Assembly: GCF_030345075.1 (NCBI RefSeq)
Contig: NZ_CP128361.1
Location: 6,014,001 to 6,078,000 of the forward strand
Direction: 5' to 3'
Origin: Solwaraspora sp. WMMA2065
GTDB lineage: Bacteria > Actinomycetota > Actinomycetes > Mycobacteriales > Micromonosporaceae
Length of the DNA: 64,000 nt
Shown here: in pieces, positions 1 to 64,000 of the stretch
Layout: each line of letters starts with the position of its first letter
How positions within the stretch are numbered: position 1 is the stretch's first letter
Translations under genes and position numbers: made by a program
The notes under the pieces: model-generated
The model's input: the letters and a program-made list of their open reading frames with translations, nothing else
The model's database searches: none
What the model was told of the DNA's origin: nothing

Positions 1-845
1 ACCACGTCGACGTGGTTGGCAAGGTTCGACCCCAGGGCCAGGAACGCGACACCTGCGACGGCGACGGCGACCGTCGCCGCCATGCCACGACGTAGGGTGC
101 GTCCGCCCCAGACCAGCATCACCGCGAGAGCGACTGCTGCGGCCAACCACAGCGCCCGGTACATCGACATGGCGACATCGGCGAGGAGTAACCCGGCGAG
201 CAAGGCGAAGCCGGCCCGGCTCCAACCTTCGGCGAGCCCGGCCAGGACGATCAGCGGTGGTACGGCGAGTAGCGCGATCAGGCCACCGGTCTGGTTCGCT
301 GTGGCCAGCGCAGTCAGTGTGAGTGCCACGGTCGGCACCAGGTACAGAATGGCGGCTGCGCGCAGCCGTCTCAGGTCGCCCAGCGTCTGGGCCGCGATCC
401 AGAAGTAGACCGGAATGACCGCGATCTGGTAGGCACCGACCAGGACGTCCCGGGGTGGGTTGCCGAGCGAGAGGCCGTACACCGCCGCCAGCAGCACCAA
501 CAGCGTGAGACCCAGCATCGGCAGGTCCGCAGTCGTACGCCGGATCTTCTCCACTCGGATCAGCACCCGGATCAGTAGTGCGAGCCCTCCGGCACCGAGT
601 GCGGCCGCGTGCATCGCGACGATCGTGGCGACGTCGCCGCCACCGACGGTTGCGCCGGCGATCGTGCCGCCGATGATGGCGACTGGGAGCACCGCCCACG
701 GCCAGAGTACGAACGCCGCACAGCAGACAGCCGAAGCTGCCAGGACGGTACCGAGGAGGCCAGGCGAGACGGCCAGTGCTCCGACGACGGTCGCGGCGAA
801 CACCATCGGCAGCGGCGCGGTCCACAAGCTGTACGCCGGTCTCAT
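1..845 (-). CDS. Polysaccharide polymerase / O-antigen ligase-like membrane protein (partial, 3' end outside window)
   Basis: The reverse strand reads open from an ATG at 845 to the window edge (281 codons seen). The protein is almost entirely hydrophobic, with about seven or more predicted membrane helices separated by short Arg-rich loops, as in Wzy/O-antigen ligase proteins. It begins MRPAYSLWTAPLP. Its ATG overlaps the TGA of the preceding glycosyltransferase (ATGA at 845-842), so it is the last visible gene of the exopolysaccharide operon. Role as polymerase or ligase is inferred from topology and operon position. No catalytic motif was identified, and the C-terminus is missing. A generic transporter is an alternative. 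Confidence 0.7.
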   Translation of the reverse strand, partial: MRPAYSLWTAPLPMVFAATVVGALAVSPGLLGTVLAASAVCCAAFVLWPWAVLPVAIIGGTIAGATVGGGDVATIVAMHAAALGAGGLALLIRVLIRVEKIRRTTADLPMLGLTLLVLLAAVYGLSLGNPPRDVLVGAYQIAVIPVYFWIAAQTLGDLRRLRAAAILYLVPTVALTLTALATANQTGGLIALLAVPPLIVLAGLAEGWSRAGFALLAGLLLADVAMSMYRALWLAAAVALAVMLVWGGRTLRRGMAATVAVAVAGVAFLALGSNLANHVDV

Positions 846-2071
846 CGTGGCGGCCCGGCCAGATCTGTGAGCAGGGCACGCAACTGGGCACCCCGTACCG
901 CCCAGCTGTTGTCGACCGCGACGGACCGGCGTAGTGACACCTCGGCCGGACCGTTCGCCGTCTGCAACGCCTCTTCGACCGCAGCGCCGAACTGCTGCGG
1001 CCCCGCCGCCAGCCGGATCGGAGCGCCGATGCCACGCAGCGCTGGTAGCGGTGTGGCGACGACGGGTTTGCCTGTCGCGAGATACTCGTAGCACTTCTTG
1101 GGATGCACGTAGTCGATCAGCCCGCCGACCCGGTAGGGGATGATCGTCACGTCACAGCCGCGCAGGATCGCGGGGACGTCCGTGAAGGGAACCGGACCGG
1201 TGAGGACGATGTTGGGCAGCCTCGCGAGCGGAGTCCGGCCGCTCCGGGTCGTCGGACCGGCGAGTACGAAGGTCCACTCTGGGTGCTCCGTTGCCAGCTG
1301 TGCCACCAGGTCGGCGTCGAACGCCCGAGTGTCGACCGCACCGACGTAGCCCAGCACCGGACGGGGCAGCCGGGCCAGCCACGAGGAGACCGGCCCGGCT
1401 GGATGGAACCTGTCCGGGTCACAGCCGTTCGGCAGTACCACCACCGACCGCTGCCCGGTGGGTAGCCGCGTGGGCAGCGCCGACGACGAGGCCAACACCA
1501 CATCGGCGGCGGCCAGCGCACTGCGCAGTGCCCGCCGTAGGTGCCATCGGTTCCACCGCCGGGTGAACGTCCAGTCCAGATCCGTCGCGTCGTAGACGAC
1601 AGCTAGCTCTCCCAAGCGCCCGGCGACCGTCGCGGCCAGGTCCTCGTCGATCCACAGCAACCGGTGACCCGGCCGGTCGTCCAACCATCGACGGATGAGT
1701 GACGCGCCGCATCGGCGGTTGACCAGGTTGGCCGGGGGCAGCTGTCGGCCGAGGGGTAGAAGGACGGGCACCTCGGCGCGCCACAGGTTGTGCTCGACCG
1801 GGGTGACCGACATCCGCCAACTCGGTAGCTGGCCAGGGGGATCCACGTAGAGCACCCGCCGGTCTACCGCGATCTGACGGGCCAACGCGTGCTGGCGGTG
1901 GGCTCCGCCGCGCCATGGCGTAGCGCTGAACATCACCACCCACCCGCTGCCGACGTCGGTGGGGCGTCGTGACACATCGGTGTCGCCGGTACGGTGCATC
2001 CGCGGTCGTGGCGTGGCGGTGGACCGGGATGACCGGGACGACGAGCGGACCGGGTGACCAGGCCTAGACAT
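842..2071 (-). CDS. GT4-type glycosyltransferase (GT-B fold, TuaH-like)
   Basis: A 409-residue glycosyltransferase of GT-B fold. The N-terminal Rossmann-like domain lies at about residues 43-160 (FSATPW, RRVLYVD, LLWIDED). The C-terminal nucleotide-sugar domain has LGYVGAVD, VVLPNGCD and the donor-site segment VHPKKCYEYLATGKPVVATP. It would transfer a sugar to a lipid-linked intermediate at the inner membrane face. I chose the ATG at 2071, which overlaps the upstream gene's TAG (ATGTCTAG); an upstream in-frame ATG at 2125 would lie deep inside that gene. Its N-terminal domain is clearly related to the C-terminal extension of the GT2 just upstream. Confidence 0.88.
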   Translation of the reverse strand: MSRPGHPVRSSSRSSRSTATPRPRMHRTGDTDVSRRPTDVGSGWVVMFSATPWRGGAHRQHALARQIAVDRRVLYVDPPGQLPSWRMSVTPVEHNLWRAEVPVLLPLGRQLPPANLVNRRCGASLIRRWLDDRPGHRLLWIDEDLAATVAGRLGELAVVYDATDLDWTFTRRWNRWHLRRALRSALAAADVVLASSSALPTRLPTGQRSVVVLPNGCDPDRFHPAGPVSSWLARLPRPVLGYVGAVDTRAFDADLVAQLATEHPEWTFVLAGPTTRSGRTPLARLPNIVLTGPVPFTDVPAILRGCDVTIIPYRVGGLIDYVHPKKCYEYLATGKPVVATPLPALRGIGAPIRLAAGPQQFGAAVEEALQTANGPAEVSLRRSVAVDNSWAVRGAQLRALLTDLAGPPR

Positions 2072-3410
2072 GAGCTGGTTCCGCCACCACCGGACGGGAC
2101 GACGACGAGACACTGCGTACCTCATCCTCGCCGAGGTATCCGATCACCGCGGTCGCGCGATCGTCGGTCAGGTACAGCACCCGGGCGCCGGCCTGCCGGT
2201 CCAGCCAGCGGCGTAGCCGGCCGGCGCCGACACGCAGATTGAGCCGATCGATCCAACGGACGTACCTGCCGAACGGCAGCGCCGACGGAAGGTCTGCGGA
2301 CCAGACGGACTGGTCCTGCGTCTGAACCGTCAACCGCCAGCGTGCCCGTGCGGCGGGCTCCGCGTGCAGCAGCAGGACCCGCTTGTCCCCCAACCGGCTC
2401 GCCTCCGTCACCAGGGCTGCGGTCGCCGTGCCTGACGGAGGGGAGCCGGCAGCTGCCCCGGACCGCCCCGAGTCGACGATCACCCACCAGTCCCGGATGT
2501 CACCATCAGGCAGCGGGCCGACGTCGCCGCCTAGCGCCGCTCGTAGATCGCTAAGCCCCAGCGGCACGGGCCGGCCAAAGAGCCGTTTCACACCGTGATC
2601 GACGAGCGCCACCGCGCGGAAGATGGCCAGCTTGTATCGCGGTTCGGTCAGGGACAGGTAGCCGACCAGGCTGCCGAGTAGATGGCGCTGGCGGATGGTC
2701 GGTCCGAGCCGGCGGCACGAGGCGCCTCTACTGTGTGTCACCACCGCGTGTGGGATCATCCACAACTGGCGGCCGGCGTCGCGCAACGTTCGGGCGAGCA
2801 CGGCGTCGTTCCAGTAGATCGGAAACCGTTCGTCGAAGATGTGATCCGTCGGCAGCACCTGCCTCCTCAGCAGCATGCAGCTGCCGGAGGCCAGCAACCG
2901 GGGTCGGCTGAAGTCCTCTCCGCGCATCTGAAATCTGTGCAGTGCCTGCCGGAAGACCGGGAGCTTGCGTAGCGCGGTGACCAGAGCGATCGTGGCAGTG
3001 AAAGTCGGCAGATTGACATAGTGCTGCTGGAAGGTCCCGTCCGGGTTCAGGTACAGCGGACTGACCCCGGCAGCCTCGGGATGCTGTCGCAGATGCTCGA
3101 TCATTGTGCTCAACGCGCCCGGGTGAAACCGGACATCGCTGTTGAGCAGCAGGATAAGCGCGCCTCGGGCCTGCCGGTAGGCCTGGTTGACGGCGGCGGC
3201 GAACCCGACGTTGTGCTCGTTGCGCAGCAGCCGTACCTGGGGATGGTTGTCCAGTAGCTCGGCCGACCCGTCACACGAGCCGTTGTCGACGGCGACGATC
3301 TCGAAACGTAGGTCCCCGTGGATCCCGGTGGGCAGCGACTCGAGGCATGCCCGCGTCTCATCCCGGGTGTTCCAGCTGACCAGCAGGATCGACAGGTCCA
3401 CGCTGCTCAT
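2064..3410 (-). CDS. GT2 family glycosyltransferase with appended GT-B N-terminal-like domain
   Basis: A 448-residue protein. Residues 1-280 are a GT2 (GT-A) domain: LSILLVSWN at the start, VDNGSCDGS, the NSDV metal-site region near residue 90, and ASGSCMLLRR. Residues 305-432 do not belong to GT2; they align with residues 43-158 of the next gene's product, sharing VLYLTDD/LLWIDED, a WR...W...LP.GR pattern and RRWLD. The start ATG at 3410 overlaps the upstream TGA (ATGA). It probably adds a sugar during exopolysaccharide repeat assembly. The extension looks like half of a duplicated GT-B enzyme and may be a docking or regulatory piece. Confidence 0.87.
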   Translation of the reverse strand: MSSVDLSILLVSWNTRDETRACLESLPTGIHGDLRFEIVAVDNGSCDGSAELLDNHPQVRLLRNEHNVGFAAAVNQAYRQARGALILLLNSDVRFHPGALSTMIEHLRQHPEAAGVSPLYLNPDGTFQQHYVNLPTFTATIALVTALRKLPVFRQALHRFQMRGEDFSRPRLLASGSCMLLRRQVLPTDHIFDERFPIYWNDAVLARTLRDAGRQLWMIPHAVVTHSRGASCRRLGPTIRQRHLLGSLVGYLSLTEPRYKLAIFRAVALVDHGVKRLFGRPVPLGLSDLRAALGGDVGPLPDGDIRDWWVIVDSGRSGAAAGSPPSGTATAALVTEASRLGDKRVLLLHAEPAARARWRLTVQTQDQSVWSADLPSALPFGRYVRWIDRLNLRVGAGRLRRWLDRQAGARVLYLTDDRATAVIGYLGEDEVRSVSSSSRPVVAEPAHV

Positions 3411-4249
3411 CGGTCCTCCCTGCGCGCGAAGACCCGCAGCAGGTCGCCGAGGGTCGGGTGACTGACTTGCAGCGATCGACAGGCCGCGAAGTCGGCGACC
3501 ACCAGGTTGCGGGCCTGCCGCAGGCGAGCCGGAGCCCGCCAGTAGAAGCGGGAGAAGACCGTGTCCTGACCGACCACCCGGAAGCCGGACTCGGCCAGCA
3601 GCCGGGCGAGCGAGTGCGGCGTGAAGTGCCAACGGTGGTAGTCGGGGGCGATCGCCGGCCACGCGCTACCGAGCCTGCGCGCGGCCGCCGAAGCGATGTT
3701 GGGCACCTCCAACGCCAGCCAGCCGTCCGGTCGCAGCGCAGCCCGGGCCGCCGCCAGGAACCGCCGCGGATCGGTCACGTGTTCGAGTACGTGAAAGGCG
3801 CAGACCGCATCGACCGGGGCGCCTGGCCGATGATCCTCGAACCGGTCCGTGCGTACCGGCACACCCAGTTGCTCCCGGGCGAAGCTGGCAGCCGCCTCCG
3901 ACACCTCGACCCCACGGGCGTCGATGCCGGCGTCGCGGGCGGCCCGCAGGAAGTAACCACCAGCCGACCCCGCCTCCAGCAGGGTCGCCGGGCGAACCCG
4001 TGACCGCAGCCAGCGGAGTCGCCGGGCGGACTCGTAACGTCGTTGTCCGGCGGACGTGAAGTAGTCCTGGTATCCGTCGGTCTCGTAGTAGGCGCGGTCG
4101 TACAACTGCTCGGGTGGCGGCAGGTCGCTGGCCGTCCAGACGAACTGGCAGGTGTCGCAGCGCCGGAGCAGCCCGTCCGTGACGGGTCGACCGCCCGAGC
4201 CGTCGCCGCACAGCAGGCAGCCGGTGGCGACCTTCTCCGCAGATCTCAT
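3407..4249 (-). CDS. Class I SAM methyltransferase with N-terminal zinc ribbon (copy 2)
   Basis: A 280-residue methyltransferase. The N-terminus has a CxxC...CxxC ribbon (CLLCGDG and RRCDTCQF). Next comes a DRAYYETDGYQDYF segment, then the SAM-binding domain with LLEAGSAGGYFL, the acidic GVEVSE and CAFHVLEHV. This architecture is typical of Methyltransf_23-type enzymes in polysaccharide and natural-product clusters, so sugar methylation is the likely role. The start ATG at 4249 lies 11 bp after the preceding gene. It is a clear paralogue of the gene at 4261-5094, with shared RRLRWLRS, VEVPNIASAAAR and YHRWHFTP stretches. Confidence 0.88.
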   Translation of the reverse strand: MRSAEKVATGCLLCGDGSGGRPVTDGLLRRCDTCQFVWTASDLPPPEQLYDRAYYETDGYQDYFTSAGQRRYESARRLRWLRSRVRPATLLEAGSAGGYFLRAARDAGIDARGVEVSEAAASFAREQLGVPVRTDRFEDHRPGAPVDAVCAFHVLEHVTDPRRFLAAARAALRPDGWLALEVPNIASAAARRLGSAWPAIAPDYHRWHFTPHSLARLLAESGFRVVGQDTVFSRFYWRAPARLRQARNLVVADFAACRSLQVSHPTLGDLLRVFARREDR

Positions 4250-4260
4250 CGATTCTCCTG

Positions 4261-5094
4261 TCACTCGCCGTCCGTCGCTTTCGCCACCAGACGGACCAGG
4301 TCGCCCTGTCGTGGATGGACCAGCCGCAGCGAGCGGGTCGCCGACCAGTCCGATGGCAGCAGCCGGTGGGCGTGCCGTAGCTGATACCGGAGCGGCATGT
4401 AGTAGCGGAACACCGTGGTGTCCTGCCGGAGCACCCGGAACCCGGCCATCGTCACCAGATGCGCCAGCGAGCCGGGGGTGAAGTGCCAACGGTGGTACTC
4501 GGGCTGCAACCCGGGCCATTGCTCGCCGAGCAGCCGGGCCGCCGCCGAGGCGATGTTGGGAACCTCGAGCACCAATGCGCCCCTGGGACGCAGCGCCGCC
4601 CGTGCAGCACGCAGGAACTGCCAGGGATCCGTGACGTGTTCGAGTACGTGGAAGGCACAGACCGCGTCGACTCGGTCGGGTAGCGTCGCGGATTCGAAGC
4701 TGCCCTGCTGAACTGGCAGATTGAGGCGGTCGCGGGCGTAACGGGTCGCCGCCGGGGAGACCTCGACGCCGTACACGTCGATACCGCACCTGCGGGCAGC
4801 TTCCAGGAAGAACCCGCCAGCTGGTCCGACCTCTAGCAGGGACTGCGGCCGGACCGTGGAGCGCAGCCAGCGCAACCGCCGGCTGGCTTCGAACCGGCGC
4901 GGACCCGGCAGGAAGTAGTCCTCGTAGCCGCCGCCTTCGAAGTACGTGTCGTCGTAGAGGTCCGGTGTCGGATCGGCTGCGCCGACCGTCCAGGCGAAGC
5001 CGCAGGCCAGACATTGCCGCAGCCGTCCTCCGAGGATGGTTTTGTCGGTCGGTCCCGGACCGCAGACCAGGCAGTAGGCGCGACGGGGGCTCAT
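4261..5094 (-). CDS. Class I SAM methyltransferase with N-terminal zinc ribbon (copy 1)
   Basis: A 277-residue paralogue of the next gene. The zinc ribbon is CLVCG...QCLACGFAW, and the SAM motif I is LLEVGPAGGFFL followed by YGVEVS. AFHVLEHVTDP and HRWHFTPGSL are conserved in both copies. The start ATG at 5094 overlaps the TGA of the flippase gene (ATGA). The two copies probably methylate different positions or sugars of the exopolysaccharide repeat unit. This is inferred from tandem duplication and operon context; the substrate cannot be read from sequence. Confidence 0.88.
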   Translation of the reverse strand: MSPRRAYCLVCGPGPTDKTILGGRLRQCLACGFAWTVGAADPTPDLYDDTYFEGGGYEDYFLPGPRRFEASRRLRWLRSTVRPQSLLEVGPAGGFFLEAARRCGIDVYGVEVSPAATRYARDRLNLPVQQGSFESATLPDRVDAVCAFHVLEHVTDPWQFLRAARAALRPRGALVLEVPNIASAAARLLGEQWPGLQPEYHRWHFTPGSLAHLVTMAGFRVLRQDTTVFRYYMPLRYQLRHAHRLLPSDWSATRSLRLVHPRQGDLVRLVAKATDGE

Positions 5095-6695
5095 CGGCTG
5101 CCAACTTCGTCGGTCAACGGCGCTCCGGTGCGAACGGCAATCTCCGCATCGACACATGGATGCACCTGGGCCGCCGCGCGGTCCGCCGGACCTGGTGCGC
5201 GACCGGCGATCGTGGGCCGGATCAACCGAACGCCGGCCACCAGGAGCGCCGAGACCAGTATCGTGATTCCGGTTCTGCAGCAGACCGCGAGCGCAGCGCC
5301 CAGCCGTCCGTCGCCGTCCGGCAGGTGCGGCGACACGAGGCCGCCGACGGCCGCCGCGACGGCGGTGGCGGTGGCCGTCCAGCCGAGGATTCGTAGTATC
5401 GGCGTCAGCGGCCGAGCCGTGCTGCGGTGGAAGTGCCACAGAAAATAGCCCGACGAGAGCAGGATCGCGGCCGCGGTGGCGAGCGGTACGCCGACCGGGC
5501 CGTACAACCAGATGAGGGGGACCGTCGCACCAAGGTTGAGCAGGACCGACAGCATGACGTACCGCGTCTCGAGGCCCGGGCGTCCCTCTGCCCGGGCCAC
5601 GATCGTCGCCGCGCCGAGCACCAGGTTGACCGCGTACGCGGGAGCCAGTACCGCGAGGTTCGTCGCCGCCCAGGGCACCTGGGCGCCGATCCAGAGTCGG
5701 ACCAGCGGGTCGGCGGCCACCACGACGGCAGCGGTGCACGGTGCCAGAAAGACGGCGAGACGCCACGTCGTGCGCAGGTAGAACCGGTTGAGCCAGCCAG
5801 GGTTGGCCGCGCCCGCGACAGCGACCGGAAAGAGCGCGAGGAGCGCGAACCCCGGGGGGAGTCGGAGCAGGTTCAGCAGCCGGGCACCCAGGTCGAAGTG
5901 CCCTGCGGTGGCCGGGGTGAAGAAGCCACTCAGTACGAACCGATCGAGCTCCGTGTTGACCACACCCGAGGCGCTCGTGGCCTGCACCCGGAGGCCGTAG
6001 CCGCGGACGACGCGCAGATCCTCGCGGCGGATGTCGGGAACCCGCGGGGTGTAGCCCGGGCAGTACCGGTGGGCGGTCAGGATAGTCAGTCCGGTCCGCA
6101 GGCCGCTGGCCAGGGCGGTGACGGCGGCCAGGCCTACCAGCCCACCGCCGATTCGCAACATACCGACCGTCAGCACACCGCCCACCAGCGCGGCTCCGGC
6201 ACCGATCCAGGCCGCCGCGCCGTGTCGCTGGGTGCCCTCCAGAACCGCGCGCCATGGCAGTTCGACGCCGCCGAGGAACAGTGACAACAGCAACCACAAC
6301 ATCGCTCGGCGTGCCTCACCGGCGAGCTCACTCAGCTGCAACAACCGAGCGACCCAGGGCCAGGAAACGGTCAGTAGGGCCGTTGCCAGTACGGTGAGGC
6401 ACACCGCCCAGACCAGCCCGAGGGCCAGCGTCGCATGTAGTCGCCGGGACGACGAGTCGCCGTCGTCCCGCGCGACTTCACGTACCATCGCTGAGCCGAG
6501 GCCCAGGTCGATGATGGCCAGGACGGCGACGACTGCGCAGAGCAACACCCAGACACCGAACTCCTGGCTGCCGAGGTGCCGATACACCAGGGGCAGCGTC
6601 ACCAGCCCGACTGCGGTGACGATCAGTCGACCGCCCAGCAGACTGGCGGTGTTGCGGGCCACCCGGTGGCCGGTCCGGGTCGACAGGCTAACCAC
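5091..6695 (-). CDS. Polysaccharide flippase (Wzx/MATE-like, MOP superfamily)
   Basis: A 534-residue polytopic membrane protein starting VVSLSTRTGHRVARN. It has roughly 12-14 hydrophobic segments and an N-terminal ASLLGGRLIVTAVGLVTLPL helix, as in polysaccharide biosynthesis proteins of the Wzx type. It would move undecaprenyl-linked repeat units across the membrane. I chose the GTG at 6695, which overlaps the sugar transferase stop (GTGGTTAG). The longer frame reaching 6815 would run far into the upstream gene and carries a non-coding-looking Cys-rich stretch. Confidence 0.87.
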   Translation of the reverse strand: MVSLSTRTGHRVARNTASLLGGRLIVTAVGLVTLPLVYRHLGSQEFGVWVLLCAVVAVLAIIDLGLGSAMVREVARDDGDSSSRRLHATLALGLVWAVCLTVLATALLTVSWPWVARLLQLSELAGEARRAMLWLLLSLFLGGVELPWRAVLEGTQRHGAAAWIGAGAALVGGVLTVGMLRIGGGLVGLAAVTALASGLRTGLTILTAHRYCPGYTPRVPDIRREDLRVVRGYGLRVQATSASGVVNTELDRFVLSGFFTPATAGHFDLGARLLNLLRLPPGFALLALFPVAVAGAANPGWLNRFYLRTTWRLAVFLAPCTAAVVVAADPLVRLWIGAQVPWAATNLAVLAPAYAVNLVLGAATIVARAEGRPGLETRYVMLSVLLNLGATVPLIWLYGPVGVPLATAAAILLSSGYFLWHFHRSTARPLTPILRILGWTATATAVAAAVGGLVSPHLPDGDGRLGAALAVCCRTGITILVSALLVAGVRLIRPTIAGRAPGPADRAAAQVHPCVDAEIAVRTGAPLTDEVGSR

Positions 6696-7707
6696 GGGGG
6701 AATCCCCGGCAGAGTTCCACGATGGTGAGCAGGAGCAGACCCAGGTCCAGCCGCAGTGACCGGCAGTGCAGGTACAGCAGGTCACACCGAAGTTTGTCCT
6801 CAGCCGTCGCTGCATAACCGCCGGTCAGCTGCGCGATGCCGGTCAGCCCTGGTCGGATGAGGTGACGCAGGTGGTAGTGCTGGAGCCGGCACAGCTCACC
6901 GACGAACTCGGGCCGTTCGGGCCGCGGCCCCACCAAACTCATCTCCCCCCGGAGGACGTTCCACAACTGCGGGAGCTCGTCGAGGCGGGTACGCCGGAGC
7001 AATCGGCCGAGTCTGGTGATCCGCTCGTCGTCGGCAGCGGCCAACGTCGGCCCTGTGGCGGACTCGGCGTCGACGTGCATCGTTCGGAATTTGACCAGTC
7101 GGAAGAGCCGACCACCGGCACCTACTCTGGTCTGCACGTACAGTGGTGGGCCGGTCACGGCCACCGCCAGCCCGACGAGTAGCAGCAGGGGGATGAGCAG
7201 GGGCGCCGCGAGCAAGATCAAGGCGAGGTCGAGTCCTCTTTTCGCCCACCTGTCTGCGGTCGTCAATGGACCGGAACGCAGTTGGAACCAGGGCAGCCCG
7301 CCGTACCTCCGCAGGCGGGCCGGCCGGAGGAGTCCGTACACCGGGCGGGCGAGCACGAGGATCGGCACCCGGTGGGCGCGACAGGCGGCGATCAGCCGTG
7401 CATCGGCGGCGTCGAGGGATTGCTTCAGCAGCAGCAGCTTTGGCTGGTATTGAGCGAGTACGGCTGGCAGTGCCTCCAGGTCTACCGGTCCGCGCAGGCG
7501 GAGCGCGACGTCGAACTCCTCGTCGAGCCGGTCCGCCGGGCTCTCGGGCCCATCGTTCTCTAGGACCAGGACCCTTCCGCCCCGGCTCCCGTCCGGGCTG
7601 CTGGAGTGCCGACGGCCAGCTCCACCGTTCGGCATCCGGGGTGCGACCCGCCGATCGGCGCCAGGCAGGACGGAAGCCGGCGCCGACGCGTCCGCGTGAC
7701 TCGGCAT
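6688..7707 (-). CDS. Polyprenyl glycosylphosphotransferase (priming bacterial sugar transferase)
   Basis: A 339-residue initiating enzyme of the PF02397 family. Residues 1-150 hold a degenerate cytosolic region (RVLVLEN, LLLLKQSLDA) resembling the N-terminal nucleotide-binding-like domain of longer relatives. A single long hydrophobic hairpin follows (LALILLAAPLLIPLLLLV), then the catalytic part with KFRTM, RRTRLDELPQLWNVL, MSLVGPRPE and RPGLTGIAQL. It is shorter than typical 450-500-residue enzymes that have four extra helices. It loads the first sugar phosphate on undecaprenyl phosphate. The ATG at 7707 has a GGAG seven bases upstream and is the first gene of the operon. Confidence 0.92.
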   Translation of the reverse strand: MPSHADASAPASVLPGADRRVAPRMPNGGAGRRHSSSPDGSRGGRVLVLENDGPESPADRLDEEFDVALRLRGPVDLEALPAVLAQYQPKLLLLKQSLDAADARLIAACRAHRVPILVLARPVYGLLRPARLRRYGGLPWFQLRSGPLTTADRWAKRGLDLALILLAAPLLIPLLLLVGLAVAVTGPPLYVQTRVGAGGRLFRLVKFRTMHVDAESATGPTLAAADDERITRLGRLLRRTRLDELPQLWNVLRGEMSLVGPRPERPEFVGELCRLQHYHLRHLIRPGLTGIAQLTGGYAATAEDKLRCDLLYLHCRSLRLDLGLLLLTIVELCRGFPRG

Positions 7708-7763
7708 GCGTGTACTCCAAACCAGGTCTTGGCCGTTAACCCCGCAAATCGGATGTAAGCACT

Positions 7764-7823
7764 ATATATCTTGCTCAGCCGCCTACAGGTAACATATAGC
7801 TTGAAAACGTGTAATAGATCTTG
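7764..7823 (-). promoter_or_regulatory. Three phased direct repeats in the exopolysaccharide operon upstream region
   Basis: Three related 10-mers on the plus strand, ATATATCTTG (7764-7773), ATATAGCTTG (7794-7803) and ATAGATCTTG (7814-7823), start 30 and 20 bp apart, that is whole helical turns. They sit in a markedly AT-rich island in otherwise GC-rich DNA between the operon's first ATG (7707) and the divergent peptidase gene (7867). This is the arrangement expected for cooperative binding of an activator or repressor. No cognate regulator is encoded next to it, so the factor is unknown. Confidence 0.5.
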
Positions 7824-7866
7824 AGCCATTCGTTGAAGGCGGCGCTGGTTCCTGCATGATGGGCAG

Positions 7867-8619
7867 GTGCCCCCAGGTCGTCGCCAGATCTTCGCCGTCT
7901 CCGGCATCCTGCACCCGGCGCCGGGTGAACCGGCTCCGCGCCGCAGCGCACTGCTCGACCACGCGATCTCGTTGACCGGCGTGCCGGTGGCGAAGGTCTG
8001 CCTGGTGCCAACCGCCACCGGTGACCAGCCAGACGTGATCGAGTCCTTTTACGCGGCGGTCGGCGACGCCAAGCAGGTGATCCCGTCCCACCTGCAGCTG
8101 TTTCCTCGGCCGAACGTCGACGACGTCGGGGCGTTCCTGCGCGAGCAGCAGCTGATCTGGGTGACGGGCGGCAGCGTGGTGAATCTGCTCGCTGTGTGGC
8201 GGGCGCACCGGGTCGACGCCATCCTTCGCGAGTGCTGGGCGGCCGGTGTGGTGCTGGGCGGGGGCAGCGCCGGCAGCATCTGCTGGCACACCAGCGGGGT
8301 GACCGACTCGTTCTCCGAGCGGCTCGACCCGGTCACCGACGCGTTGGGGTTGTTGCCGTACAGCAACGGCGTGCATCACGACCTGGCGGACCAGCCGCGT
8401 CGGAGGCGGTACCTGGAGTGCGTCGCGTCAGGCGACCTGCCGGCCGGGCACGCCACTGACGACGGAGTCGGCCTGCACTACGTCGGTACCGAACTGGTCG
8501 AGGCGGTCAGCAGCCTGCCCGGCGCCGGGGCGTACCGGGTAGAGCCGGGCGAACGGCACGGGACAGTGGTGGAACGGTCGATCCCGACCCGGCTGATCGG
8601 TGCCGCCCGGCGGACGTGA
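7867..8619 (+). CDS. Peptidase E-like protein (S51 family)
   Basis: A 250-residue protein with the Rossmann-like S51 fold: VCLVPTATGD near residue 45, the strand-turn IWVTGGSVVNLL near 100, and the nucleophile elbow GGGSAGS with Ser134, followed by SNGVHHD containing a candidate catalytic His. PepE-type enzymes cut Asp-X dipeptides in the cytoplasm. The chosen start is a GTG at 7867; no convincing ribosome site precedes it, so leaderless translation or a later start is possible. It is transcribed away from the exopolysaccharide operon and shares its AT-rich upstream region. Confidence 0.8.
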   Translation: MPPGRRQIFAVSGILHPAPGEPAPRRSALLDHAISLTGVPVAKVCLVPTATGDQPDVIESFYAAVGDAKQVIPSHLQLFPRPNVDDVGAFLREQQLIWVTGGSVVNLLAVWRAHRVDAILRECWAAGVVLGGGSAGSICWHTSGVTDSFSERLDPVTDALGLLPYSNGVHHDLADQPRRRRYLECVASGDLPAGHATDDGVGLHYVGTELVEAVSSLPGAGAYRVEPGERHGTVVERSIPTRLIGAARRT

Positions 8620-8676
8620 GCCGGGACCGGCGGGATGCTCGACGCCGTTGGCGTCAACCCGCTAAGCCATGATCAA

Positions 8677-8856
8677 TCATGCCGTGACCCGGCGGTTCGC
8701 ATGCAGCCCGGCACGGAGTTCGTCGTCGCTCATCACCAGGTAGACGAGGCCGCAGTCGGCCGGACCGGTGGCACCGGGCAGGCACAGCGTGCAGGGCTCG
8801 CCCGGCCGGATCGGGCATTTCGCCTCGGGGCGTCGGTGGTGCACTCGCGCGGTCAT
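8677..8856 (-). CDS. Small conserved actinobacterial protein (DUF6767-like)
   Basis: A 59-residue protein beginning MTARVHHRRPEAK. It carries three cysteines in the pattern KCPIRPGEPCTLCLPG followed by CGLVYLVMSDDELR. The pattern matches a small actinobacterial family I recall as DUF6767; that match is from memory. The Cys spacing suggests metal binding, but no function is known. The ATG at 8856 was chosen because the conserved part starts there; the frame stays open to 8943. Confidence 0.6.
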   Translation of the reverse strand: MTARVHHRRPEAKCPIRPGEPCTLCLPGATGPADCGLVYLVMSDDELRAGLHANRRVTA

Positions 8857-9003
8857 ACCCTCACGGTCCCGGGTCGACGCGGCCGGCGGCAGGGCCGGAC
8901 GGCACCCGGCGAGCCGGACCTCAGGCCTGGGACGGGGCGCCACGGTAGGTGCCCGGCCGTACTACTGTGCCGACGGCGGCGCGCGGCGGAAGAGATGGGT
9001 GGC

Positions 9004-9429
9004 ATGGGATTCGGGGCGAACTGGTCGCTGCGCGACCACGACGGCGTGCTGCTGGCTGATCTGGCCGTGACCGACGGCGACTTCCCCTGGTTGTACGCCA
9101 CCTTCCGGCCGACCGAGTCGTTCGCGCCGCTGCGGCCGATCTTCGACGCGGAGCTGCGGGCGATGCGGGTGGTCGAGGACGGTCCGGACGACGGCGCCTG
9201 GGAGCGGGCGTACCAGCAGGTTCGGGCCGCGGTCGTGCTGATCGACCCGGACGGGGCGGCGGTGCCGGAGTTCCTGCTGCACGTCGAGGGCGACGAGGCC
9301 TGGTGGCGGTGGAGCGACGAACCGTTCGACGAGGACGACGAGGACGGACCGTTCGACGAGGACGAGAAGGACGGCGGCAGCGACGGCGGCGGCGAGCCTG
9401 TCTCCGGGAACCAGACGGGCGACCGGTGA
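9004..9429 (+). CDS. Conserved hypothetical protein with acidic tail
   Basis: A 141-residue soluble protein, MGFGANWSLRDHDG at the start, with a compact N-terminal domain of about 100 residues (LRPIFDAELRAMR, AYQQVRAAVVLIDPDG) and a low-complexity Asp/Glu/Gly-rich tail that contains two near-identical FDEDDEDG/FDEDEKDG units. An ATG at 8995 is an alternative; the GGAAGAG at 8988 is better spaced for 9004. The stop overlaps the GTG of the downstream lipoprotein gene, so the two are probably cotranscribed. I do not recognise a function. Confidence 0.6.
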   Translation: MGFGANWSLRDHDGVLLADLAVTDGDFPWLYATFRPTESFAPLRPIFDAELRAMRVVEDGPDDGAWERAYQQVRAAVVLIDPDGAAVPEFLLHVEGDEAWWRWSDEPFDEDDEDGPFDEDEKDGGSDGGGEPVSGNQTGDR

Positions 9430-10013
9430 TCCGCCGACGGGCCGGTGCGCTGCTGCTGGCGGCGGTGCTGCTCGCCGGCTGTGCCGGTCAGCTGCCGCAA
9501 CCGGGTCCGCAGCCACCGGACAACGATGTGGCACCCGTTCCCACGCCGACGCCGGTGCCGTCGGCGGACCCGTCACCTGACTGCCCGGACTCCGGAGCGC
9601 TGCTCAGTCTGGGTGCGGTGGACGCCGCGATGGGTCTGCGGGCGATGCCGATTCGGCTGGTCAAGGGTGCCGAGGAACCGGTGCACGTCGACGGCTTCCC
9701 GGAGCTCACGGTCCTCGACGGGCAACTGCAGCCACTGGCGGTCGAGGTGATCGAGGGTGCCGAGGTGATCGCCCGGGTCGACACCGTGGCCGGCAGCCCT
9801 GTTCCGGTCACGGTGCAGCCGGGCGAGCGGGCCGGCGCGGTCCTGGTCTGGCGCAACACCGTGGACGATGTACGGGTGCCGCCGACGCACGGCAGCTTCC
9901 TGGCCGTGGCGCCGGCTGCGGGCGTACCGGCGCAGGTGCTGGAGCCCGACGGCGGCCTCGACATCGGCACCACCGGCCGGGTCGCGGTCAGTCCGTGGGC
10001 CCCGGTCGACTGA
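9426..10013 (+). CDS. DUF4232-like lipoprotein
   Basis: A 195-residue exported lipoprotein. It has a short Arg-rich N-terminus, a hydrophobic core and the lipobox LLAGC at about residues 15-19, then a Pro-rich linker. The mature domain begins SPDCPDSG and resembles DUF4232 (GAVDAAMGLRAMPIRLV, VDGFPELTVLDGQ). The GTG start overlaps the upstream TGA (GTGA), and the longer open frame from 9303 lies within the previous gene. It is probably anchored on the outer face of the membrane; the ligand is unknown. Confidence 0.72.
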   Translation: MIRRRAGALLLAAVLLAGCAGQLPQPGPQPPDNDVAPVPTPTPVPSADPSPDCPDSGALLSLGAVDAAMGLRAMPIRLVKGAEEPVHVDGFPELTVLDGQLQPLAVEVIEGAEVIARVDTVAGSPVPVTVQPGERAGAVLVWRNTVDDVRVPPTHGSFLAVAPAAGVPAQVLEPDGGLDIGTTGRVAVSPWAPVD

Positions 10014-10046
10014 TCGCCGCCTGCAGGTCAGCGCGGCCACCGATCA

Positions 10047-10098
10047 TTTGAGCGACTGCTCAAACTCGTGCTAACCTCTCAGTTGAGCGTTCGCTCAA
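10047..10098 (+). promoter_or_regulatory. Promoter with twin TetR-type operators (SRPBCC/DUF4166/tetR operon)
   Basis: Two 16-bp palindromes of form TTGAGC-N4-GCTCAA occur at 10048-10063 and 10083-10098. The first half-site can serve as the -35 (TTGAGC, 10048-10053); 18 bp later TAACCT (10072-10077) fits an actinobacterial TANNNT -10 element, placing transcription start inside the second palindrome. Binding would block both RNA polymerase contacts and initiation. The operon's third gene encodes a TetR protein, the obvious candidate ligand-responsive repressor. Confidence 0.75.
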
Positions 10099-10114
10099 AC
10101 CAGGGAGGTCTGGC

Positions 10115-10780
10115 GTGCTGTACATCGAGACGCTGATCCAGGCCCCGGTTGACCAGGTGTGGCGGTACACCCAGGACCCGGCCCGGCACGCCCGGTGGGA
10201 CCTGCGCTTCACCCGGATCGAGCCGTACGGGTCGCAGGGACGGTTCCGGTACGCCACCCGGCTGCTGCCCGGCCTGACCGTCGCCGGCACCGGACAGTCC
10301 ACCGGCGAGCGCCGCCGACCCGACGGCTCCGCTGCCTCCGCGTTGCGGTTCACCTGCGACCACAAGCTGTCGCTGATCCGAGCCGGCCACGGCTTCTGGC
10401 GCTACCAGCCGACCCTCAACGGCGTCCGGTTCTGGACCGGCTACGACTACACGCCCGGGTGGGGTCGCCTCGGCCCGCTCGCCGACCGGGCCTTCCGCCC
10501 TGCCTTCGGCTGGGCTACCGCGTGGTCGTTCGACCGGCTGCGACTGTGGCTGGAGCAGGGCGTACCGCCGGAGCGCAGCCGCGACCGGGCACTCGCCGAG
10601 GTCACCGCCCGGCTCATCCTGGTGGTCGCCGCCGTCGCGCTCGATCACCGGCTCGCGCTGGTGGCCGTACCGCTGGTCGCGCTCGCGCCGCCGCTGCCGA
10701 CCACCCCGGCGGCCCGACGGTGCCGGCCGCGCCGCTACCGGCGGGCCGCCACCCGTGTGACCCGGGCAGTGCCCCGGTGA
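10115..10780 (+). CDS. SRPBCC family protein
   Basis: A 221-residue protein with a START/SRPBCC helix-grip domain in residues 1-150 (LYIETLIQAPVDQVWRYTQDPARHARWDLRF is the typical first strand and helix region, here read at residues 2-32). A hydrophobic stretch near residues 165-195 (LILVVAAVALDHRLALVAVP) and an Arg-rich tail follow, suggesting membrane association. The GTG start at 10115 has GGGAGGT six bases upstream. It is the first gene of a three-gene operon; its TGA overlaps the next GTG. SRPBCC domains bind hydrophobic ligands; the ligand here is unknown. Confidence 0.78.
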   Translation: MLYIETLIQAPVDQVWRYTQDPARHARWDLRFTRIEPYGSQGRFRYATRLLPGLTVAGTGQSTGERRRPDGSAASALRFTCDHKLSLIRAGHGFWRYQPTLNGVRFWTGYDYTPGWGRLGPLADRAFRPAFGWATAWSFDRLRLWLEQGVPPERSRDRALAEVTARLILVVAAVALDHRLALVAVPLVALAPPLPTTPAARRCRPRRYRRAATRVTRAVPR

Positions 10781-11448
10781 CCTCGATCTTCCGACAGGCG
10801 CTCGGTGCCGACTTCGACCGGCTGCACCCGCGACTGCGGCAACGCTTCGGGATCAGCAGTCAGGAGCGGACGAGCTGCGTCGGCACCGGGGTGATGGACC
10901 GGATCTGGCACGGCCCGGCGGTCACCGTGCCGTTGCTGCGCCTCGGCGCGACCCGCCACATCCTCTTTCCCGAGCAGGGCGCCGACGTCCCGTTCAGCAT
11001 CGGCAACTACGCGTACCGGGACAGCTTCGGCCGGGAGACGGTCACCTTCGTCCGCACCTTCGACGTCGCCGCGCACCGTCGCCGTCGGTTCGACGCGACG
11101 ATGGTCTACAGCCCGGCCCGGTCGGCCATCGTGGACTATCTCGGCACCCATCAGCACTACGCGGTGCTGCTGAGCCTCGCCGTCGACCGGCGCGGCGGGC
11201 TGGTGGTCCGTACCGGCGAGCAGCGCTACGCCGGCCGGCGTTTTCCCCACGCCCTGTCCGGCTGCGCCGAGGTCCACGAGTGGTGGGACGGCTCCGACGG
11301 GTGTTTCCGGATCGAGGTACGGGTGACCAACCGCTTCCTCGGCCCGGTGTTCGGGTACCGGGGCCGGTTCACGGCACAGTACGTGGACACGGGGACGGCC
11401 CCGGTACCCGCTGCGGTGCGCCCGCTGCGGGAGAATGCTCGGGTATGA
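10777..11448 (+). CDS. DUF4166 domain-containing protein
   Basis: A 223-residue cytoplasmic protein with the DUF4166 signature: LGADFDRLHPRLRQRFG at the start, then WHGPAVTVPLLRLG, FPEQGADVPFSIGNYAY and a C-terminal VFGYRGRF. Members often sit beside SDR or SRPBCC proteins, and the family has no established activity. The GTG at 10777 overlaps the previous TGA, and its own TGA overlaps the following ATG. This tight coupling implies coordinated production with the SRPBCC and TetR proteins. Confidence 0.8.
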   Translation: MTSIFRQALGADFDRLHPRLRQRFGISSQERTSCVGTGVMDRIWHGPAVTVPLLRLGATRHILFPEQGADVPFSIGNYAYRDSFGRETVTFVRTFDVAAHRRRRFDATMVYSPARSAIVDYLGTHQHYAVLLSLAVDRRGGLVVRTGEQRYAGRRFPHALSGCAEVHEWWDGSDGCFRIEVRVTNRFLGPVFGYRGRFTAQYVDTGTAPVPAAVRPLRENARV

Positions 11449-12110
11449 ACAGTGCCCCCACCTCCACCAGGCAACGGTTGATGGACGGGGCGGTGCAGGC
11501 GATCCGCAGGTACGGCATCGCCGGAGTGTCCGCCCGTACCGTCGCCGGCTGCGCCGGAGTCAACCAGGCGCTGGTCTTCTACCACTTCGGCACCCTTGAC
11601 GACCTGCTCGTCGCGGCCTGCCAGACGGCCACCGCCGAGCGGGTGGCCGACTACCGGGACCGGTTCGCCGCCGTACGGTCCCTCGGCGAGCTGCTCGACC
11701 TGGGCCGTGAACTGCACGAACAGGAACGCGAGGCCGGCAACGTCGCGGTGCTGGCCCAGGTGTTGGCGGGTGCGCAGACCGACGAGCGGCTCGCTCCGGC
11801 TGCGGCGGCCGCGCTGCGGCTGTGGACCGACGAGATCGAACTGGTGCTCCGCCGGGTGCTGGCCGGATCGCCGTTGGCCGGGTTGGCGGACCCGCCTGGC
11901 CTGGCCCGCGCCGTCGCCGCCGGGTTCATCGGCCTGGAGCTGTACGAAGGGGTCGACCGGCCCGGCGCCGACGACGTGTTGGCCGCGTTGGAACAGTTGG
12001 CGGTGCTGGTCGACGTCGTCGACGACCTGGGGCCGGTCGCCCGCCGGGCATTGCAGGGCAGGCTCGCCCGCCGCAGCCGGGGTCGGGCCACGCCGGGCAG
12101 CCGGAGCTGA
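11445..12110 (+). CDS. TetR family transcriptional regulator
   Basis: A 221-residue TetR protein. The DNA-binding domain covers residues 8-55 (TRQRLMDGAVQAIRRYG, VSARTVAGCAGVNQALVFYHF), and an all-helical ligand-binding domain follows. The ATG at 11445 overlaps the stop of the DUF4166 gene. As third gene of the operon whose promoter carries two palindromes, it most likely represses its own transcription. The inducer may be a substrate of the SRPBCC or DUF4166 proteins; that is inference. Confidence 0.88.
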   Translation: MNSAPTSTRQRLMDGAVQAIRRYGIAGVSARTVAGCAGVNQALVFYHFGTLDDLLVAACQTATAERVADYRDRFAAVRSLGELLDLGRELHEQEREAGNVAVLAQVLAGAQTDERLAPAAAAALRLWTDEIELVLRRVLAGSPLAGLADPPGLARAVAAGFIGLELYEGVDRPGADDVLAALEQLAVLVDVVDDLGPVARRALQGRLARRSRGRATPGSRS

Positions 12111-12175
12111 CGCGCGGTGGGATCCGGCGGACGGGCGGGCCGGAGCTGACGCGCGGCGGCGCCCGGCCGGCCGGG

Positions 12176-12646
12176 TCACAGCGGCCCCAGCACGCTGCCC
12201 GGGTCCGCGTCCAGCGTCAGCGTCTCCAGCACCGTCAGCAGTTGGCGTTCCTCGTACCTGAAGTGGGACTCCATGATCGCGGCCAGGCCGTCCAGGTGCC
12301 GGTCCAGCTCGGCGGGCGGCGCGGCCCGCGCCACGGCGGCCTGTAGCCCGCTCAGCAAATACGCGATCATCGAGTGGTCCTGCCGCAGGTTGCGCAGCGT
12401 GTCCTGCAGCTCGGGATGCTGCGCGGCGATGGCCGGGAACAGTCGATCGTCCTCGCCCTCGTGGTGGGCGGTCAGGGCGGCGCAGAACCCGTGACAGAAC
12501 AGCAGCAGATCCCGGGTCGCCGACTCCGCCGGCCGGCCGGCGGCCAACGCCTCCCGGGTAACGGTCAGCGCCTCCCGGAGCCGGTTGTGTACGCCGCGCA
12601 GTTCGCGGCTCCAGGCCACCAGCCTGGCTTCGTCGCCCTCACCCAC
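12176..12646 (-). CDS. Hemerythrin HHE domain protein
   Basis: A 156-residue four-helix protein with the hemerythrin ligand pattern: His near residue 20 (GVHNRLRE), His in LTAHHEGEDDRLFP, His in LRQDHSMI, and ESHFRYEE near the C-terminus. These would bind a di-iron centre, with likely roles in oxygen, NO or redox sensing. The GTG at 12646 was taken as start; a ribosome site is not obvious. It ends just downstream of, and converges with, the tetR gene. Confidence 0.83.
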   Translation of the reverse strand: MGEGDEARLVAWSRELRGVHNRLREALTVTREALAAGRPAESATRDLLLFCHGFCAALTAHHEGEDDRLFPAIAAQHPELQDTLRNLRQDHSMIAYLLSGLQAAVARAAPPAELDRHLDGLAAIMESHFRYEERQLLTVLETLTLDADPGSVLGPL

Positions 12647-13407
12647 GGGTGAAGGGCGAAGGAACGACGGTCGTCAACGTCGTGCTCCCTCCGGTCCGGC
12701 GCCTCCATGCCTGACACGGACTGCCACCGGCACGCGACGCTGCGGCGAGGTTACCAGATGTGGCCCCGGACCGACCGGACCGGCCGGACCGGTCAGTCTT
12801 GTAGACAGAGGACTGTGACCAGGTTGTCGCCGTATTTACGATGGCAAACTTGGCGGGCGGTGATAAGGTTACTGTACGGCGACTCACGGGGAGACAGATC
12901 ATGCTTCGAGTTGAGCCATGTGCATTCATTGTCCGGTGACCCGGCCAGCGATTCGACGCTGTTTCGCTTGGCGGTCGACGGCCGCGCCGGCCGGCCCGCG
13001 CTGTCGTAGCCTCGGTCAGCGGTAACTGACCTATCGGTGGCCGGATTCCGGCCACGAGGAATCAGCGGTTCGTCGCGTTGCGCGACGTGCCTGGTGCCCG
13101 CGCCCGCCAACCGGCCAAGCCGGTCTGCGGTGCAGTCCATCTGTATGCAATCCGGGGCCAGCGTCACGCCCTGGTCGGGACCCGACCGCCTGTCGTCGGG
13201 CTGCCGGCACTTGCCGGGCCGATGCCGGGTAACCGTTGTCGACCACTACCTGTTCCGTCTGATCGGCGCGATTCCCGACACCGTCCGGAGAGTCGCAGCT
13301 GATCGCTGTCTGCCAATGGCAGTTCCGTCGGATTCTGCCTGTCGACGTCAGCGGAGGTGATGTGTGATGGAGACCGACTGACCCGTTTCGACCGTTCCGA
13401 TCCTGCG
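12647..13407. other. Gene-poor interval of about 760 bp
   Basis: Base composition is less GC-rich here than in neighbouring genes. No frame on either strand shows a recognisable domain or actinobacterial codon bias. One mini-ORF is possible at 12901-12939 (12 codons) with GGGGAG nine bases before its ATG and a TAAGGT hexamer at 12864. I saw no transposase remnant, tRNA or long hairpin. It may be the decayed remains of a gene or a regulatory region for the divergent flanking genes. Confidence 0.4.
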
Positions 13408-14403
13408 TCACGGCTGAAGTGCCGGAAACCACTGGATGCCGTACGCGAGATACAGTTCCGGATCGTCGAAATCCGTGAACACCTCGCCGACCGCGTCCGG
13501 CTGCAGCAGTTCACTGCCGGGCTGCGGTGTGTCCAGTAACCGAACGGGCTCCCCGGTCACTCGCCGCACCCACTTGGGCAACCGGTCCGGGTCGAATCTC
13601 ACTCGCAGCTCGAAGCGCCGGCACCGTCGGGTAGCCGTCAACACGTAGTGCGGTGAGGCGATCTGGCTCGGCCCCAGCCGGGTGACCACACTGAAGTCGC
13701 ACGACTCACCGGCGGCGAGTGGCCGGGGCAGGCCCACGACCAACTGTGACCGCTGCGGCAGCGGTCGTTCGTGCCTGATCAGCCGCCCACCCCAGTGCAC
13801 GTCTGCCCGGATGTCGAGCCCGTCGCTGCCTGGTGGGCAGGGCAGCGACATACCGAGCACGACCTCGTCGACGCCGTCCCGGTCGGCGACGATCCGCCGT
13901 TCCTCGTACGCCTCCATCGTCGGGGTGTCCAGCCGGACCAGCACCCGCAGCCCGGCGACGTGCCAGCCGGCGCCGACCGGGCTGGAGCTGCGCCGGCCCA
14001 GCTCCTGGCCGATCGCCTCGGCCAGCAGCACTTCCGCTTCGTTGATCCGGCGCAGCGCGGTCCGGTCCTCGCGACCCAGCCGTCGGGCCAGCCAGGCGAC
14101 CCGGCCACGGAAATGCGCGTCCTGCGCCTGCGGGTGCAGCCCCAGCGCGACCCTCGCCGCCAGCGCCATGTCGTCCGGTAGGCGTCGGACCTGGCTGTTC
14201 AGCTCGGCGATCACCCGCTCGCGCAACTCAGCGGGCTCGTCGTCGCGGTTCACCGCACTGTTGCCGCAGAGCGTACGCAGGTGGTCGCCGAGCCGACCGG
14301 ACAGATCGGGTGCCGACACACCGCGACCGGCCCGCAGGGTGCGCAGCTCCGACTTGACCTCCACAGCGGACACGGATGTCACCGTCCTTCCTGGGCGAGT
14401 CAC
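13408..14403 (-). CDS. Conserved actinobacterial protein with helical RxGRG-type N-terminal domain
   Basis: A 331-residue soluble protein. Residues 15-135 form a helical domain often seen in actinomycetes (LRAGRGVSAPDLSGRLG, LRTLCGN, RVAWLARRLGREDRTALRRINEAEVLLAE), reminiscent of transcription-factor-like helices. The remaining 190 residues are beta-rich (LRVLVRLDTP, ELRVRFDPDRLP) with no recognised motif. The start is uncertain: GTG at 14403, or in-frame GTGs at 14382 and 14373 that follow an AGGAAGG. It stands alone. I do not assign a function. Confidence 0.65.
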   Translation of the reverse strand: MTRPGRTVTSVSAVEVKSELRTLRAGRGVSAPDLSGRLGDHLRTLCGNSAVNRDDEPAELRERVIAELNSQVRRLPDDMALAARVALGLHPQAQDAHFRGRVAWLARRLGREDRTALRRINEAEVLLAEAIGQELGRRSSSPVGAGWHVAGLRVLVRLDTPTMEAYEERRIVADRDGVDEVVLGMSLPCPPGSDGLDIRADVHWGGRLIRHERPLPQRSQLVVGLPRPLAAGESCDFSVVTRLGPSQIASPHYVLTATRRCRRFELRVRFDPDRLPKWVRRVTGEPVRLLDTPQPGSELLQPDAVGEVFTDFDDPELYLAYGIQWFPALQP

Positions 14404-14681
14404 CTTGTCCTCGCCGTGACATCAGCACCAGATTCTGTCACGCGATGCGACTTTTGCGGACGTTCACCGTGGCCGAGACTGGTTGCAGCGAGATCCGGCG
14501 TGGTCCGCTCCTGCGCGGAAGGGCGTGAGCCGCCGTGCCTCCGTGTCCCGATCTGTGGGTGCCGGGACCGGTTCACGTGGTCGACGCGTGGACAACGGGG
14601 ATGGCTCCGGTACCCGCAGCGGGGACGGCTCCGACGCCCGCAGCGGGAAGATCCGGCCACCCGGCCCGCCCCGCCAGACGG
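14404..14681. repeat. Intergenic region with a 24-bp tandem duplication
   Basis: Within this gene-free interval a 24-bp unit is repeated once (14597-14620 and 14621-14644), each copy carrying GGCTCCG and the palindromic CCCGCAGCGGG. The repeat may be a simple slippage product or part of a termination structure downstream of the plus-strand side. No gene is visible in it. Confidence 0.4.
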
Positions 14682-15242
14682 TCATCCACCGCCGGGCGGC
14701 TCCCCGTCGGCCGGGTCGAACAGGGACGACGGAGGCCCGGCCGCAGCCACGGGGCCGGGCCGGTGACTGGGCGGTGCCAACGGCCGCTCCGGCTGCCGGC
14801 TGAACAACCGTACGCCCGATCGCGCCGTGGTCGTCCGGACGGTGACCGGCAGGGTGACCATCCGCACCGGCTCAGGCGGGGCGGTGAAGCCACGACTGCC
14901 CCATCGGACCCAGATCGCCACTCGACCAGCGGCAGCCTCGGCGAGCAGTTTCTCCACCGTACGGTGCCGGTCGGTGTGGTCCACCTCGATCACCAGCGGC
15001 GGCGCGTCGGGCCGGGCACAGGCCACGTCGACGACCGAGTGCCGGCCCTGCATCGGCGGCGGCAGCGGCAGTACGCTGGCCGCCCGCCGGTACACCCGCC
15101 AGCCCTGCCCAGCACCCCACCGCACCACGGCGTCGATGATCGTCCTGGTGACCTGTTCGGTGCCGAGATCGGTGAAGGTCAGCGTGGCCAACTGGTCGCC
15201 CAGCCCGGCGGCCACTCGCGCCGCGTCGGCACCGTCGGTCAC
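14682..15242 (-). CDS. Hypothetical protein with PD-(D/E)XK nuclease-like core
   Basis: A 186-residue protein. The central part, RHSVVDVACARPDAPPLVIEVDHTD, followed by TVEKLLAEAAAG and VAIWVRWG, has the D...ExD strand pattern and trailing helix and strand typical of PD-(D/E)XK nuclease folds. The C-terminal 50 residues are Pro/Ala-rich and probably disordered. The GTG at 15242 overlaps the TGA of the esterase gene. Function is unknown; a nucleic-acid-related role is a fold-level inference only. Confidence 0.5.
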   Translation of the reverse strand: MTDGADAARVAAGLGDQLATLTFTDLGTEQVTRTIIDAVVRWGAGQGWRVYRRAASVLPLPPPMQGRHSVVDVACARPDAPPLVIEVDHTDRHRTVEKLLAEAAAGRVAIWVRWGSRGFTAPPEPVRMVTLPVTVRTTTARSGVRLFSRQPERPLAPPSHRPGPVAAAGPPSSLFDPADGEPPGGG

Positions 15243-16009
15243 AACGGCAGCCAGGCGAGTACGTCCCGGATCTTGGCGTCCCAGTAGCTCCACACGTGGT
15301 CACCGGCTTCGAAGTCGACAGTGAGTGGAACGCCCCGGGCGGCGCATGCGTCGCGGAACCGGACGTTGTCCGGGTACAGCACGTCCTCGGTGCCGCAGCA
15401 CAGCCAGAGCTGTGGCAACGCCGTCGGGTCGGCCCGGTCGAGCACCGCGAGCAGGTCGTCGTCGCTGCCGGCGATGTCCTGCTCGCCGAAGACCCGCCGC
15501 ATCAGCGGGTCGGTGGCGGACACCGACGGTCCGTGCTGGCGGGCGGCCACGTCGAGTACGCCGGACAGGCTGGCCGCCGCCGCGAACCGTTGCGGCTGGC
15601 GCAGCGCCCAGCGCAACGCCCCGTACCCGCCCATCGACAGGCCCGCGACGAAGGTGTCCTCCCGCCGTCGGGAGACCCGGAAGAACGAGTCGACCACGGC
15701 CGGCAGTTCGGTGGACAGGAAGGTCCAGAACGGCGCTCCGTGCACCTCGTCGGCGTACATGCTGCGGTGCACCTGGGGCATCACCACGGCCAGGCCGCGC
15801 TCCTCGGCGTACCGCTCGATGGAGCTGTACCGGGTCCAGGCGGTGGCGTCGTCGGTGAGCCCGTGCAGCAGATAGAGCACCGGGGGATCGGTGTCGCCGG
15901 CCCGCGCCGGAGCGCCGATCCGGGTCCTGGTGTGCTGGGGCAGCAGGACGGTCATCGAGGTGGCCTGCTCCAGAACGTCGGAGTAGAAGTCGACCCGCAG
16001 GTGTGCCAT
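15239..16009 (-). CDS. Alpha/beta hydrolase family esterase (esterase D / EstA-like)
   Basis: A 256-residue hydrolase. It has the oxyanion segment LYLLHGLTDD, the nucleophile elbow GLSMGG with Ser125, an acidic residue in CCGTEDVLYPD, and the catalytic His in AGDHVWSYWD. This pattern matches the esterase D / tributyrin esterase group, which cleaves short acyl esters. No signal peptide is seen, so it is likely cytoplasmic. The ATG at 16009 was preferred to one at 16030 because the family's first strand starts at AHLRVDFYS. Confidence 0.85.
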   Translation of the reverse strand: MAHLRVDFYSDVLEQATSMTVLLPQHTRTRIGAPARAGDTDPPVLYLLHGLTDDATAWTRYSSIERYAEERGLAVVMPQVHRSMYADEVHGAPFWTFLSTELPAVVDSFFRVSRRREDTFVAGLSMGGYGALRWALRQPQRFAAAASLSGVLDVAARQHGPSVSATDPLMRRVFGEQDIAGSDDDLLAVLDRADPTALPQLWLCCGTEDVLYPDNVRFRDACAARGVPLTVDFEAGDHVWSYWDAKIRDVLAWLPL

Positions 16010-16052
16010 CCGCCCAGTGTGCCGGTTCACCGGACGGCGGCCGCTGGTCGGG

Positions 16053-17105
16053 TCAGTCGTTCCCGGCGCCGCGCCGTTCCCGACGGACCTGGCCCGGCGG
16101 TACCCCGTACGCCCGTTTGAAGGCCCGGCAGAACGCCGCCTCCGACTGATAGCCGAACCGGCGGGCGACCACCGGCAGCGGGTCCGCGCAGCGCTGCAGA
16201 TGGTCGTGGGCCAGCTGCAGCCGCCAGGTCGCCAGGTAGCGGATCACCGGTTCACCGACCAGCTCGGTGAACCGGGCGGCGAACGCCGACCGGGACATGC
16301 CGGCCTGCTGAGCCAGGGTGCTGACCGTCCAGTCCCGGTCCGGCTCGCGGTGCAGTGCGGTCAGCGCCCGGCCGATCTGGTCGTCGCGTAGCGCGGCCAG
16401 CCAACCCTGGCGCGCCTCCGGAGCGGCGTCCAACCAGGACCGGATCGCCTGGATCACCAGTACGTCGGCCAGCCGGGTCAGCATCGTCTCACCGCCCGGT
16501 CGCAGCGCCTGTGCCTCCCGGGTGACCAGCCGCAACGTGCTGTGCAGCCACCCCGACTCGTCGTCGTCGAACCGGTCGAGATGCAGCACCGGCGGCAGCT
16601 GGGCGATCAGCCGCCGGGCGGCGACGTGGTCTGGGCGCAGCACCGCGTACGTCACCTGGGTGAGCTCGCCGCCGCCACCGTGCCGCATGATTTCGTACCG
16701 GTCGCTGAGCTGCTGCACCGGGATGTCGAACAACGGCCGCGTCGACGCGGCCGGGGCGCTGCGGAACCGGTGCGGGACACCGTCCGGGATCAGCGTCAGA
16801 CTGCCCGGCCCGATCAGGTACGGCTGGGCGTCGCCCACCTCCAGCCAGCACCGGCCGGCGGTGACGACCTGCAACGTCATGCAGCCCGGCAGGGCGGGCA
16901 CGTCGATGCCCCACGGGGCGGTCAGCTCGGCCCGGCAGTAGAGGGTGCCGGTCAGCCGGAACATGTGCAGGGTCTCGCCGAGCGGGTCGCTGATCGCCGG
17001 GATCGCGCAACCGGGTGTCGTCCACACCCTGCCCAGCTTCCCGGACAATTTGCCAACCGTCCACAAGCCTGGACGCTGCGCAAAGAAATCAGGAATCACG
17101 GTCAT
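16053..17105 (-). CDS. AraC family regulator with cupin_6 sensor domain
   Basis: A 350-residue regulator. The N-terminal effector domain (FRLTGTLYCRAELTAPWG, TLQVVTAGRCWLEV, LTLIPDGVPHRF) is of the cupin_6 type. The C-terminal double HTH has VSTLAQQAGMSRSAFAARF, YLATWRLQLAHDHL and VARRFGYQSEAAFCRAFKRAYG. It is divergent from the NmrA/DUF4345 genes and probably controls them. The start is uncertain: the cupin_6 family usually begins near DPLGETLH, some 40 residues further in, and a GTG near 17030 would leave a palindrome (17059-17074) in the promoter. Confidence 0.82.
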   Translation of the reverse strand: MTVIPDFFAQRPGLWTVGKLSGKLGRVWTTPGCAIPAISDPLGETLHMFRLTGTLYCRAELTAPWGIDVPALPGCMTLQVVTAGRCWLEVGDAQPYLIGPGSLTLIPDGVPHRFRSAPAASTRPLFDIPVQQLSDRYEIMRHGGGGELTQVTYAVLRPDHVAARRLIAQLPPVLHLDRFDDDESGWLHSTLRLVTREAQALRPGGETMLTRLADVLVIQAIRSWLDAAPEARQGWLAALRDDQIGRALTALHREPDRDWTVSTLAQQAGMSRSAFAARFTELVGEPVIRYLATWRLQLAHDHLQRCADPLPVVARRFGYQSEAAFCRAFKRAYGVPPGQVRRERRGAGND

Positions 17106-17248
17106 TGTTCCGCCGCCGACGCCCCGGCAGGCTGATCGGTAAGGCAGCACCTTCCCGGGTCGGACGATTCGCCGACCCGGGCGGGTGGCCAGCAGCGGGC
17201 GGTAGAAGCCTGTCCGCGACACCCAGACCGAACGGGAGTTCCCACGCC

Positions 17249-18070
17249 ATGTCACGACCGTCAGTGCTCGTCACCGGGGCGACCGGCAAGACCGGCCGGC
17301 GCATCGCCGACCAGCTCACCACGCTCGGCCATCCGGTGGTCCGGGCCAGCCGCCAGGGCGAGCAACCGTTCCACTGGGCGGAGCCGGCCAGCTGGCCCGC
17401 CGCGCTGCGCGGGGTGGACGCCGTGTACCTGTCGTACTCGCCGGACCTCGCCGCACCCGAAGCGCCCACCGTGGTCGAGAAGTTCACCGCCGCCGCCCGC
17501 GACGCCGGTGTCCGCAAACTGGTCCTGCTCTCCGGTCGGGGCGAGACCAACGCCGGCCGCTGTGAGGCGATCGTCGCCAGTTCCGGGCTGACCTACGGCA
17601 TCGTGCGGGCCAGCTGGTTCAACCAGAACTTCACCGAAGGACACCTGCTCGGCCCGGTCCTGGCCGGGACGGTGGCCCTGCCCGCCGGCGAGGTGGCCGA
17701 GCCGTTCGTGGACGTCGACGACGTCGCCGACGTCGCGGTGGCGGTGCTCACCGACCGCCGGCACGACGGCCGGATGTACGACGTCACCGGGCCGCGCCTG
17801 CTCACCTTCGCGCAGGCGACGGCGGAGATCGCCGCGGCCAGCGGCCGGGCCGTCGGCTACCAGCCGGTCACCGCCGAGCAGTTCCATCTCGCCCTGGTCT
17901 CGCAGCTGGGGCCGGACTACGCGCGGCTGCTCACCGACCTGTGCGTGGAGGTGTTCGACGGGCGCAACGCGTCGCTCGGTGACGGCGTCGAGCGGGCGCT
18001 GGGCCGGGCCCCGCGAAACTTCGCCGACTTCTGCCGGCTGGCGGCCGCCGCCGGGGTGTGGCGGCAGTGA
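17249..18070 (+). CDS. NmrA-like NAD(P)-binding protein
   Basis: A 273-residue SDR-type protein with the N-terminal NAD(P)-binding motif VLVTGATGKTGRRIA. VYLSYSPD and VRKLVLLSGRGE follow, and VRASWFNQNFTEG is typical of NmrA/QOR2-type proteins. It lacks a clear YxxxK pair, so it may be a redox sensor or a reductase. The ATG at 17249 follows a GGGAG. Its TGA overlaps the GTG of the DUF4345 gene, forming a two-gene unit opposite an AraC regulator. Confidence 0.85.
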   Translation: MSRPSVLVTGATGKTGRRIADQLTTLGHPVVRASRQGEQPFHWAEPASWPAALRGVDAVYLSYSPDLAAPEAPTVVEKFTAAARDAGVRKLVLLSGRGETNAGRCEAIVASSGLTYGIVRASWFNQNFTEGHLLGPVLAGTVALPAGEVAEPFVDVDDVADVAVAVLTDRRHDGRMYDVTGPRLLTFAQATAEIAAASGRAVGYQPVTAEQFHLALVSQLGPDYARLLTDLCVEVFDGRNASLGDGVERALGRAPRNFADFCRLAAAAGVWRQ

Positions 18071-18519
18071 CCGCCGTCGCCGGCCCGGCAACCGACGCGC
18101 CCCGCAGCCGCACCCGTACCCGCAGCCAGCAGGTGATCCTCGTCGTCGCCGGCCTGATCGTGGTCGGTATCGGGGGCGCGGTCCTGACCGCACCGGACGC
18201 CTTCCACGCCGGCAACGGCATCGACTTCGCCGGCAACAGCAGCCTGCTCAGCGAGACCCGGGCAGCCGGCGGGGCACTGCTGGCCACCGGGATCCTGGTC
18301 ACCCTCGGGGCGTTCGTCCGCCGGCTGACCTTCGCCGCGGCGCTGATCGGGGCGACCGTCTATCTGGCGTACGGACTGTCCCGGCTGCTCAGCATCGCTC
18401 TGGACGGGATGCCGGCCACCGGTCTGGTCGCCGCTGCCGTCGCCGAGCTGGTCCTCGGCACGGCCTGCGGGTACGTCCTGCACCGTAACCGCCGTGCAGG
18501 TGCGAATCCGGCACCGTAA
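18067..18519 (+). CDS. DUF4345 family membrane protein
   Basis: A 150-residue protein with four predicted membrane helices (VILVVAGLIVVGIGG, AAGGALLATGILVTLGAF, AAALIGATVYLAYG, LVAAAVAELVLGTACGYVL). It has the DUF4345 start pattern of one long helix, then APDAFHAGNGI. Coupling to the NmrA gene by GTGA suggests a shared role. The C-terminus HRNRRAGANPAP is encoded by the first unit of a 30-bp tandem repeat that continues past the stop codon. Confidence 0.75.
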   Translation: MTAVAGPATDAPRSRTRTRSQQVILVVAGLIVVGIGGAVLTAPDAFHAGNGIDFAGNSSLLSETRAAGGALLATGILVTLGAFVRRLTFAAALIGATVYLAYGLSRLLSIALDGMPATGLVAAAVAELVLGTACGYVLHRNRRAGANPAP

Positions 18520-18570
18520 CCGTCGCGCAGGTGCGAGTCCTGCCGGTAACCGTCGCACAGGTGCGCGCCC
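18481..18570 (+). repeat. Three-copy 30-bp tandem repeat
   Basis: Units starting near 18484, 18514 and 18544 share the pattern (C/G)GTAACCG(C/T)CG(T/C)(G/A)CAGGTGCG. The first copy encodes the end of the DUF4345 protein; copies two and three lie between its stop and the end of the convergent TPR gene. The period is exactly 10 codons. There are no unique spacers, so this is not a CRISPR. Confidence 0.7.
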
Positions 18571-18572
18571 GG

Positions 18573-19882
18573 TCACCCCAACCGGGCGCGCCATGCGTCG
18601 AAGTCGTCGGCAAGCGGGTCGTCACCGGCCGCCCGGCAGCTGCCGGTGGCCACCTCCAGCAGCCGCTGCCAGACCGGCAGGTACGCCGCCGGTTCCGGCG
18701 GGGGCCGGCCGGGGGCGGCCCGGTACGCGCTGGCGAGCAACGCGTGCGCGGCCAGCGCCAGCCGCCGTCCGTCGGCGTACGCCGACGCCGTGGGCAGCAC
18801 GTCGACGGCGACCGTCGCCAGCTGCACCGCCGCCTCCAACGACAGCCCGGACAGCCAGCGCATCGATGTGGTCCAGAGCAACGTCGGATCGCTGCGCGGC
18901 GTCGCCGTCTCCAGCGGTGTCGCCTGCCCGGCCCCGGCGGTGTGCCGCTGCGCCACCGCTGTCAGCGTCGGCTGGGCCGCCCGGTCCAGCCAGTCGTCGG
19001 CCGGCACCCACAGCAGGCCCCGGTCCCGCACGGTCGGCAGCACCAGCCGCGCCAGGCTGCGACCCATCTCCGGTGGGAACGGCACCGGGCCACCGGCCAT
19101 CGAGAGCAGCCCGTCGACCACCCGCAACTCGGCCTCCAGCGCCTGCCGGGCCTGGCCCGGCGGGAGACCGGCGGCGATCACCGCCGCCGGTACGAAGCCC
19201 TCGACCACCCGGCCGTCGACGAAGTTCAGCAGTGCCGACACCACCGCTGCACTGTGTACGTACCCACTGTCGACGGTGCCGTCCGCGTCATTGCTGTCCG
19301 CGTCGTTTCCGTCTGCGTCGGGATGGCCGTAGTAGCCCAGCGCGGCGTTGGCCGAGGCGATCGCGAGGTGCGGGTCACCGTCCGGTGCCAGCGTCGCGGC
19401 GTTGGACGCCAGCACCCGGGCCAGGTCCCGGCGTCGCGGGTGGGCCGGATCGCCGCCGGTCACCGACAGATAGGCCAGGACCGCCGCGTCGGCGTCGACC
19501 TCCGCCGAGGCGGCCCACCCCGTACCGACTGGGCGAGACCACGGCGGGCCAGCACGTCGGCCAGCGTCAGCTCCGCGTCGGGCACGGCACCGACCAGCCC
19601 GGCGTACGCGCGTACCGCGTCGTCCAGCGCCGCCACCGCCGCCGCCGGATCCCGGTCGGCGAGGTACAGCGAGCCGAGCCGGTAGCACAGGCCACCCAGC
19701 CCGGTCCGCCGTCGCGCGTCGTCCGGCGCGTCGTCGAGCAGCTCACCGGCCAGGTCGACGGCCTGCCGCTGGCAGCGGACCGCCGCCGACCAGTCACCCC
19801 GCCGGCTGTGGTCGGCCGACTCGCCGACCAGCTCGTCGATGCGTGACTCGGGCGGCCGGTCCGGGACCACCGTCCGGGTCAC
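18573..19882 (-). pseudogene. TPR-like protein, frameshifted
   Basis: Two overlapping minus-strand frames together form one protein of about 435 residues. The first (19882 to about 19520) has TPR-like helices (WSAAVRCQRQAVDLAGELL, LGSLYLADRDPAAAVAALDDAVRAYAGL). The second (about 19520 to 18573) resumes with EVDADAAVLAYLSVTGG and continues in good coding bias to the stop. The break lies in a run of G residues (19515-19525), so one inserted or lost base explains it. The GTG start overlaps the DUF1349 gene's TGA. It could be a sequencing error rather than true loss. Confidence 0.65.
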
Positions 19883-20505
19883 CGCCCACTGCGCAGATCG
19901 TCCGGAACCACGTCGTCCAGACTGATCTGCTCGAACGTGGCGGTGCAGCGGTCACCGGTGGGCGACTGGGCGAGGAAGCCGGCCCGGGTCGGCGCATCGG
20001 CGGCACCGGTCAGCCGGAACAGTCGGGCGAACTGCCACGACATGCCGTCGAGTGAGTAGTGGAACGCGTACGCCGACCCCTTGCGCAGCACCCGGAGGTG
20101 GACGCTGGACGCTTCGACGGTGACCGCGTTGGCGTCGTCGGAGGTGCCGTTGGTCACCACGGTCACCACCATCGGCCGACCCTGCGGTGAGTATTCGAAG
20201 CACAGCTTCGCCCAGTGTTCCTCGTCGATACGCAGACACAGCACGCCGGCGTCGAACGCGGCCGTGAAGTCGACCGTGACCCGGGCGGAGAGCGCGAACT
20301 CGCCGTCCGGGCAGTCGAACAGCAGCGCCGGTGCGTTGTGGGTGCGGTACTCGCCGACCGGGTCGACGAACCAGTCGGTGCCGGCGCCTGCGGTGAGCGA
20401 CAGGGCCTGCCGACCGGCGTGATGATCCGCTGCCACCGGCGTGTGCTGCCAGGCGAGCGGCGGCAGCCCGGCGATCGCGGGCGGCGGAGGTGCCTGCGGG
20501 GTCAT
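19879..20505 (-). CDS. DUF1349 domain-containing protein
   Basis: A 208-residue protein of the DUF1349 (concanavalin-like beta-sandwich) family: WFVDPVGEYRTHNAPALLF, VTVDFTAAFDAGVLCLRID, EHWAKLCFEYSPQG, then SVHLRVLRKGSAYAFHYS and FLAQSPTGDRCTATFE. The family resembles carbohydrate-binding folds. No signal peptide is evident, so it is likely cytoplasmic. The ATG at 20505 was chosen because upstream sequence is low in coding character. Its TGA overlaps the GTG of the TPR-like gene. Confidence 0.82.
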   Translation of the reverse strand: MTPQAPPPPAIAGLPPLAWQHTPVAADHHAGRQALSLTAGAGTDWFVDPVGEYRTHNAPALLFDCPDGEFALSARVTVDFTAAFDAGVLCLRIDEEHWAKLCFEYSPQGRPMVVTVVTNGTSDDANAVTVEASSVHLRVLRKGSAYAFHYSLDGMSWQFARLFRLTGAADAPTRAGFLAQSPTGDRCTATFEQISLDDVVPDDLRSGR

Positions 20506-20627
20506 CCTGCCTCCCGGCGGGGCATGTCGGTCTCGTCGGACGCGCACATCGATCTGGTCGGAACTGCAATGCTGCCACGGGCCGGCATCCCGCCGCTGGC
20601 CCGGCCCGTCGGCTCCGGTACCCGGCC

Positions 20628-20692
20628 GGCCTTGACCCCGGGCCGGCCTTGACCCCGGCTGGCCTTGACCCCGGCTGGCCTTGACCCTCGAC
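20628..20692 (+). repeat. Four-copy 16-17-bp tandem repeat upstream of the MerR-clamp gene
   Basis: GGCCTTGACC recurs at 20628, 20645, 20661 and 20677, each followed by a CCGG(G/C) linker. The array ends about 40 bp before the MerR-type start codon at 20732. Each unit contains TTGACC, which resembles a -35 element, and so several overlapping promoter or binding registers are possible. Confidence 0.6.
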
Positions 20693-20731
20693 CTGGTCGA
20701 GGCCGCAGAGTCCATGGACGTGGAGAGCGAC

Positions 20732-21814
20732 ATGCACAGCATCGGCGAGACGGCCCGCGCCAGCGGGCTGACCGTCAGCGCGCTGCGGTTCTACGACGCC
20801 GCCGGCGTGCTGGTGCCGGCCGCGGTGGATCCGCACACCGGCTACCGGTGGTACGCCGTGAGTCAGCTGCGCGCCGCCCGGCTGCTGGCCGGGCTGCGCC
20901 GGGTCGGCCTGCCGCTGGCCGAGATCACCGAGGCGGTCCGGGCGTTGCCCGACGTCACGGTGGCCCGGCGGCTGCTCGACGTGCACCTGCGCCGGCTGCA
21001 GGACGGCCTGGCCGATGCCCGTCGGGAGCTCTCCCGCATCCATGCCCTGCTCGATGCCGAGGAGAACCGAACCACCATGACCACAACCACGACCCGGGTC
21101 ACCGTCGACGCCGCCGACCTGGCCGGCGCGCTGGACGCCGTACGGTTCGCCGTCGGCACCGACCCCGAGATTCCCGCCCTGGCCGGGGTGCACGTCGAGG
21201 TCTCCACCGACGCCGTACGGTTGGCCGCGACCGACCGTTACCGCATGGCGGTCGCCGAACTCGTCCCGACGGCGGTCGACGGCCCGGCGGTGACGGTCCT
21301 GGTGCCCGGCGGCTTCGTGACCGGCGTACGCAGCCAGGTCGACCGTAACCCGGTAGCGGAACTGGCCTTCGGTCCGGACGGCGTCGACGCCTGCGCGCCG
21401 GGCTGGCGGATCACCACCGACCCGCTGGACCACGACTTTCCCGACTACCGGCCGTTGCTGCCGGTCCGGGGCGCCGAGGGCCGACGGCAGGTCACCGTGG
21501 ACGCCACCGAGTTGCGACGGGCGCTGGCACCCGACCGGGCCCCGGCGGTGGTACGCGAACACCTCGGCGTCGCCCACCCGGTCGCGGTGCTGGCGGCGAC
21601 CGACGACGGTACCGTCGAATGCGTCGACGAGGCGGCCTGGCAGGCCGCACCGGATCGGTACGTCGCGGTGAACCGGGAGTTCCTGCTGCAGGCGGTGGTG
21701 GCCGCCGGCGGCGGTCAGCTGGTGCTGGAGCTGGACGGGCCGATCCGGCCGCTGGCCGTGCGACTGCCCGACGACGACCGGAGCTGTTCGCTGCTGATGC
21801 CGATCCGGCACTGA
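20732..21814 (+). CDS. MerR regulator fused to DNA polymerase III beta-clamp-like domains
   Basis: A 360-residue protein of unusual architecture. Residues 1-70 are a MerR winged helix (IGETARASGLTVSALRFYD, HTGYRWY, LRRVGLPLAEI), and 75-112 a coiled dimerisation helix. From about 118 the sequence reads as two sliding-clamp domains: LAGVHVEVSTDAVRLAATDRYRM and DHDFPDYRPLLP, then YVAVNREFLLQAVVAAGG and the C-terminal SCSLLMPIRH, all characteristic of DnaN. The clamp half presumably replaces the usual ligand-binding domain. The ATG at 20732 has GGAGAG five bases upstream; ATG 20714 is an alternative. Confidence 0.85.
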   Translation: MHSIGETARASGLTVSALRFYDAAGVLVPAAVDPHTGYRWYAVSQLRAARLLAGLRRVGLPLAEITEAVRALPDVTVARRLLDVHLRRLQDGLADARRELSRIHALLDAEENRTTMTTTTTRVTVDAADLAGALDAVRFAVGTDPEIPALAGVHVEVSTDAVRLAATDRYRMAVAELVPTAVDGPAVTVLVPGGFVTGVRSQVDRNPVAELAFGPDGVDACAPGWRITTDPLDHDFPDYRPLLPVRGAEGRRQVTVDATELRRALAPDRAPAVVREHLGVAHPVAVLAATDDGTVECVDEAAWQAAPDRYVAVNREFLLQAVVAAGGGQLVLELDGPIRPLAVRLPDDDRSCSLLMPIRH

Positions 21815-21868
21815 CGTCGGCGCGGTCCGGCCCGGGACGGGGCCCAGGGCCGGACCGCGCCGCGCGCG

Positions 21869-22018
21869 GCAACCATCGTGCTGCCGCGCAGGGCGACCGC
21901 GAACTGCGCCAACGGAGGCAAGGTGCTCGGGGTCACCGGTGGCTCCACCGTGCAGGGGGCGCAGATCGTGACCTCGGACGACAACGGCCAGAACCACACG
22001 CTCTGGCGGTTCGTCTGA
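21869..22018 (+). pseudogene. Ricin-type beta-trefoil lectin fragment (relic)
   Basis: About 50 codons read ATIVLPRR followed by CANGGKVLGVTGGSTVQGAQ, IVTSDDNG and HTLWRFV before a TGA. The pattern NxxxGKxLxV...STxxGAxV...DNG...LWxF is that of one ricin-B lectin repeat, common in secreted actinobacterial hydrolases. No start codon, signal peptide or catalytic domain is present, so this looks like the 3' remnant of a deleted gene. It is in the same frame as the MerR-clamp gene, with no stop between. Confidence 0.55.
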
Positions 22019-22108
22019 CCCGTACCGGCTCGGGCCGGTCGCCCGTACCCGGGCGGCCGGCCCACCCGGCGGCCGGCCGGACTCGCGCAACCGGCCGCGC
22101 GGTCTCTG

Positions 22109-23038
22109 TCAGTGGTCGACGGTCCCGGCCGCAGCCATCACCCGCAGCGCGTTGGCGTCGACCCGCAGCCTGATCGGGGTCTCCCCGCACACCTCACCGT
22201 CGATCTCCACGGGCGCCGGCCGGTCCGTCTCGACCAGCAGCTCGCCGACCGCGAGGAACGGGTCGTGCCGCAGGGTACGCCGGTGGCCGGTCGCCGCGTT
22301 GCGTACCGTCGCACCCAGCAGGCTCTGCCGGGTCGCGCCGCCGACCGGGTACGCCACCAGCAGCCGGTCGTCGGCGTTGGCGTCCGCGGTGATCGGCCGG
22401 CCGGCCTGGTGACCGCCGTTGGCGACGTACAGCTGATGGGTCTGGAAGTCCCGGTTGCTGCTGGCGGTCCGGACGCTGACCCGTAGCGGACGGTGCCGGG
22501 CCATCAACGCCGCCGCCGTCGCCGGATAGGCGAACTTGCCGACCACCCGTTTCAGCCGGGGCGGAGTACGCAGCATCACCTCGGCGGACAGCCCGATACC
22601 GACGTGGTTGGCGAACGACAGATCACCGGCGAGGCCGAGATCGACGTCGATCACCTTGCCGGAGCTGATGACGCGGACCGCCGCGTCCAGGTCGATCGGG
22701 ATCCCGAGGGTACGGGCGAAGTTGTTGGTGGTGCCCAACGGCAGCAGCCCGAGCGCGATGTCGCGGTGGGCGAGCAGCCGGGCGGCGGCCCCGATGGTGC
22801 CGTCCCCGCCGCCGGCGATCAGCAGGTCCGGGGCCATCCGGACCGCCTCGTCCAGGCTGCTCTCCAACTCACCGGGCTCGTCGACCGGGTAGCTGGCGAT
22901 CAGCTCGAAGCCGGCGTCGGTCAGTCTGCGGGCGGCGTCGGTGTAGAACCGGCGGCCCCGGCGGGACCTGGCGTTGACGATCAGCACCGCCCGCCGTTGC
23001 TGCCGGATGGCGTCGGTCAACTCCTGCTTGGTCCGCAC
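22109..23038 (-). CDS. Diacylglycerol kinase-like lipid kinase (YegS/BmrU type)
   Basis: A 309-residue kinase: ILIVNARSRRGRR-like start (AVLIVNARSRRGRRFY), the catalytic GGGDGTIGAAARLL, LPLGTTNNFARTLGIP, and a C-terminal beta-sandwich ending EIDGEVCGETPIRLRV. It would phosphorylate diacylglycerol or a related lipid at the membrane. The GTG or ATG start near 23038 lies just beyond a strong terminator hairpin that isolates it from the subtilase gene upstream. Confidence 0.88.
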   Translation of the reverse strand: MRTKQELTDAIRQQRRAVLIVNARSRRGRRFYTDAARRLTDAGFELIASYPVDEPGELESSLDEAVRMAPDLLIAGGGDGTIGAAARLLAHRDIALGLLPLGTTNNFARTLGIPIDLDAAVRVISSGKVIDVDLGLAGDLSFANHVGIGLSAEVMLRTPPRLKRVVGKFAYPATAAALMARHRPLRVSVRTASSNRDFQTHQLYVANGGHQAGRPITADANADDRLLVAYPVGGATRQSLLGATVRNAATGHRRTLRHDPFLAVGELLVETDRPAPVEIDGEVCGETPIRLRVDANALRVMAAAGTVDH

Positions 23039-23050
23039 GGCCAGACCTTA

Positions 23051-23102
23051 TCCTCACCGGCCGCGCGACCCCCTGGCCCGGGGGTCGCGCGGCCGGTGAG
23101 GA
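23051..23102 (-). terminator. Perfect 23-bp stem terminator after the subtilase gene
   Basis: Arms 23051-23073 and 23080-23102 are exact inverse complements with a 6-nt loop. It begins 20 bp past the subtilase stop (23122) and lies in front of the lipid kinase start, so it ends subtilase transcription. There is no clear U-tract, as is usual in high-GC actinomycetes. Confidence 0.85.
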
Positions 23103-23121
23103 TCTCACCTGTCAGGTGTCG

Positions 23122-26100
23122 TCAGCTCACCGTCACCGCCGAGCTGGCGGTCACTGCCACCGCACCGCCGGTCAGCTGGTGGGTGAAGGTGAACTCGCCG
23201 GGTCGGCGGGTGCGTACGTGCAGCTCCCAGGTCAGGTCGGTGCCGGCGGTCAGCGCCACCTCCGGCGAGATGGTGCCGACCAGGGCGCCGTCCTGCACGG
23301 ACATCGGGATCCGGACCCAGGCCCCGTCGACCCGCAGCTGCACCGCGACGTCGCGGGCGAGCAGGTCACCGTCGGGGTGGGTGACCGTCAGCGTCGACTC
23401 GGCGGTGCCCTGGTCGACCCCGCTCGGGTTGACCACCCGGACCTCGGGATGGAACCAGCCGTCGACCTCGGCGCTCTGCGGGTAGGTCGAGGTGATCGTC
23501 GCCGCCTCGGCCAGCACGAGGGACGACTCGGCGTCGACCAGCCCGCTGTACCAGCCGGTGTCCAGCTCCAGTTGGAGCTGGTACCGGCCGGGCTGCGGGT
23601 CGGCGACCTCGAACCCGTACGGCTGGGCCGCCCAGTCGAGGTAGCCGGCCCGGATCTCGGCGCCGGTCGGGTCGGACAGCCGCAGCACCGGCCGGGCCTC
23701 GTTGGGCGCCAACGCCCGTACCGCCGGCACGACGTCCTCCAGGCGGGTCACCGCCGGCAGGTCGACGAACGGCCGTACGTCGGTGGCGCGCACCGTCGCG
23801 AACGGGTGACCGTGCGCATCGGTCACCGACCAGTCCACCTCGACCGAACCGGGTTCCGGTGTCGAAGCGGCCAGCTCGACCTGCGCCGCGCCGCCGAAGC
23901 CGAACGTGGCGTCGAACGGGTCGATCCAGTCCATCTCCGGCAGGATCTCGCTGACCAGCCACCAGTCGCGTTCCAACCGGGGCAGCTGGTGCACGGTGAC
24001 CGCCTGGTAGCTGTCCAGCGTCGCGACAAGCGGTCCGGGCCCGAACGAGTACGCCCACGGCGCGGTGCCGGCCGGGCGCAGGTAGACGGTCGCCTCATGG
24101 CCGCTGCCGACCAGGTCGGCGGCGAGGTCCACCCGGGCCGACAGATCCTGGGCCGCCTCGGCCCCGGCCGGCCCACCGGCCAGCACCCGGGGCGCGAACA
24201 GCACCTCGTCGTCGTCGAACACCGTGATCACCTTGTGCAGTAGGTACGACGTACCATCGTCGGTCGCGGCCTTGCGCACCACCAGGGTGTACCGGTCGAC
24301 GGCGGCCGGCGTCTCGAAGGTGAGGGTGCCGGCGTCGTCGGTGGCACCGACCGGGATCACCGCGCCGTCGTGGACCAGCTCGACCGCGGCGCCGGCCAGC
24401 GGGCCGGGTTCGGCGTCCGGAGCATCGACCGTACGTGCGGTGAGGCTCACCCGGGGCGGACGCACCCGGAACGACCCGGTCAGGTACTCGAGCGTCACGG
24501 CATAGTTGCCCAGCTCGGCCCGCTGCACCGTCCAGCTGACCGTCTGGTTCACGCCGGAGCCGACGTTGACCGTGGTGGTCGCCGCCGACTCACCGTCGAC
24601 CCGCAGCACCGCCTGGTACGGACCGGCCGCCGCGCCGATGTTCTTCACCTGGGCGGTGACCCGTACCGGTTCGTTGCTCTTCACCACCTCCGGGTCGACC
24701 GTCAACCCGTGCACGGCGAAGTACGGCTGCCCTTCCTCGGCCGGGCGGGCCGCCCAGTCGATCGCGTCGAGGAACACCTGGGTGGCCTGCTCGGTCCAGT
24801 CGACCGGGCCACGGGTCACCGACACACCGTGGGTGGACAGCAGCACGTGCCGGTTGGTGGCCCGCTGGTCGACGCCGATGCCGCCGCCGTAGATCCCGGT
24901 GGTGTCGCTGCGGCCCAGGTCGGCGAGGGTCTGCCGGCCGTCGCCGGAGTAGTCGCCGAACCAGGCGATCCACTTGGCCTGGGTGCTGTCGTCCAGCGGA
25001 ATCCGGTCACCGACGGCGTACCCGTCGAGGATCGGGTGTTCGGCGGTCACCTCGTAGTACGACTCGGCCACACCGGTGCCGCCGGTGTTGGAACCGGTCG
25101 AGACGGGCTGCCCGGTGTGCTGGGACAGCTGCCGGATGCCGTTGCCGGTGCTGTAGGCGTGGTCGGTGAAGATCACCCCGGTGCCGGCGGCGTCGGTGGC
25201 GTCCAGGAACGCCTGGAAGGTCGCCTCGTCGTAGTCGCTGCTCACCCCGTAGCCGAGTACCACGACCGGATGGTCGGCGGCGGCCACCAGCTCGTCCCAG
25301 TCGTAGATCACCGTCTCGATGCCGCGTGGGGCGAAGATCTCGTCGGCGTACGTGTCGACGTAGCTGCCGACCAGGGCGACCGTCTGTGGCGGTGGACTGA
25401 GCGTGAAGTCGGCGGTGACCGCGCCGCCTTCCGGAATGGTCACCTCGATGGCCGGGGAGACATCGAAGCGGGGATGGTCGGCCGTGATCCGGTAGCTCCC
25501 GGCCGGCAGTTCGAGCCGGTAGCTACCGTCGGTGCCGGTGACCACCGGGCTGCCGACCGGCGCGCCGTCGGCGGAGACCGTGACCGTCACCCCGGGTACG
25601 CCGTGACCGCTCTCGTCGAACGTCGCGGCGCCGGTGACCACCCCGATTGGCAGCGGCACCATCGCCAGGTCGACGGTGGTGAACGACTCTTCGACCACGA
25701 CGACGTCGGCGACGCTGGCGGTCTCGTGACCGAACGCGGTGGCGGTCAGCGTGTAGCTGCCCGGTGCCAGCCGCAGGGTGAAGCTGCCGTCGTCCCCGGT
25801 ACGCACCGAGGCCCCGCCCGGCGTGACGGTGACGGTGGCGTCGGCGACCGGGGCGCCGGTGCCGTCGGTGGTGACCCGTCCGGTCACGCCACTGTCGAGC
25901 GCCACCTGCACGGCGGCGGCGTACGCGTCGATCCGGCCGTGGCCGTAGCGGGTGTCGGGTGCCACGTCGGCGTACCGGTCGTCCCAGAACGCGGTGTCGA
26001 TCAGCGCGGTACGGGTCGCGTCGACGCTGAGCTCCGGTGCGCCCTGCAGCAGCAGCGCGGCGACCGCGCTGGTGTGCGGGGTGGCCATCGAGGTGCCGCT

Positions 26101-27426
26101 GGCGTAGCCGTATCCGCCACCCGGCCTGGCCGACCACACCTCGTCGCCCGGGGCGGACAGGTCCGGGGTGACCCAGCTGTCCGGCCAGTCCGCGGGCGGG
26201 CTGGCCCAGCTGGACTTGTTGACCACGTTGCCGCAGGAGAAGTCGGCGACGTTGTCGTCGATGTCGGTGGCGCCGACGCCGACGGCCTCGTAGACGTTGC
26301 CGGGGCTGGACGAGCCGACGCCGCAGCTGCCGAAGATGTCCTCGTTGCCGATGGCGAACGACGGGAATGCGCCGGCGGCGACGATCGCCCGGGTCGGGGC
26401 GACCATCTCCGTCGCGTAGATCGCCGCGCCGAGCGACATGCTGACCACGTCGGCCGGGCGGCCCGCCGGGGTGCCGGCCGAGTCGGTCGGTGCGACCGCC
26501 CACTGCATGCCGGCGGCGACCTGCGCGAAGGAGCCGTTTCCGCCGGGGATCACCAGGCCGTGTGCCATCTCGGCACCGGGCGCGCCGCCGATTGTCACGC
26601 CGGACGCCGCACCACCGTGGATAGTGCCGGAGACGTGCGTACCATGGGTGGACGAGTCGTGCGGCTCGGAGGCCACCAGACCGCCGGCGGAGCTGAACTC
26701 CATCCAGCCACCCGGATAGGTCGGGTCGGTCGGGTCGTCGGTGGCCATCTTGCCGACCAGGTCGGGGTGGTCGATGGCGACCCCGGTGTCCAGGGTGACC
26801 ACCCGGACGCCGGCGCCGTCCAGACCGAGCTCGGTCCAGACCTTTTCGACGCCGATGCGGTCCATGCCCCAGGTGATCCGGTCGTCGATGATCGACGCGG
26901 CCGGGTCGGCGGCGGCGGTCATCTCGGTCTCCGGCACGCTCAGGGTGAAGTTCGGCAGCACCCGTTGCACGCCGGGCAGGCTCGCCAGCGCCGACAGCCG
27001 GGAAGCGTCGGCGGTGAACTCGACGAGCAGCATGTTGGTGATCCAGAAGCGGTTGACCACCCGTACGTCGCCGGCGGTCTCGGCCCGCTCCTCCAGCGCC
27101 GTCTCGACCTCGGCCTGGATCTCCTCGGAGTGGGCGCGCAGCTGGTCGACGGCGGTGTCCGGGTTGGTCGGATAGCGCTGCGGGTTGGGCAGCATCAGCA
27201 GCGCCTGGACCCGGTCGCCGGTCGATTCGGCGACTGTGGCCTGTAGTTCCTCGGCGACTGCGGCGGTGCCGGCACCGGGGGCGTCGGCACCGCCGTCGGT
27301 GGGCGCGGCCGAGACGGGCAGTGGTACGCCGAGTAGCCCGCCGGCCAGCACGGCACCAGCGGTGACGGCCAGCAGGCGGCGTGCCCGGGGCAATAGTCGT
27401 GGTAGGGAGGGCTTGCGTCCTGACAT
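23122..27426 (-). CDS. Secreted S8 family serine peptidase (subtilisin-like, multidomain)
   Basis: A 1,434-residue exported protease. It has an Arg-rich signal peptide (about 1-41), an inhibitor I9-like propeptide (about 70-165) and a subtilase domain with Asp213 (TLDTGVAIDHPD), His261 (STHGTHVSG), the oxyanion Asn361 and Ser446 (ASGTSMATPH). Two carboxypeptidase-regulatory-like beta domains follow (SGVTGRVTTDGTGAPV and GVVTGAATFDESGHGV), then a Rossmann-like segment and CARDB/Ig-type modules. No LPXTG or membrane anchor was seen at the C-terminus. The ATG at 27426 has AGGAG eight bases upstream. Likely extracellular protein degradation. Confidence 0.93.
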   Translation of the reverse strand: MSGRKPSLPRLLPRARRLLAVTAGAVLAGGLLGVPLPVSAAPTDGGADAPGAGTAAVAEELQATVAESTGDRVQALLMLPNPQRYPTNPDTAVDQLRAHSEEIQAEVETALEERAETAGDVRVVNRFWITNMLLVEFTADASRLSALASLPGVQRVLPNFTLSVPETEMTAAADPAASIIDDRITWGMDRIGVEKVWTELGLDGAGVRVVTLDTGVAIDHPDLVGKMATDDPTDPTYPGGWMEFSSAGGLVASEPHDSSTHGTHVSGTIHGGAASGVTIGGAPGAEMAHGLVIPGGNGSFAQVAAGMQWAVAPTDSAGTPAGRPADVVSMSLGAAIYATEMVAPTRAIVAAGAFPSFAIGNEDIFGSCGVGSSSPGNVYEAVGVGATDIDDNVADFSCGNVVNKSSWASPPADWPDSWVTPDLSAPGDEVWSARPGGGYGYASGTSMATPHTSAVAALLLQGAPELSVDATRTALIDTAFWDDRYADVAPDTRYGHGRIDAYAAAVQVALDSGVTGRVTTDGTGAPVADATVTVTPGGASVRTGDDGSFTLRLAPGSYTLTATAFGHETASVADVVVVEESFTTVDLAMVPLPIGVVTGAATFDESGHGVPGVTVTVSADGAPVGSPVVTGTDGSYRLELPAGSYRITADHPRFDVSPAIEVTIPEGGAVTADFTLSPPPQTVALVGSYVDTYADEIFAPRGIETVIYDWDELVAAADHPVVVLGYGVSSDYDEATFQAFLDATDAAGTGVIFTDHAYSTGNGIRQLSQHTGQPVSTGSNTGGTGVAESYYEVTAEHPILDGYAVGDRIPLDDSTQAKWIAWFGDYSGDGRQTLADLGRSDTTGIYGGGIGVDQRATNRHVLLSTHGVSVTRGPVDWTEQATQVFLDAIDWAARPAEEGQPYFAVHGLTVDPEVVKSNEPVRVTAQVKNIGAAAGPYQAVLRVDGESAATTTVNVGSGVNQTVSWTVQRAELGNYAVTLEYLTGSFRVRPPRVSLTARTVDAPDAEPGPLAGAAVELVHDGAVIPVGATDDAGTLTFETPAAVDRYTLVVRKAATDDGTSYLLHKVITVFDDDEVLFAPRVLAGGPAGAEAAQDLSARVDLAADLVGSGHEATVYLRPAGTAPWAYSFGPGPLVATLDSYQAVTVHQLPRLERDWWLVSEILPEMDWIDPFDATFGFGGAAQVELAASTPEPGSVEVDWSVTDAHGHPFATVRATDVRPFVDLPAVTRLEDVVPAVRALAPNEARPVLRLSDPTGAEIRAGYLDWAAQPYGFEVADPQPGRYQLQLELDTGWYSGLVDAESSLVLAEAATITSTYPQSAEVDGWFHPEVRVVNPSGVDQGTAESTLTVTHPDGDLLARDVAVQLRVDGAWVRIPMSVQDGALVGTISPEVALTAGTDLTWELHVRTRRPGEFTFTHQLTGGAVAVTASSAVTVS

Positions 27427-27567
27427 CGATCGTCTCCTGGATCGCAGGGCCGGGATCAACCGGTTGGCATCGAAGATCGCTGAACGCCAATGGCGAACAT
27501 GTTGATGTCGATGACTCCCCGCCGTCAACCCCTCACGATCCGGAACGGGGTCTACCATCCAGACGCG

Positions 27568-28887
27568 TCAGGTGGCGGTCAGCACCTCGTAGAGGTCGGG
27601 TCGACAGTTCAGCGCGGCCTCCCGAAGTGCGGCGACCCGGGCCAACTGTTCGTCCGCCGGCAGCGACCGCAACGTGGCCAGCGCCTCCTCGACCATGCCC
27701 TGTACGGGATTCCAGAACTCGTCCGGTGCCGCGTCCCGGCCCGCCAGCCAGAGGCCGGCCGCCGCCCGGGCCGCCTGGATCGGCTCCCAACCGTCGACGT
27801 CGTCGAGAGCGGCGCCGCACGCGACGGTCCCGGCGCCGTCGAGGATCTCGGCTTCGAGCGTGGGCAGCCCGGTGGCGATCGTCCCGTCGCCGTAGATGAG
27901 CAGATGGAAATTGGCCGTCTTCCGGCGCTCCGAGATCGTGGCGCCGTGCGGGCCGACCTGCTGCACGACGGCAGTTGGCGGGTCGGGCAGCCTGGCCAGC
28001 AGAGCCAACGCCCGCCGGGCCGGCCCGACCAGCTCCGGCAGGGCCGAGGCGTCGACCCGGCTGACGCAGACCCGGGGTGTCCCGTCGGCACAGACCAGTT
28101 CGGTGGCGCGCAGGTCGGGGTGCGCAGCCTCATTGACCGGTGGCAGCACGATCAGGGCGACGAGCAGCCCGGCGACGCCCGGCAGCACGGCGAGCAGCCG
28201 CGACCGGCCAGCGGCGGCGGCGTACAACGCCCACCCGGTCGCCGCCAGGGCGACGTACCACACCATCATGCCCGCGACGGCTCGGTCGTCGATCGTGGAG
28301 TAACGGTCAACCGGCCCGAGGGATGCCGGGCTGAGCAGCAACGCCCGGTTGTCGCCGCTGTTGGCGAGCAACTGCAGCGCGATGACGGCGGCGAGCGCAC
28401 CCACGGCGAGCAGCGGGGCGGTCAGCCGGGACGGCAGCAGCCGACCCAGGCCGAGGCCGAGCAGACCGGCCGCCGCGACGCTCGCCGCGCCGAGCAGCAC
28501 CGGCCAGACCCAGCCGGCCGGCTGATGGTCTGCGGTCAGCACCGCGAGGGCCAGCACCTCGAGCACTCCGCAGGTGAATCCGCCAGCGAGGCAGCCGACG
28601 AGCGCGACCGCCCGGGGCGCCACCCGGGTCAGGCCTGGTCGGGCACTCGTCGCGATCAGCTCGGTCATCCTGCTGGCGTGCTCCCGGCGCCCGTGCCAGG
28701 CGCCGACCGAGAGCGCGAGCGGCCAGATCAGTTCCAGCGTGTTGTGATGGGCCAGCACCCCCGCCATCCAGTACCCGTCCCAGCGTTCCCCGTCGACGGC
28801 CAACGAGGCCGCCGCGAACGCCAGCCCGACACCGAACCACACCACCGCGGTACGGCGCAGTTCCACGAAGAGAATCCGACCCGTCAC
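27568..28887 (-). CDS. ABC-2-like membrane protein with extracytoplasmic C-terminal domain
   Basis: A 439-residue protein with six or so membrane helices in the first 255 residues (VVWFGVGLAFAAASLAV, ALSVGAWHGRREHASRM, LLGAASVAAAGLLGLGLG and others). A soluble 180-residue domain follows, with paired cysteines (ELVCADGTPRVCVSR). The GRREHASRMTELIAT loop is typical of actinobacterial ABC-2 permease relatives. No ATPase gene is adjacent, which is unusual for a transporter half. The start is a GTG at 28887. Function unassigned. Confidence 0.65.
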   Translation of the reverse strand: MTGRILFVELRRTAVVWFGVGLAFAAASLAVDGERWDGYWMAGVLAHHNTLELIWPLALSVGAWHGRREHASRMTELIATSARPGLTRVAPRAVALVGCLAGGFTCGVLEVLALAVLTADHQPAGWVWPVLLGAASVAAAGLLGLGLGRLLPSRLTAPLLAVGALAAVIALQLLANSGDNRALLLSPASLGPVDRYSTIDDRAVAGMMVWYVALAATGWALYAAAAGRSRLLAVLPGVAGLLVALIVLPPVNEAAHPDLRATELVCADGTPRVCVSRVDASALPELVGPARRALALLARLPDPPTAVVQQVGPHGATISERRKTANFHLLIYGDGTIATGLPTLEAEILDGAGTVACGAALDDVDGWEPIQAARAAAGLWLAGRDAAPDEFWNPVQGMVEEALATLRSLPADEQLARVAALREAALNCRPDLYEVLTAT

Positions 28888-29086
28888 GTCGTCGCACCGT
28901 TCCTGTCGTCGTTCCTGTTGTCGTTCACAACCGGCAAGACGGACCGGGTAACGGGCCCGGCTTTGGGTGTCGGTGTGAGCTGGATCTCACCTCTGTCGAC
29001 CGGCCGGCCTGACTGCTGGACAGCCCAGCACATCGGATGGCGGCGGGTGTGGTGGCAGGGCGATCGACGGTGGGCGTGGTGGCAGG

Positions 29087-29722
29087 ATGGGCGGCGTGCC
29101 GACCGTGCAGCCGTCCGCCCTGCATCCCGAACATCCTGCCCTGCATCCCGACTATCCGGTCCGCACCGAGCGGCTGCTGCTGCGTCCGCTGACCGGCGAC
29201 GACGTCGAGGAGCTGTTCGCCTACCGCAGCCTGCCGACCGTCTGTCGGTACGTGCCGTTCGAGCCGATGACCCGCGACGTCATCGTCCAGCGGCTCGCCG
29301 CCCAGTGGGCGAACACCGGCCTCAGCGACGAAGGTCAGGCCCTCACCCTCGGTGTCGAGGTGGCAGCGACCGGCCGGCTGGTCGGGGACGTCGTGCTCTT
29401 CTGGCGCAGCCGGTTCCATCGCGGCGGCGAGATCGGGTACGTCGTACACCCGGACGCCGCCGGCCGGGGCTACGCCACCGAGGCGGCACGGGCGCTGCTC
29501 GGTCTCGGCTTCGACCAACTCGGCCTGCACCGGATCGTGGCCCGGGTCGACGAGCGCAACGAGGCGTCGGCCCGGCTGGCCCGACGCCTCGGGATGCGTC
29601 AGGAGGCCCGGCTGGTGCGCAACGAACTGTTCAAAGGCGAATGGAGTACGGAACTCGACTTCGCGATGCTCGCCGACGAGTGGGCGGCGTACCGTGACGG
29701 TCGGACGCCGGCCCTACCGTGA
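29087..29722 (+). CDS. GNAT family N-acetyltransferase (RimJ/RimL type)
   Basis: A 211-residue acetyltransferase: VRTERLLLRPLTGDDVEELF, EIGYVVHPDAAGRGYATEAARALLG containing the acetyl-CoA-binding R/QxxGxG/A-type loop, and FDQLGLHRIVARVDERNEASARLARRLGM, typical of ribosomal-protein or small-molecule acetyltransferases of the RimJ/RimL group. A GTG at 29096 is an alternative start; the first residues include a HPEHPALHPDYP repeat. It is followed after 39 bp by the tam-like gene in the same direction. Confidence 0.87.
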   Translation: MGGVPTVQPSALHPEHPALHPDYPVRTERLLLRPLTGDDVEELFAYRSLPTVCRYVPFEPMTRDVIVQRLAAQWANTGLSDEGQALTLGVEVAATGRLVGDVVLFWRSRFHRGGEIGYVVHPDAAGRGYATEAARALLGLGFDQLGLHRIVARVDERNEASARLARRLGMRQEARLVRNELFKGEWSTELDFAMLADEWAAYRDGRTPALP

Positions 29723-29761
29723 CGACGGTCGGACCCCGGACCCGGCCGGGAGGAGACAGTG

Positions 29762-30547
29762 ATGTGGGATCCGGCCGCCTACCTGCGCTTCGCTGATCAA
29801 CGCTCCCGCCCGTTCGTCGACCTGCTGGCCAGGGTCGCCGCCGCCGACCCGGCAGTGGTCGTCGACCTCGGTTGCGGGCCGGGCACCCTCACCGTCCACC
29901 TTGCGGACCGCTGGCCGGAAGCCGTCGTGACCGGGATCGACTCGTCGACCGAGATGATCACCGCTGCTCGGGCGCTCGGGTCACCGGTCCGGTTCGACGT
30001 CGGCGACGTGGCCGACTGGGAACCCGGCCCGGACGTCGACGTGGTGATCTGCAACGCCGTACTGCAATGGGTGCCCGGTCACCCCGCCCTGCTCGACCGG
30101 TGGGCGGCCCGGCTGCGACCCGGTGCGGTGCTGGCCTTCCAGGTGCCGGGAAACTTCGACGCACCGTCGCACCAGGCGATCCGTACGGTCGCGGCGGATC
30201 CGTCCTGGCGGGGGCGGCTGCCGGACATCCGCGGCGGCGACGCGGTGCTCGACCCGGCCGGCTACGCGACCCGACTGCTGCGGGCCGGCTGTACGGTCGA
30301 CGCCTGGGAGACCACGTACCTGCATCTGCTGCCGGCCGGGGACGCCGATCCGGCGGCGCATCCGGTGCTGGCCTGGGTCGAGGGGACCGCCGCCCGGCCG
30401 GTCCGGGCCGCCCTCGACGACGCGGGGTGGGCCGCGTTCCGTCGACGGCTCGGCGAGGAGTTGACCGACCGGTACCCGGCCCGGGACGGGCTGGTCGCGT
30501 TCCCGTTCCGACGGGTGTTCGTGGTGGCGACGAAGCCGGCTGGCTAA
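29762..30547 (+). CDS. tam: Trans-aconitate 2-methyltransferase
   Basis: A 261-residue SAM-dependent methyltransferase. The opening MWDPAAYLRFADQRSRPF and the motif I VVDLGCGPGTLT, then GIDSSTEMI, VICNAVLQWVPGH and FQVPGNFDAPSHQ, are characteristic of Tam. The enzyme methylates trans-aconitate, relieving inhibition of aconitase. The ATG at 29762 has GGGAGGAG seven bases upstream; a GTG directly before it (29759) is the alternative. Confidence 0.88.
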   Translation: MWDPAAYLRFADQRSRPFVDLLARVAAADPAVVVDLGCGPGTLTVHLADRWPEAVVTGIDSSTEMITAARALGSPVRFDVGDVADWEPGPDVDVVICNAVLQWVPGHPALLDRWAARLRPGAVLAFQVPGNFDAPSHQAIRTVAADPSWRGRLPDIRGGDAVLDPAGYATRLLRAGCTVDAWETTYLHLLPAGDADPAAHPVLAWVEGTAARPVRAALDDAGWAAFRRRLGEELTDRYPARDGLVAFPFRRVFVVATKPAG

Positions 30548-30587
30548 CCTGTGGGTGTGCGCAGTGCGGTGCGGTACGGGTACCCCG

Positions 30588-30953
30588 ATGGCTGACGCCG
30601 ACGACGTCCGCCGGCTGGCGTCGGCTCTGCCGCAGGTCGTCGAGATCGACAGCGACGGCTTCGACTTCCGGGTCGCAGGCAAGGGCTTCGTCTGGTCCTA
30701 TCCGGAGCGTCGGCCCGGCAAGCCCCGGGTGATCCGGACCGACGTCGCCGTGCTGTACGTCGGCGACGAGGCGGAGAAGCAGGCGTTGCTGCTCGGCGAG
30801 CCCAACCTGTTCTTCACCACACCCGGCTACGACGGACTGCCGCTGGTGATGCTCCGGCTGGCGCGGGTCGACGTCGACCGGCTCGCCGAGCTGGTCACCG
30901 ACGCCTGGCGGATGCGTGCCCCGGACGGGGTGGACCTGCCGTCGGGGTGCTGA
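30588..30953 (+). CDS. MmcQ/YjbR family protein
   Basis: A 121-residue protein of the MmcQ/YjbR family: MADADDVRRLASALPQVVE, FRVAGKGFVWSYPER, then VAVLYVGDEAEKQAL and TTPGYDGLPLVMLRLARVD, ending with a helix LAELVTDAWRMRAP. The fold resembles CyaY and is annotated as DNA-binding in some databases; function is unproven. It lies 40 bp after tam and could be cotranscribed. Confidence 0.85.
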   Translation: MADADDVRRLASALPQVVEIDSDGFDFRVAGKGFVWSYPERRPGKPRVIRTDVAVLYVGDEAEKQALLLGEPNLFFTTPGYDGLPLVMLRLARVDVDRLAELVTDAWRMRAPDGVDLPSGC

Positions 30954-31052
30954 AGGTGCGGCCGGATCGGCGTCCGACGCTCGACGATTCTTACCGGCAG
31001 GTAGCAGGACAAGGCGACAGCTGCGCCCGAGGTCGCGCTCCGGGCGACCGCT

Positions 31053-31817
31053 TCACTGCATCACGGTGGCCGGCGGGTGCGTCGGTGAGGTCGGGCAGGC
31101 GAAGACGTGCAGGGAGTAACCCCGACCGATCAGTACGTCAACCGGGTTGCCGTCCGGATCGTCGGCGGACCGCCAGCGGGCGCTGCCATTTTGTTCGCCG
31201 GAGCTCGCGGTGAGCAGCAACGTCATTGCCGCCCCACACTCGGTGCAGTCGACCGGGTGCCAGTCGGAAAGTGACCAGTTGGCGAAACCGCCGACCTTCC
31301 AGCCCGGTGCGAGCGACAAGTCGGCCTGATAACTGTGCCCGGACTGCTTTTCCCAGGCGTACAGCCGCTTCTTGAGATTCTCCGGAAGTAGTCCGACGTA
31401 CTGGTACTCGCGGACCTGTTCCGGACGCACCAGGCACGGCGTCGGCAGGTAGTTCTCGTTGACCACCACCGGCTCCGGCGCAGTTGCCAGCTGTTCGCCG
31501 AGCTCGGCGGTCCGCCGCCAGCGGAGCTCCACCCACGGGCTGTACCCGTTGTCGGGATGGTCCAACGGGCACCACAGCACCTGCAGCAGGTCCGGGGTCA
31601 GCAGCCGGTCGACGTAGTGCTCCCGGCCGGTGCAGTGCGGCCAGGACTCGTCGGCCGGCCAGCGCAGCGGACCGCCGATCGAGCTGTCGAGCGGGCCCGG
31701 CCGCCCGGGGCGGGGGTGCAGCCGGGTGGCGGTGGCCGCGTACTCCCTCAGCTCGGGAAACAGCTGCTCGATGTCCACCGGCGGTGGGCCGGCCGCAGGG
31801 TCCGACGGTCGCGCCAA
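31053..31817 (-). CDS. DUF1963-like (YwqG-type) hypothetical protein
   Basis: A 254-residue protein. The segment SSIGGPLRWPADESWPHC, then LLQVLWCPLDHP, KVGGFANWSLSDWHPVDC and CGAAMTLLLTAS match the layout of DUF1963/YwqG-like proteins, some of which act as immunity proteins. The start is a TTG at 31817; GGAGGACGAG immediately precedes it and makes this start convincing. No partner toxin was found nearby. Confidence 0.7.
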   Translation of the reverse strand: MARPSDPAAGPPPVDIEQLFPELREYAATATRLHPRPGRPGPLDSSIGGPLRWPADESWPHCTGREHYVDRLLTPDLLQVLWCPLDHPDNGYSPWVELRWRRTAELGEQLATAPEPVVVNENYLPTPCLVRPEQVREYQYVGLLPENLKKRLYAWEKQSGHSYQADLSLAPGWKVGGFANWSLSDWHPVDCTECGAAMTLLLTASSGEQNGSARWRSADDPDGNPVDVLIGRGYSLHVFACPTSPTHPPATVMQ

Positions 31818-32175
31818 CTCGTCCTCCAGTCGCTGGTTGCGCGGGATGCTGTCGGTCGCGTGGATGCCGCGCGGGTCAGGCCACCCTACCGGCGGTGCCG
31901 GCGGCCCGGCCCGTCGCCCGGATCGGGCCAGTACGCCGCAGTGCCGGACGGTGAATGGCGCGTTTCCGATCGCGGTGTGACAGATTTCTTCACGTAGCGA
32001 GCAGGAACAGGATTGTGCCCTGCGGTCGCGGTCGCGAATAAGAATGATTCGTCATGTTTGCTTCTGCGGCTCCGCCGGACTGTCTCAATATCGACATAAA
32101 GCTATCGATCTTGTGGTTCCTCGACTCTTATTCGAGAAGCTGCGGCAACCGGCCGCAAATGTAGACGGAGGAATC
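31818..32175. other. AT-richer upstream region of the S1 protease gene
   Basis: No gene is seen. The stretch 32030-32160 is unusually AT-rich and holds a 9-bp inverted pair, CGAATAAGA (32035-32043) and TCTTATTCG (32126-32134), 82 bp apart, plus repeated TATCGA (32090s and 32100s). It probably contains the promoter and operator of the downstream secreted protease. The exact -10/-35 could not be fixed. Confidence 0.4.
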
Positions 32176-33231
32176 ATGTACGTGAGGAAGAGAGCGCTCG
32201 CCGGCACCGTCGCGGCGGCAGCCGTCGCGCTGACCATGCTCGGCGCCAGCGCGGCGCATGCCGCGCCGGACGGCGGCAAGGCGACCACGGGCTCGGCTGT
32301 CACCCGGCTCGACGACCGGCTGGCCCCGGACCGCACCGGCCGCGCCACGGTCGCCGCGTCGGTCGCCGCGTCGGCGATGTTGGAGACGATTCAACGCCGG
32401 ATCGCCGACTACGTCGCCACCCACGGCACCAAGTACACGTTCGGCAGCTACCTCGACGCCACCACCGGCAAGATCGTCGTCGACACCGACGCGCCCGCCG
32501 ACCTGGTGGCCGCGCTGATCAAGCCGGCCGGCACCTCGGCGGCACACCTTCGGGCGGCCAGCGAACTGCAGGTGAGCCGGTCCACCATCAGCGACTTCTG
32601 GCATCGCCGTGACGACATCCAGCCGTACTGGGGCGGCGGCGGCATCACCCAGACCGCGGGGGCGGCCTGGTGCTCGGCCGGGTACGCGGTGCGCAACGGT
32701 GCCGGCACCCGCTTCTCGGTCACCGCCGGACACTGCTTCGCCAACGGCATCAACGTGCTCACCGAGTCGGGTGCCAACGCGTACGGCGTGGTGTCGAACC
32801 GGCGGCTGCCCACGGTGAGCGGCCACGCCCAGGACATGGAGCTGGTCGGCGGCCGCTCCTACTCGGGTCGGATCTTCACCGGCGGAGTGACCAGCACCTC
32901 CAGCGCCCCGGTGGTGGCGGCCGGCACCGCGTACGTCGGCTTCTCCGACTACTGCCACAGCGGCCGCACCACCGGCGAGCACTGCGGACACACCGCGACC
33001 AGCATCACCGGCCAGGTGTGCACCTCGACCGGCTGCAAGTCGCCGGTCATCGTCTTCAACGGCGGCACCCAGCCGGCAGGCGGCGACTCGGGCAGCCCGT
33101 TCTACGTGAAAGACACCTCGGGTGGTGCCTGGATCAGGGGCAACGTGATCGCCGGCAACGGTGTCACCAGCTATGCGGAGCGCTACATCGACGTCGCGGC
33201 CGCGTACGGCGTCAGCATCGTCACCGGCTGA
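32176..33231 (+). CDS. Secreted S1 family serine protease (alpha-lytic/streptogrisin-like)
   Basis: A 351-residue preproprotease. It has a signal peptide ending ASAAHA (about residue 29) and a short propeptide with LQVSRSTISD. The mature chymotrypsin-like domain has His186 (SVTAGHCF), Asp220 (AQDMELV) and Ser305 (GGDSGSPFY). Cysteines at about 166/187, 260/270 and 282/287 probably pair. The ATG at 32176 follows GGAGGA. A strong hairpin lies 20 bp past the stop. It is secreted and probably digests external protein. Confidence 0.93.
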   Translation: MYVRKRALAGTVAAAAVALTMLGASAAHAAPDGGKATTGSAVTRLDDRLAPDRTGRATVAASVAASAMLETIQRRIADYVATHGTKYTFGSYLDATTGKIVVDTDAPADLVAALIKPAGTSAAHLRAASELQVSRSTISDFWHRRDDIQPYWGGGGITQTAGAAWCSAGYAVRNGAGTRFSVTAGHCFANGINVLTESGANAYGVVSNRRLPTVSGHAQDMELVGGRSYSGRIFTGGVTSTSSAPVVAAGTAYVGFSDYCHSGRTTGEHCGHTATSITGQVCTSTGCKSPVIVFNGGTQPAGGDSGSPFYVKDTSGGAWIRGNVIAGNGVTSYAERYIDVAAAYGVSIVTG

Positions 33232-33252
33232 GCTCCAGCTGCCGGCAGATAG

Positions 33253-33280
33253 TCCAGCCGGCGTTAACCTGCCGGCTGGA
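33253..33280 (+). terminator. Stem-loop after the S1 protease gene
   Basis: TCCAGCCGGC (33253-33262) and GCCGGCTGGA (33271-33280) form a perfect 10-bp stem with an 8-nt AT-rich loop, about 20 bp past the stop codon. Confidence 0.8.
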
Positions 33281-33300
33281 ACCCGCACCGACGAGCGGAG

Positions 33301-33329
33301 GGCCGGGGACCATCCAGCGGTCCCCGGCC
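33301..33329. terminator. Second stem-loop between convergent genes
   Basis: GGCCGGGGACC (33301-33311) and GGTCCCCGGCC (33319-33329) form a perfect 11-bp stem with a 7-nt loop. With the neighbouring hairpin it separates the S1 protease gene from the convergent lipoprotein gene. Confidence 0.75.
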
Positions 33330-33380
33330 CGGTCCGTACCCCGGTCGGCGTCGCGACCCGTACCTCAGGTCCTGCGTACC

Positions 33381-33995
33381 TCAGGTGACCCGGATCGGCC
33401 ACGGGCCACCGAAGGACACCAGCCGGTCCGTGCCGCCGTGCGGGACGATCACCACCCGCGCGTACAGCTCGTAGGCGCCGGTCGGAACCGGTCCGCCGGC
33501 CGGTTCGCAGGAAACCAGCGGTACGTCGCCGGGCAGCTGCTCGACGTCGCCGGCCGCCAGATCCCACTGGACACCGATCAGGTCCTGCGCCGCCGGCACC
33601 GCCGCCACCCTGCCCTGCCGGACCAGGAAAACCTCGGCCCGCGGGCCGACCACGCCACGGATGGCGCGTCGACTGGTCACCTCGACGGTGCCGGTGACGG
33701 CACGGTCGGTGCCGGACGCCGTCGACGGGAACCGCCCATCGACGGTCAGTACGTCGTCACCCGGCGTCTCGAACGGTTGCCCGCAGCCGAGCGGGTCGGT
33801 GCCGGTGGTCGGAGCAGGATTGATGGTCGCCCGCTCCTCGGGAACCGGTCCGGAGCTGGCCGGCCCGACCGGACCGACAGTGTCATCCGGGCCGGGCGAG
33901 CTACCTGCGCCGGGGCCCGCGCAGCCAGCGGCGGCGAGCGCCACGACGAGCGGGACGAGAGCGAGCCTTCCGGTGTACCTCCGATGGTGCTGCAT
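33381..33995 (-). CDS. Putative lipoprotein
   Basis: A 204-residue exported protein with an N-terminal MQHHRRYTGRLALVPLVV and the lipobox AAAGC near residue 25, then a Gly/Ser/Pro-rich linker. The mature domain contains two Cys (LGCGQPF and PLVSCEP) and beta-rich sequence ending AYELYARVVIVP, GPWPIRVT. The ATG at 33995 has an excellent AAGGAGGTG seven bases upstream. No specific function is recognised. Confidence 0.75.
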   Translation of the reverse strand: MQHHRRYTGRLALVPLVVALAAAGCAGPGAGSSPGPDDTVGPVGPASSGPVPEERATINPAPTTGTDPLGCGQPFETPGDDVLTVDGRFPSTASGTDRAVTGTVEVTSRRAIRGVVGPRAEVFLVRQGRVAAVPAAQDLIGVQWDLAAGDVEQLPGDVPLVSCEPAGGPVPTGAYELYARVVIVPHGGTDRLVSFGGPWPIRVT

Positions 33996-34122
33996 GGCCA
34001 CCTCCTTGGGTGAGGGGCGTCGGATCGGACAGCGATTGGACGCGTACGCAGCGAATTCGGTTCCCTGGCCAGCGGCCGTAGCCCAGTGGCCGTAGCCCAG
34101 CGGCCGCGTAGCCTCCCGGCGG

Positions 34123-34611
34123 TCAGGGAGCTCCCGACAGTGCGCCGACGATCCCGAAGCCGCCGCAGCACAGCACCCCGATCACGACGAGCGCGACCAA
34201 CGCGATCAGGTAGTTCGACCACATCCCGAACCTCGTCACGTCGGTGCCGTATCCGTCGTGGACGCGGTTGCGCCAGCCGCCGAACCGGAACGACAGCGGA
34301 TGCGCCGCGCCGGGGTGCGCGACGACCGTCGTGGTGATCACCGGCACGCCCATGAAGTCGGTGTACCGGACGTCGTGCTGCCCGGCCGGCACCGCCACGT
34401 GCCAGGTGCCCTCGTGGGCGATCGGGACGTCGCGGCCGTCGACCTTGAACCTGCCCGCCGCCGTCGCCGGTACCAGGTACGGTCCCCGGTTGACCGAAAC
34501 GACCAGCACGGCGCAGCCCGGCGGCGGCGCGATCGGCTGCGGGTAGGCGACCAGGAGGGACACGGCGCCGGGCATCGGCGGGTAGCCGGGGTGGTGAGGG
34601 GGGTACGACAT
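34123..34611 (-). CDS. Small C-terminally anchored membrane protein
   Basis: A 162-residue protein starting with a Pro/His-rich tail (MSYPPHHPGYPPMPG). A beta-rich soluble domain follows (AVLVVSVNRGPYLVPATAAG, VPAGQHDVRYTDFMG), ending with one membrane helix near residues 133-155 (LIALVALVVIGVLCCGGFG). The middle part resembles actinobacterial proteins that carry a PEGA-like beta domain, though this is tentative. It is divergent from the DUF3137-like/GIDE pair. Confidence 0.6.
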   Translation of the reverse strand: MSYPPHHPGYPPMPGAVSLLVAYPQPIAPPPGCAVLVVSVNRGPYLVPATAAGRFKVDGRDVPIAHEGTWHVAVPAGQHDVRYTDFMGVPVITTTVVAHPGAAHPLSFRFGGWRNRVHDGYGTDVTRFGMWSNYLIALVALVVIGVLCCGGFGIVGALSGAP

Positions 34612-34718
34612 GGCCACATCCTGGCATGCGCTGTTGCATCGATGCGTCACTGTGGGCGCAGAGCGGTCACCAGTGCGAAGGCGGGTCGGCGCCAATGTTC
34701 CGTGCAGCCGAAGAAGTG

Positions 34719-35432
34719 ATGTCGGGGTGGACGGCGTTCGGGTGGTCCGTCGCGATCGCCGCCGGCGTCGGTCTGGTGGTGTTGGGGCTGATCTGGCTGT
34801 TTCTACGCGGCGAGCAGTCGCGCGACGCCCAGCTTGTCCAGCAGTTGCGGGCCGATCTGCTACCGGAGGCCGCCCGGACCGGATGGGTCGAGTCGGAGCC
34901 CGCGCCGGAGCTGACCCGGTGGGGCCTCGGCACGGTCGTGCCGGACGAGAAGCGCTGCTGCTCGCTCACCAGCCAGCAGGCGGGCCATCAGGCAGCCCTG
35001 ATCTGGTGCGTGCACGGCGACAACGACAGGACGTTGCGCTACACGGTGCTGCTGGTCGGCCTGGCCGTCCCGGTGCCGGCCATGGAGATCCGCCGCCGGT
35101 TCAAGATCTTCTCCTTGCTTCGGCCCGGGCCGACCGGTCAGGAGACCGACGAGGACGCTCGGGTCGATCAGACCTTCAAGATCGTGTCGCACGCCGATTC
35201 CGACGCCCTCCGTCGGCTGTCGACCGGCCCGGTGCGTCGCGCCCTGCATCGACTGCACGAGCTGGGCGGGCTGGACCATGAGCCGATCCGGCTGGACGGC
35301 CGGGCGATGCGCGTCGTCCTGTCCGGCTGGCCACGGCTACCGGCGATCAGCGAACGACTGAACGCCACCATCGAACTCGCCGCCGCGCTGTCGACGACGG
35401 GGACCGACGACCCGGCACCGGCAGGTGCCTGA
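34719..35432 (+). CDS. Membrane-anchored DUF3137-like protein
   Basis: A 237-residue protein with one N-terminal helix (FGWSVAIAAGVGLVVLGLIWLFL) and a cytoplasmic domain. The stretch RFKIFSLL, then QTFKIVSHADSDALRRLSTGPVRRAL, resembles the core of DUF3137 proteins. The ATG at 34719 is preceded by AAGAAGTG; ATG at 34695 is possible. The next gene follows after about 30 bp. Function is not known. Confidence 0.6.
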   Translation: MSGWTAFGWSVAIAAGVGLVVLGLIWLFLRGEQSRDAQLVQQLRADLLPEAARTGWVESEPAPELTRWGLGTVVPDEKRCCSLTSQQAGHQAALIWCVHGDNDRTLRYTVLLVGLAVPVPAMEIRRRFKIFSLLRPGPTGQETDEDARVDQTFKIVSHADSDALRRLSTGPVRRALHRLHELGGLDHEPIRLDGRAMRVVLSGWPRLPAISERLNATIELAAALSTTGTDDPAPAGA

Positions 35433-35465
35433 CCGGCGGACGATCGAGTCAACGGAGCGGTGCCC

Positions 35466-36299
35466 GTGGAGATCATCGTCCTGGCCGTCCTCGCGGCCAG
35501 CGTGGTGACGCTGATGGTGTCCTTCTATCTGGGTGGCCGGATACGGAGGCTGCGCAGGCTGGCGGAGCTCGTCTCCAGTACGCCGCGGCTGACCGCCGAG
35601 GACGCCGCGTCGGCGGTGGCGGCGGCGTCGTCGGCGGTGGCGGCGGCGGCGGAGCGGGTGGCCGTGGTCGGACGTACGGTCGCCGGGCCCGACGGGCCTG
35701 TGCAGGCACCGCTGTCGGGCATCGACTGTGTCTGGTACCGGGTGGTCGTCGCCCGGCAGGACACCATCGGTTCCAACGAGGGCGTCGGCTCGGTCGAGCT
35801 CTACACCACGTCGGGTGGGACCGGTCCGATCCCGGTGGTCGACGGGCCACAATCTCTGCCGCTGCACGTCGCGGCGGAGCTGGCCGGGCAGGCGTTGGTG
35901 CCGTGGGCCGGCGCGCTGTTCGAGACCAGCGTGACGGAGTACACCGAGCGGACCCGCTCCGACCCCGTACCGCCGTCTCCTCGGCTGGCCGAGCTGCAGC
36001 GGTCCGGCGCGATCAGTCCGGAGCAGTTGCGACCCAGGCGCGACACCCGGGGATTCATGGTCACCGAGGACGTCGTCCGGGCGGGTCGCCCTGTTCTCGC
36101 CATTGGTCGGCCCCGGCCGTACGGCGACACGGTGGTGCTCGAGCCGGTCCGGGGTGGCAGTGGCGCGACGACCGCGACCACCGAGCAGATCCGCGAGCAC
36201 GTGGCTCGGGCGATCGAGCTGCCCCGGCGACTCTGGCTGCCGCTGCTGCTCCTCGGGACGGTCCTGTTCGTCGTCGGCTGCTGCCTGGTGAGTGCCTAG
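35466..36299 (+). CDS. GIDE-domain membrane protein (bacterial MAPL/BAM-like)
   Basis: A 277-residue protein with an N-terminal helix (EIIVLAVLAASVVTLMVSFYL), a central domain beginning GPDGPVQAPLSGIDCVWYRVVV, which is the hallmark of GIDE/BAM domains shared with eukaryotic mitochondrial MAPL, and a C-terminal helix (LPLLLLGTVLFVVGCCLV). There is no RING finger, so it is not itself an E3 ligase. An Ala/Ser-rich coiled region (ASAVAAASSAVAAAAERV) follows the first helix. Start GTG 35466 is better spaced to GGAG than GTG 35460. Likely operon with the DUF3137-like gene. Confidence 0.72.
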   Translation: MEIIVLAVLAASVVTLMVSFYLGGRIRRLRRLAELVSSTPRLTAEDAASAVAAASSAVAAAAERVAVVGRTVAGPDGPVQAPLSGIDCVWYRVVVARQDTIGSNEGVGSVELYTTSGGTGPIPVVDGPQSLPLHVAAELAGQALVPWAGALFETSVTEYTERTRSDPVPPSPRLAELQRSGAISPEQLRPRRDTRGFMVTEDVVRAGRPVLAIGRPRPYGDTVVLEPVRGGSGATTATTEQIREHVARAIELPRRLWLPLLLLGTVLFVVGCCLVSA

Positions 36300-36347
36300 A
36301 CCGGCCAGACCAGTGCCGTCCTCAACTCCCTATACTTCCTTATATTG

Positions 36348-36376
36348 TTGTTGCGTAGGGAAGTTTGAGGTAGCTT
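36348..36376 (+). promoter_or_regulatory. Promoter of the mini-ORF/hydrolase transcript
   Basis: TTGTTG (36348-36353), a 17-bp spacer and TAGCTT (36371-36376) form a good -35/-10 pair in an AT-rich patch. The expected transcription start falls at about 36383, the A of the mini-ORF ATG, implying a leaderless message. An imperfect inverted repeat (CCTCAACTCCC at 36320, GGGAAGTTTGAGG at 36358) overlaps the spacer and may be an operator. Confidence 0.6.
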
Positions 36377-36382
36377 AGCGCC

Positions 36383-36430
36383 ATGGTTCTCCTGAAGGAT
36401 GTCGGTCTCAGTCAGCGAGGTCGGCGATGA
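36383..36430 (+). CDS. Putative 15-residue leaderless upstream ORF
   Basis: ATG at 36383 opens a 15-codon frame (MVLLKDVGLSQRGRR) whose TGA overlaps the ATG of the hydrolase gene (ATGA, 36427-36430). The predicted transcription start coincides with its ATG. The arrangement suggests that ribosomes translating this short frame re-initiate at the hydrolase. The encoded peptide has no recognised similarity. Confidence 0.45.
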   Translation: MVLLKDVGLSQRGRR

Positions 36431-37368
36431 CTTCGATCTACCGGTCCGAGGACGCGCGCCGCGCGGTCGAGCAGCGGTACCGGGCGTTTCTGCGGTGCTG
36501 GCCGGTGCCGGCGACGGAGTCGACGGTTCCCACCCGGCACGGCGACACGTTCGTGATCGTCTGCGGTCCCCGGGACGCCCCGCCGGTTGTCCTGCTGCAC
36601 GGCGGCAGCTTCAACTCGGCGGCGTGGACCGGCGACGTCGCGGTCTGGGCGCAGACCCACCGGGTGTACGCCGTCGACGTCATCGGCGAACCCGGGTTCA
36701 GCGCGCCGTCGCGGCCTCCGCTCACCTCCGGCAGCTACGCCGAGTGGCTCGACGACGTGCTGGCCGCGTTCGACATCGGCCGGGCGGCGTTCGTCGGCGC
36801 CTCGCTGGGCGGGTGGCTGGCGCTCGACTACGCACAGCGCCGACCGGAGCGGATCAGCCGGCTCGCGTTGCTCGTACCGGGCGGCATCGGCCGCCAGAAG
36901 AACGGCGCGGTCATCGGGTCGCTCTTCCTCCTGCCGTTCGGGGCGTGGGGCCGGCGCGCTGCCGTCCGACTCGTGCTCGGCCCGCCCCCGGCGGCGTCCG
37001 ACGTCACGGGGATGCCCGAATCGGCGGAGCTGGCAGACTTCCTGCTGCTCATCCAGCGGAGCTACCGGCGACGCCGCGACCGGCTGCCGATCTTCAGCGA
37101 CGACCGGCTGCGCCGCCTCGACGTGCCGGTGCTGGTCGTCGCCGGCGCCAGGGACCGGCTGCTGGACTCCCGGCAGACCGCCCGCCGGGTGCGACGACTG
37201 CTGCCGCAAGCGACCGTCGTCCTGCTGCCCGACACCGGGCACATCCCCATCGGGTACACCGGGTCCGTGCAACGGTTCCTGGCCGGTGAGGAGGCACGTG
37301 TCCCAGACGGCGGGCGGCGGCGCTCACCGCAGCAGCAGAGTCCCGCTGACCGCGACGATGACCAGTAG
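36427..37368 (+). CDS. Alpha/beta fold hydrolase
   Basis: A 313-residue hydrolase: VVLLHGGSFNS (oxyanion), the nucleophile elbow GASLGG with Ser126, Asp in VAGARDRLLDS and His in PDTGHIPIGY complete the triad. It belongs to the broad AB_hydrolase_1 group (esterase, lactonase or haloalkane dehalogenase-like); substrate unknown. The C-terminal 25 residues are hydrophilic (DGGRRRSPQQQ) and overlap the end of the convergent deiodinase-like gene by 45 bp. Confidence 0.87.
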   Translation: MTSIYRSEDARRAVEQRYRAFLRCWPVPATESTVPTRHGDTFVIVCGPRDAPPVVLLHGGSFNSAAWTGDVAVWAQTHRVYAVDVIGEPGFSAPSRPPLTSGSYAEWLDDVLAAFDIGRAAFVGASLGGWLALDYAQRRPERISRLALLVPGGIGRQKNGAVIGSLFLLPFGAWGRRAAVRLVLGPPPAASDVTGMPESAELADFLLLIQRSYRRRRDRLPIFSDDRLRRLDVPVLVVAGARDRLLDSRQTARRVRRLLPQATVVLLPDTGHIPIGYTGSVQRFLAGEEARVPDGGRRRSPQQQSPADRDDDQ

Positions 37369-38157
37369 CAGCCCCGCCGCGGCCGGGCCGCGGCGGTCGG
37401 CGGGGAGCCGGCGGAACAACCGCGACAGTCGACCGAGGACCGCCAACGGTGCCGCCGCGCGCCAGACGTCGCGTTCGACGCCGCGTCCGGCGAAGGCCAC
37501 CACGCCGGGCAGGTGCCCGACCGCCCGCAGTAACGGTCCCACCATCGCCCTGCTGGCACCCCGTACGGGCGGTTGGCCGGCGGATGCCCGGGTGAGTGCG
37601 GACCGCAGCCCGCGTTCGTCGTTGGCCCAGTGTGCCCGGTAGACGATGACGCCGGTGGGGCTGAGCAGGTAGGCCGAGTTGGGTTTCGGGGTCATGGCCC
37701 GGTGCAGGTCGCCGTCGATGTCGTCGACCGCGACCTCGAAGGCGAATCCGTGGTGGGTACGCAGTTCCTGGGCGTGTGCCCACTTCTGCTGCGTGGTCCG
37801 TGGCTGGGTGAACACCTCGCCGGGATGTGCTTCGCGGGTGTTGACCAGCACGAACCGTACCCGTCCGGCGAATTCGGCGTGCAGGGTGCGCAGGATCGGG
37901 CCGGCGCTTTCGGTGACCGGGCAGGTGCGTGATCCGAAGATCATCAGTACTGGCAGCGGCCCCAGGTCGGCACTGCGGAACCGCCCGCCGTCCAGGGTGG
38001 GTAGATCGAAGGTCGGCACCCGGTCGCCGGCACCGGGCGCGTCGGCGCGGAAGAACATGTCGTCGACGAGCAACGCGGTGGTGAAGCGTTCGAACCGGTA
38101 CGTGGACCCCGGCGTGCCTGTGCGTCGGGTACGGGTCGCTGTCGCTGGCCGGTCCAT
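37324..38157 (-). CDS. Deiodinase-like thioredoxin-fold protein, membrane anchored
   Basis: A 277-residue protein. Residues 45-200 resemble the T4 deiodinase/thioredoxin-like family: PTFDLPTLDGGRFRSADLG, then VLMIFGSRTCPVTESA with a Cys where animal enzymes have selenocysteine, RFVLVNTREAHPGE, FAFEVAVDDIDGDLHRAM and NSAYLLSPTG. A C-terminal helix (GPAAAGLLLVIVAVSGTLLL) may tether it to the membrane. The ATG at 38157 has GAGGAG nine bases upstream. A TetR-type palindrome lies 39 bp upstream of the start, matching two at the adjacent tetR promoter. Confidence 0.8.
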   Translation of the reverse strand: MDRPATATRTRRTGTPGSTYRFERFTTALLVDDMFFRADAPGAGDRVPTFDLPTLDGGRFRSADLGPLPVLMIFGSRTCPVTESAGPILRTLHAEFAGRVRFVLVNTREAHPGEVFTQPRTTQQKWAHAQELRTHHGFAFEVAVDDIDGDLHRAMTPKPNSAYLLSPTGVIVYRAHWANDERGLRSALTRASAGQPPVRGASRAMVGPLLRAVGHLPGVVAFAGRGVERDVWRAAAPLAVLGRLSRLFRRLPADRRGPAAAGLLLVIVAVSGTLLLR

Positions 38158-38195
38158 GGCTGGTTCTCCTCGTGTCGTCGTGGCCGGCCGCGCGG

Positions 38196-38211
38196 TTGAC
38201 TGATCGGTCAA
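38196..38211 (-). promoter_or_regulatory. TetR-type operator upstream of the deiodinase-like gene
   Basis: TTGACTGATCGGTCAA, a near-perfect palindrome (extended by G and C at its ends), fits the same TTGAC-N6-GTCAA consensus as the two sites at 38866 and 38896. It lies between the tetR terminator and the start of the deiodinase-like gene. Confidence 0.7.
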
Positions 38212-38229
38212 CTGCGCGGGGTACGCGAA

Positions 38230-38255
38230 ACCGCACGTCGTCGTCGACGTGCGGT
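38230..38255 (-). terminator. Terminator of the tetR gene
   Basis: CCGCACGTCG (38231-38240) and CGACGTGCGG (38245-38254) form a perfect stem with a 4-nt loop, beginning right at the tetR stop codon (38255-38257). It separates tetR from the deiodinase-like gene, which then needs its own promoter. Confidence 0.75.
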
Positions 38256-38848
38256 CAGTCGGTCTGGTCGATGAGGGTCCGGACGGCGGTGCGGGCGGTG
38301 GCCACGAGGGTCGGATCGTCGTAGACCTTCGCCAGCAGCGCCAATCCCTGCAGGTAGGCCAGGACGCGCAGCGCCGCCGCCGCCGGGTCGGTGGTCCGGG
38401 CCAGTTGACCGCGGGTCTGAGCCTCCCGGATGGCGTCGGCGAAGTAGCGGGCCCAGGCTCGCAGGACGTCCTGTGCGCGGTCGCGGCCCGGCCCCGGCTG
38501 GGTGGACAACTCGGCGGTCAGGTCGCCCAGCGGGCAGCCGGGCGTCGCGCCCATCTTCTCGCGCATCAACCCGAGCATTCGGGCGAACCCATCGATGGAG
38601 CGGTCGATGCGGGCGAGTGGTTCGACCTTGGCCTGGAACGCCTCGTCCAGCACGGCCCGCACCATCGACCAGTTGAGGTCGAGCACCGCCAGGCCGAGCG
38701 CCTCCTTCGATGGGAAGAAGTGGTAGAGGCTGCCCCGGTGGACGCCGGCCCCCGCGCAGATGTCCTCGATGCTCACCTCGGCCAGCGAGGTGCCGTGCAC
38801 GAGGTCTCGTGCCGTGCGCAGCAGGCGCTCCCGGGTGTCTCGTGCCAT
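38255..38848 (-). CDS. TetR family transcriptional regulator
   Basis: A 197-residue regulator. The HTH covers residues 3-50 (RDTRERLLRTARDLVHG, VSIEDICAGAGVHRGSLYHFFPSKEALG). The ligand domain contains CPLGDLTAEL, as in the TetR_C_16-type regulators of redox and electrophile stress genes. The ATG at 38848 lies just downstream of two operator-like palindromes, so it is probably autoregulated and also controls the deiodinase-like and TIGR03086 genes. Confidence 0.9.
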   Translation of the reverse strand: MARDTRERLLRTARDLVHGTSLAEVSIEDICAGAGVHRGSLYHFFPSKEALGLAVLDLNWSMVRAVLDEAFQAKVEPLARIDRSIDGFARMLGLMREKMGATPGCPLGDLTAELSTQPGPGRDRAQDVLRAWARYFADAIREAQTRGQLARTTDPAAAALRVLAYLQGLALLAKVYDDPTLVATARTAVRTLIDQTD

Positions 38849-38865
38849 CAGATGAACCCGCCTTC

Positions 38866-38911
38866 TTGACCGTCTGGTCAACAGACTAGGTAAACTTGAC
38901 TGTACGGTCAA
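38866..38911. promoter_or_regulatory. Divergent promoters with two TetR-type operators
   Basis: TTGACCGTCTGGTCAA (38866-38881) and TTGACTGTACGGTCAA (38896-38911) start 30 bp apart. Reading toward tetR (minus), TTGACC (38911-38906), a 17-bp spacer and TAGTCT form a good promoter. Reading plus, TTGACC (38866) and TAAACT (38891) give a looser one with a 19-bp spacer. Both -35 elements lie inside the palindromes, as expected for repression. Confidence 0.75.
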
Positions 38912-38959
38912 GAAAGCGGGTGTGGAGCCCGGTCCAGATCAGCGGTACGGAGGTGCGAC

Positions 38960-39559
38960 ATCGCCACCGATTTCGTCAGGTTCTATGAGCAGGCCAGCCG
39001 GCACTTCTGCGACCTCGTCGCACGGATCGGCACCGATCAGTGGAGCGCCCCGACGCCGTGCTCCGAGTGGGACGTACGCGCGCTGGTCGATCACGTGGTG
39101 CGTGGCAACCTCGCGGTGGTCCCGGTGCTCGACGGTATTCACCTGGCCGAACTCGGCAGGCTCGACATCGCCCGACCGGAATTCGACGTGCTGGGCGACG
39201 ATCCGCTCACGGCGGTACGCCACTCGGTCGACGTCGCCGTCGAGGCGTTCTCCCGCCCCGGGGTGCTCGACGCCGTCGTCCACCATCCGGCCGGCGACAT
39301 GCGGGGCCGGCGGCTGGCCGGACTGTGCTTCAACGACAACCTGGTGCACAGCTGGGACCTGGCCCAGGCGATCGGCGTCGACACGGCCCTCGACCCGGTG
39401 CTGGTCGAAGCGGCCCACGCGTATCTCGCGCCGGTGGCGGGCTCCCTGCCGGCGAGATACTTCGCGGCGGCACCGGACGTCGGGCCCACCACGGACCGCC
39501 AGACCGAGTTGCTCGCCCTGCTGGGCCGCGACGCGCCGGCGTGGGACCGGGCGCGTTGA
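38960..39559 (+). CDS. TIGR03086/DinB-like mycothiol maleylpyruvate isomerase-fold protein (possible ATC start)
   Basis: About 199 residues. The N-terminal four-helix DinB-like domain reads DQWSAPTPCSEWDVRALVDHVV, here split as DQWSAPTPCSEWD and VRALVDHVV. The later NDNLVHSWDLAQAIG carries the metal-ligand His typical of TIGR03086 proteins. The frame is open from 38900 but has no ATG, GTG or TTG before 39095, which would remove the first 45 conserved residues. GGAGGT at 38949-38954 is ideally placed for an ATC at 38960. It lies in the TetR regulon. Metal-dependent transferase or isomerase activity is inferred from family. Confidence 0.65.
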   Translation: MATDFVRFYEQASRHFCDLVARIGTDQWSAPTPCSEWDVRALVDHVVRGNLAVVPVLDGIHLAELGRLDIARPEFDVLGDDPLTAVRHSVDVAVEAFSRPGVLDAVVHHPAGDMRGRRLAGLCFNDNLVHSWDLAQAIGVDTALDPVLVEAAHAYLAPVAGSLPARYFAAAPDVGPTTDRQTELLALLGRDAPAWDRAR

Positions 39560-39560
39560 C

Positions 39561-39619
39561 CTCCCCTCCACCCTAAAGGGCCTCCCTCCGCCCTAAGGGC
39601 CTCCCTCCGCCCTGAAGGG
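39561..39619 (+). repeat. Three-copy ~20-bp tandem repeat with CCCTWAAGGG cores
   Basis: Units at 39561-39580, 39581-39599 and 39600-39619 share CCTCCCTCC(A/G)CCCT(A/G)AAGGG, each with an internal palindrome. The array starts two bases after the TIGR03086 stop and may act as a weak terminator. Confidence 0.65.
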
Positions 39620-39690
39620 ACGGAGTTTCCCTACCCGCGCCAGTCCTGTCGGGTGTCGTATCCCTGAGCTGAGCAGCACAGTCGCAGCTA

Positions 39691-39719
39691 TTGAGAATGA
39701 TTTTCGTTAGCTATAGGCT
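39691..39719 (+). promoter_or_regulatory. Zur/Fur-like box overlapping a promoter
   Basis: TTGAGAATGATTTTCGTTA (39691-39709) closely matches the actinobacterial Zur-type palindrome TGAAAATNATTTTCA. Its first hexamer TTGAGA can act as -35, with TAGGCT (39714-39719) as -10 after a 17-bp spacer, so metal-loaded repressor would block transcription of the surface protein gene that starts at 39742. Confidence 0.72.
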
Positions 39720-39741
39720 GCGCGCGGAGAAGGGAACGATC

Positions 39742-42704
39742 ATGAACCTGAGACGCTCGCTCATACACCGCCCGGCGGTACGACTGGCCGCCGGGGCCGT
39801 CGCGATCGCCGTCGCCGCATCGGCCGGCGCGCTGCTGCTGCCCACCACGCAGGCCGCCGCCGCACCCGGCCCGGCACCCGCGCCGCAGCAGTACCGCGTA
39901 CTGCAGGACATCCACACCGACGCGATATCAACCTTCCTGGACGACGGCGTTCTCGCCCTCGGCACCAAGGCGGACGTCGCCGAAGGCACCGGCACCCGGT
40001 TCGCCGCCGACGACATCTGGTTCCACATCGACGACGACGCGGCCAGCCCCGTCCCCGCCGGTTACGAGTTCATCGCCGCCGCCGGCGAGCAGGCCTGGAT
40101 CGCGCCGGAATCAAACCCGGGCGGCACGCAGCTCTGGCCCGGCTTCTCGACCGAGTCGGTGCCGGCCGGCGCGGTCGCCGGCGATCAGACGACCTTCACA
40201 CTGAGCGAGTTCGACGGGCCCGGCGACATCGAGCTCTTCCGCACCGGGTCGTTCGGCACCCCGACCCGCCTGTGGTCCTCCGACGAGGATCACAAGACCT
40301 TCAGCGTCGGCCGGACCCACATGCACGCCAACTGGGCGTTCACCGCCGCCGGCACCTACCGGCTCACCGTGACCGCCACGGCCACCGCCGGCGCCACCCC
40401 GATGGCCGCCACCGCCACCTACACCTTCGTGGTCGGTGACCTGCCGGAGGTCGTGGCCACCTCCACCGCACTGACGGCGTCGACGACCGCGCTGACCGTC
40501 GGCGAGCCGGTCACCCTCACCGGGACGGTGACGCCTGCGGAGACCGACGGGTACGTGGAGTTCCGCGACGGTGCCACCGTGCTCGGCCACGCGCCGGTCG
40601 ACGGCGGATCGGCCGAGTTCGTCGTACCGGATCTGGCGGTCGGGACACACCCGCTCACCGCGTCCTTCGTACCGGCGGTCGGCAACCTCGCCGGGGGTTC
40701 CACCTCGGCGTCGGTGGCGGTCACCGTCACCGACGACTCCGGCGTCGAGTTCGGCATCGCCGGCATCGCCGATGCGTACCAGCCCGGTGACCTGCTCCAG
40801 GCCCGAGTGGTCGGTGCCACCCTCGCCGAAGGCCAGAGCTTCCAGTGGGCGATCCGGCCGGTCGGCGCGACGAACAGCGGGTACGCGTTCTCCGGCACCG
40901 GTGGGCAGGCTGCGCAGGGCATCGTCGAGCAGCGCGTCGACGTCGCCTACGACGGATACGAGATGCGGGTACGGCTACGCGCCGGCAGCACGACGCTGTC
41001 GACGACCGGTTGGGTGCCGATCCGGGTCGAGTCGTCGGCGGAGCCACTGTCCTTCGGCTTCGTCGCGACCGGCCCGCTGTACCTCGGCGACGACGTCCTG
41101 CTCCGGTGAGCGGCCGGGAACTCGCCGCTGGCGAGAGCCTGCGGTTCGTCGAGCGGTTCGGCTCCCCGTGGTCGCCGCGCGCCGGAGTGAGCCAGGTCGA
41201 CGCCACCACGTACCAGGTCCAGCCGACCTACGCCAACACCAGTGGCGAGTGGGCGTTGCAGGTGATCCGCGACGACCTCGTCGTCGCCCAGTCCGCGCCG
41301 GTGCCGGTCGACATCCGCGCCCGGGAGGTGCTGGTCGAAGGCATCCAGGGGGTCTACCGGGTGGGTCAGACGCTGCGGGCCACCGGCACGGTCTACCCGG
41401 CCAAGGAGGGCCTGCTCTACCGCTGGGTCCTGCTGGACCTCACCACGTACCAGGGCACGACCCTGCAGGAGGGGGCCGACGCCGCGGCACTGTCCATCGA
41501 GCTGCCGGTCACCCTCGACCTCGACAATCACCAGCTGACCCTCGCCGCGGTCTGGGACTACGGCTCGACCGAGGTGTACGCCGGGCAGAAGGGCACGAAG
41601 ATCGTCGTGTCCGACGCGGACCCGTCGACGCAGCTGTTCTTCTTCAACGGACTCAGCGGCCACTACCACCAGGGCAGCCCGATCAACCTTCAGTTGCTCG
41701 CCGACCCGCCGCTGGCCGACGGTGACACGGTCGACTGGCAGTGGCGGTGGCCCGGCAGCGACGAGTGGACGACCCTGCCCGGCGCGTCCGGTCTGGCACA
41801 CTCCGTCGTCGCCGAGCAGGCGCTCGACGGGGTCGAGGTCCGGGCCACCCTGACCTTCGGTGTCGAGGGCACCGAGCCGATGGTCGCCGAGCCGGTGACG
41901 ATCCACGTCGACGACCACGGCGCGGCGCCGCGCCAGCAGGTGACCGTCACCGGCGAGACTTCGCTGGCCGTCGGCGACGTCGCGACCTTCACCGCCGACG
42001 TGTCCGCCGACACTGTGCTGACCGGCTACCAGTGGTTCGAGAAGGCGCCGGACGCGGCCGAGGCCACCCCGATCGCGGGGGCGACCGGTCGCGAGTACTC
42101 GTTCACCGTCACCGCCGGGCACCACAGTCGCGAGCTCGGCGTCGCGGTGGTGACACCCACCGGGCAGACCGCGTACGGGCCGTCGAAACCGGTCACCCTC
42201 GCCGTGGACGATCACGGCGGCGGGGTCGGCGCGACCAGTCAGGAGATCATCGCCGCGGTGCCGGACGGCACCCTGGTGATCAGCGTCGACGCCGACGACC
42301 AGGTGCTGATGAGCGACTTCGCGCTCAGCGCCGAGGCCGACCGCTGGGTGTCGACCGGTGAACTGCGGCCGGTACGGGTCACCGACGCTCGGGCATCGGC
42401 ACCGGGCTGGACCGCGTCCGGCCAGGTCAGCGACTTCGTCGCCGGTACGCAGACGCTGTCCGGTCGGTTCCTCGGCTGGACTCCGCGCGTGGTGTCGCAG
42501 CCCGGCGCGGGTGCCGTGACGGCGGGGGCGAGCATCGCTCCGGCCTTCGACGCCGGCCGGGGCCTGCTGGACAGCAGCCCGCTCGCGATCGGTGCCGCCG
42601 GTGCCCGGGGCACCAGTGAGCTCGGCGCCGGCCTGCGTATCGAGGCACCGACCGACGTCGCCGCCGGCACCTACGTCGCCACGATCACCTTCACCGCGAT
42701 CTGA
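39742..42704 (+). pseudogene. Choice-of-anchor M-type surface protein, frameshifted
   Basis: A secreted protein of about 986 residues interrupted by a single-base loss. It has a signal peptide (1-40) and an anchor-M/TIGR03769-like domain (QDIHTDAISTFLDDGVLALG, ADDIWFHIDDD, THMHANWAFTAAGTYRL), then an Ig-like repeat (GEPVTLTGTVTPAETDG). A TGA follows at 41107-41109. The next frame continues directly with VSGRELAAGESLRF and further beta domains to 42704; one extra G at about 41105 would restore a single frame. His-rich motifs and the Zur-like box suggest a zinc-related role. No LPXTG was seen. The defect may be a sequencing error. Confidence 0.75.
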
Positions 42705-42722
42705 CGGGCTGTCACCAGCCAT

Positions 42723-42776
42723 GAGGTGAGGCTGATCCACGTCACGCAACGATGTGACGTGGATCGGCCTCACCTC
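42723..42776 (+). terminator. Long hairpin after the surface protein gene
   Basis: Arms 42723-42745 and 42754-42776 (23 nt each, one mismatch) with an 8-nt loop, 19 bp past the stop. The outer parts, GTGAGGCTGA and GCCTCAC, followed by CGACGCG, recur in the hairpin at 45794-45850. Confidence 0.8.
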
Positions 42777-42823
42777 GACGCGTTTCACGGCCACCGCTTT
42801 CCCGGTTTTCGCGGAGGCGGGAC

Positions 42824-42853
42824 TTGATATGCAAGTGCAGGCTTGCCTATTGT
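42824..42853 (+). promoter_or_regulatory. Promoter/operator of the arsR-VOC operon
   Basis: TTGATA (42824-42829), an 18-bp spacer and TATTGT (42848-42853). The spacer holds an inverted repeat TGCAAG-TGCAGG-CTTGCC suited to an ArsR dimer. The predicted transcription start falls at about 42860-42861, the GTG start of arsR, so the message is probably leaderless. Confidence 0.65.
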
Positions 42854-42860
42854 GGGGCGG

Positions 42861-43145
42861 GTGGCGGTCCTCTACCGGGCACTCGCGGACCCGACCCGGC
42901 GGCGGATCATGGACGAGCTCGCCCGCAAGGGCGGGATGAGCCTGTTCGAGATCTGCACCCGCCTGCTCACCGAACACGGCACCACCTCCACCCGGCAGGC
43001 GATCTCGCAGCACCTGGCCGTGCTGGAGGAGGCCGGGCTCGTCCGCTGCGAACGGGTCGGCCGCACCAAACTCCACTACCTCGACACCCGGCCGCTGCGC
43101 TCGATCATCGAGCGGTGGCCGCTCAGCGATGAGGAGAAGACATGA
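42861..43145 (+). CDS. ArsR family transcriptional regulator
   Basis: A 94-residue winged-helix repressor: LYRALADPTRRRIMDELA, TSTRQAISQHLAVLEEAGLV and RVGRTKLHYLDTRPLR. No metal-binding CxC is present, so it belongs to the non-metal ArsR subgroup often paired with SRPBCC or VOC proteins. I chose the GTG at 42861 because it matches the predicted transcription start; GTG 42852 and TTG 42843 are in frame. It is coupled to the VOC gene by ATGA. Confidence 0.88.
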   Translation: MAVLYRALADPTRRRIMDELARKGGMSLFEICTRLLTEHGTTSTRQAISQHLAVLEEAGLVRCERVGRTKLHYLDTRPLRSIIERWPLSDEEKT

Positions 43146-43534
43146 AAGCCCGCATCTACGTGACCAGTGTCTTCGTCGACGACCAGGCCAAGGCGCTCGC
43201 CTTCTACACCGACAAGCTCGGCTTCGTCCCCAAGACCGATTTCCCGGTCGGGGAACACCGGTGGCTCACCGTGGTCGGCGCCGACGCCCCGGACGGCGTC
43301 GAACTGCTGCTGGAGCCCGACGAGAACCCGGCCGCCCAGGCGTACAAGCAGGCGCTCGCCGAGCAGGGCATCCCGGCGGCCTCGTTCGCCGTGGAGGACG
43401 TCGAGGAGGCCTACCGGGTGCTACAGGCCGAGGGGGTCACCTTCATCCAGACCCCCACGCCGATGGGCCCGTTCGTCGGCGCGGTACTCGACGACACCTG
43501 CGGCAATCTCATCCAGCTGGTCAGCCCGGCCTGA
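43142..43534 (+). CDS. VOC family (glyoxalase/bleomycin-resistance-like) protein
   Basis: A 130-residue protein with two beta-alpha-beta-beta-beta modules: IYVTSVFVDDQAKALAFYTDKLGF at the start, GVELLLEPD, then AASFAVEDVEEAYRVLQAEG and LDDTCGNLIQLVSPA with a terminal metal-ligand-like position. Members are metalloenzymes or drug-binding proteins. The ATG overlaps the arsR stop, so it is probably derepressed together with arsR. Confidence 0.87.
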   Translation: MKARIYVTSVFVDDQAKALAFYTDKLGFVPKTDFPVGEHRWLTVVGADAPDGVELLLEPDENPAAQAYKQALAEQGIPAASFAVEDVEEAYRVLQAEGVTFIQTPTPMGPFVGAVLDDTCGNLIQLVSPA

Positions 43535-43584
43535 CCCCTGATCTCGACGCGATGCGGTAGCCAGGTTCTGGTTCGGTCCGACCA

Positions 43585-43836
43585 CTACTGAGCCGGTCGA
43601 CACGGCATCGGCGGGACGTAGATCTCCGGGATCTCATCCATGATCCGCCGTACGGTCTCGGCAACGTCCAATGTTGTCGTGTCGATGCCGATGTAGCGGT
43701 AGTCGGCATCGAGAGCCTCGCGGATGGTCCGATCTTCCGGGATCAGATCGACCCGGTCGCGCCATCGCTGTGTCGTTCGCTTCGCCCGGGTGAGCCGGCG
43801 CTGGTCGCGTACGGCTCGGTCGACCAGCAACTCGCC
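43585..43836 (-). pseudogene. Fragment of an unrelated gene joined to the ADP-ribosylglycohydrolase
   Basis: About 83 codons in a frame different from the preceding gene read LLVDRAVRDQRRLTRAKRTT, then DRVDLIPEDRTIREALDAD and GIDTTTLDVAETVRRIMDEI, with good coding character. It looks like the C-terminal end of a P-loop kinase or other small ATPase. It lacks any start of its own, and is probably a deletion junction. The family is uncertain. Confidence 0.4.
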
Positions 43837-44402
43837 AGCACGACGTCGAGCAGTTCGGCCGGCTCGGGCCGGGACCCGGTCAGCCGGGACCAGCCGGCTT
43901 CCGCCGCCGCGACGGCGACCGCCACCGCGCCCAGGACGGCGTCGGGGTGGGCGTGGGTGACCTCCGCCGACCGCCAGGCCTGCAGAGCGGCCGTACGGTT
44001 GTCGCCGGCGTGGAAGGCGCCGAGCGGAGCGACCCGCATTGCTGCGCCGTTGCCCATCGATCCCTGGCCGTCGAATGCTGCTGCGGCAGCGTCTCGCCAG
44101 GCGACGCCTTGGCGGACCTGGCGCAGCAGGACCACCGCGCCGGCACCATAGCCACGGTACGGCTCGAAGTGCTCGGCGAACCGGGCCGCCAGGTGGTCCT
44201 GGTCGATGCCGTCGTGCTCGCGCAACTCGGCGACGATCGAGCAGGCCATCTCGGTGTCGTCGGTCCACGGCCACGGCCCGGCCGGCGGAACCCCGTCGAG
44301 CAACGCGGCAAGGCTGGTGCCGGGGACGAAGAACTGGGCGCCGAGGGCATCACCGACGGAAAGACCGTCAAGACTGTCGGAGCAGAGGTCGAGCGACGTC
44401 AT
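43743..44402 (-). pseudogene. Truncated ADP-ribosylglycohydrolase
   Basis: The frame encodes 219 residues. The first 170 match the ADP-ribosylglycohydrolase family: LDGLSVGDALGAQFF, WTDDTEMACSIVAEL with metal-ligand Asp residues, GYGAGAVVLLRQVRQG, and GSMGNGAAMRVAPLG. Full-length enzymes have about 300 residues and a second metal-binding segment, DADT-like, which is absent here. The last 40 residues are out-of-frame sequence. Probably inactive; it may have removed ADP-ribose from protein or nucleic acid. Confidence 0.65.
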
Positions 44403-44482
44403 GTTGACGCAGACTCTGCCAGTTGCGGCGGCGGCCCGGTAGCCCTGGCTGTCATCCTGCGCCCGTGGCGGCACGTCGACGG

Positions 44483-45157
44483 TTACCCCAGGTTCCTTTC
44501 CCGTACGGCGATGAGCAGCCGGTCGACGGCGGCCCGGTCGGGTTGTTCCGGTAGTGCGGTGCCGGCCGCAGCGTCGTCGAGCTCGGCCAGCAGGTCCGCT
44601 GCCCACGCGGTGACCACCGCCCACGGCAGCTCGCCGCGCCGGACCGCCAACAGCCGGTCCCGCAACGGTCCCACGTCGACCAGGACCTGCCCGGTGCGCA
44701 GCACGTGCGCTCCGGCGGTCAGCAGCCGGATCATGTGCATGGCCTGCTTGTGGTTCGTTTCGCCGGTGCGTTCGCGGCGGGCCGCCACCCGGTCGAGCTG
44801 GTCGCGGGCGTAGCCGCCGTACGTCTGGGCGAGTCGCGTCGACAGGAACGCCTGCCGGGCCGCCAGCAACTGCTCGCCGTCCTCGCGCAGCGTCTCGATC
44901 AGCGGAGACCAGAGCACCTCCAGGACGGTCGGGTTGCCCTGCAGCGCCAGGGTGCAGAAGCGTTCGAACTCCCAGGAGAACTGCTCCGGCGCCGGCCCGT
45001 CGAGATGGGTGGGCGGCTTGTCCAGCTGCCAGAACGCTCGGGTCGGGGCCACGTACACGCCGCGCCGGTCGTAGTCGGAGTCCGGCCCGTGCAGCCCGTA
45101 CGCCCGCGATCCGACGACGACGGCGAGGACGGTGTGCCGCTCGACAAGCTCGCTCAC
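44483..45157 (-). CDS. RlaP-type nucleotidyltransferase (RNA repair pathway family)
   Basis: A 224-residue nucleotidyltransferase with the signature GSRAYGLHGPDSDYDRRGVYV near residues 17-37, whose DSDYD provides metal-binding acids. FSWEFERFCTLALQGNPTVLEVLW and ETNHKQAMHMIRLL are typical of the COG3541/PF10127 group, which Pfam names for RNA repair. Target RNA is unknown. Start is a GTG at 45157. It lies 16 bp downstream of a GNAT gene, in the same direction. Confidence 0.83.
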   Translation of the reverse strand: MSELVERHTVLAVVVGSRAYGLHGPDSDYDRRGVYVAPTRAFWQLDKPPTHLDGPAPEQFSWEFERFCTLALQGNPTVLEVLWSPLIETLREDGEQLLAARQAFLSTRLAQTYGGYARDQLDRVAARRERTGETNHKQAMHMIRLLTAGAHVLRTGQVLVDVGPLRDRLLAVRRGELPWAVVTAWAADLLAELDDAAAGTALPEQPDRAAVDRLLIAVRERNLG

Positions 45158-45173
45158 GCCGGCACGTTACCGG

Positions 45174-45761
45174 TCACCGGTGCAACTGGAAGTAGAGATA
45201 GCGGGTGTCGCCAGGGCCGGGGCGGCTGTGGCCGTCGGCCTGCCAGCCGCGAGCGGCGTAGAAGCGTTGGGCCCGAGCGTTACGCTCCCACGCCTCCAGC
45301 ACCCCACCGGTCCGACCGGTCCGGTGCAGGTACGCGACGAAGGCGTCGTGCAGCAGCCCGCCGATCCCCCGACCCCAGCAGTCGGGGAGTACGTGGATCT
45401 GGTGCAGTTGGCCGACGTGGGCCGCGTCGACGTGACCGACGGCGGCGGGTCCCATCGCTGCGCAGCCGACGACCCGGCCATCGAGGACAGCGGCGACGGT
45501 GAACCGCTCCGGCAAGGTGAGAACCTTCGCCCAGGCGGCACGGCGTTCGGCGTACGCCTCGGGCGACGACAGCGACGGGTCGTCCGGGTCAAGCCCGCCG
45601 GCCGCCGTGTAGTAGGCGGTGCGGGCCAGCGTGTGCACCTCGGTCAGCTGATCGACATCGGCGAGAGTCGCCTCGCGTACGTGGGCCGATGCCGGCTGTG
45701 GCTCGTCATGATCACTTGACGTTCTGCTGGGCGACACGCCGACATTCTCCCAGCAGAGCAT
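45174..45761 (-). CDS. GNAT family N-acetyltransferase with start codon inside a hairpin
   Basis: A 195-residue acetyltransferase: REATLADVDQLTEVHTLART, VAAVLDGRVVGCAAMGP, the acetyl-CoA loop PDCWGRGIGGLLHDAF and EAWERNARAQRFYAARGWQ. The only starts upstream of the conserved part are ATG 45761 and GTG 45737. Both lie inside a 67-bp hairpin (45707-45773), so translation may be controlled by RNA structure. Same-strand neighbours are the RlaP and HAD-SAK genes. Confidence 0.82.
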   Translation of the reverse strand: MLCWENVGVSPSRTSSDHDEPQPASAHVREATLADVDQLTEVHTLARTAYYTAAGGLDPDDPSLSSPEAYAERRAAWAKVLTLPERFTVAAVLDGRVVGCAAMGPAAVGHVDAAHVGQLHQIHVLPDCWGRGIGGLLHDAFVAYLHRTGRTGGVLEAWERNARAQRFYAARGWQADGHSRPGPGDTRYLYFQLHR

Positions 45762-45773
45762 CAAGTGATCATG
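45707..45773 (-). promoter_or_regulatory. Hairpin overlapping the GNAT start
   Basis: Outer arms CATGATCACTTGA (45707-45719) and TCAAGTGATCATG (45761-45773) and inner arms TCTGCTGGG and CCCAGCAGA (45723-45731, 45749-45757) give about 22 base pairs with a small internal loop. Both possible GNAT start codons are within it. Confidence 0.6.
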
Positions 45774-45793
45774 GCAGGGCTGGAGCGCTTCAT

Positions 45794-45850
45794 CGATGTG
45801 AGGCTGAGATACCTCACGACGCGCTCGTAGCGTGTCTCAGCCTCACATCG
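45794..45850 (-). terminator. Hairpin after the HAD-SAK gene, related to 42723-42776
   Basis: Arms CGATGTGAGGCTGAGATAC (45794-45812) and GTGTCTCAGCCTCACATCG (45832-45850), one mismatch, 19-nt loop, 18 bp past the HAD-SAK stop. Shares GTGAGGCTGA and the downstream CGACGCG context with the hairpin at 42723. Confidence 0.75.
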
Positions 45851-45867
45851 ACGCGGCACTGCTGCAG

Positions 45868-46365
45868 TCAGGCCGCGAGCCACTGGCCGACGGTGGAGAA
45901 GTCGGCGTCGATGAGGCCGAGATGCGGGTCGACGCGGTGCAGCAGCGCCTTGCCTGGGTGATGCTCTGCGACCCAGTGCCGGTCCAGGTCGGTGATCTCG
46001 TCGTCGAGCCAGACGAAGGTGCGCCCGGCCGCCCACGTGGTGAGGAACGGCGTCTTCCAGTGCACGCCGCGCGGCGGCTCGTCGTCGGAGTCCGGCCATG
46101 GGACGACCGGCAGTTCCGGCAGGCCGAGCAGTGGTGCGACGACCTCGTTCGCCTCGGCCATCCAGGTGGTCGCCCAGACGAGTTGGCAGTCGAGCGCCAG
46201 CAGCCGGTGGCCGTCCTCCGGATCGACCCGCTCCAGCAGCGGATTGCCGATCGAGTCACGATGAGCCGCACGGTGGGGCGAAGGTGACCGGCCGGTGGTG
46301 CGAGCGGCGAAGGGAATCAGCACTCCGTCGACGTCGAGGAAGACGTACGGGCGGTCGGCGGGCAC
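45868..46365 (-). CDS. HAD-SAK type phosphatase domain protein (Swiss Army Knife RNA repair family)
   Basis: A 165-residue HAD protein: motif I is VFLDVDGVLIPF, followed by LVWATTWMAEANEVVAPLLG, HWKTPFL and the acidic motif FVWLDDEITDLD. This layout matches PF18143, the HAD domain named for Swiss Army Knife RNA repair proteins, where it would remove phosphates from RNA ends. Start is probably the GTG at 46365; upstream frame overlaps DUF397 and looks non-coding. It shares direction with the GNAT and RlaP genes downstream. Confidence 0.78.
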   Translation of the reverse strand: MPADRPYVFLDVDGVLIPFAARTTGRSPSPHRAAHRDSIGNPLLERVDPEDGHRLLALDCQLVWATTWMAEANEVVAPLLGLPELPVVPWPDSDDEPPRGVHWKTPFLTTWAAGRTFVWLDDEITDLDRHWVAEHHPGKALLHRVDPHLGLIDADFSTVGQWLAA

Positions 46366-46400
46366 GGGTGTCGGTCGTCGGAGGGGGTAGGCCGGTCGGG

Positions 46401-46598
46401 TCAGCGGCTGGACACGGTGGTGAGGAACGCCGTCCAGACGCCGGCGGGGAAGAGCAGCGCCGGGCCGTGCGGGTCCTTCGAGTCGCGTACGCCGATCGTG
46501 CCGCCGGCCAGCGTGGCCACCTCGACGCAGTTCGAGTCGCTGGCACCGCTGCGGCTGCTCTTGCGCCAGTGGGCGTGGGACAGGTCTGGTGCGGTCAT
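46401..46598 (-). CDS. DUF397 protein
   Basis: A 65-residue protein with the DUF397 pattern: HWRKSSRSGASDSNCVEVA, IGVRDSKDPHGPALLFPAGVWTAFL split around that region. Such small proteins are almost always encoded directly after an XRE-DUF5753 regulator, as here (26 bp gap), and modulate its activity in actinomycetes. The ATG at 46598 is clear. Confidence 0.9.
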   Translation of the reverse strand: MTAPDLSHAHWRKSSRSGASDSNCVEVATLAGGTIGVRDSKDPHGPALLFPAGVWTAFLTTVSSR

Positions 46599-46624
46599 CC
46601 CGCGTCTCCTCTGGCCGGTCGGGG

Positions 46625-47479
46625 TCAGTCGGGAAGCTCCTCTGCCGCCCGAGCCAGGAACCTGCCGGACTCGTCCGGGTCCATGGCCTTGGCACGGAGG
46701 TGGTCGAACATGAGTTTATATCGCGCTACCTGGGTGTCCTCCTCCAGCAACAGCGTGTTGTTGTCGTTGGCGACGTAGACGACGGGTGGGTCGAGGATCG
46801 GGTCGGAGTAGCCGAGGATGGTGAACGGGCCACCCATCGCGGCGTGCGCGCCTGCCCCGAACGGCACGATCTGCAGCTCGATCGACGGCTGGGCGCAGGC
46901 ATCGATGAGCCGGGTGAGCTGAGTGCGCATCACCTTCGGGCCACCGACGACCCGGCGGATCGCCGCCTCGTCGAGGACGATCCAGAGCCTCGGCGGCACG
47001 TCCCGCGACAGCAACGACTTGCGGGCGAGCCGGGCGGCGACCCGCCGGTCGATCTCGTCCGCGTCGGCGGTGCTGCGGCCGGCGTGGATGATGGCACGGG
47101 CGTACTCCTCGGTCTGCAACAGTCCCGGCACGTACAGGCACTCGAAGCTGCTGATCGCGGTGGCCTCCGCCTCGAAGCCGACGTAGTCGTCGGGCAGTAC
47201 GTCGCCGTACGCGCTCCACCAGCCCTTCTGCCGGGCCTGCTTGGCGAGCGCGGTCAACGACTCACGGTCCTCGTCGGACGCCTCGTAGAGGGCCAGCATT
47301 TGCTCAGTGTCCTTGAGCGTTATCCGTGAGTGGCCGTGTTCGAGCCGGATGACCTTGGTGCGGTGCCAGCCCAAGCGGCGGGCGACGTCCTCAGCCGTCA
47401 GACCGGCCGAGTCGCGGAGCCGACGTAGCTCCCGGCGTAACCGGCGAGCGCGGATCGTCGGGCTCGGAACCTGTGCCAC
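46625..47479 (-). CDS. XRE family regulator with DUF5753 domain
   Basis: A 284-residue regulator. The HTH is at residues 10-65 (LRRELRRLRDSAGLTAEDVA, RLGWHRTKVIRLEHG) and the DUF5753 domain from about 95 to 270 (FEAEATAISSFECLYVPGLL, YARAII, LLSRDVPPRLWIVLDEAAIRR, IELQIVPFGAGAH). The GTG at 47479 has GGAGGTG six bases upstream and is far better than the distal start at 47626. Paired with DUF397; such pairs often govern development or secondary metabolism. Confidence 0.92.
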   Translation of the reverse strand: MAQVPSPTIRARRLRRELRRLRDSAGLTAEDVARRLGWHRTKVIRLEHGHSRITLKDTEQMLALYEASDEDRESLTALAKQARQKGWWSAYGDVLPDDYVGFEAEATAISSFECLYVPGLLQTEEYARAIIHAGRSTADADEIDRRVAARLARKSLLSRDVPPRLWIVLDEAAIRRVVGGPKVMRTQLTRLIDACAQPSIELQIVPFGAGAHAAMGGPFTILGYSDPILDPPVVYVANDNNTLLLEEDTQVARYKLMFDHLRAKAMDPDESGRFLARAAEELPD

Positions 47480-47641
47480 GAGAACACCTCCGGGTGCATC
47501 CGGGTCTGGCAGCGGCGATGTGAGTTCGATCGAAGTATGTACTAGAGATTTCCCGAACGGAAGTTCGTTGCGACGTTGTATTTTTGTGTACGTGGATGCA
47601 TGCTGAGGGCAGGATGACGTCGCCACTGCCTGGAGGTGTCC
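47480..47641. promoter_or_regulatory. Divergent regulatory region between XRE gene and hypothetical gene
   Basis: An AT-rich patch (47520-47600) holds two short palindromes, TTCGATCGAA (47525-47534 region) and GAAC-GGAA-GTTC (47555-47566 region), and a TATTTT hexamer at 47579-47584. It likely carries promoters for both directions and an operator for the XRE regulator. Exact elements are uncertain. Confidence 0.4.
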
Positions 47642-48244
47642 GTGACCGACAACCGTTCAGCACGCTGGACCGACCCGACCCTCGATCCGACGCAGCGCAA
47701 CCGGGACCTGTTCGCCGTACTCGATCGGGCTGACCTGTCCGAACCGGCGCGGGCCGCCGTCGCGCACGCCCTCGGACCCGAGGCCGGCCCGGCCGGGCAC
47801 GCCGAAGCGCTGGTCAACCGCTACCTCAACGAGCGCGAGCGCCGCCGGCCGGTGACGCAGGTCAACGGCAGCAGCGAGGGTCCGGGCGGGATCGGCAACC
47901 TGCCGGACTGGCTGCGGTACGACCGGCGCGGCCGGTACACGCTGCACCTGACGTTCGCCGCCGTCGACGTCGGCACCGCGCGGGAGCAGGCCGTCGCGTA
48001 CGCCGAAGGGCTCGCCATCCTGTGTCCGGAGTTGGGTGAGCACGCGCCGTTGCTGTCGCGGGCGGAAGCGTGGAACGTCAACGAGCCGCTGTTCTGCGGC
48101 GTACGCGGCCCGGACGGTGAGGTGTGTGCAGAGGTCCGCCACCACCCGGGGTTCCACCGGGCGGCCGGGCTGGGCGGGTTGTGCTGGGGCGACGGCGACA
48201 GCCACGCCAATGGCACCGGCGACGCCGACGGCACACTGACATGA
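47642..48244 (+). CDS. Conserved hypothetical protein
   Basis: A 200-residue soluble protein. Residues 8-60 are helical (RNRDLFAVLDRADLSEPARAAV is typical, read in two parts), and 85-150 form an alpha-beta unit (RYTLHLTFAAVDVGTAREQA, VAYAEGLAIL). The C-terminal part has a Cys/His pattern (PLFCGVRG, CAEVRHHPGFH, LCWGDGDSH) that could bind metal. GTG 47642 is preceded by GGAGGT. It is coupled by ATGA to the next small gene and is divergent from the XRE gene. Function unknown. Confidence 0.6.
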   Translation: MTDNRSARWTDPTLDPTQRNRDLFAVLDRADLSEPARAAVAHALGPEAGPAGHAEALVNRYLNERERRRPVTQVNGSSEGPGGIGNLPDWLRYDRRGRYTLHLTFAAVDVGTAREQAVAYAEGLAILCPELGEHAPLLSRAEAWNVNEPLFCGVRGPDGEVCAEVRHHPGFHRAAGLGGLCWGDGDSHANGTGDADGTLT

Positions 48245-48453
48245 CCGGCACCCCGGTCACGCCGCCGTACCCGAGGGTCGCGCCGTGCCGGCACTGCTGC
48301 CGGCCGGTGTTGCGCGACAACGACGGCGTCTGGATTCACGCCGACCTGTCGTACGTCTGCCGCGACCGCTGGGGCGGGATCACCGCCACAACCGCCGCAC
48401 CCGAACCACCCGCCTGGTGCACCGAACAGCACCCTCCCCAGGCGATCCCCTGA
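48241..48453 (+). CDS. Small zinc-ribbon-like protein
   Basis: A 70-residue protein with CRHCCRPVLRDNDGVWIHAD followed by YVCRDRWGG and a later Cys, a pattern of small actinobacterial zinc ribbons (CxxC...H...C). The ATG overlaps the TGA of the preceding gene. It ends five bases from the convergent Fic gene. Function unknown. Confidence 0.65.
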   Translation: MTGTPVTPPYPRVAPCRHCCRPVLRDNDGVWIHADLSYVCRDRWGGITATTAAPEPPAWCTEQHPPQAIP

Positions 48454-48457
48454 GTGG

Positions 48458-49588
48458 CTACCGGTAGGGGTCGCGGCCCGGCCCGCGTACAGCTGCGGTG
48501 GCCGCCTGGGCGATCTCGGCCGCCGCCCCGGCGGGCAGATAGACCCGGGAGGTCGCGTTGCCGCGAGGCGTCAGCAGGCCGGCGCGGGTCAGCGCCTGCA
48601 CGTCGCGGATGGCCTGATCGCGGCTGAGACCTTCGTCCTGCTGATACGTGGTCCGCCGTAGCTCGCCGGCGGCGGCAGCGTAGAGCGCCGAGACGACCCG
48701 TCCGGGCAGGCCCTGCTGCTCGGTGAGGCGGTCCAGATCGTTCCACAGTCGAACTGTCCACTCGTAGCGTCGTTTCACCCGTTGCGCCTGCCGATGATGC
48801 GCCGCCAGCACGAACCGCAGCCAGGGGTGGGCGTCGCGATCCGGTTGGAAGCTGCCGTTTTGGGCGGACCGCAGTGCCTCGTAGTACTGGACGGTGTTGA
48901 TCTGCTCGCCCAGCCACTCCTCGATCGAGGAGAACTCGGCGGCGAGTTCGCCGGTGCGAGCCAGCACCAGGGTGTGCAGGGCGCGGGCGGTCCGGCCGTT
49001 GCCGTCGCGCCAGGGGTGGATGCTGACCAGGTTCAGGTGTGCCATCGCCGCTCGCGCGTACGCCGGCGCGTCGAGGTCGCCGTCGCGGAGCCAGTCGACC
49101 AGTTCGCCCATCAGCCCGGGGACCCGCTCCGCGTCCGGGCCGGTGTACACGGGCTCCAGCGGGTCGGCACTGGTCACGAAGATCCCGCCGGTCCGGTAAC
49201 GGCCGGGCCATCTCGCCGGCTGATACTTGGTGATCATGAAATGCAAGGTCGAGAGCAGCGTCTGAGAGTACTCGAAGAAGTCCAACTCAGGCGTCTGCTG
49301 CACGTACGTCATCGCGTCGCGGTAGCCGACGACCGCCTGGCGGACCTCGTCGCTGGTCTCCGCCGACATGGGTGCCTGCTCGACGAGCGCTCGGGCGTCC
49401 GAACCGCTGATCGTGATGTGCTCGATGGTGTTCGAGCCCTGGATCGCGGCGGCGAACAGGCTCCGCCGCAGTTGGCCCGCCCAGCGTGGGGTGGACCGTA
49501 GCTGCAGCCGCAGGTCGGCACGCATCTGGTCCAACTCGTGCAGCACCCGCCGGTCGGCGGCGTCGAGCTGCGGCATCGCGTAGAGCAT
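48458..49588 (-). CDS. Fic family protein (class II, with winged-helix C-terminus)
   Basis: A 376-residue protein. The Fic motif HPWRDGNGRTAR has catalytic His191. An N-terminal inhibitory-helix motif at residues 52-56 (SNTIE) resembles class II S/TxxxE(G/N), but the next residue is His. The C-terminus (SRDQAIRDVQALTRAGLL, TSRVYLP) is a winged helix. Fic proteins usually transfer AMP to target proteins. The ATG at 49588 was chosen; ATG 49576 is an alternative. A perfect 7-bp inverted repeat lies just upstream. Confidence 0.9.
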   Translation of the reverse strand: MLYAMPQLDAADRRVLHELDQMRADLRLQLRSTPRWAGQLRRSLFAAAIQGSNTIEHITISGSDARALVEQAPMSAETSDEVRQAVVGYRDAMTYVQQTPELDFFEYSQTLLSTLHFMITKYQPARWPGRYRTGGIFVTSADPLEPVYTGPDAERVPGLMGELVDWLRDGDLDAPAYARAAMAHLNLVSIHPWRDGNGRTARALHTLVLARTGELAAEFSSIEEWLGEQINTVQYYEALRSAQNGSFQPDRDAHPWLRFVLAAHHRQAQRVKRRYEWTVRLWNDLDRLTEQQGLPGRVVSALYAAAAGELRRTTYQQDEGLSRDQAIRDVQALTRAGLLTPRGNATSRVYLPAGAAAEIAQAATAAVRGPGRDPYR

Positions 49589-49594
49589 GCCACC

Positions 49595-49615
49595 ATGCTA
49601 CAAGAGTAGTAGCAT
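49595..49615 (-). promoter_or_regulatory. Inverted repeat in front of the Fic gene
   Basis: ATGCTAC (49595-49601) and GTAGCAT (49609-49615) form a perfect palindrome with a 7-bp centre, seven bases from the Fic start codon. On the minus strand, TACTCT in the centre fits a -10 element. The Fic winged helix could bind here. Confidence 0.55.
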
Positions 49616-49622
49616 TTGCGGG

Positions 49623-50288
49623 TCAGGGTAGCCAGCCGGGGCGGACCAGGCCGGCCTCGTACGCGAACACGACCAGCTGGGCGCGGTCCCGGGCACCGAG
49701 CTTCACCATCGCCCGCGACACGTGGGTCTTCGCCGTCGCCGGGCTGACCACCAGCCGGGCGGCGATCTCGTCGTTGGACAGTCCGGTGCCGACCAACGCC
49801 ACCACCTCCCGCTCCCGCTCGGTCAGCTCGGCCAACCGCCGGGGCGCGGCCGGAGTGGCCGTCCGGGCGGCGAACTGCTCGATCACCCGCCGGGTCACGC
49901 TCGGCGACAGCAGACCGTCCCCGGCGGCCACCACCCGTACCCCCTGGATCAGCTCGGCCGGCTGCGTGTTCTTCACCAGGAACCCGGCCGCCCCGGCGCG
50001 CAGCGCCTCGCCGACGTACTCGTCGAGCTCGAACGTGGTCAGCACGATGATCCGTACCTCGGACAGTCGCGGGTCGGCGGCGATCTGCCGGGTGGCGGTC
50101 AACCCGTCCACCCCGGGCATCCGGATGTCCATCAGGACCACGTCCGGTCGGGTCTGCCCGGCCAGCCGGACCGCCTGCGCGCCATCGCCGGCCTCACCGA
50201 CGACCTCGATGTCTCCCTCGGCGGCCAGCAGCGCCCGGAATCCGGCCCGGACCAGCACCTGATCGTCGACCAGCAGCACCCGGATCAC
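49623..50288 (-). CDS. NarL/LuxR family response regulator
   Basis: A 221-residue response regulator. The receiver domain has acidic DDQ near residue 8, phospho-Asp in PDVVLMDIRMPG, Thr and Lys sites (LTTFELDEYV, FLVKNTQP). The LuxR-type HTH is LTEREREVVALVGTGLSNDE followed by VSPATAKTHVSRAMVKLGARD. GTG start overlaps the kinase stop (GTGA), so sensor and regulator are cotranscribed. Confidence 0.95.
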   Translation of the reverse strand: MIRVLLVDDQVLVRAGFRALLAAEGDIEVVGEAGDGAQAVRLAGQTRPDVVLMDIRMPGVDGLTATRQIAADPRLSEVRIIVLTTFELDEYVGEALRAGAAGFLVKNTQPAELIQGVRVVAAGDGLLSPSVTRRVIEQFAARTATPAAPRRLAELTEREREVVALVGTGLSNDEIAARLVVSPATAKTHVSRAMVKLGARDRAQLVVFAYEAGLVRPGWLP

Positions 50289-51505
50289 GTCGACGTCTCC
50301 TCAGCCTGCGAGTCGGTGGGCAGCGGCAGGTGGGCCCGTACCCGCCAACCGCCGGCACCGTCCGGCGCCGGACCTGCGGTCAACTCGCCGCCCAGCGCGG
50401 CGGCCCGCTCCCGCATCCCGGTGATCCCGTTGCCAGCCGGAGCAGGAGCCACGGATGCGGCCGGCCCCGGTGCACCGGCGCCGTCGTCGTCGATCTGCAG
50501 CATCACCGCATCCTGCCGGTATCCGATGGTGACGGTGGCGGCGGCACCCGGGCCGGCGTGCCGGCGGACGTTGGTCAACGCCTCCTGCACGATCCGGTAC
50601 GCGGCTCGGTCCACGGCGGCCGGCAGCGGCCGGGCCGGGCCGTCGATCACCGTCCGGGTCGGCACCGCCGCGTCGTCGGTCAACTCGCCGAGCCGGTCCA
50701 GCCCCGGCGCCGGGGCGCGCGGCGCGGCCTCGCCGCGCGGGTAGAGCGTGTCGAGCACCGCCCGGACCTCGCGCAACGCCTCCGCGCTGGACTGCGCGAT
50801 CGCCTCCAACGCCGCGCGGGCCTGTTCCGGGTCGCGGTCCATCAGGTGCAGACCGACCCCGGCCCGTACGTTGATCAGCGACAGGTGGTGCCCGAGTACG
50901 TCGTGCAGCTCGGCGGCGATCAGCAGCCGTTGCTCGGTGGCCCGGCGGCGCTGCCGCTCCTCGGATAGCCGGCGCTGCTCCGCGACGCCCTCGCGGACCC
51001 GGTCGGCGACGAGGGTGCCGATCTCGGTGACCAGCCCGGCGGCGACGATCAGCACCAACGCCAGCGTCGCCTGCCGCAGCGTCGCCCCGGTGACCAGCAC
51101 CCAGATGCCGTACGAGGTCACCGCCGCCACCCCGACCAGCCAGCGGTGACCGGCGGCCCGCGCCGCCGACGCGGCGATCATCGGCGCCAGCAGCGTCACC
51201 CCGGCCGGCTGGTCCAGCAGGTGGTACGCCAAGGTCGCGGCGACCACGATCAGGAAGTTGCGCCGAGGCGACCGGTGCCGGTCGGCCAAGGCCAGCCCAC
51301 TGAACACCAGCAGCGCGTACCCGATGATCGAGACGTTGCCGGACTGCCAGCTGGCGGCGACCGCAGTGCCGACCGGCTGCCCGATCGCGGTCAGCACCGC
51401 CAGTCCGGGCCCGCGTCGCGACCCCGCCGGGCCGGCGTCCGCTGCCGCCGACCGCCAGTGCGGCGCGGCCGGGCCAGCGTCGGTGTCGGGCTGCGACCGG
51501 GGCAT
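50285..51505 (-). CDS. Sensor histidine kinase (HisKA_3 type)
   Basis: A 406-residue kinase. About five or six membrane helices span residues 35-165, with no large extracytoplasmic loop, suggesting membrane-state sensing. The phospho-acceptor segment is AAELHDVLGHHLSLINVRAG, and the ATPase domain has IVQEALTNVRRHAGPGA and GNGITGMRERAAALGGEL. ATG 51505 was chosen because upstream frame is Arg/Pro-rich and unlike coding DNA. Partner of the response regulator downstream. Confidence 0.92.
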   Translation of the reverse strand: MPRSQPDTDAGPAAPHWRSAAADAGPAGSRRGPGLAVLTAIGQPVGTAVAASWQSGNVSIIGYALLVFSGLALADRHRSPRRNFLIVVAATLAYHLLDQPAGVTLLAPMIAASAARAAGHRWLVGVAAVTSYGIWVLVTGATLRQATLALVLIVAAGLVTEIGTLVADRVREGVAEQRRLSEERQRRRATEQRLLIAAELHDVLGHHLSLINVRAGVGLHLMDRDPEQARAALEAIAQSSAEALREVRAVLDTLYPRGEAAPRAPAPGLDRLGELTDDAAVPTRTVIDGPARPLPAAVDRAAYRIVQEALTNVRRHAGPGAAATVTIGYRQDAVMLQIDDDGAGAPGPAASVAPAPAGNGITGMRERAAALGGELTAGPAPDGAGGWRVRAHLPLPTDSQAEETST

Positions 51506-51699
51506 GCGCCGACTGTAGGCCGGCCGGCGGCGACGGCGGCAGCCCCGACGGCGGCAGCCCGGCGTACGCCCGGGGGAGTAGGCCGGCCACCGCGCTACCG
51601 CGCCGGGCGCAGTAGCGGTGCCGCCGCCGCGCCGACGCGCCGCCCCGGCCTTTGCCGACAAGCTGTGGACACCAGAGAATCCAGTGAGGAGAATCAGCG

Positions 51700-52698
51700 A
51701 TGAAGGCGATGGTCCAGGACCGGTACGGCTCACCTGACGTCCTGCGGTTGCGCGACGTCGACACCCCGACCCCCGGCGACGGCGAGGTGCTGGTCCGGGT
51801 GCACGCCAGCTCGGTCAACGCGTACGACTGGCACGCGATGCGCGGCGACCCGTACCTGGCCCGGTTGTCGTTCGGGCTGCGCCGGCCCCGCACGGCCGTG
51901 CGCGGACAGGACTTCGCCGGCCGGGTCGAGGCGGTCGGCGGCGCGGTGACCCGGTTCCGCCCCGGTGACGAGGTGTACGGCGAGGCCGGCGCCGCCGGTG
52001 GCGCGTTCGCCGAGTACCTGTGCGTACCGGAGAACCTGGTCGAGACGAAGCCGGCGAACCTGGGCTTTGCGCAGGCGGCGGCGGTGCCGCTGGCCGCCAC
52101 CACCGCCCTGGTCTGCCTGCGGGACGCCGCCGACCTGCGGGCCGGGCAGCACGTCCTGATCAACGGGGCGTCCGGTGGGGTCGGCACCTTCGCGGTGCAG
52201 CTGGCCAAGGCGTACGGCGCGCAGGTGACGGCGGTGTGCCGGACCCGCAACGTCGAGCTGGTCCGGTCGCTCGGTGCCGACCACGTCGTCGACTACAGCC
52301 GGGAGGACTTCACCCGTACCGACGCCGTCCGGGCCGGCCGCCGCTACGACGTGCTGCTCGACCTGGTCGGCAACCGGTCGTTGGCCGATCTCCGGCGGGT
52401 GCTGACCCCGGACGGGACGCTGCTGCTGTCCGGTGGCGGCGTGTCCACCGGCGGCAGCGTGTTCGGGCCGATGGGTCTGCTGCTGCGCGGGCCGCTGGTG
52501 GGGCGGTTCGTCAGGCAGCGCATCATCGCGCCATCGGCGACGGCGGGCCGGGGGCATCTGGCGGCGCTGCGGGAGCTGGTCGAATCGGGCAAGTTGACCC
52601 CGGTCGTCGACCGGACGTTCCGGTTGAGTGAGGTGCCGGCGGCGATCCGGTACGTCGAGACCGAGCACGCCCGCGCCAAGGTGGTCGTCACGATGTGA
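51700..52698 (+). CDS. NAD(P)-dependent quinone oxidoreductase-like MDR protein
   Basis: A 332-residue medium-chain reductase: MKAMVQDRYGSPDVLRLRDV, GQDFAGRVEAVG and FRPGDEVYGEAG in the GroES-like domain, then HVLINGASGGVGTFAVQLAK as NAD(P)-binding motif. Structural zinc cysteines are absent, as in quinone oxidoreductases. ATG 51700 has GTGAGGAG nine bases upstream. It is divergent from the two-component genes, which may regulate it. Confidence 0.9.
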   Translation: MKAMVQDRYGSPDVLRLRDVDTPTPGDGEVLVRVHASSVNAYDWHAMRGDPYLARLSFGLRRPRTAVRGQDFAGRVEAVGGAVTRFRPGDEVYGEAGAAGGAFAEYLCVPENLVETKPANLGFAQAAAVPLAATTALVCLRDAADLRAGQHVLINGASGGVGTFAVQLAKAYGAQVTAVCRTRNVELVRSLGADHVVDYSREDFTRTDAVRAGRRYDVLLDLVGNRSLADLRRVLTPDGTLLLSGGGVSTGGSVFGPMGLLLRGPLVGRFVRQRIIAPSATAGRGHLAALRELVESGKLTPVVDRTFRLSEVPAAIRYVETEHARAKVVVTM

Positions 52699-52715
52699 CG
52701 ACGGAGGGGACGGCG

Positions 52716-53756
52716 ATGATCGACGGTTCGGCATATCCTCGGTGCGGGCGGGGGGTGGCGATGATGACGAGCCGGATGAGCGAGCTGCTGGCCGAGGCCG
52801 ATCGGGCCGGGCAGGTCGACGGGTTGCACGCGGTCGTGGTGGTACGTCGTGGCGAGTTGCTGTGGGAGCATTACGGCACCGGCGAGGACTTCTCCTGGGA
52901 GCACTCCCTGGGGCAGGTCGACTTCGGCCCGGCGACGCTGCACGACCTGCGCTCGGCCACCAAGAGTGTGACCGCCCTGCTGTACGGCATCGCTCTCGGC
53001 GACGGGCTCGTCCCGGCCCCGGGGAAGCCGCTGCTGGGGCAGTTCCCCGAGTATCCCGACCTGGCGACCGACCCACAGCGGGCAAGGCTCACTGTCGAGC
53101 ACGCGCTGACCATGTCGCTGGGGCTGGACTGGCGCGAGGACGTCCCGTACGACAGCCCGGACAACGCCGAGATCGCCATGGAGCTGGCCCCGGACCGCTA
53201 CCGGTACGTCCTGGAGCGGCCGATCGTTGAGCCACCCGGCGAGCGCTGGTCCTACTGCGGCGGTGCCACCGCGCTGCTCGGCAAGCTGATCGCCGACGGC
53301 ACCGGGCAGGCGTTGGAGGCGTACGGCCGGGCGAAGCTGTTCGCTCCGCTCGGCATCGAGCAGGTCCACTGGATGGCCGGCGACGACGGGGTGGCCTCGC
53401 CCGCGTCCGGGCTGCGGCTCACCCCGCGCGACCTGGCCCGGATCGGCGAGCTGGTGCTCGCCGCCGGGGTCTGGGCCGGCCGTCGACTGGTGCCGGCCAG
53501 CTGGATCAGTGAGATGCTCGAGCCGCGTCTGCCGACCGGTTGGTCCGCTGAGTACGGCTACCACTGGTACTTGCAGACCGTCGCCGGTCACCGGACGGCG
53601 GCGGCGATGGGCAACGGCGGCCAGCGCCTGATCGTCCTGCCCGACCTGGAACTCGTCGTCGTCGTGACCGCCGGCAACTACGACGACCCTGAGCAGTGGC
53701 GCACCCCGGTCGCGGTGCTGGAGCAGGTCGTCCTGCCCGCGCTCGACGTCACCTAG
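52716..53756 (+). CDS. Beta-lactamase-related serine hydrolase
   Basis: A 346-residue class C-like hydrolase. SATKSV has the SxxK nucleophile, the second motif reads WSYCGGA (YxN variant), and GNGGQR is at the KTG position. Related EstB and DAP-type proteins are esterases or peptidases rather than beta-lactamases. No signal peptide is visible, so likely cytoplasmic. GGAGGGG precedes ATG 52716; GTG 52695, which overlaps the previous stop, is possible. Confidence 0.87.
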   Translation: MIDGSAYPRCGRGVAMMTSRMSELLAEADRAGQVDGLHAVVVVRRGELLWEHYGTGEDFSWEHSLGQVDFGPATLHDLRSATKSVTALLYGIALGDGLVPAPGKPLLGQFPEYPDLATDPQRARLTVEHALTMSLGLDWREDVPYDSPDNAEIAMELAPDRYRYVLERPIVEPPGERWSYCGGATALLGKLIADGTGQALEAYGRAKLFAPLGIEQVHWMAGDDGVASPASGLRLTPRDLARIGELVLAAGVWAGRRLVPASWISEMLEPRLPTGWSAEYGYHWYLQTVAGHRTAAAMGNGGQRLIVLPDLELVVVVTAGNYDDPEQWRTPVAVLEQVVLPALDVT

Positions 53757-53766
53757 CCACCCGGCA

Positions 53767-53823
53767 CGAGCCGAACACCAGGTACCTGTCGGCGGGAAGA
53801 TGAGGTATCTGGTGTTCGGCTCG
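53767..53823. terminator. Bidirectional terminator between convergent genes
   Basis: Arms 53767-53787 and 53803-53823 (21 nt, one G-U-compatible mismatch), 15-nt loop. It lies between the hydrolase stop (53756) and the DUF559 stop (53846). Confidence 0.85.
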
Positions 53824-53845
53824 TCAGGGCTGGGCGCGGCGTCCG

Positions 53846-54751
53846 TCAGGGCTGGGCGCGGCGTTCGTCGATCGTCTGCCGGACATCCTTTACGACTTGC
53901 CCGCATTTGCGGAGTACGTGGTCCGCGGTGAAGCGCAACACCAGCCAGCCGGCGGCCCGCAGCGCGTTGTAGCGGTGCACGTCCCGGCGGAAAGTGGCCC
54001 TACCCCGGTGATGGTCACCCTCATATTCGAGGGCGATCCGCCACTGCGGGTAGGCGAGGTCGACGCGGCCGATGAAGCGCCCCCGCGGATCCGCGACCTT
54101 GTGCTGCGGCACCGGTCGGGGCAGGCCGGCGTCGTGCAGCAGCAGCCGCAGCCGGCTCTCCATCGGCGACTCGGCCAGCGGCTCGACCAGGCCGACCAGC
54201 TCACGCAGTTGCCGGGCGCCGGGCCAGCGCGGATGGCTGTCAAGGTAGCCGGCGAGTGCCTCGGTGCGCAGCAGCCGGCGGTGCAGCAGCGCGTCGACGG
54301 CAGCGACCGCGTCCGGGCGCGGCAACGTGCGTCCCAGGTCGAAGGCGGTACGGACCTCCGTGGTCACCGGCACCGCACTGAGCAGAACGGCGTCGTCGAC
54401 GGCCAGCGTCGAGTTGGTGACGGCGATGCGTGGGTGCCGCCGGATCCGACCGGTCCGGGGCAGTACGACATGGACCGGGCTGCGCCGGGGGAGCAGGTCG
54501 ACTCCCCAGAGGTACGCGGCGCTCAGCCCGCAGACCGCAGCGCCGGCCGGCAGTTTCAGTGCCACCGCGTTGCACCACATCCGATGGTCGTCGGGGTCGA
54601 ACGCCGCAGCGTGCACATAGACGTCGGGCAGCAGCCGACACCACGCCGGCCCGGCCAGCATCCGTTTGCTGAGCAGGCCGGCGGCGACGGCGTGGCTACC
54701 GGAGAACGGGAGGAAACTCAGCTGATTCGGGACACTGGCGACGCGGGACAC
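53846..54751 (-). CDS. DUF559 (Vsr-like endonuclease fold) protein
   Basis: A 301-residue protein. The first 190 residues are helical, with the AbiEi-like pattern HAVAAGLLSKRMLAGPAWCR and VCGLSAAYLWG. The C-terminal domain has RFIGRVDLAYPQWRIALEYE and GRATFRRDVHRYNALRAAGW, which is the DUF559 D...ExE core with trailing helix. Actinobacterial genomes hold many such solitary genes; nuclease activity is unproven. Its GTG start at 54751 is approximate. The last codons and stop are duplicated as a 24-bp direct repeat. Confidence 0.8.
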   Translation of the reverse strand: MSRVASVPNQLSFLPFSGSHAVAAGLLSKRMLAGPAWCRLLPDVYVHAAAFDPDDHRMWCNAVALKLPAGAAVCGLSAAYLWGVDLLPRRSPVHVVLPRTGRIRRHPRIAVTNSTLAVDDAVLLSAVPVTTEVRTAFDLGRTLPRPDAVAAVDALLHRRLLRTEALAGYLDSHPRWPGARQLRELVGLVEPLAESPMESRLRLLLHDAGLPRPVPQHKVADPRGRFIGRVDLAYPQWRIALEYEGDHHRGRATFRRDVHRYNALRAAGWLVLRFTADHVLRKCGQVVKDVRQTIDERRAQP

Positions 54752-54869
54752 CGGCGTAGCCTGCCCGGCGGCCGGCCACTGCCGCTGCCCTGACCGGCCG
54801 GACGGTCACCCATCCGACACGTTGCGTCTGCCGTCCGCGTACCTTGCCCGGCAACCACCCGTGGCGGGT

Positions 54870-55712
54870 TCAGCTGCCCTTCGGATGCCAGACGGTCTTG
54901 GTCTCCAGGAACGTGGTCATCCGCCGGGTGCCCGGATCGGCGGACCAGTCGACCGACCCGACGGCTGGGCGCAGCACCCGTTTGAGGTTGCCGGCGGCGG
55001 CCTGCTCCAACTCGACGGCCAACTGCGGATCGGCCACCCCGGTCAGGTCGAGCGCGTCGACGTCCAGATGCGACGCCAGCCACGGCGCCGTCTCGGTGAT
55101 CCTGCCGGTCAACACGTTGACCACCCCGGCGGGCAGGTCACTGGTGGCCAGCACCTCGGCCAGGGTGACCGCCGCCAGCGGACGGGCCGGCGAGGCCAGC
55201 ACCACCGCCGTGTTGCCGCTGACGATCACCGGGGCGACGACGCTGACCAGGCCGAGCAGCGACGGCTCGACCGGCGCGACGACACCGACCACTCCGGTCG
55301 GCTCCGGTGTCGACAGGTTGAAGTACGGGCCGGCGACCGGGTTGACGCCGCCGTACACCTGGGGGAGCTTGTCGGACCAGCCGGCGTACCAGACCCAGCG
55401 GTCGATCGCCGCGTCGACCTCGCCGGCCGGCTCGCCGAGCGCGACGAACTGCTCGCGTCGGCCCTCCAGCATCTCGGCGACCCGGTAGAGGATCTGACCC
55501 CGGTTGTACGCGGTCGCGCCCGACCAGCCTTTCACCGCCGCCCGGGCGGCGACGACGGCGTCGCGGAGGTCCTTGCGCGAGGCGAGCGCCACGTTGGAGT
55601 CCTGCACCTGGTACGTCCGTCCCGACTCGCTGCGCGGAAACTTCCCGCCGATGAACAGCTTGTACGTCTTGCGTACGGCCACCCGGGTGGCGACGCCGCC
55701 ACTGTCAGACAT
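54870..55712 (-). CDS. Short aldehyde dehydrogenase-like protein lacking the catalytic cysteine
   Basis: A 280-residue protein equal to the N-terminal half of an aldehyde dehydrogenase: KLFIGGKFPRSESGRTYQV, AVVAARAAVKGWSGATAYNR, and TGVVGVVAPVEPSLLGLVSV, GNTAVVLASPARPLAAVTLAE from the cofactor domain. The segment that would carry ELGGK and the catalytic Cys is missing and replaced by a short unrelated tail. It overlaps the full ALDH gene by 8 bp; probably a structural partner. Confidence 0.83.
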   Translation of the reverse strand: MSDSGGVATRVAVRKTYKLFIGGKFPRSESGRTYQVQDSNVALASRKDLRDAVVAARAAVKGWSGATAYNRGQILYRVAEMLEGRREQFVALGEPAGEVDAAIDRWVWYAGWSDKLPQVYGGVNPVAGPYFNLSTPEPTGVVGVVAPVEPSLLGLVSVVAPVIVSGNTAVVLASPARPLAAVTLAEVLATSDLPAGVVNVLTGRITETAPWLASHLDVDALDLTGVADPQLAVELEQAAAGNLKRVLRPAVGSVDWSADPGTRRMTTFLETKTVWHPKGS

Positions 55713-57135
55713 CGAGGTACGCCTCCAGCCCGTGCCGGCCGCCCTCGCGGCCGTAGCCCGACTCCTTGTAGCCGCCGAACGGCGATGTCGGGTCGAACTT
55801 GTTGAACGTGTTCGCCCACACCACCCCGGCGCGCAGCCGGTCGGCGGCCCACAGCACCCGGGAACCTTTCTCCGACCAGATGCCGGCGGACAACCCGTAC
55901 GGCGTGTTGTTGGCCTTGTCGATGGCCTCGTCCGGGGTGCGGAAGGTCAGCACGGACAGCACCGGGCCGAAGATCTCCTCGCGGGCGATCCGGTGCGCCT
56001 GGCTGACCCCGGTGAAGATGGTCGGCGCGAACCAGAAGCCCTGCTGCGGCAGGTCGCACGGCGGCGACCAGGCCTGCGCGCCCTCGTCGCTGCCGGCGGC
56101 GGCCAGGGTACGGATCCGGTCCAGCTGGGCGGCCGAGTTGATCGCCCCGACGTCGGTGTTCTTGTCCAGCGGGTCACCGACACGCAGCCGGGCCATCCGC
56201 CGCTTCAACGACTCCAACAGCGGTTCGGCGATCGACTCCTGGACCAGCAGCCGGGAGCCGGCGCAGCAGACGTGGCCCTGGTTGAAGAAGATGCCGTCGA
56301 CGATGCCCTCGACGGCCTGGTCGATCGCGGCGTCGTCGAAGACGATGTTGGCGGCCTTGCCGCCGAGCTCCAGGGTGAGCTTCCGGCCGCTGCCGGCGAC
56401 CGCGCGGGCGATCTGCCGGCCGACGTCGGTGGATCCGGTGAAGGCGACCTTGTCGACGCCGGCGTGGCCGACCAGGGCCTGCCCGGTGGTGCCGGCCCCG
56501 GTGACGATGTTGACGACGCCGGGCGGCAGATCGGCCTGCTGGCAGATCTCGGCGAACAGCAGCGCGGTCAGCGGGGTCGTCTCGGCCGGTTTGAGCACCA
56601 CCGTGTTGCCGGCCGCCAGCGCCGGGGCGATCTTCCAGGCCAGCATCAGCAGCGGGAAGTTCCACGGGATGACCTGCCCGGCGACGCCGAGCGGGCGCGG
56701 GTCCGGGCCGAAACCGGCGTACGGCAGCTTGTCGGCCCAGCCGGCGTAGTAGAAGAAGTGCGCCGACGCCAACGGCACGTCGACGTCGCGGGACTCGCGG
56801 ATCGGTTTGCCGTTGTCCAGTGACTCGAGTACGGCCAGTTCGCGGCCGCGTTCGGCGAGGATGCGGGCGATCCGGAACAGGTACTTGGCCCGGTCGCGGC
56901 CGGGCATCGGACCCCAGACCCGCTGGTACGCGGCCCGCGCGGCGGCCACCGCCCGGTCCACGTCACCGGGGCCGGCCTCGGCGACCTCGGCGAGGACCTC
57001 CTCGGTGGCCGGGTTGACGGTCTTGCGCGCGCCGCCGTCGGTCGGGTCGACGAACTCGCCGTCAACGAACAGACCGTACGAGTCGCGGATGGTGACGACC
57101 GAGCGGGACTCGGGTGCCGGTGCGTAGTCGAACAC
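55705..57135 (-). CDS. Aldehyde dehydrogenase
   Basis: A 476-residue NAD(P)-dependent dehydrogenase: IPWNFPLLMLAWKIAPALAA, KPAETTPLTAL, FTGSTDVGRQIA, LELGGKAANIV with general base Glu, and the catalytic Cys region FFNQGHVCCAGSR. IFGPVLSVLTF and NTFNKFDPTSPFGGYKESG close the fold. It lies 5 bp after deoC and would oxidise acetaldehyde released by DeoC. The ATG at 57135 is clear. Confidence 0.95.
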   Translation of the reverse strand: MFDYAPAPESRSVVTIRDSYGLFVDGEFVDPTDGGARKTVNPATEEVLAEVAEAGPGDVDRAVAAARAAYQRVWGPMPGRDRAKYLFRIARILAERGRELAVLESLDNGKPIRESRDVDVPLASAHFFYYAGWADKLPYAGFGPDPRPLGVAGQVIPWNFPLLMLAWKIAPALAAGNTVVLKPAETTPLTALLFAEICQQADLPPGVVNIVTGAGTTGQALVGHAGVDKVAFTGSTDVGRQIARAVAGSGRKLTLELGGKAANIVFDDAAIDQAVEGIVDGIFFNQGHVCCAGSRLLVQESIAEPLLESLKRRMARLRVGDPLDKNTDVGAINSAAQLDRIRTLAAAGSDEGAQAWSPPCDLPQQGFWFAPTIFTGVSQAHRIAREEIFGPVLSVLTFRTPDEAIDKANNTPYGLSAGIWSEKGSRVLWAADRLRAGVVWANTFNKFDPTSPFGGYKESGYGREGGRHGLEAYLDV

Positions 57136-57140
57136 GCTGA

Positions 57141-58124
57141 TCAGTCCAGGGTGACGTAGTCGGGACCGGAGTAGACCCCGGTGCGTAGCTTCGACCGCTG
57201 CATCAGCAGGTCGTTGAGCAGGGTGGAGGCGCCGAACCGGAACAGGTCGGGGGTGAGCCAGTCGTCGCCGGCGGTCTCGTTGACCAGCACCAGGTACTTG
57301 ATCGCGTCCTTGGTGGTACGGATGCCGCCGGCCGGTTTGACGCCGATCCGCCGCCCGGTGACGGCGTGGAAGTCCCGGACCGCCTCCAGCATGATCAACG
57401 TGACGGGCAGCGTCGCCGCGACCGGCACCTTGCCGGTGGAGGTCTTGATGAAGTCACCGCCGGCCAGCATCGCCAGCCAGGAGGCGCGGCGCACGTTGTC
57501 GTAGGTGGCCAGCTCCCCGGTCTCCAGGATGACCTTGAGGTGGGCGTCGCCGCAGGCCTGCTTGACCGCGACGATCTCGGCGTACACCTGGTCGTAGCGG
57601 CCGGCGAGGAACGCCCCCCGGTTGATCACCATGTCGATTTCGTCGGCGCCGGCCGCGACCGCCGCCCGGGTGTCGGCCAGCTTCACCTCCAGCGGCGCCT
57701 GCCCGGACGGGAAGGCAGTGGCCACGCTGGCCAGGTGTACGCCGGAACCGGTGAGCGCCTCGGCGGCGGTCGGCACCATCGACGGGTAGACGCAGACGGC
57801 GCCGACCGGCGGGCAATCGGGGTCGGCCGGGTCGGGGCGGCGGGCCTTGGCGCACAACGCGCGTACCTTGCCGGGGGTGTCGGCGCCTTCGAGGGTGGTC
57901 AGGTCGACCATCCGGATGGCCAGGTCGATCGCCCACGCCTTGGCGGTCGTCTTGATCGAGCGGGTGCCGAGCGTCGCGGCCCGCTGCCGCGCCCCGACCT
58001 CGTCGACGCCGGGCAGCCCGTGCAGGAAGGCGCGCAGGGTCGCCGCGCTCCGCCCCACCTCGGCCAGATCGTGGCGCGCGGGTGCCGGGGTGCTCACCGC
58101 TGTCGTGCCCGCGAGTCCGGTCAT
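57141..58124 (-). CDS. deoC: Deoxyribose-phosphate aldolase
   Basis: A 327-residue DeoC. VCVYPSMVP, ADEIDMVINRGAFLAG, LKVILETGEL, and FIKTSTGKVPVAATL with the Schiff-base Lys, plus GVKPAGGIRTTKDAI with the second Lys, are all present. It splits 2-deoxyribose-5-phosphate into glyceraldehyde-3-phosphate and acetaldehyde. It is first of an operon with two ALDH genes. It is longer than E. coli DeoC owing to an N-terminal 60-residue helical extension, as in other actinobacteria. Confidence 0.95.
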   Translation of the reverse strand: MTGLAGTTAVSTPAPARHDLAEVGRSAATLRAFLHGLPGVDEVGARQRAATLGTRSIKTTAKAWAIDLAIRMVDLTTLEGADTPGKVRALCAKARRPDPADPDCPPVGAVCVYPSMVPTAAEALTGSGVHLASVATAFPSGQAPLEVKLADTRAAVAAGADEIDMVINRGAFLAGRYDQVYAEIVAVKQACGDAHLKVILETGELATYDNVRRASWLAMLAGGDFIKTSTGKVPVAATLPVTLIMLEAVRDFHAVTGRRIGVKPAGGIRTTKDAIKYLVLVNETAGDDWLTPDLFRFGASTLLNDLLMQRSKLRTGVYSGPDYVTLD

Positions 58125-58257
58125 GCCGCGAGTCCTGTCATGTCCGCGAGTCTACGTCGCCAGCGAGTTCGCGATCTTGGCCGTCGGCTGATCGGACGAG
58201 CAGACTTAACGGCGCTGTTGGCCTACCGTTACATCATGTTGGCCCCGGTGACCCACC

Positions 58258-59568
58258 GTGCCTGACGTGCGAGCAGTGCACTTCACCGACACGTACCTGC
58301 CCCGCCGCGACGGGGTGGTCACCTCGCTGCGGACTCTCGCGGCGGCGTCGGCCGCCGCCGGGCATCCCGGCCTGATCGTGGTGCCCCGGCATCCGGACCA
58401 GCCGGCCGAGGCGGACGTGCTGCGGCTACGTGCGCTGCCCTGCGGAGTCGCCGACCTGCGGTTGTCGCCGTGGCTGCTGCGCGGCGCCGCCGCCACCGGC
58501 ACCATCGCCGAGATCGCCGCCCACGCCCCGGACGTGGTGCACGTGCACACCCCCGGACCGGTCGGGCTGCTCGGCGTCCTCACCGCCCGCCGGCTCGGTC
58601 TGCCGCTGGTCCAGACCTACCACACCGACCTGCACGCGTACGCCGACGCGTACCGGGTGCCGGCCCGCGCGCTCAGCGCCGGCGTCCGACTGTACGCCCG
58701 CCGGCTCGGCGTGCCCCGCCCGGCGGCGGCACCGGCCGGCCACGCCCGCGACCACCGGCCGATGGCCAGCGGTGCGGTCGCCCGCCGCCGGGCCGCCATG
58801 GACGCCACCAACACCCTGCTGCTCGGCGGCGCCGACGCGGTGGTGGTGCCGACCCGGGCGGTGCTGGACCGGATCCACCTGCCGGTGCCCGCCGACCGGG
58901 TGCACCTGGTGCCGACCGGGGTCGCGGCCCGCCGCACCACCGCCGACGAGATCAACGCCTTCCGGTACGGCCATGGCATCACACCCAGCGACCGGGTGGT
59001 CCTCTATGTGGGTCGGATCAACCGGGAGAAGGGCATCGACCTGCTGATCGCCGCGTTCGAGCGGGTGCTGGCCGGCTGCCCGGCCGCCCGGCTGGTGCTG
59101 GTCGGTGCCCTGTACGAGCCGCGCTGGCTGGCCGGGCTGCTGCGCGCCATCGACCCCCGGGTGGCCGCCCGGATCACCCTCACCGGCCAGCAGGGCTCGG
59201 AGGTGGTGGCTGCGGCGTACGGGGCCGCCGAGGTGTTCGCGTTCGCCTCGCAGACCGACACCCAGGCGCTGGTCCTGCAGGAAGCCGGCCTGGCCGGGGC
59301 TCCGGTGGTGCTGGTCGACCGGGCGCTGCACGCGCACGGCGCGCTTGCCGGTGCCGCGCTGCGCACCGAGCCGCAGCCGGGTGCGCTGGCCGGCGGGGTG
59401 CTGCGGCTGCTGCTCGACCCGGACACGGCCCGCCGGCAGGCGGCCACGGCGGCGGCCCGCTGCGCCGAACACACTCCGGCCCGCTACGCCGAAGCGATCC
59501 GTGAGGTGTATGCGTCGGCCGCCGGGCTGGCGAGTAGGTTCAACGACCGTGGACGTACTCGTCGTTGA
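58258..59568 (+). CDS. GT4 family glycosyltransferase
   Basis: A 436-residue GT-B enzyme: [20 protein letters not shown] at the N-terminus, [20 protein letters not shown] and [15 protein letters not shown], then the C-terminal [20 protein letters not shown], and [20 protein letters not shown] with the ExxxxxxE donor site. Similar to actinobacterial mannosyl- or glucosyl-transferases acting on lipids. Start is a GTG at 58258. Its 3' end overlaps the upp start by 20 bp. Confidence 0.88.
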
Positions 59569-60181
59569 TCACCCTCTCGCCCAGTCCCGGCTGACCGCGA
59601 TGCGCGACGCCCGGACCGACTCGGCGGCGTTCCGCGCCGCGCTGCACGAACTCACCACCATGCTGGTGTACGAGGCGGCCCGATCCTTCCCGGTGGAGTC
59701 CTTCCCGGTGACCACCCCGGTGGCACCGACCGACGGGATCCGGCTGGCCAACCCGCCGCTGCTGGTGCCGGTGCTGCGCGCCGGGCTCGGGATGGCCGAC
59801 TCGGCGTTGGCGCTGCTGCCGGAGTCGTCGATGGGCTTCGTCGGGCTGGCCCGCGACGAGGAGACCTACGAGCCCCGGGCCTATCTGGAGTCGCTGCCGG
59901 TCGACCTGACCGGCATCCCGGTGCTGGTGCTCGACCCGATGCTGGCCACCGGCGGTTCGCTGGAGCACTGCTGCCGGCTGCTCGCCGACCGGGGTGCCAC
60001 CGAGATCACCGTACTGTGCGTACTCGCCGCGCCGGCTGGAATCGACCGGCTGGACCGCTCCGGCCTGCCGTTGCGGCTGGTGACCGCGTCGATCGACGAA
60101 CGGCTCAACGAAAAGATGTTCATCGTGCCAGGGCTCGGCGATGCCGGTGACCGCCAGTTCGGCGGGATGCCGCGCTTCTGA
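59549..60181 (+). CDS. upp: Uracil phosphoribosyltransferase
   Basis: A 210-residue enzyme: [61 protein letters not shown] with the PRPP-binding loop, and [11 protein letters not shown] at the end match Upp. It converts uracil and PRPP to UMP in pyrimidine salvage. The GTG at 59549 overlaps the end of the glycosyltransferase gene by 20 bp. Position near deoC and a phosphohexomutase fits a nucleoside salvage locus. Confidence 0.96.
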
Positions 60182-60201
60182 CCGGCCTTGACCAGTTCGG
60201 T

Positions 60202-60693
60202 TCAGCCGGCGGTGGTCCAGCTCCAGCTGGTCGCGACGCCGTCGGTGAACGGCATCACGCCGTGGAAGACGGTCGGCTGCTCGGCGAAGACCAGCGGCAG
60301 GAAGTGCCGGTCGCTGGGCCACATCGGCACCCGGCCGGCGAGGACGTCGGCCAGGTCGGTCCAGATCAGGGTGCCTTCCGGACAGTCCGGCCGGGGTTCG
60401 CCGGACCAGGTCGGCACCCGGAACAGGAAGCCGAACCAGTTTTCGCTGTGCCGGCCGAAGCCCGGCCAGGAGATGGTCCCGGCCAGCTCGACCCGTCCGC
60501 ACTCCAACCCGGCCTCCTCCCGGATCTCCCGGCGCATACCGGCGATGACGTCCTCGCCCGGCTCCAGCTTGCCGCCCAGCCCGTTGTAGTAACCGTAGTG
60601 GATGTCGTCCGGCCGGGTGTCGCGGCGCAGCATCAGCACCTGACGTCCGTCGGGGGAGAGTACGTAGCCGAGGGTCGCGATGATCGCCTGCAC
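60202..60693 (-). CDS. Nudix hydrolase (8-oxo-dGTP diphosphatase-like)
   Basis: A 163-residue protein with the Nudix box GGKLEPGEDVIAGMRREIRE followed by EAGL, preceded by DIHYGYYNGL. It resembles MutT/NudG-like hydrolases that remove oxidised nucleotides. Start is a GTG at 60693. It converges with upp, 20 bp away. Confidence 0.9.
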   Translation of the reverse strand: MQAIIATLGYVLSPDGRQVLMLRRDTRPDDIHYGYYNGLGGKLEPGEDVIAGMRREIREEAGLECGRVELAGTISWPGFGRHSENWFGFLFRVPTWSGEPRPDCPEGTLIWTDLADVLAGRVPMWPSDRHFLPLVFAEQPTVFHGVMPFTDGVATSWSWTTAG

Positions 60694-60721
60694 CTGGTCA
60701 CCATAGGTACCCGGTGGCCGG

Positions 60722-62689
60722 TCAGCCGCAGCGGTGTCCCACCAGCACCTCGGTGGCCGGGACCGGGTCGGCCGCCGACAGCGGGTCCGGCTGTGCGGGG
60801 TATCCGGCGTCGTGGTGGCGGGTCTGCTGCGGTGCGGCGGCCAGCCGCAGCTGCGGATTGACCGGGAACCGCCCGACCGGTGGGCGCAGCAGGCGCTGCG
60901 CCAGCTCGGTCGCGGTGAACGGGGCGCGGGCCGCCGCGGTCTCCGCGTCGACCTCGTACGGTGACCGGGTCGGGAAGTAGCGGTTGAGGAACTCGACCCG
61001 CAGCCGGCGGGCGGCGGAGTCGACCGCGTTGGTGAGTTCGGTGTCCAGCCCGAAGGCGTCGGCGTCGCGACGGTCGAGCAGGCGGTGCAGCCGCAGCGCG
61101 GCGTCGGGGGTGGCCGGGTCGACCCGGTGCCGGCGCAGTGACCCGGGGACTGCGGTGCCCCGCAGGTACGACCAGTGTGGGTGCAGCGAGCGGATCAGTG
61201 ACACGTCGTCCGGATGCCGGATCTGGTGACCGCGAATCCGGGCGACCACCTCGGGAATGCTGGTGCAGATCTCGGCCAGTGTGGAGCGGCGCACCGGCAA
61301 CGGTACGCCGACCTGGGCGCCCGGGTCGACGAGGCGGTCGAACTGGTCGGCGAAGACGCGCCGCGCGGCGGCCTCCGCCGGGGTGTCTCCCGAGCGGGCC
61401 AGCCGGCCGGCTCCCCGGCCCGGCCCGGGCGGCGGGCCGAGCAGCACCTTGGGGATTCCGTTGGGCTCGAAGAACGTGGTCCGGTCGACGGGCCGGCCGA
61501 GAAAGACGTTGCCGGGCAGGTAGAGGAACCGTTCCGCCAGGCCGTCGATCTCGTGCACTGCGGACTCGACGGCGTACGGGTTGAAGGTGGGCAGCACGGC
61601 GTGGCCACCGAGCAGGTCGCGATAGTCGACGACGGTCAACTGCGGATCGTTGACGTCGAGCCAGCCCGGCACCTGGTCTGCGGTGATCAGGAAGATCCGC
61701 CGGATCCAGGGCGCGTGCAGGTGCACCGAGCGGAGCAGGTGGCGCAGTTCCTCGGTGCCGTCCCAGCCGATCCATTCGTTGCCGGCGGGATCCGCCGGGC
61801 CGGCACCGTGGCGGTGGCGGTGCCGGTCGGCGCGCCGGGCGGCCGGCACCGGACCGGCGGTGCGGGCCATGGCCCGCTGCCGGCGGGAGCGCCACCGCGG
61901 GTCGGTCGGGTCGGTCCAGCAGCAGACCAGGTCGACTGGGAAGTCGGGCCAGGTCGCCGGCCGACGGGTGAACGGGGTACGGGTCACGTGCCGGGCGATC
62001 CGGTCCTCCGGCGCGAAGCAGCAGGCCTCGGCCTCGGTCAGCCGTACCGGGGCCGACCGGGCCGGGACGATGGCGGTGACGTCGTTGCTGCGGGGCGCGT
62101 GCAGCCGGTCACCGTCGACCGCCCAGAACTCGATCTCGCAGGCGGCCTGCCCGCCGTACGTCAGCTGACCGTTGACGCCGGTCACCGGCTGGAAGACCCG
62201 GATCACCGGGGTCCGGCGCAGCCGCCAGTCGGGCCGGGCCGGCAGTCGCCGGTACCGGTGTCCGGCACGTGCCACGGCCAGGCCGTCGAGGCGGCCGAGG
62301 GCCCGCAGTGCGGCGGTACGCTCGCCGGCCGGCACCCCGACCCGGCTGCTGAACCCGGACGCGGTCGGGATGACGAAGTGGTCCACCCCGGCCCGGGCCA
62401 GTGCGTCGGTGACGAGGTGCAGGTTGCGCCGGTGGGCGTTGAGCGGGCTGATCGTGTCGTCGTCGACGACGACGGCCATGACGGGGCGTCCGTCCAGTAC
62501 GGACCATCGCCGGGGGAGACCGGCGGCGGTCGGGCGGGCCGGCCGCAGACGTCGGCCCAGCCAGCATCGGGCGGCCTGGCCGGGCCGACGGGTCAGGCGG
62601 AACAGGGCAGTCTGCCGGTGGAAGGGGAGCAGCGTGTACCGCCGGTGCGTCGCGGCGGTCAGGTAGGCGAAGCAGCGGCTAGCTAGCAT
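60722..62689 (-). CDS. Stealth-family polysaccharide phosphotransferase with altered acidic motif
   Basis: A 655-residue protein. The conserved regions are recognisable: CR1 DLVCCWTDPTDPRW, CR2 EELRHLLRSVHLHAPWIRRI and ITADQVPGWL, CR3 LPTFNPYAVESAVHEIDGLA followed by ERFLYLPGNVFLGRP, and CR4 near HPHWSYLRG. In Stealth enzymes the CR3 end is usually FNDDxFLG; here the acidic pair is replaced by PG-N. Sugar-1-phosphate transfer to a capsule-like polymer is the family role; activity here is doubtful. ATG 62689 follows an AT-rich promoter region. Confidence 0.85.
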   Translation of the reverse strand: MLASRCFAYLTAATHRRYTLLPFHRQTALFRLTRRPGQAARCWLGRRLRPARPTAAGLPRRWSVLDGRPVMAVVVDDDTISPLNAHRRNLHLVTDALARAGVDHFVIPTASGFSSRVGVPAGERTAALRALGRLDGLAVARAGHRYRRLPARPDWRLRRTPVIRVFQPVTGVNGQLTYGGQAACEIEFWAVDGDRLHAPRSNDVTAIVPARSAPVRLTEAEACCFAPEDRIARHVTRTPFTRRPATWPDFPVDLVCCWTDPTDPRWRSRRQRAMARTAGPVPAARRADRHRHRHGAGPADPAGNEWIGWDGTEELRHLLRSVHLHAPWIRRIFLITADQVPGWLDVNDPQLTVVDYRDLLGGHAVLPTFNPYAVESAVHEIDGLAERFLYLPGNVFLGRPVDRTTFFEPNGIPKVLLGPPPGPGRGAGRLARSGDTPAEAAARRVFADQFDRLVDPGAQVGVPLPVRRSTLAEICTSIPEVVARIRGHQIRHPDDVSLIRSLHPHWSYLRGTAVPGSLRRHRVDPATPDAALRLHRLLDRRDADAFGLDTELTNAVDSAARRLRVEFLNRYFPTRSPYEVDAETAAARAPFTATELAQRLLRPPVGRFPVNPQLRLAAAPQQTRHHDAGYPAQPDPLSAADPVPATEVLVGHRCG

Positions 62690-62745
62690 AACCAGCTAAA
62701 CGATCAGCAATATGAATTGGTCGCGCCTAACGGGTGAAACGGGCA

Positions 62746-64000
62746 TCATCCGATGTTTAGGGCGGCTGATGTCTCCGTCCGCAGCTGTGCCAACGCCCGA
62801 TCGGCCCGTTCGCGGGCCGCAGCCGGATCGCTGCCCGGCACCGGCTGGACCACCTCCAGGTACGCCTTCAGCTTCGGCTCCGTCCCGGAAGGACGGACCA
62901 CGACCCGGGCAGTGCCGGTACGCAGGATCACCACGTCGGCGTCGGGCAGCAGATCCTGCGTCGCGGTGACCGGCTCGCCGAGCAGCGTCGTCGGCAGGTT
63001 GGCCCGCAGGTACGCCATCGCGGTGGCGATCTCACTCAGCTCGTCGACCCGCACGGCGAGCTGGTCGGTCTGGTACACCCCGAACTCGCAGGCCAGTTCG
63101 TCGAGCCGGTCAGCCAGGCCCCGACCGGTTGCCTTGAGCTCGGCGGCCAACTCGGCGAGCAGCAGCGCGGCGGTGATGCCGTCCTTGTCGCGTACCCGGT
63201 CGGGTGCCACGCAGTAGCCGAGCGCCTCCTCGTAGCCGTAGACCAGCGGCACCTCGGCCCCGTCAGTGGTGTCACTGCCGGCCCGGACGATCCACTTGAA
63301 GCCGGTGAGGGTCTCGGCGTACGGCTCGCCGCGCGCCGCGCACAGCACGCCGAGCAGCGACGACGAGACGATGGTGGTGGCGTAGCGGCCGTGCCGGCCG
63401 CGCCGGATCAGCTGATCGGCGAGCAGCACCCCCAGCTCGTCGCCGCGCAGCATCCGCCACCCGTCGCCGCCGCGTGGCACCGCGACCGCGCACCGGTCGG
63501 CGTCCGGGTCGTTGGCGATCGCCAGGTCGGCTCCGTGTGCCCGGGCCAGCGCGACGACCCGGTCCATCGCGCCGGGCTCCTCCGGATTGGGAAACGCCAC
63601 GGTCGGGAACTGCGGATCCGGCTCGGCCTGCTCGGCGACGACCAGCGGTGCCGGGAATCCGGCACCGACGAACGCCTCCCGCAGCACCGCCCCACCGACG
63701 CCGTGCAGCGGCGTGTACGCCACGGTCAGCGCCCGGGGGGTCGCCCGGTCCACCACCGCCACGGCGGTCCGCAGGTAGCCGGCGACGATCTCGTCGTCCA
63801 GCGTCTTGCCGGGGCCGCCGAGCGGCACGTCGACCAGCTTTCCGACCGCCCGGATCGCCGCCTCGATCTGTTGGTCGGCCGGCGGGGCGATCTGCGCGCC
63901 CGCACCGGCCGGTCCGCCGAGCTGAGCGCCGAGATAGACCTTGTAGCCGTTGTCCTGCGGCGGGTTGTGGCTGGCGGTGACCATCACTGCCGCCACCGCG
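62746..64000 (-). CDS. Phosphohexomutase (phosphomannomutase/phosphoglucomutase), partial at right edge
   Basis: At least 418 codons, N-terminus outside the window. VTASHNPPQDNGYKVY holds the phospho-Ser, ANDPDADRCAVAVP the metal loop, LTGFKWI and YGYEEALGY the sugar-binding loop, and VVVRPSGTEPKLKAY the phosphate-binding loop. Class as in actinobacterial PmmB-type enzymes that lie beside upp and deoxynucleoside genes. It would interconvert sugar 1- and 6-phosphates or ribose phosphates. Confidence 0.93.
   Translation of the reverse strand, partial: AVAAVMVTASHNPPQDNGYKVYLGAQLGGPAGAGAQIAPPADQQIEAAIRAVGKLVDVPLGGPGKTLDDEIVAGYLRTAVAVVDRATPRALTVAYTPLHGVGGAVLREAFVGAGFPAPLVVAEQAEPDPQFPTVAFPNPEEPGAMDRVVALARAHGADLAIANDPDADRCAVAVPRGGDGWRMLRGDELGVLLADQLIRRGRHGRYATTIVSSSLLGVLCAARGEPYAETLTGFKWIVRAGSDTTDGAEVPLVYGYEEALGYCVAPDRVRDKDGITAALLLAELAAELKATGRGLADRLDELACEFGVYQTDQLAVRVDELSEIATAMAYLRANLPTTLLGEPVTATQDLLPDADVVILRTGTARVVVRPSGTEPKLKAYLEVVQPVPGSDPAAARERADRALAQLRTETSAALNIG

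Follow-up and report, generated by a model that had tools for sequence, protein, structure and literature searches.

A MerR regulator joined to two domains of the sliding clamp

We analysed a stretch of 64,000 nucleotides from Solwaraspora sp. WMMA2065 (the window) that carries, on its plus strand, a gene joining a MerR DNA-binding domain to domains of the bacterial sliding clamp DnaN. The gene, its promoter and its neighbours are laid out as follows, with residues numbered from the ATG at 20732:

19882-20502, minus strand: DUF1349 protein, no evident connection with the fusion
20621..20687, plus strand: four tandem 16-bp copies of CCCGGCCGGCCTTGAC (Tandem Repeats Finder), the last of which supplies the -35 element
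20681..20686, plus strand: -35 element TTGACC; 81 of 81 genes share TTGAC[CT] in this position
20686..20702, plus strand: predicted operator, the palindrome CCTCGACC-T-GGTCGAGG, read from the sequence and lying inside the 19-bp spacer 20687-20705
20706..20711, plus strand: -10 element CAGAGT, from the promoter comparison of 81 genes
20720..21814, plus strand: MerR-clamp fusion gene; GTG 20720 is the probable leaderless start and ATG 20732 is codon 5
20732..20944, plus strand: MerR winged helix-turn-helix (HTH), residues 1-71 (PF00376 and PF13411)
20954..21070, plus strand: long helix, probably the MerR dimerisation coiled coil, residues 75-113 (AlphaFold2 model)
21077..21079, plus strand: in-frame internal ATG in the linker (codon 116), a candidate second start with GAGGAG 12 nt away, a weak signal in the window copy
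21092..21466, plus strand: clamp domain II, residues ~121-245, with the pocket motif ATDRYRMA and DFPDYR (PF02767, AlphaFold2 model, pocket map)
21467..21811, plus strand: clamp domain III, residues ~246-360, ending in LLMPIR, the second pocket wall, and with a degraded ring-interface segment (TIGR00663 match to the C terminus, AlphaFold2 model)
22112-23038, minus strand: DAGK/YegS-like lipid kinase, no evident connection with the fusion
23125-27558, minus strand: S8 protease of 1478 aa with carboxypeptidase-regulatory-like domains, no evident connection with the fusion

A first-pass annotation had placed a MerR DNA-binding domain joined to DnaN-like domains in an open reading frame at 20732-21814. 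The frame is present at these positions, although translation probably begins four codons earlier, at the in-frame GTG 20720, and the joined architecture is borne out by Pfam, NCBIfam and AlphaFold2/Foldseek. The window protein matches MerR families PF00376 (E 2.2e-11) and PF13411 (E 1.2e-10) and the middle clamp domain DNA_pol3_beta_2 (PF02767, E 6.5e-14), all above their cut-offs, and it matches DNA_pol3_beta (E 0.00023) and DNA_pol3_beta_3 (E 0.0063), each below its own cut-off. DnaN model TIGR00663 matches at 1.6e-24, its 86.6 bits falling short of the 137.65-bit cut-off. The AlphaFold2 model (mean pLDDT 92.7, pTM 0.73) aligns with DnaN crystal structures over ~250-275 columns (Foldseek, E ~1e-16 to 1e-15 among the matches listed). 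These matches, which include griselimycin-bound DnaN structures, have TMq values of 0.50-0.56 and rmsd values of 3.9-8.3 A, so that the domain arrangement of DnaN is matched only roughly. The fusion of MerR and clamp domains is thus confirmed.

Pfam, NCBIfam, the model and the alignment agree that domains II and III alone are present, as had been proposed when two of three clamp domains were counted; the missing one is domain I. In the model, helix 75-113 would provide the dimerisation helix that characterizes the MerR family, and the best match of the HTH among MerR structures is BmrR.

The clamp ligand pocket is kept and ring features are lost

We aligned 51 fusions (the window protein and 50 of its 80 relatives) with 10 actinobacterial DnaN proteins and E. 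coli DnaN (alignment A1; Ec, E. coli DnaN numbering), and marked the 18 pocket positions named in the accessible part of a review (PMC11139829). Over the 51 fusions, the majority residue of actinobacterial DnaN was kept at a rate of 79% at these 18 positions versus 26% at 229 others, a retention matched by none of 20,000 permutations. When only positions conserved in DnaN were counted, 87% were kept in the pocket (14 positions) versus 33% elsewhere (94 positions). Thr172, Arg176, Pro242, Met362, Pro363 and Arg365 are near-invariant in the fusions, Arg365 being missing from the aligned stretches of five fusion rows. The exception within the pocket is Ec246: actinobacterial DnaN has Ser, Thr or Lys there, 45 of 51 fusions have Arg, and the window protein has Pro. 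By this comparison of residues, the clamp ligand pocket is selectively conserved in these fusions.

Domain I forms one half of every clamp ring interface, and it is absent from the fusion. Furthermore, most of the ring-interface and pore positions that we inspected are lost: Ec304, an interface position in domain III, is deleted in 49 of 51 fusions; 34 of 51 carry Arg at Ec273; and opposite the basic pore residue Ec198 one alignment has a gap in all 51, another mostly Pro, Ala, Gly or Asp. The first-pass annotation had also suggested that the transcription factor might be tethered to DNA by a ring of three subunits. With two clamp domains per chain, three chains would give the six of a ring, and two interface positions keep their character, Ec298 being acidic in 27 of 51 fusions and Ec272 hydrophobic (Val) in 30 of 51. 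The missing domain I, the deleted Ec304, the Arg at Ec273 and the non-basic Ec198 speak against such a tether, which we set aside as extremely improbable. Of the pocket and ring interfaces on which the annotation had staked its clamp, the pocket is present and the interfaces, apart from Ec298 and Ec272, are mostly gone. Compared with DnaN, the fusion shares the domain II-III fold and the conserved pocket for clamp motifs, but it lacks the three-domain architecture, has degraded interface and pore residues, and is joined to a MerR domain.

A conserved promoter with an over-long spacer precedes the fusion gene

The sequence upstream of the window gene was compared with that of 80 relatives from genomes (81 genes). 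TTGAC[CT]CT[CT], a 19-bp spacer and an nANNNT -10 element were found in 81 of 81; other spacings to nANNNT were absent (15-18, 20 and 21 bp, 0 of 81) or seen once (22 bp, 1 of 81). Conservation averaged 0.23 bits per position in the 60 bp upstream of the -35 element versus 2.0 bits at many operator positions. The predicted palindromic operator lies within a spacer of the 19-20 bp expected for a MerR target, on the gene's own promoter in all 81 genes, a self-promoter arrangement shared with the TipA class. MerR activators act on over-long spacers, 19 bp among them, according to the available text of PMC8113463. We infer from this arrangement that the fusion is autoregulated.

In 79 of 81 genes the -10 element is followed after 6-8 nt by the earliest in-frame ATG or GTG (8 nt for GTG 20720), suggesting that the transcript is probably leaderless and that the window protein begins at GTG 20720. 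Just upstream of the window promoter, each of the 16-bp tandem repeats ends in TTGAC.

In its layout the fusion resembles the TipA class (TipAL/TipAS, SkgA, AlbA), in which a MerR HTH, a coiled coil and a C-terminal ligand domain are controlled from a self-promoter as a minimal autoregulated drug-resistance gene. Unlike that class, its effector domain is a fragment of the sliding clamp and not a TipAS domain; PF07739 (TipAS) is absent among the six Pfam families matching the window protein at E <=1. Likewise, BmrR and EcmrR are MerR dimers acting on promoters with a 19-bp spacer and carry a drug-sensing C-terminal domain, as the accessible portion of PMC8113463 describes; their effector is a GyrI-like domain, and that of the fusion consists of clamp domains.

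TipA also produces a short isoform, consisting of the ligand domain only, from a second start, as stated in the part of PMC7762955 that is available. Candidate signals for such a start occur in 73 of 80 fusion genes, in which a linker ATG (66 genes) or GTG (7 genes) has a Shine-Dalgarno (SD)-like tetramer at >=3 nt within 14 nt; elsewhere in the same genes an SD-like tetramer accompanies 154 of 1437 in-frame ATG/GTG codons. At the SD column, Arg is encoded by the rare codon AGG in 43 of 55 genes versus a mean of 2.1% at 38 other Arg columns (highest 18%), a comparison drawn from related and not independent sequences. The window copy belongs to the seven of 80 genes without a well-placed signal, and together with the relatedness of the genes this makes a short clamp-only isoform in the relatives suggestive only.

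The operator marks a regulon in fusion-positive relatives

An IUPAC operator pattern drawn from the fusion's own promoters, with the reversed pattern as control, was searched in 92 genomes: first in 20 that carry the fusion, then in 72 of the same family, of which 54 carry it and 18 do not. We found 25 sites in the 20 genomes and 99 in the 54, giving 124 sites in 74 fusion-positive genomes, 70 of which have at least one (none occurs in G342, G362, G367 and G386). The control pattern gave no site in any of the 92 genomes. Likewise, the operator pattern gave none in the 18 fusion-negative genomes, which come from other genera, so that lineage is confounded with the presence of the fusion.

The fusion's own promoter accounts for 67 of the 124 sites; the other 57 are spread over 43 of the 74 genomes. 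The same-strand genes downstream of these 57 encode TPR-like small proteins (23), MFS proteins (14), DnaN (13) and proteins that we take to be YunG-like (6), in four classes defined after the sites had been seen and filled with queries from these same loci (for dnaN, from the window's own genome). At the one remaining site, L157, the first downstream codons are TPR-like in look. Of the 14 MFS proteins, the two compared with family models passed the MFS_1 cut-off and also hit the exporter families 2A0121, Tet(V) and Mef at sub-threshold scores; among the 23 TPR-like proteins, the two scanned gave weak TPR matches, one above its cut-off. We know of no link between TPR-like or YunG-like proteins and drug resistance. 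Judged by its occurrence, the operator pattern marks a regulon in fusion-positive relatives.

In the window's own genome the self-site is the only operator site, as it is in each of seven Streptomyces genomes, so control of exporters and dnaN is indicated for the relatives only. With two mismatches allowed, this genome gave the self-site and one more, and the control pattern gave 2.

We also considered whether the regulon products are themselves clamp binders. A clamp-motif-like stretch was found in one of 44 downstream proteins versus 5.2 expected from shuffles, and the idea was rejected.

Operator sites between dnaA and dnaN in one genus

All 13 dnaN sites (L137, L159, L161-L164, L167, L168, L171, L172, L174, L175 and L177) belong to one genus, where they occur in 13 of 16 tested genomes. 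They lie ~660 nt upstream of dnaN and point at it, following the end of dnaA (read in one of the 13) and preceding a region rich in DnaA boxes. Across the 13 loci the site is conserved and the bases just upstream of the -35 element are poorly so, and no conserved long open reading frame starts at the promoter between dnaA and dnaN.

Griselimycin resistance in mycobacteria has been ascribed to overexpression of dnaN (PMC6204406) and to amplification of the dnaN-ori region (PMC5694481), both as given in the accessible portions of these papers. By analogy, a regulator that raises dnaN would imitate the state of these resistant mycobacteria. A MerR-type promoter in this position reads across the DnaA boxes, and transcription of the origin might itself affect initiation.

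Distribution, neighbours and a sister subfamily

Relatives of the window fusion were found in named genomes (80 proteins; 45-57% identity to the window protein in the 50 aligned), and closer ones occur in the window's own genus, which argues that the fusion did not arise by chance. Their RefSeq name is 'MerR family transcriptional regulator'. The fusion is present in 70 of 150 genomes of the family. A class-wide search of 296 genomes gave 81 matches at E <=1e-30, of which 27 span the HTH and the clamp domains by coordinate reading: 14 are window-like (subfamily A) and 13 of a second kind (subfamily B).

This patchiness bears on the main rival explanation, clamp homeostasis, in which no antibiotic is involved: when DnaN is short or saturated, free polymerases, clamp loader and repair factors would bind the decoy and so raise dnaN and stress genes. 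Such a role is consistent with the kept pocket and with the operator that precedes dnaN in one genus (13 of 16 genomes). However, homeostasis would be a core need, and the fusion is confined to 70 of 150 family genomes and, by coordinate reading, 27 of 296 class genomes; the dnaN site is limited to one genus; MFS exporters account for 14 of the 57 extra sites; and clamp-motif-like stretches are rarer in the downstream proteins (1 of 44) than in shuffles (5.2). We regard this explanation as unlikely.

The gene is an orphan. No neighbour family is common to more than eight of 68 loci, 13 of the 81 having been dropped because the gene caller found no centre gene there, and the attempt to read a function from fixed neighbours was set aside on this count. 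In a plasmid collection, fusion genes occur on five records from Streptomyces and Embleya, including Streptomyces atratus records of ~0.9 Mb and one Embleya record of 3.1 Mb; a phage collection yielded no full-length relative. Some copies look broken, possibly through sequencing error: in G006 the matches lie in two frames, in G002 the match lacks the HTH, and in L093 a stop follows after 30 codons.

A patchy orphan gene would also suit a defence sensor, in which phage proteins or toxins directed against the clamp pocket would be caught by the decoy and trigger a response; the toxin SocB acts at the same pocket of DnaN, as described in the available part of PMC5694481. The exporters in the regulon, however, suit small molecules better, no defence family was noticed beside the gene, and we hold this reading to be very improbable.

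Subfamilies A and B are sisters apart from DnaN in trees of the clamp domains (support 94, against the tool's mark of 95). Subfamily B has an operator of its own: 13 of 17 B genomes gave 13 sites in total, each at the promoter of the fusion itself. A B-like site was also seen on contig 111 of G070. A TPR-like gene follows, overlaps or is fused with the B gene in 11 of the 13 loci in which a fusion reading frame was found, the two without it being L131 and L132; three further loci, in which our script found no fusion reading frame, also contain a TPR match. Since TPR-like genes also stand under A operators, both subfamilies link this regulator to the TPR-like protein, as far as gene arrangement tells. 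At L123 (G201), B regulator and TPR-like protein form one reading frame of 523 codons.

Subfamily B keeps subsite I of the pocket. Subsite II is changed (Ec320 from Asn to Asp, Glu or other residues, Ec323 to Thr or Val), indicating that specificity has drifted in part of the family. This change would fit a clamp fold recruited for an unrelated small ligand that has no tie to replication or clamp drugs. The selective conservation of the pocket in subfamily A and the operator before dnaN speak against such a recruitment, which appears quite improbable.

A proposed sensor of clamp-blocking antibiotics

The first-pass annotation had raised the possibility that a MerR regulator uses the clamp fold to sense a binder of the clamp pocket, and this reading gains support from the conserved pocket and from the predicted operator before dnaN in one genus. 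The clamp pocket is a known target of griselimycin and mycoplanecin, as reported in the accessible part of PMC10817943. Self-control, an orphan gene, a regulon that includes exporters and dnaN, and a pocket targeted by these compounds together point to a sensor of clamp-blocking antibiotics. We therefore favour, as somewhat better than an even chance, an autoregulated TipA-like MerR activator with a sliding-clamp decoy as effector, which would sense and counter such antibiotics. The fuller circuit, in which a ring-less copy of the clamp on a MerR activator detects clamp blockers and raises the decoy, exporters, TPR-like proteins and, in one genus, the clamp itself through a promoter across oriC, we consider evenly balanced.

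In the proposed mechanism, a ligand of the clamp pocket would bind the decoy domains of the fusion, and the ligand-bound MerR dimer would activate its target promoters by twisting their 19-bp spacer. The targets would be its own gene, giving more sensor and decoy, the TPR-like protein and MFS exporters; in one genus dnaN would also be switched on, giving more of the target. The most likely ligand would be a clamp-blocking antibiotic made by neighbouring actinomycetes, griselimycins for example. Antibiotics and polymerase motifs occupy the same pocket, so that it does not discriminate between them. The architecture, the conserved pocket, the lost ring features, the operator and the regulon were all read from sequence, and from them we infer ligand binding, activation and resistance.

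The closest parallel among known resistance genes is GriR/MypR, likewise a second clamp protein tied to clamp-targeting antibiotics. A dnaN gene for self-resistance is part of the griselimycin and mycoplanecin clusters, and in the available text of PMC10817943 GriR/MypR appears as a DnaN-encoding cluster gene and not as a transcription factor; the fusion places a ring-less fragment of the clamp on a regulator. The literature searched, mostly outside subscription papers and preprints, yielded no description of the fusion or of its mechanism, in agreement with the first-pass annotation, which knew of none.

If the proposal holds, the regulator would sense a drug with a copy of the drug's own target and, in one genus, would appear to control the gene of that target as well. 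The fusion and its promoter would then offer a ready biosensor for new clamp inhibitors, and the TPR-like and YunG-like families, which have no clear role, would gain testable functions. Transcription through oriC would be linked to clamp status, and soil actinomycetes would be predicted to possess an intrinsic, inducible resistance to antibiotics of the griselimycin class.
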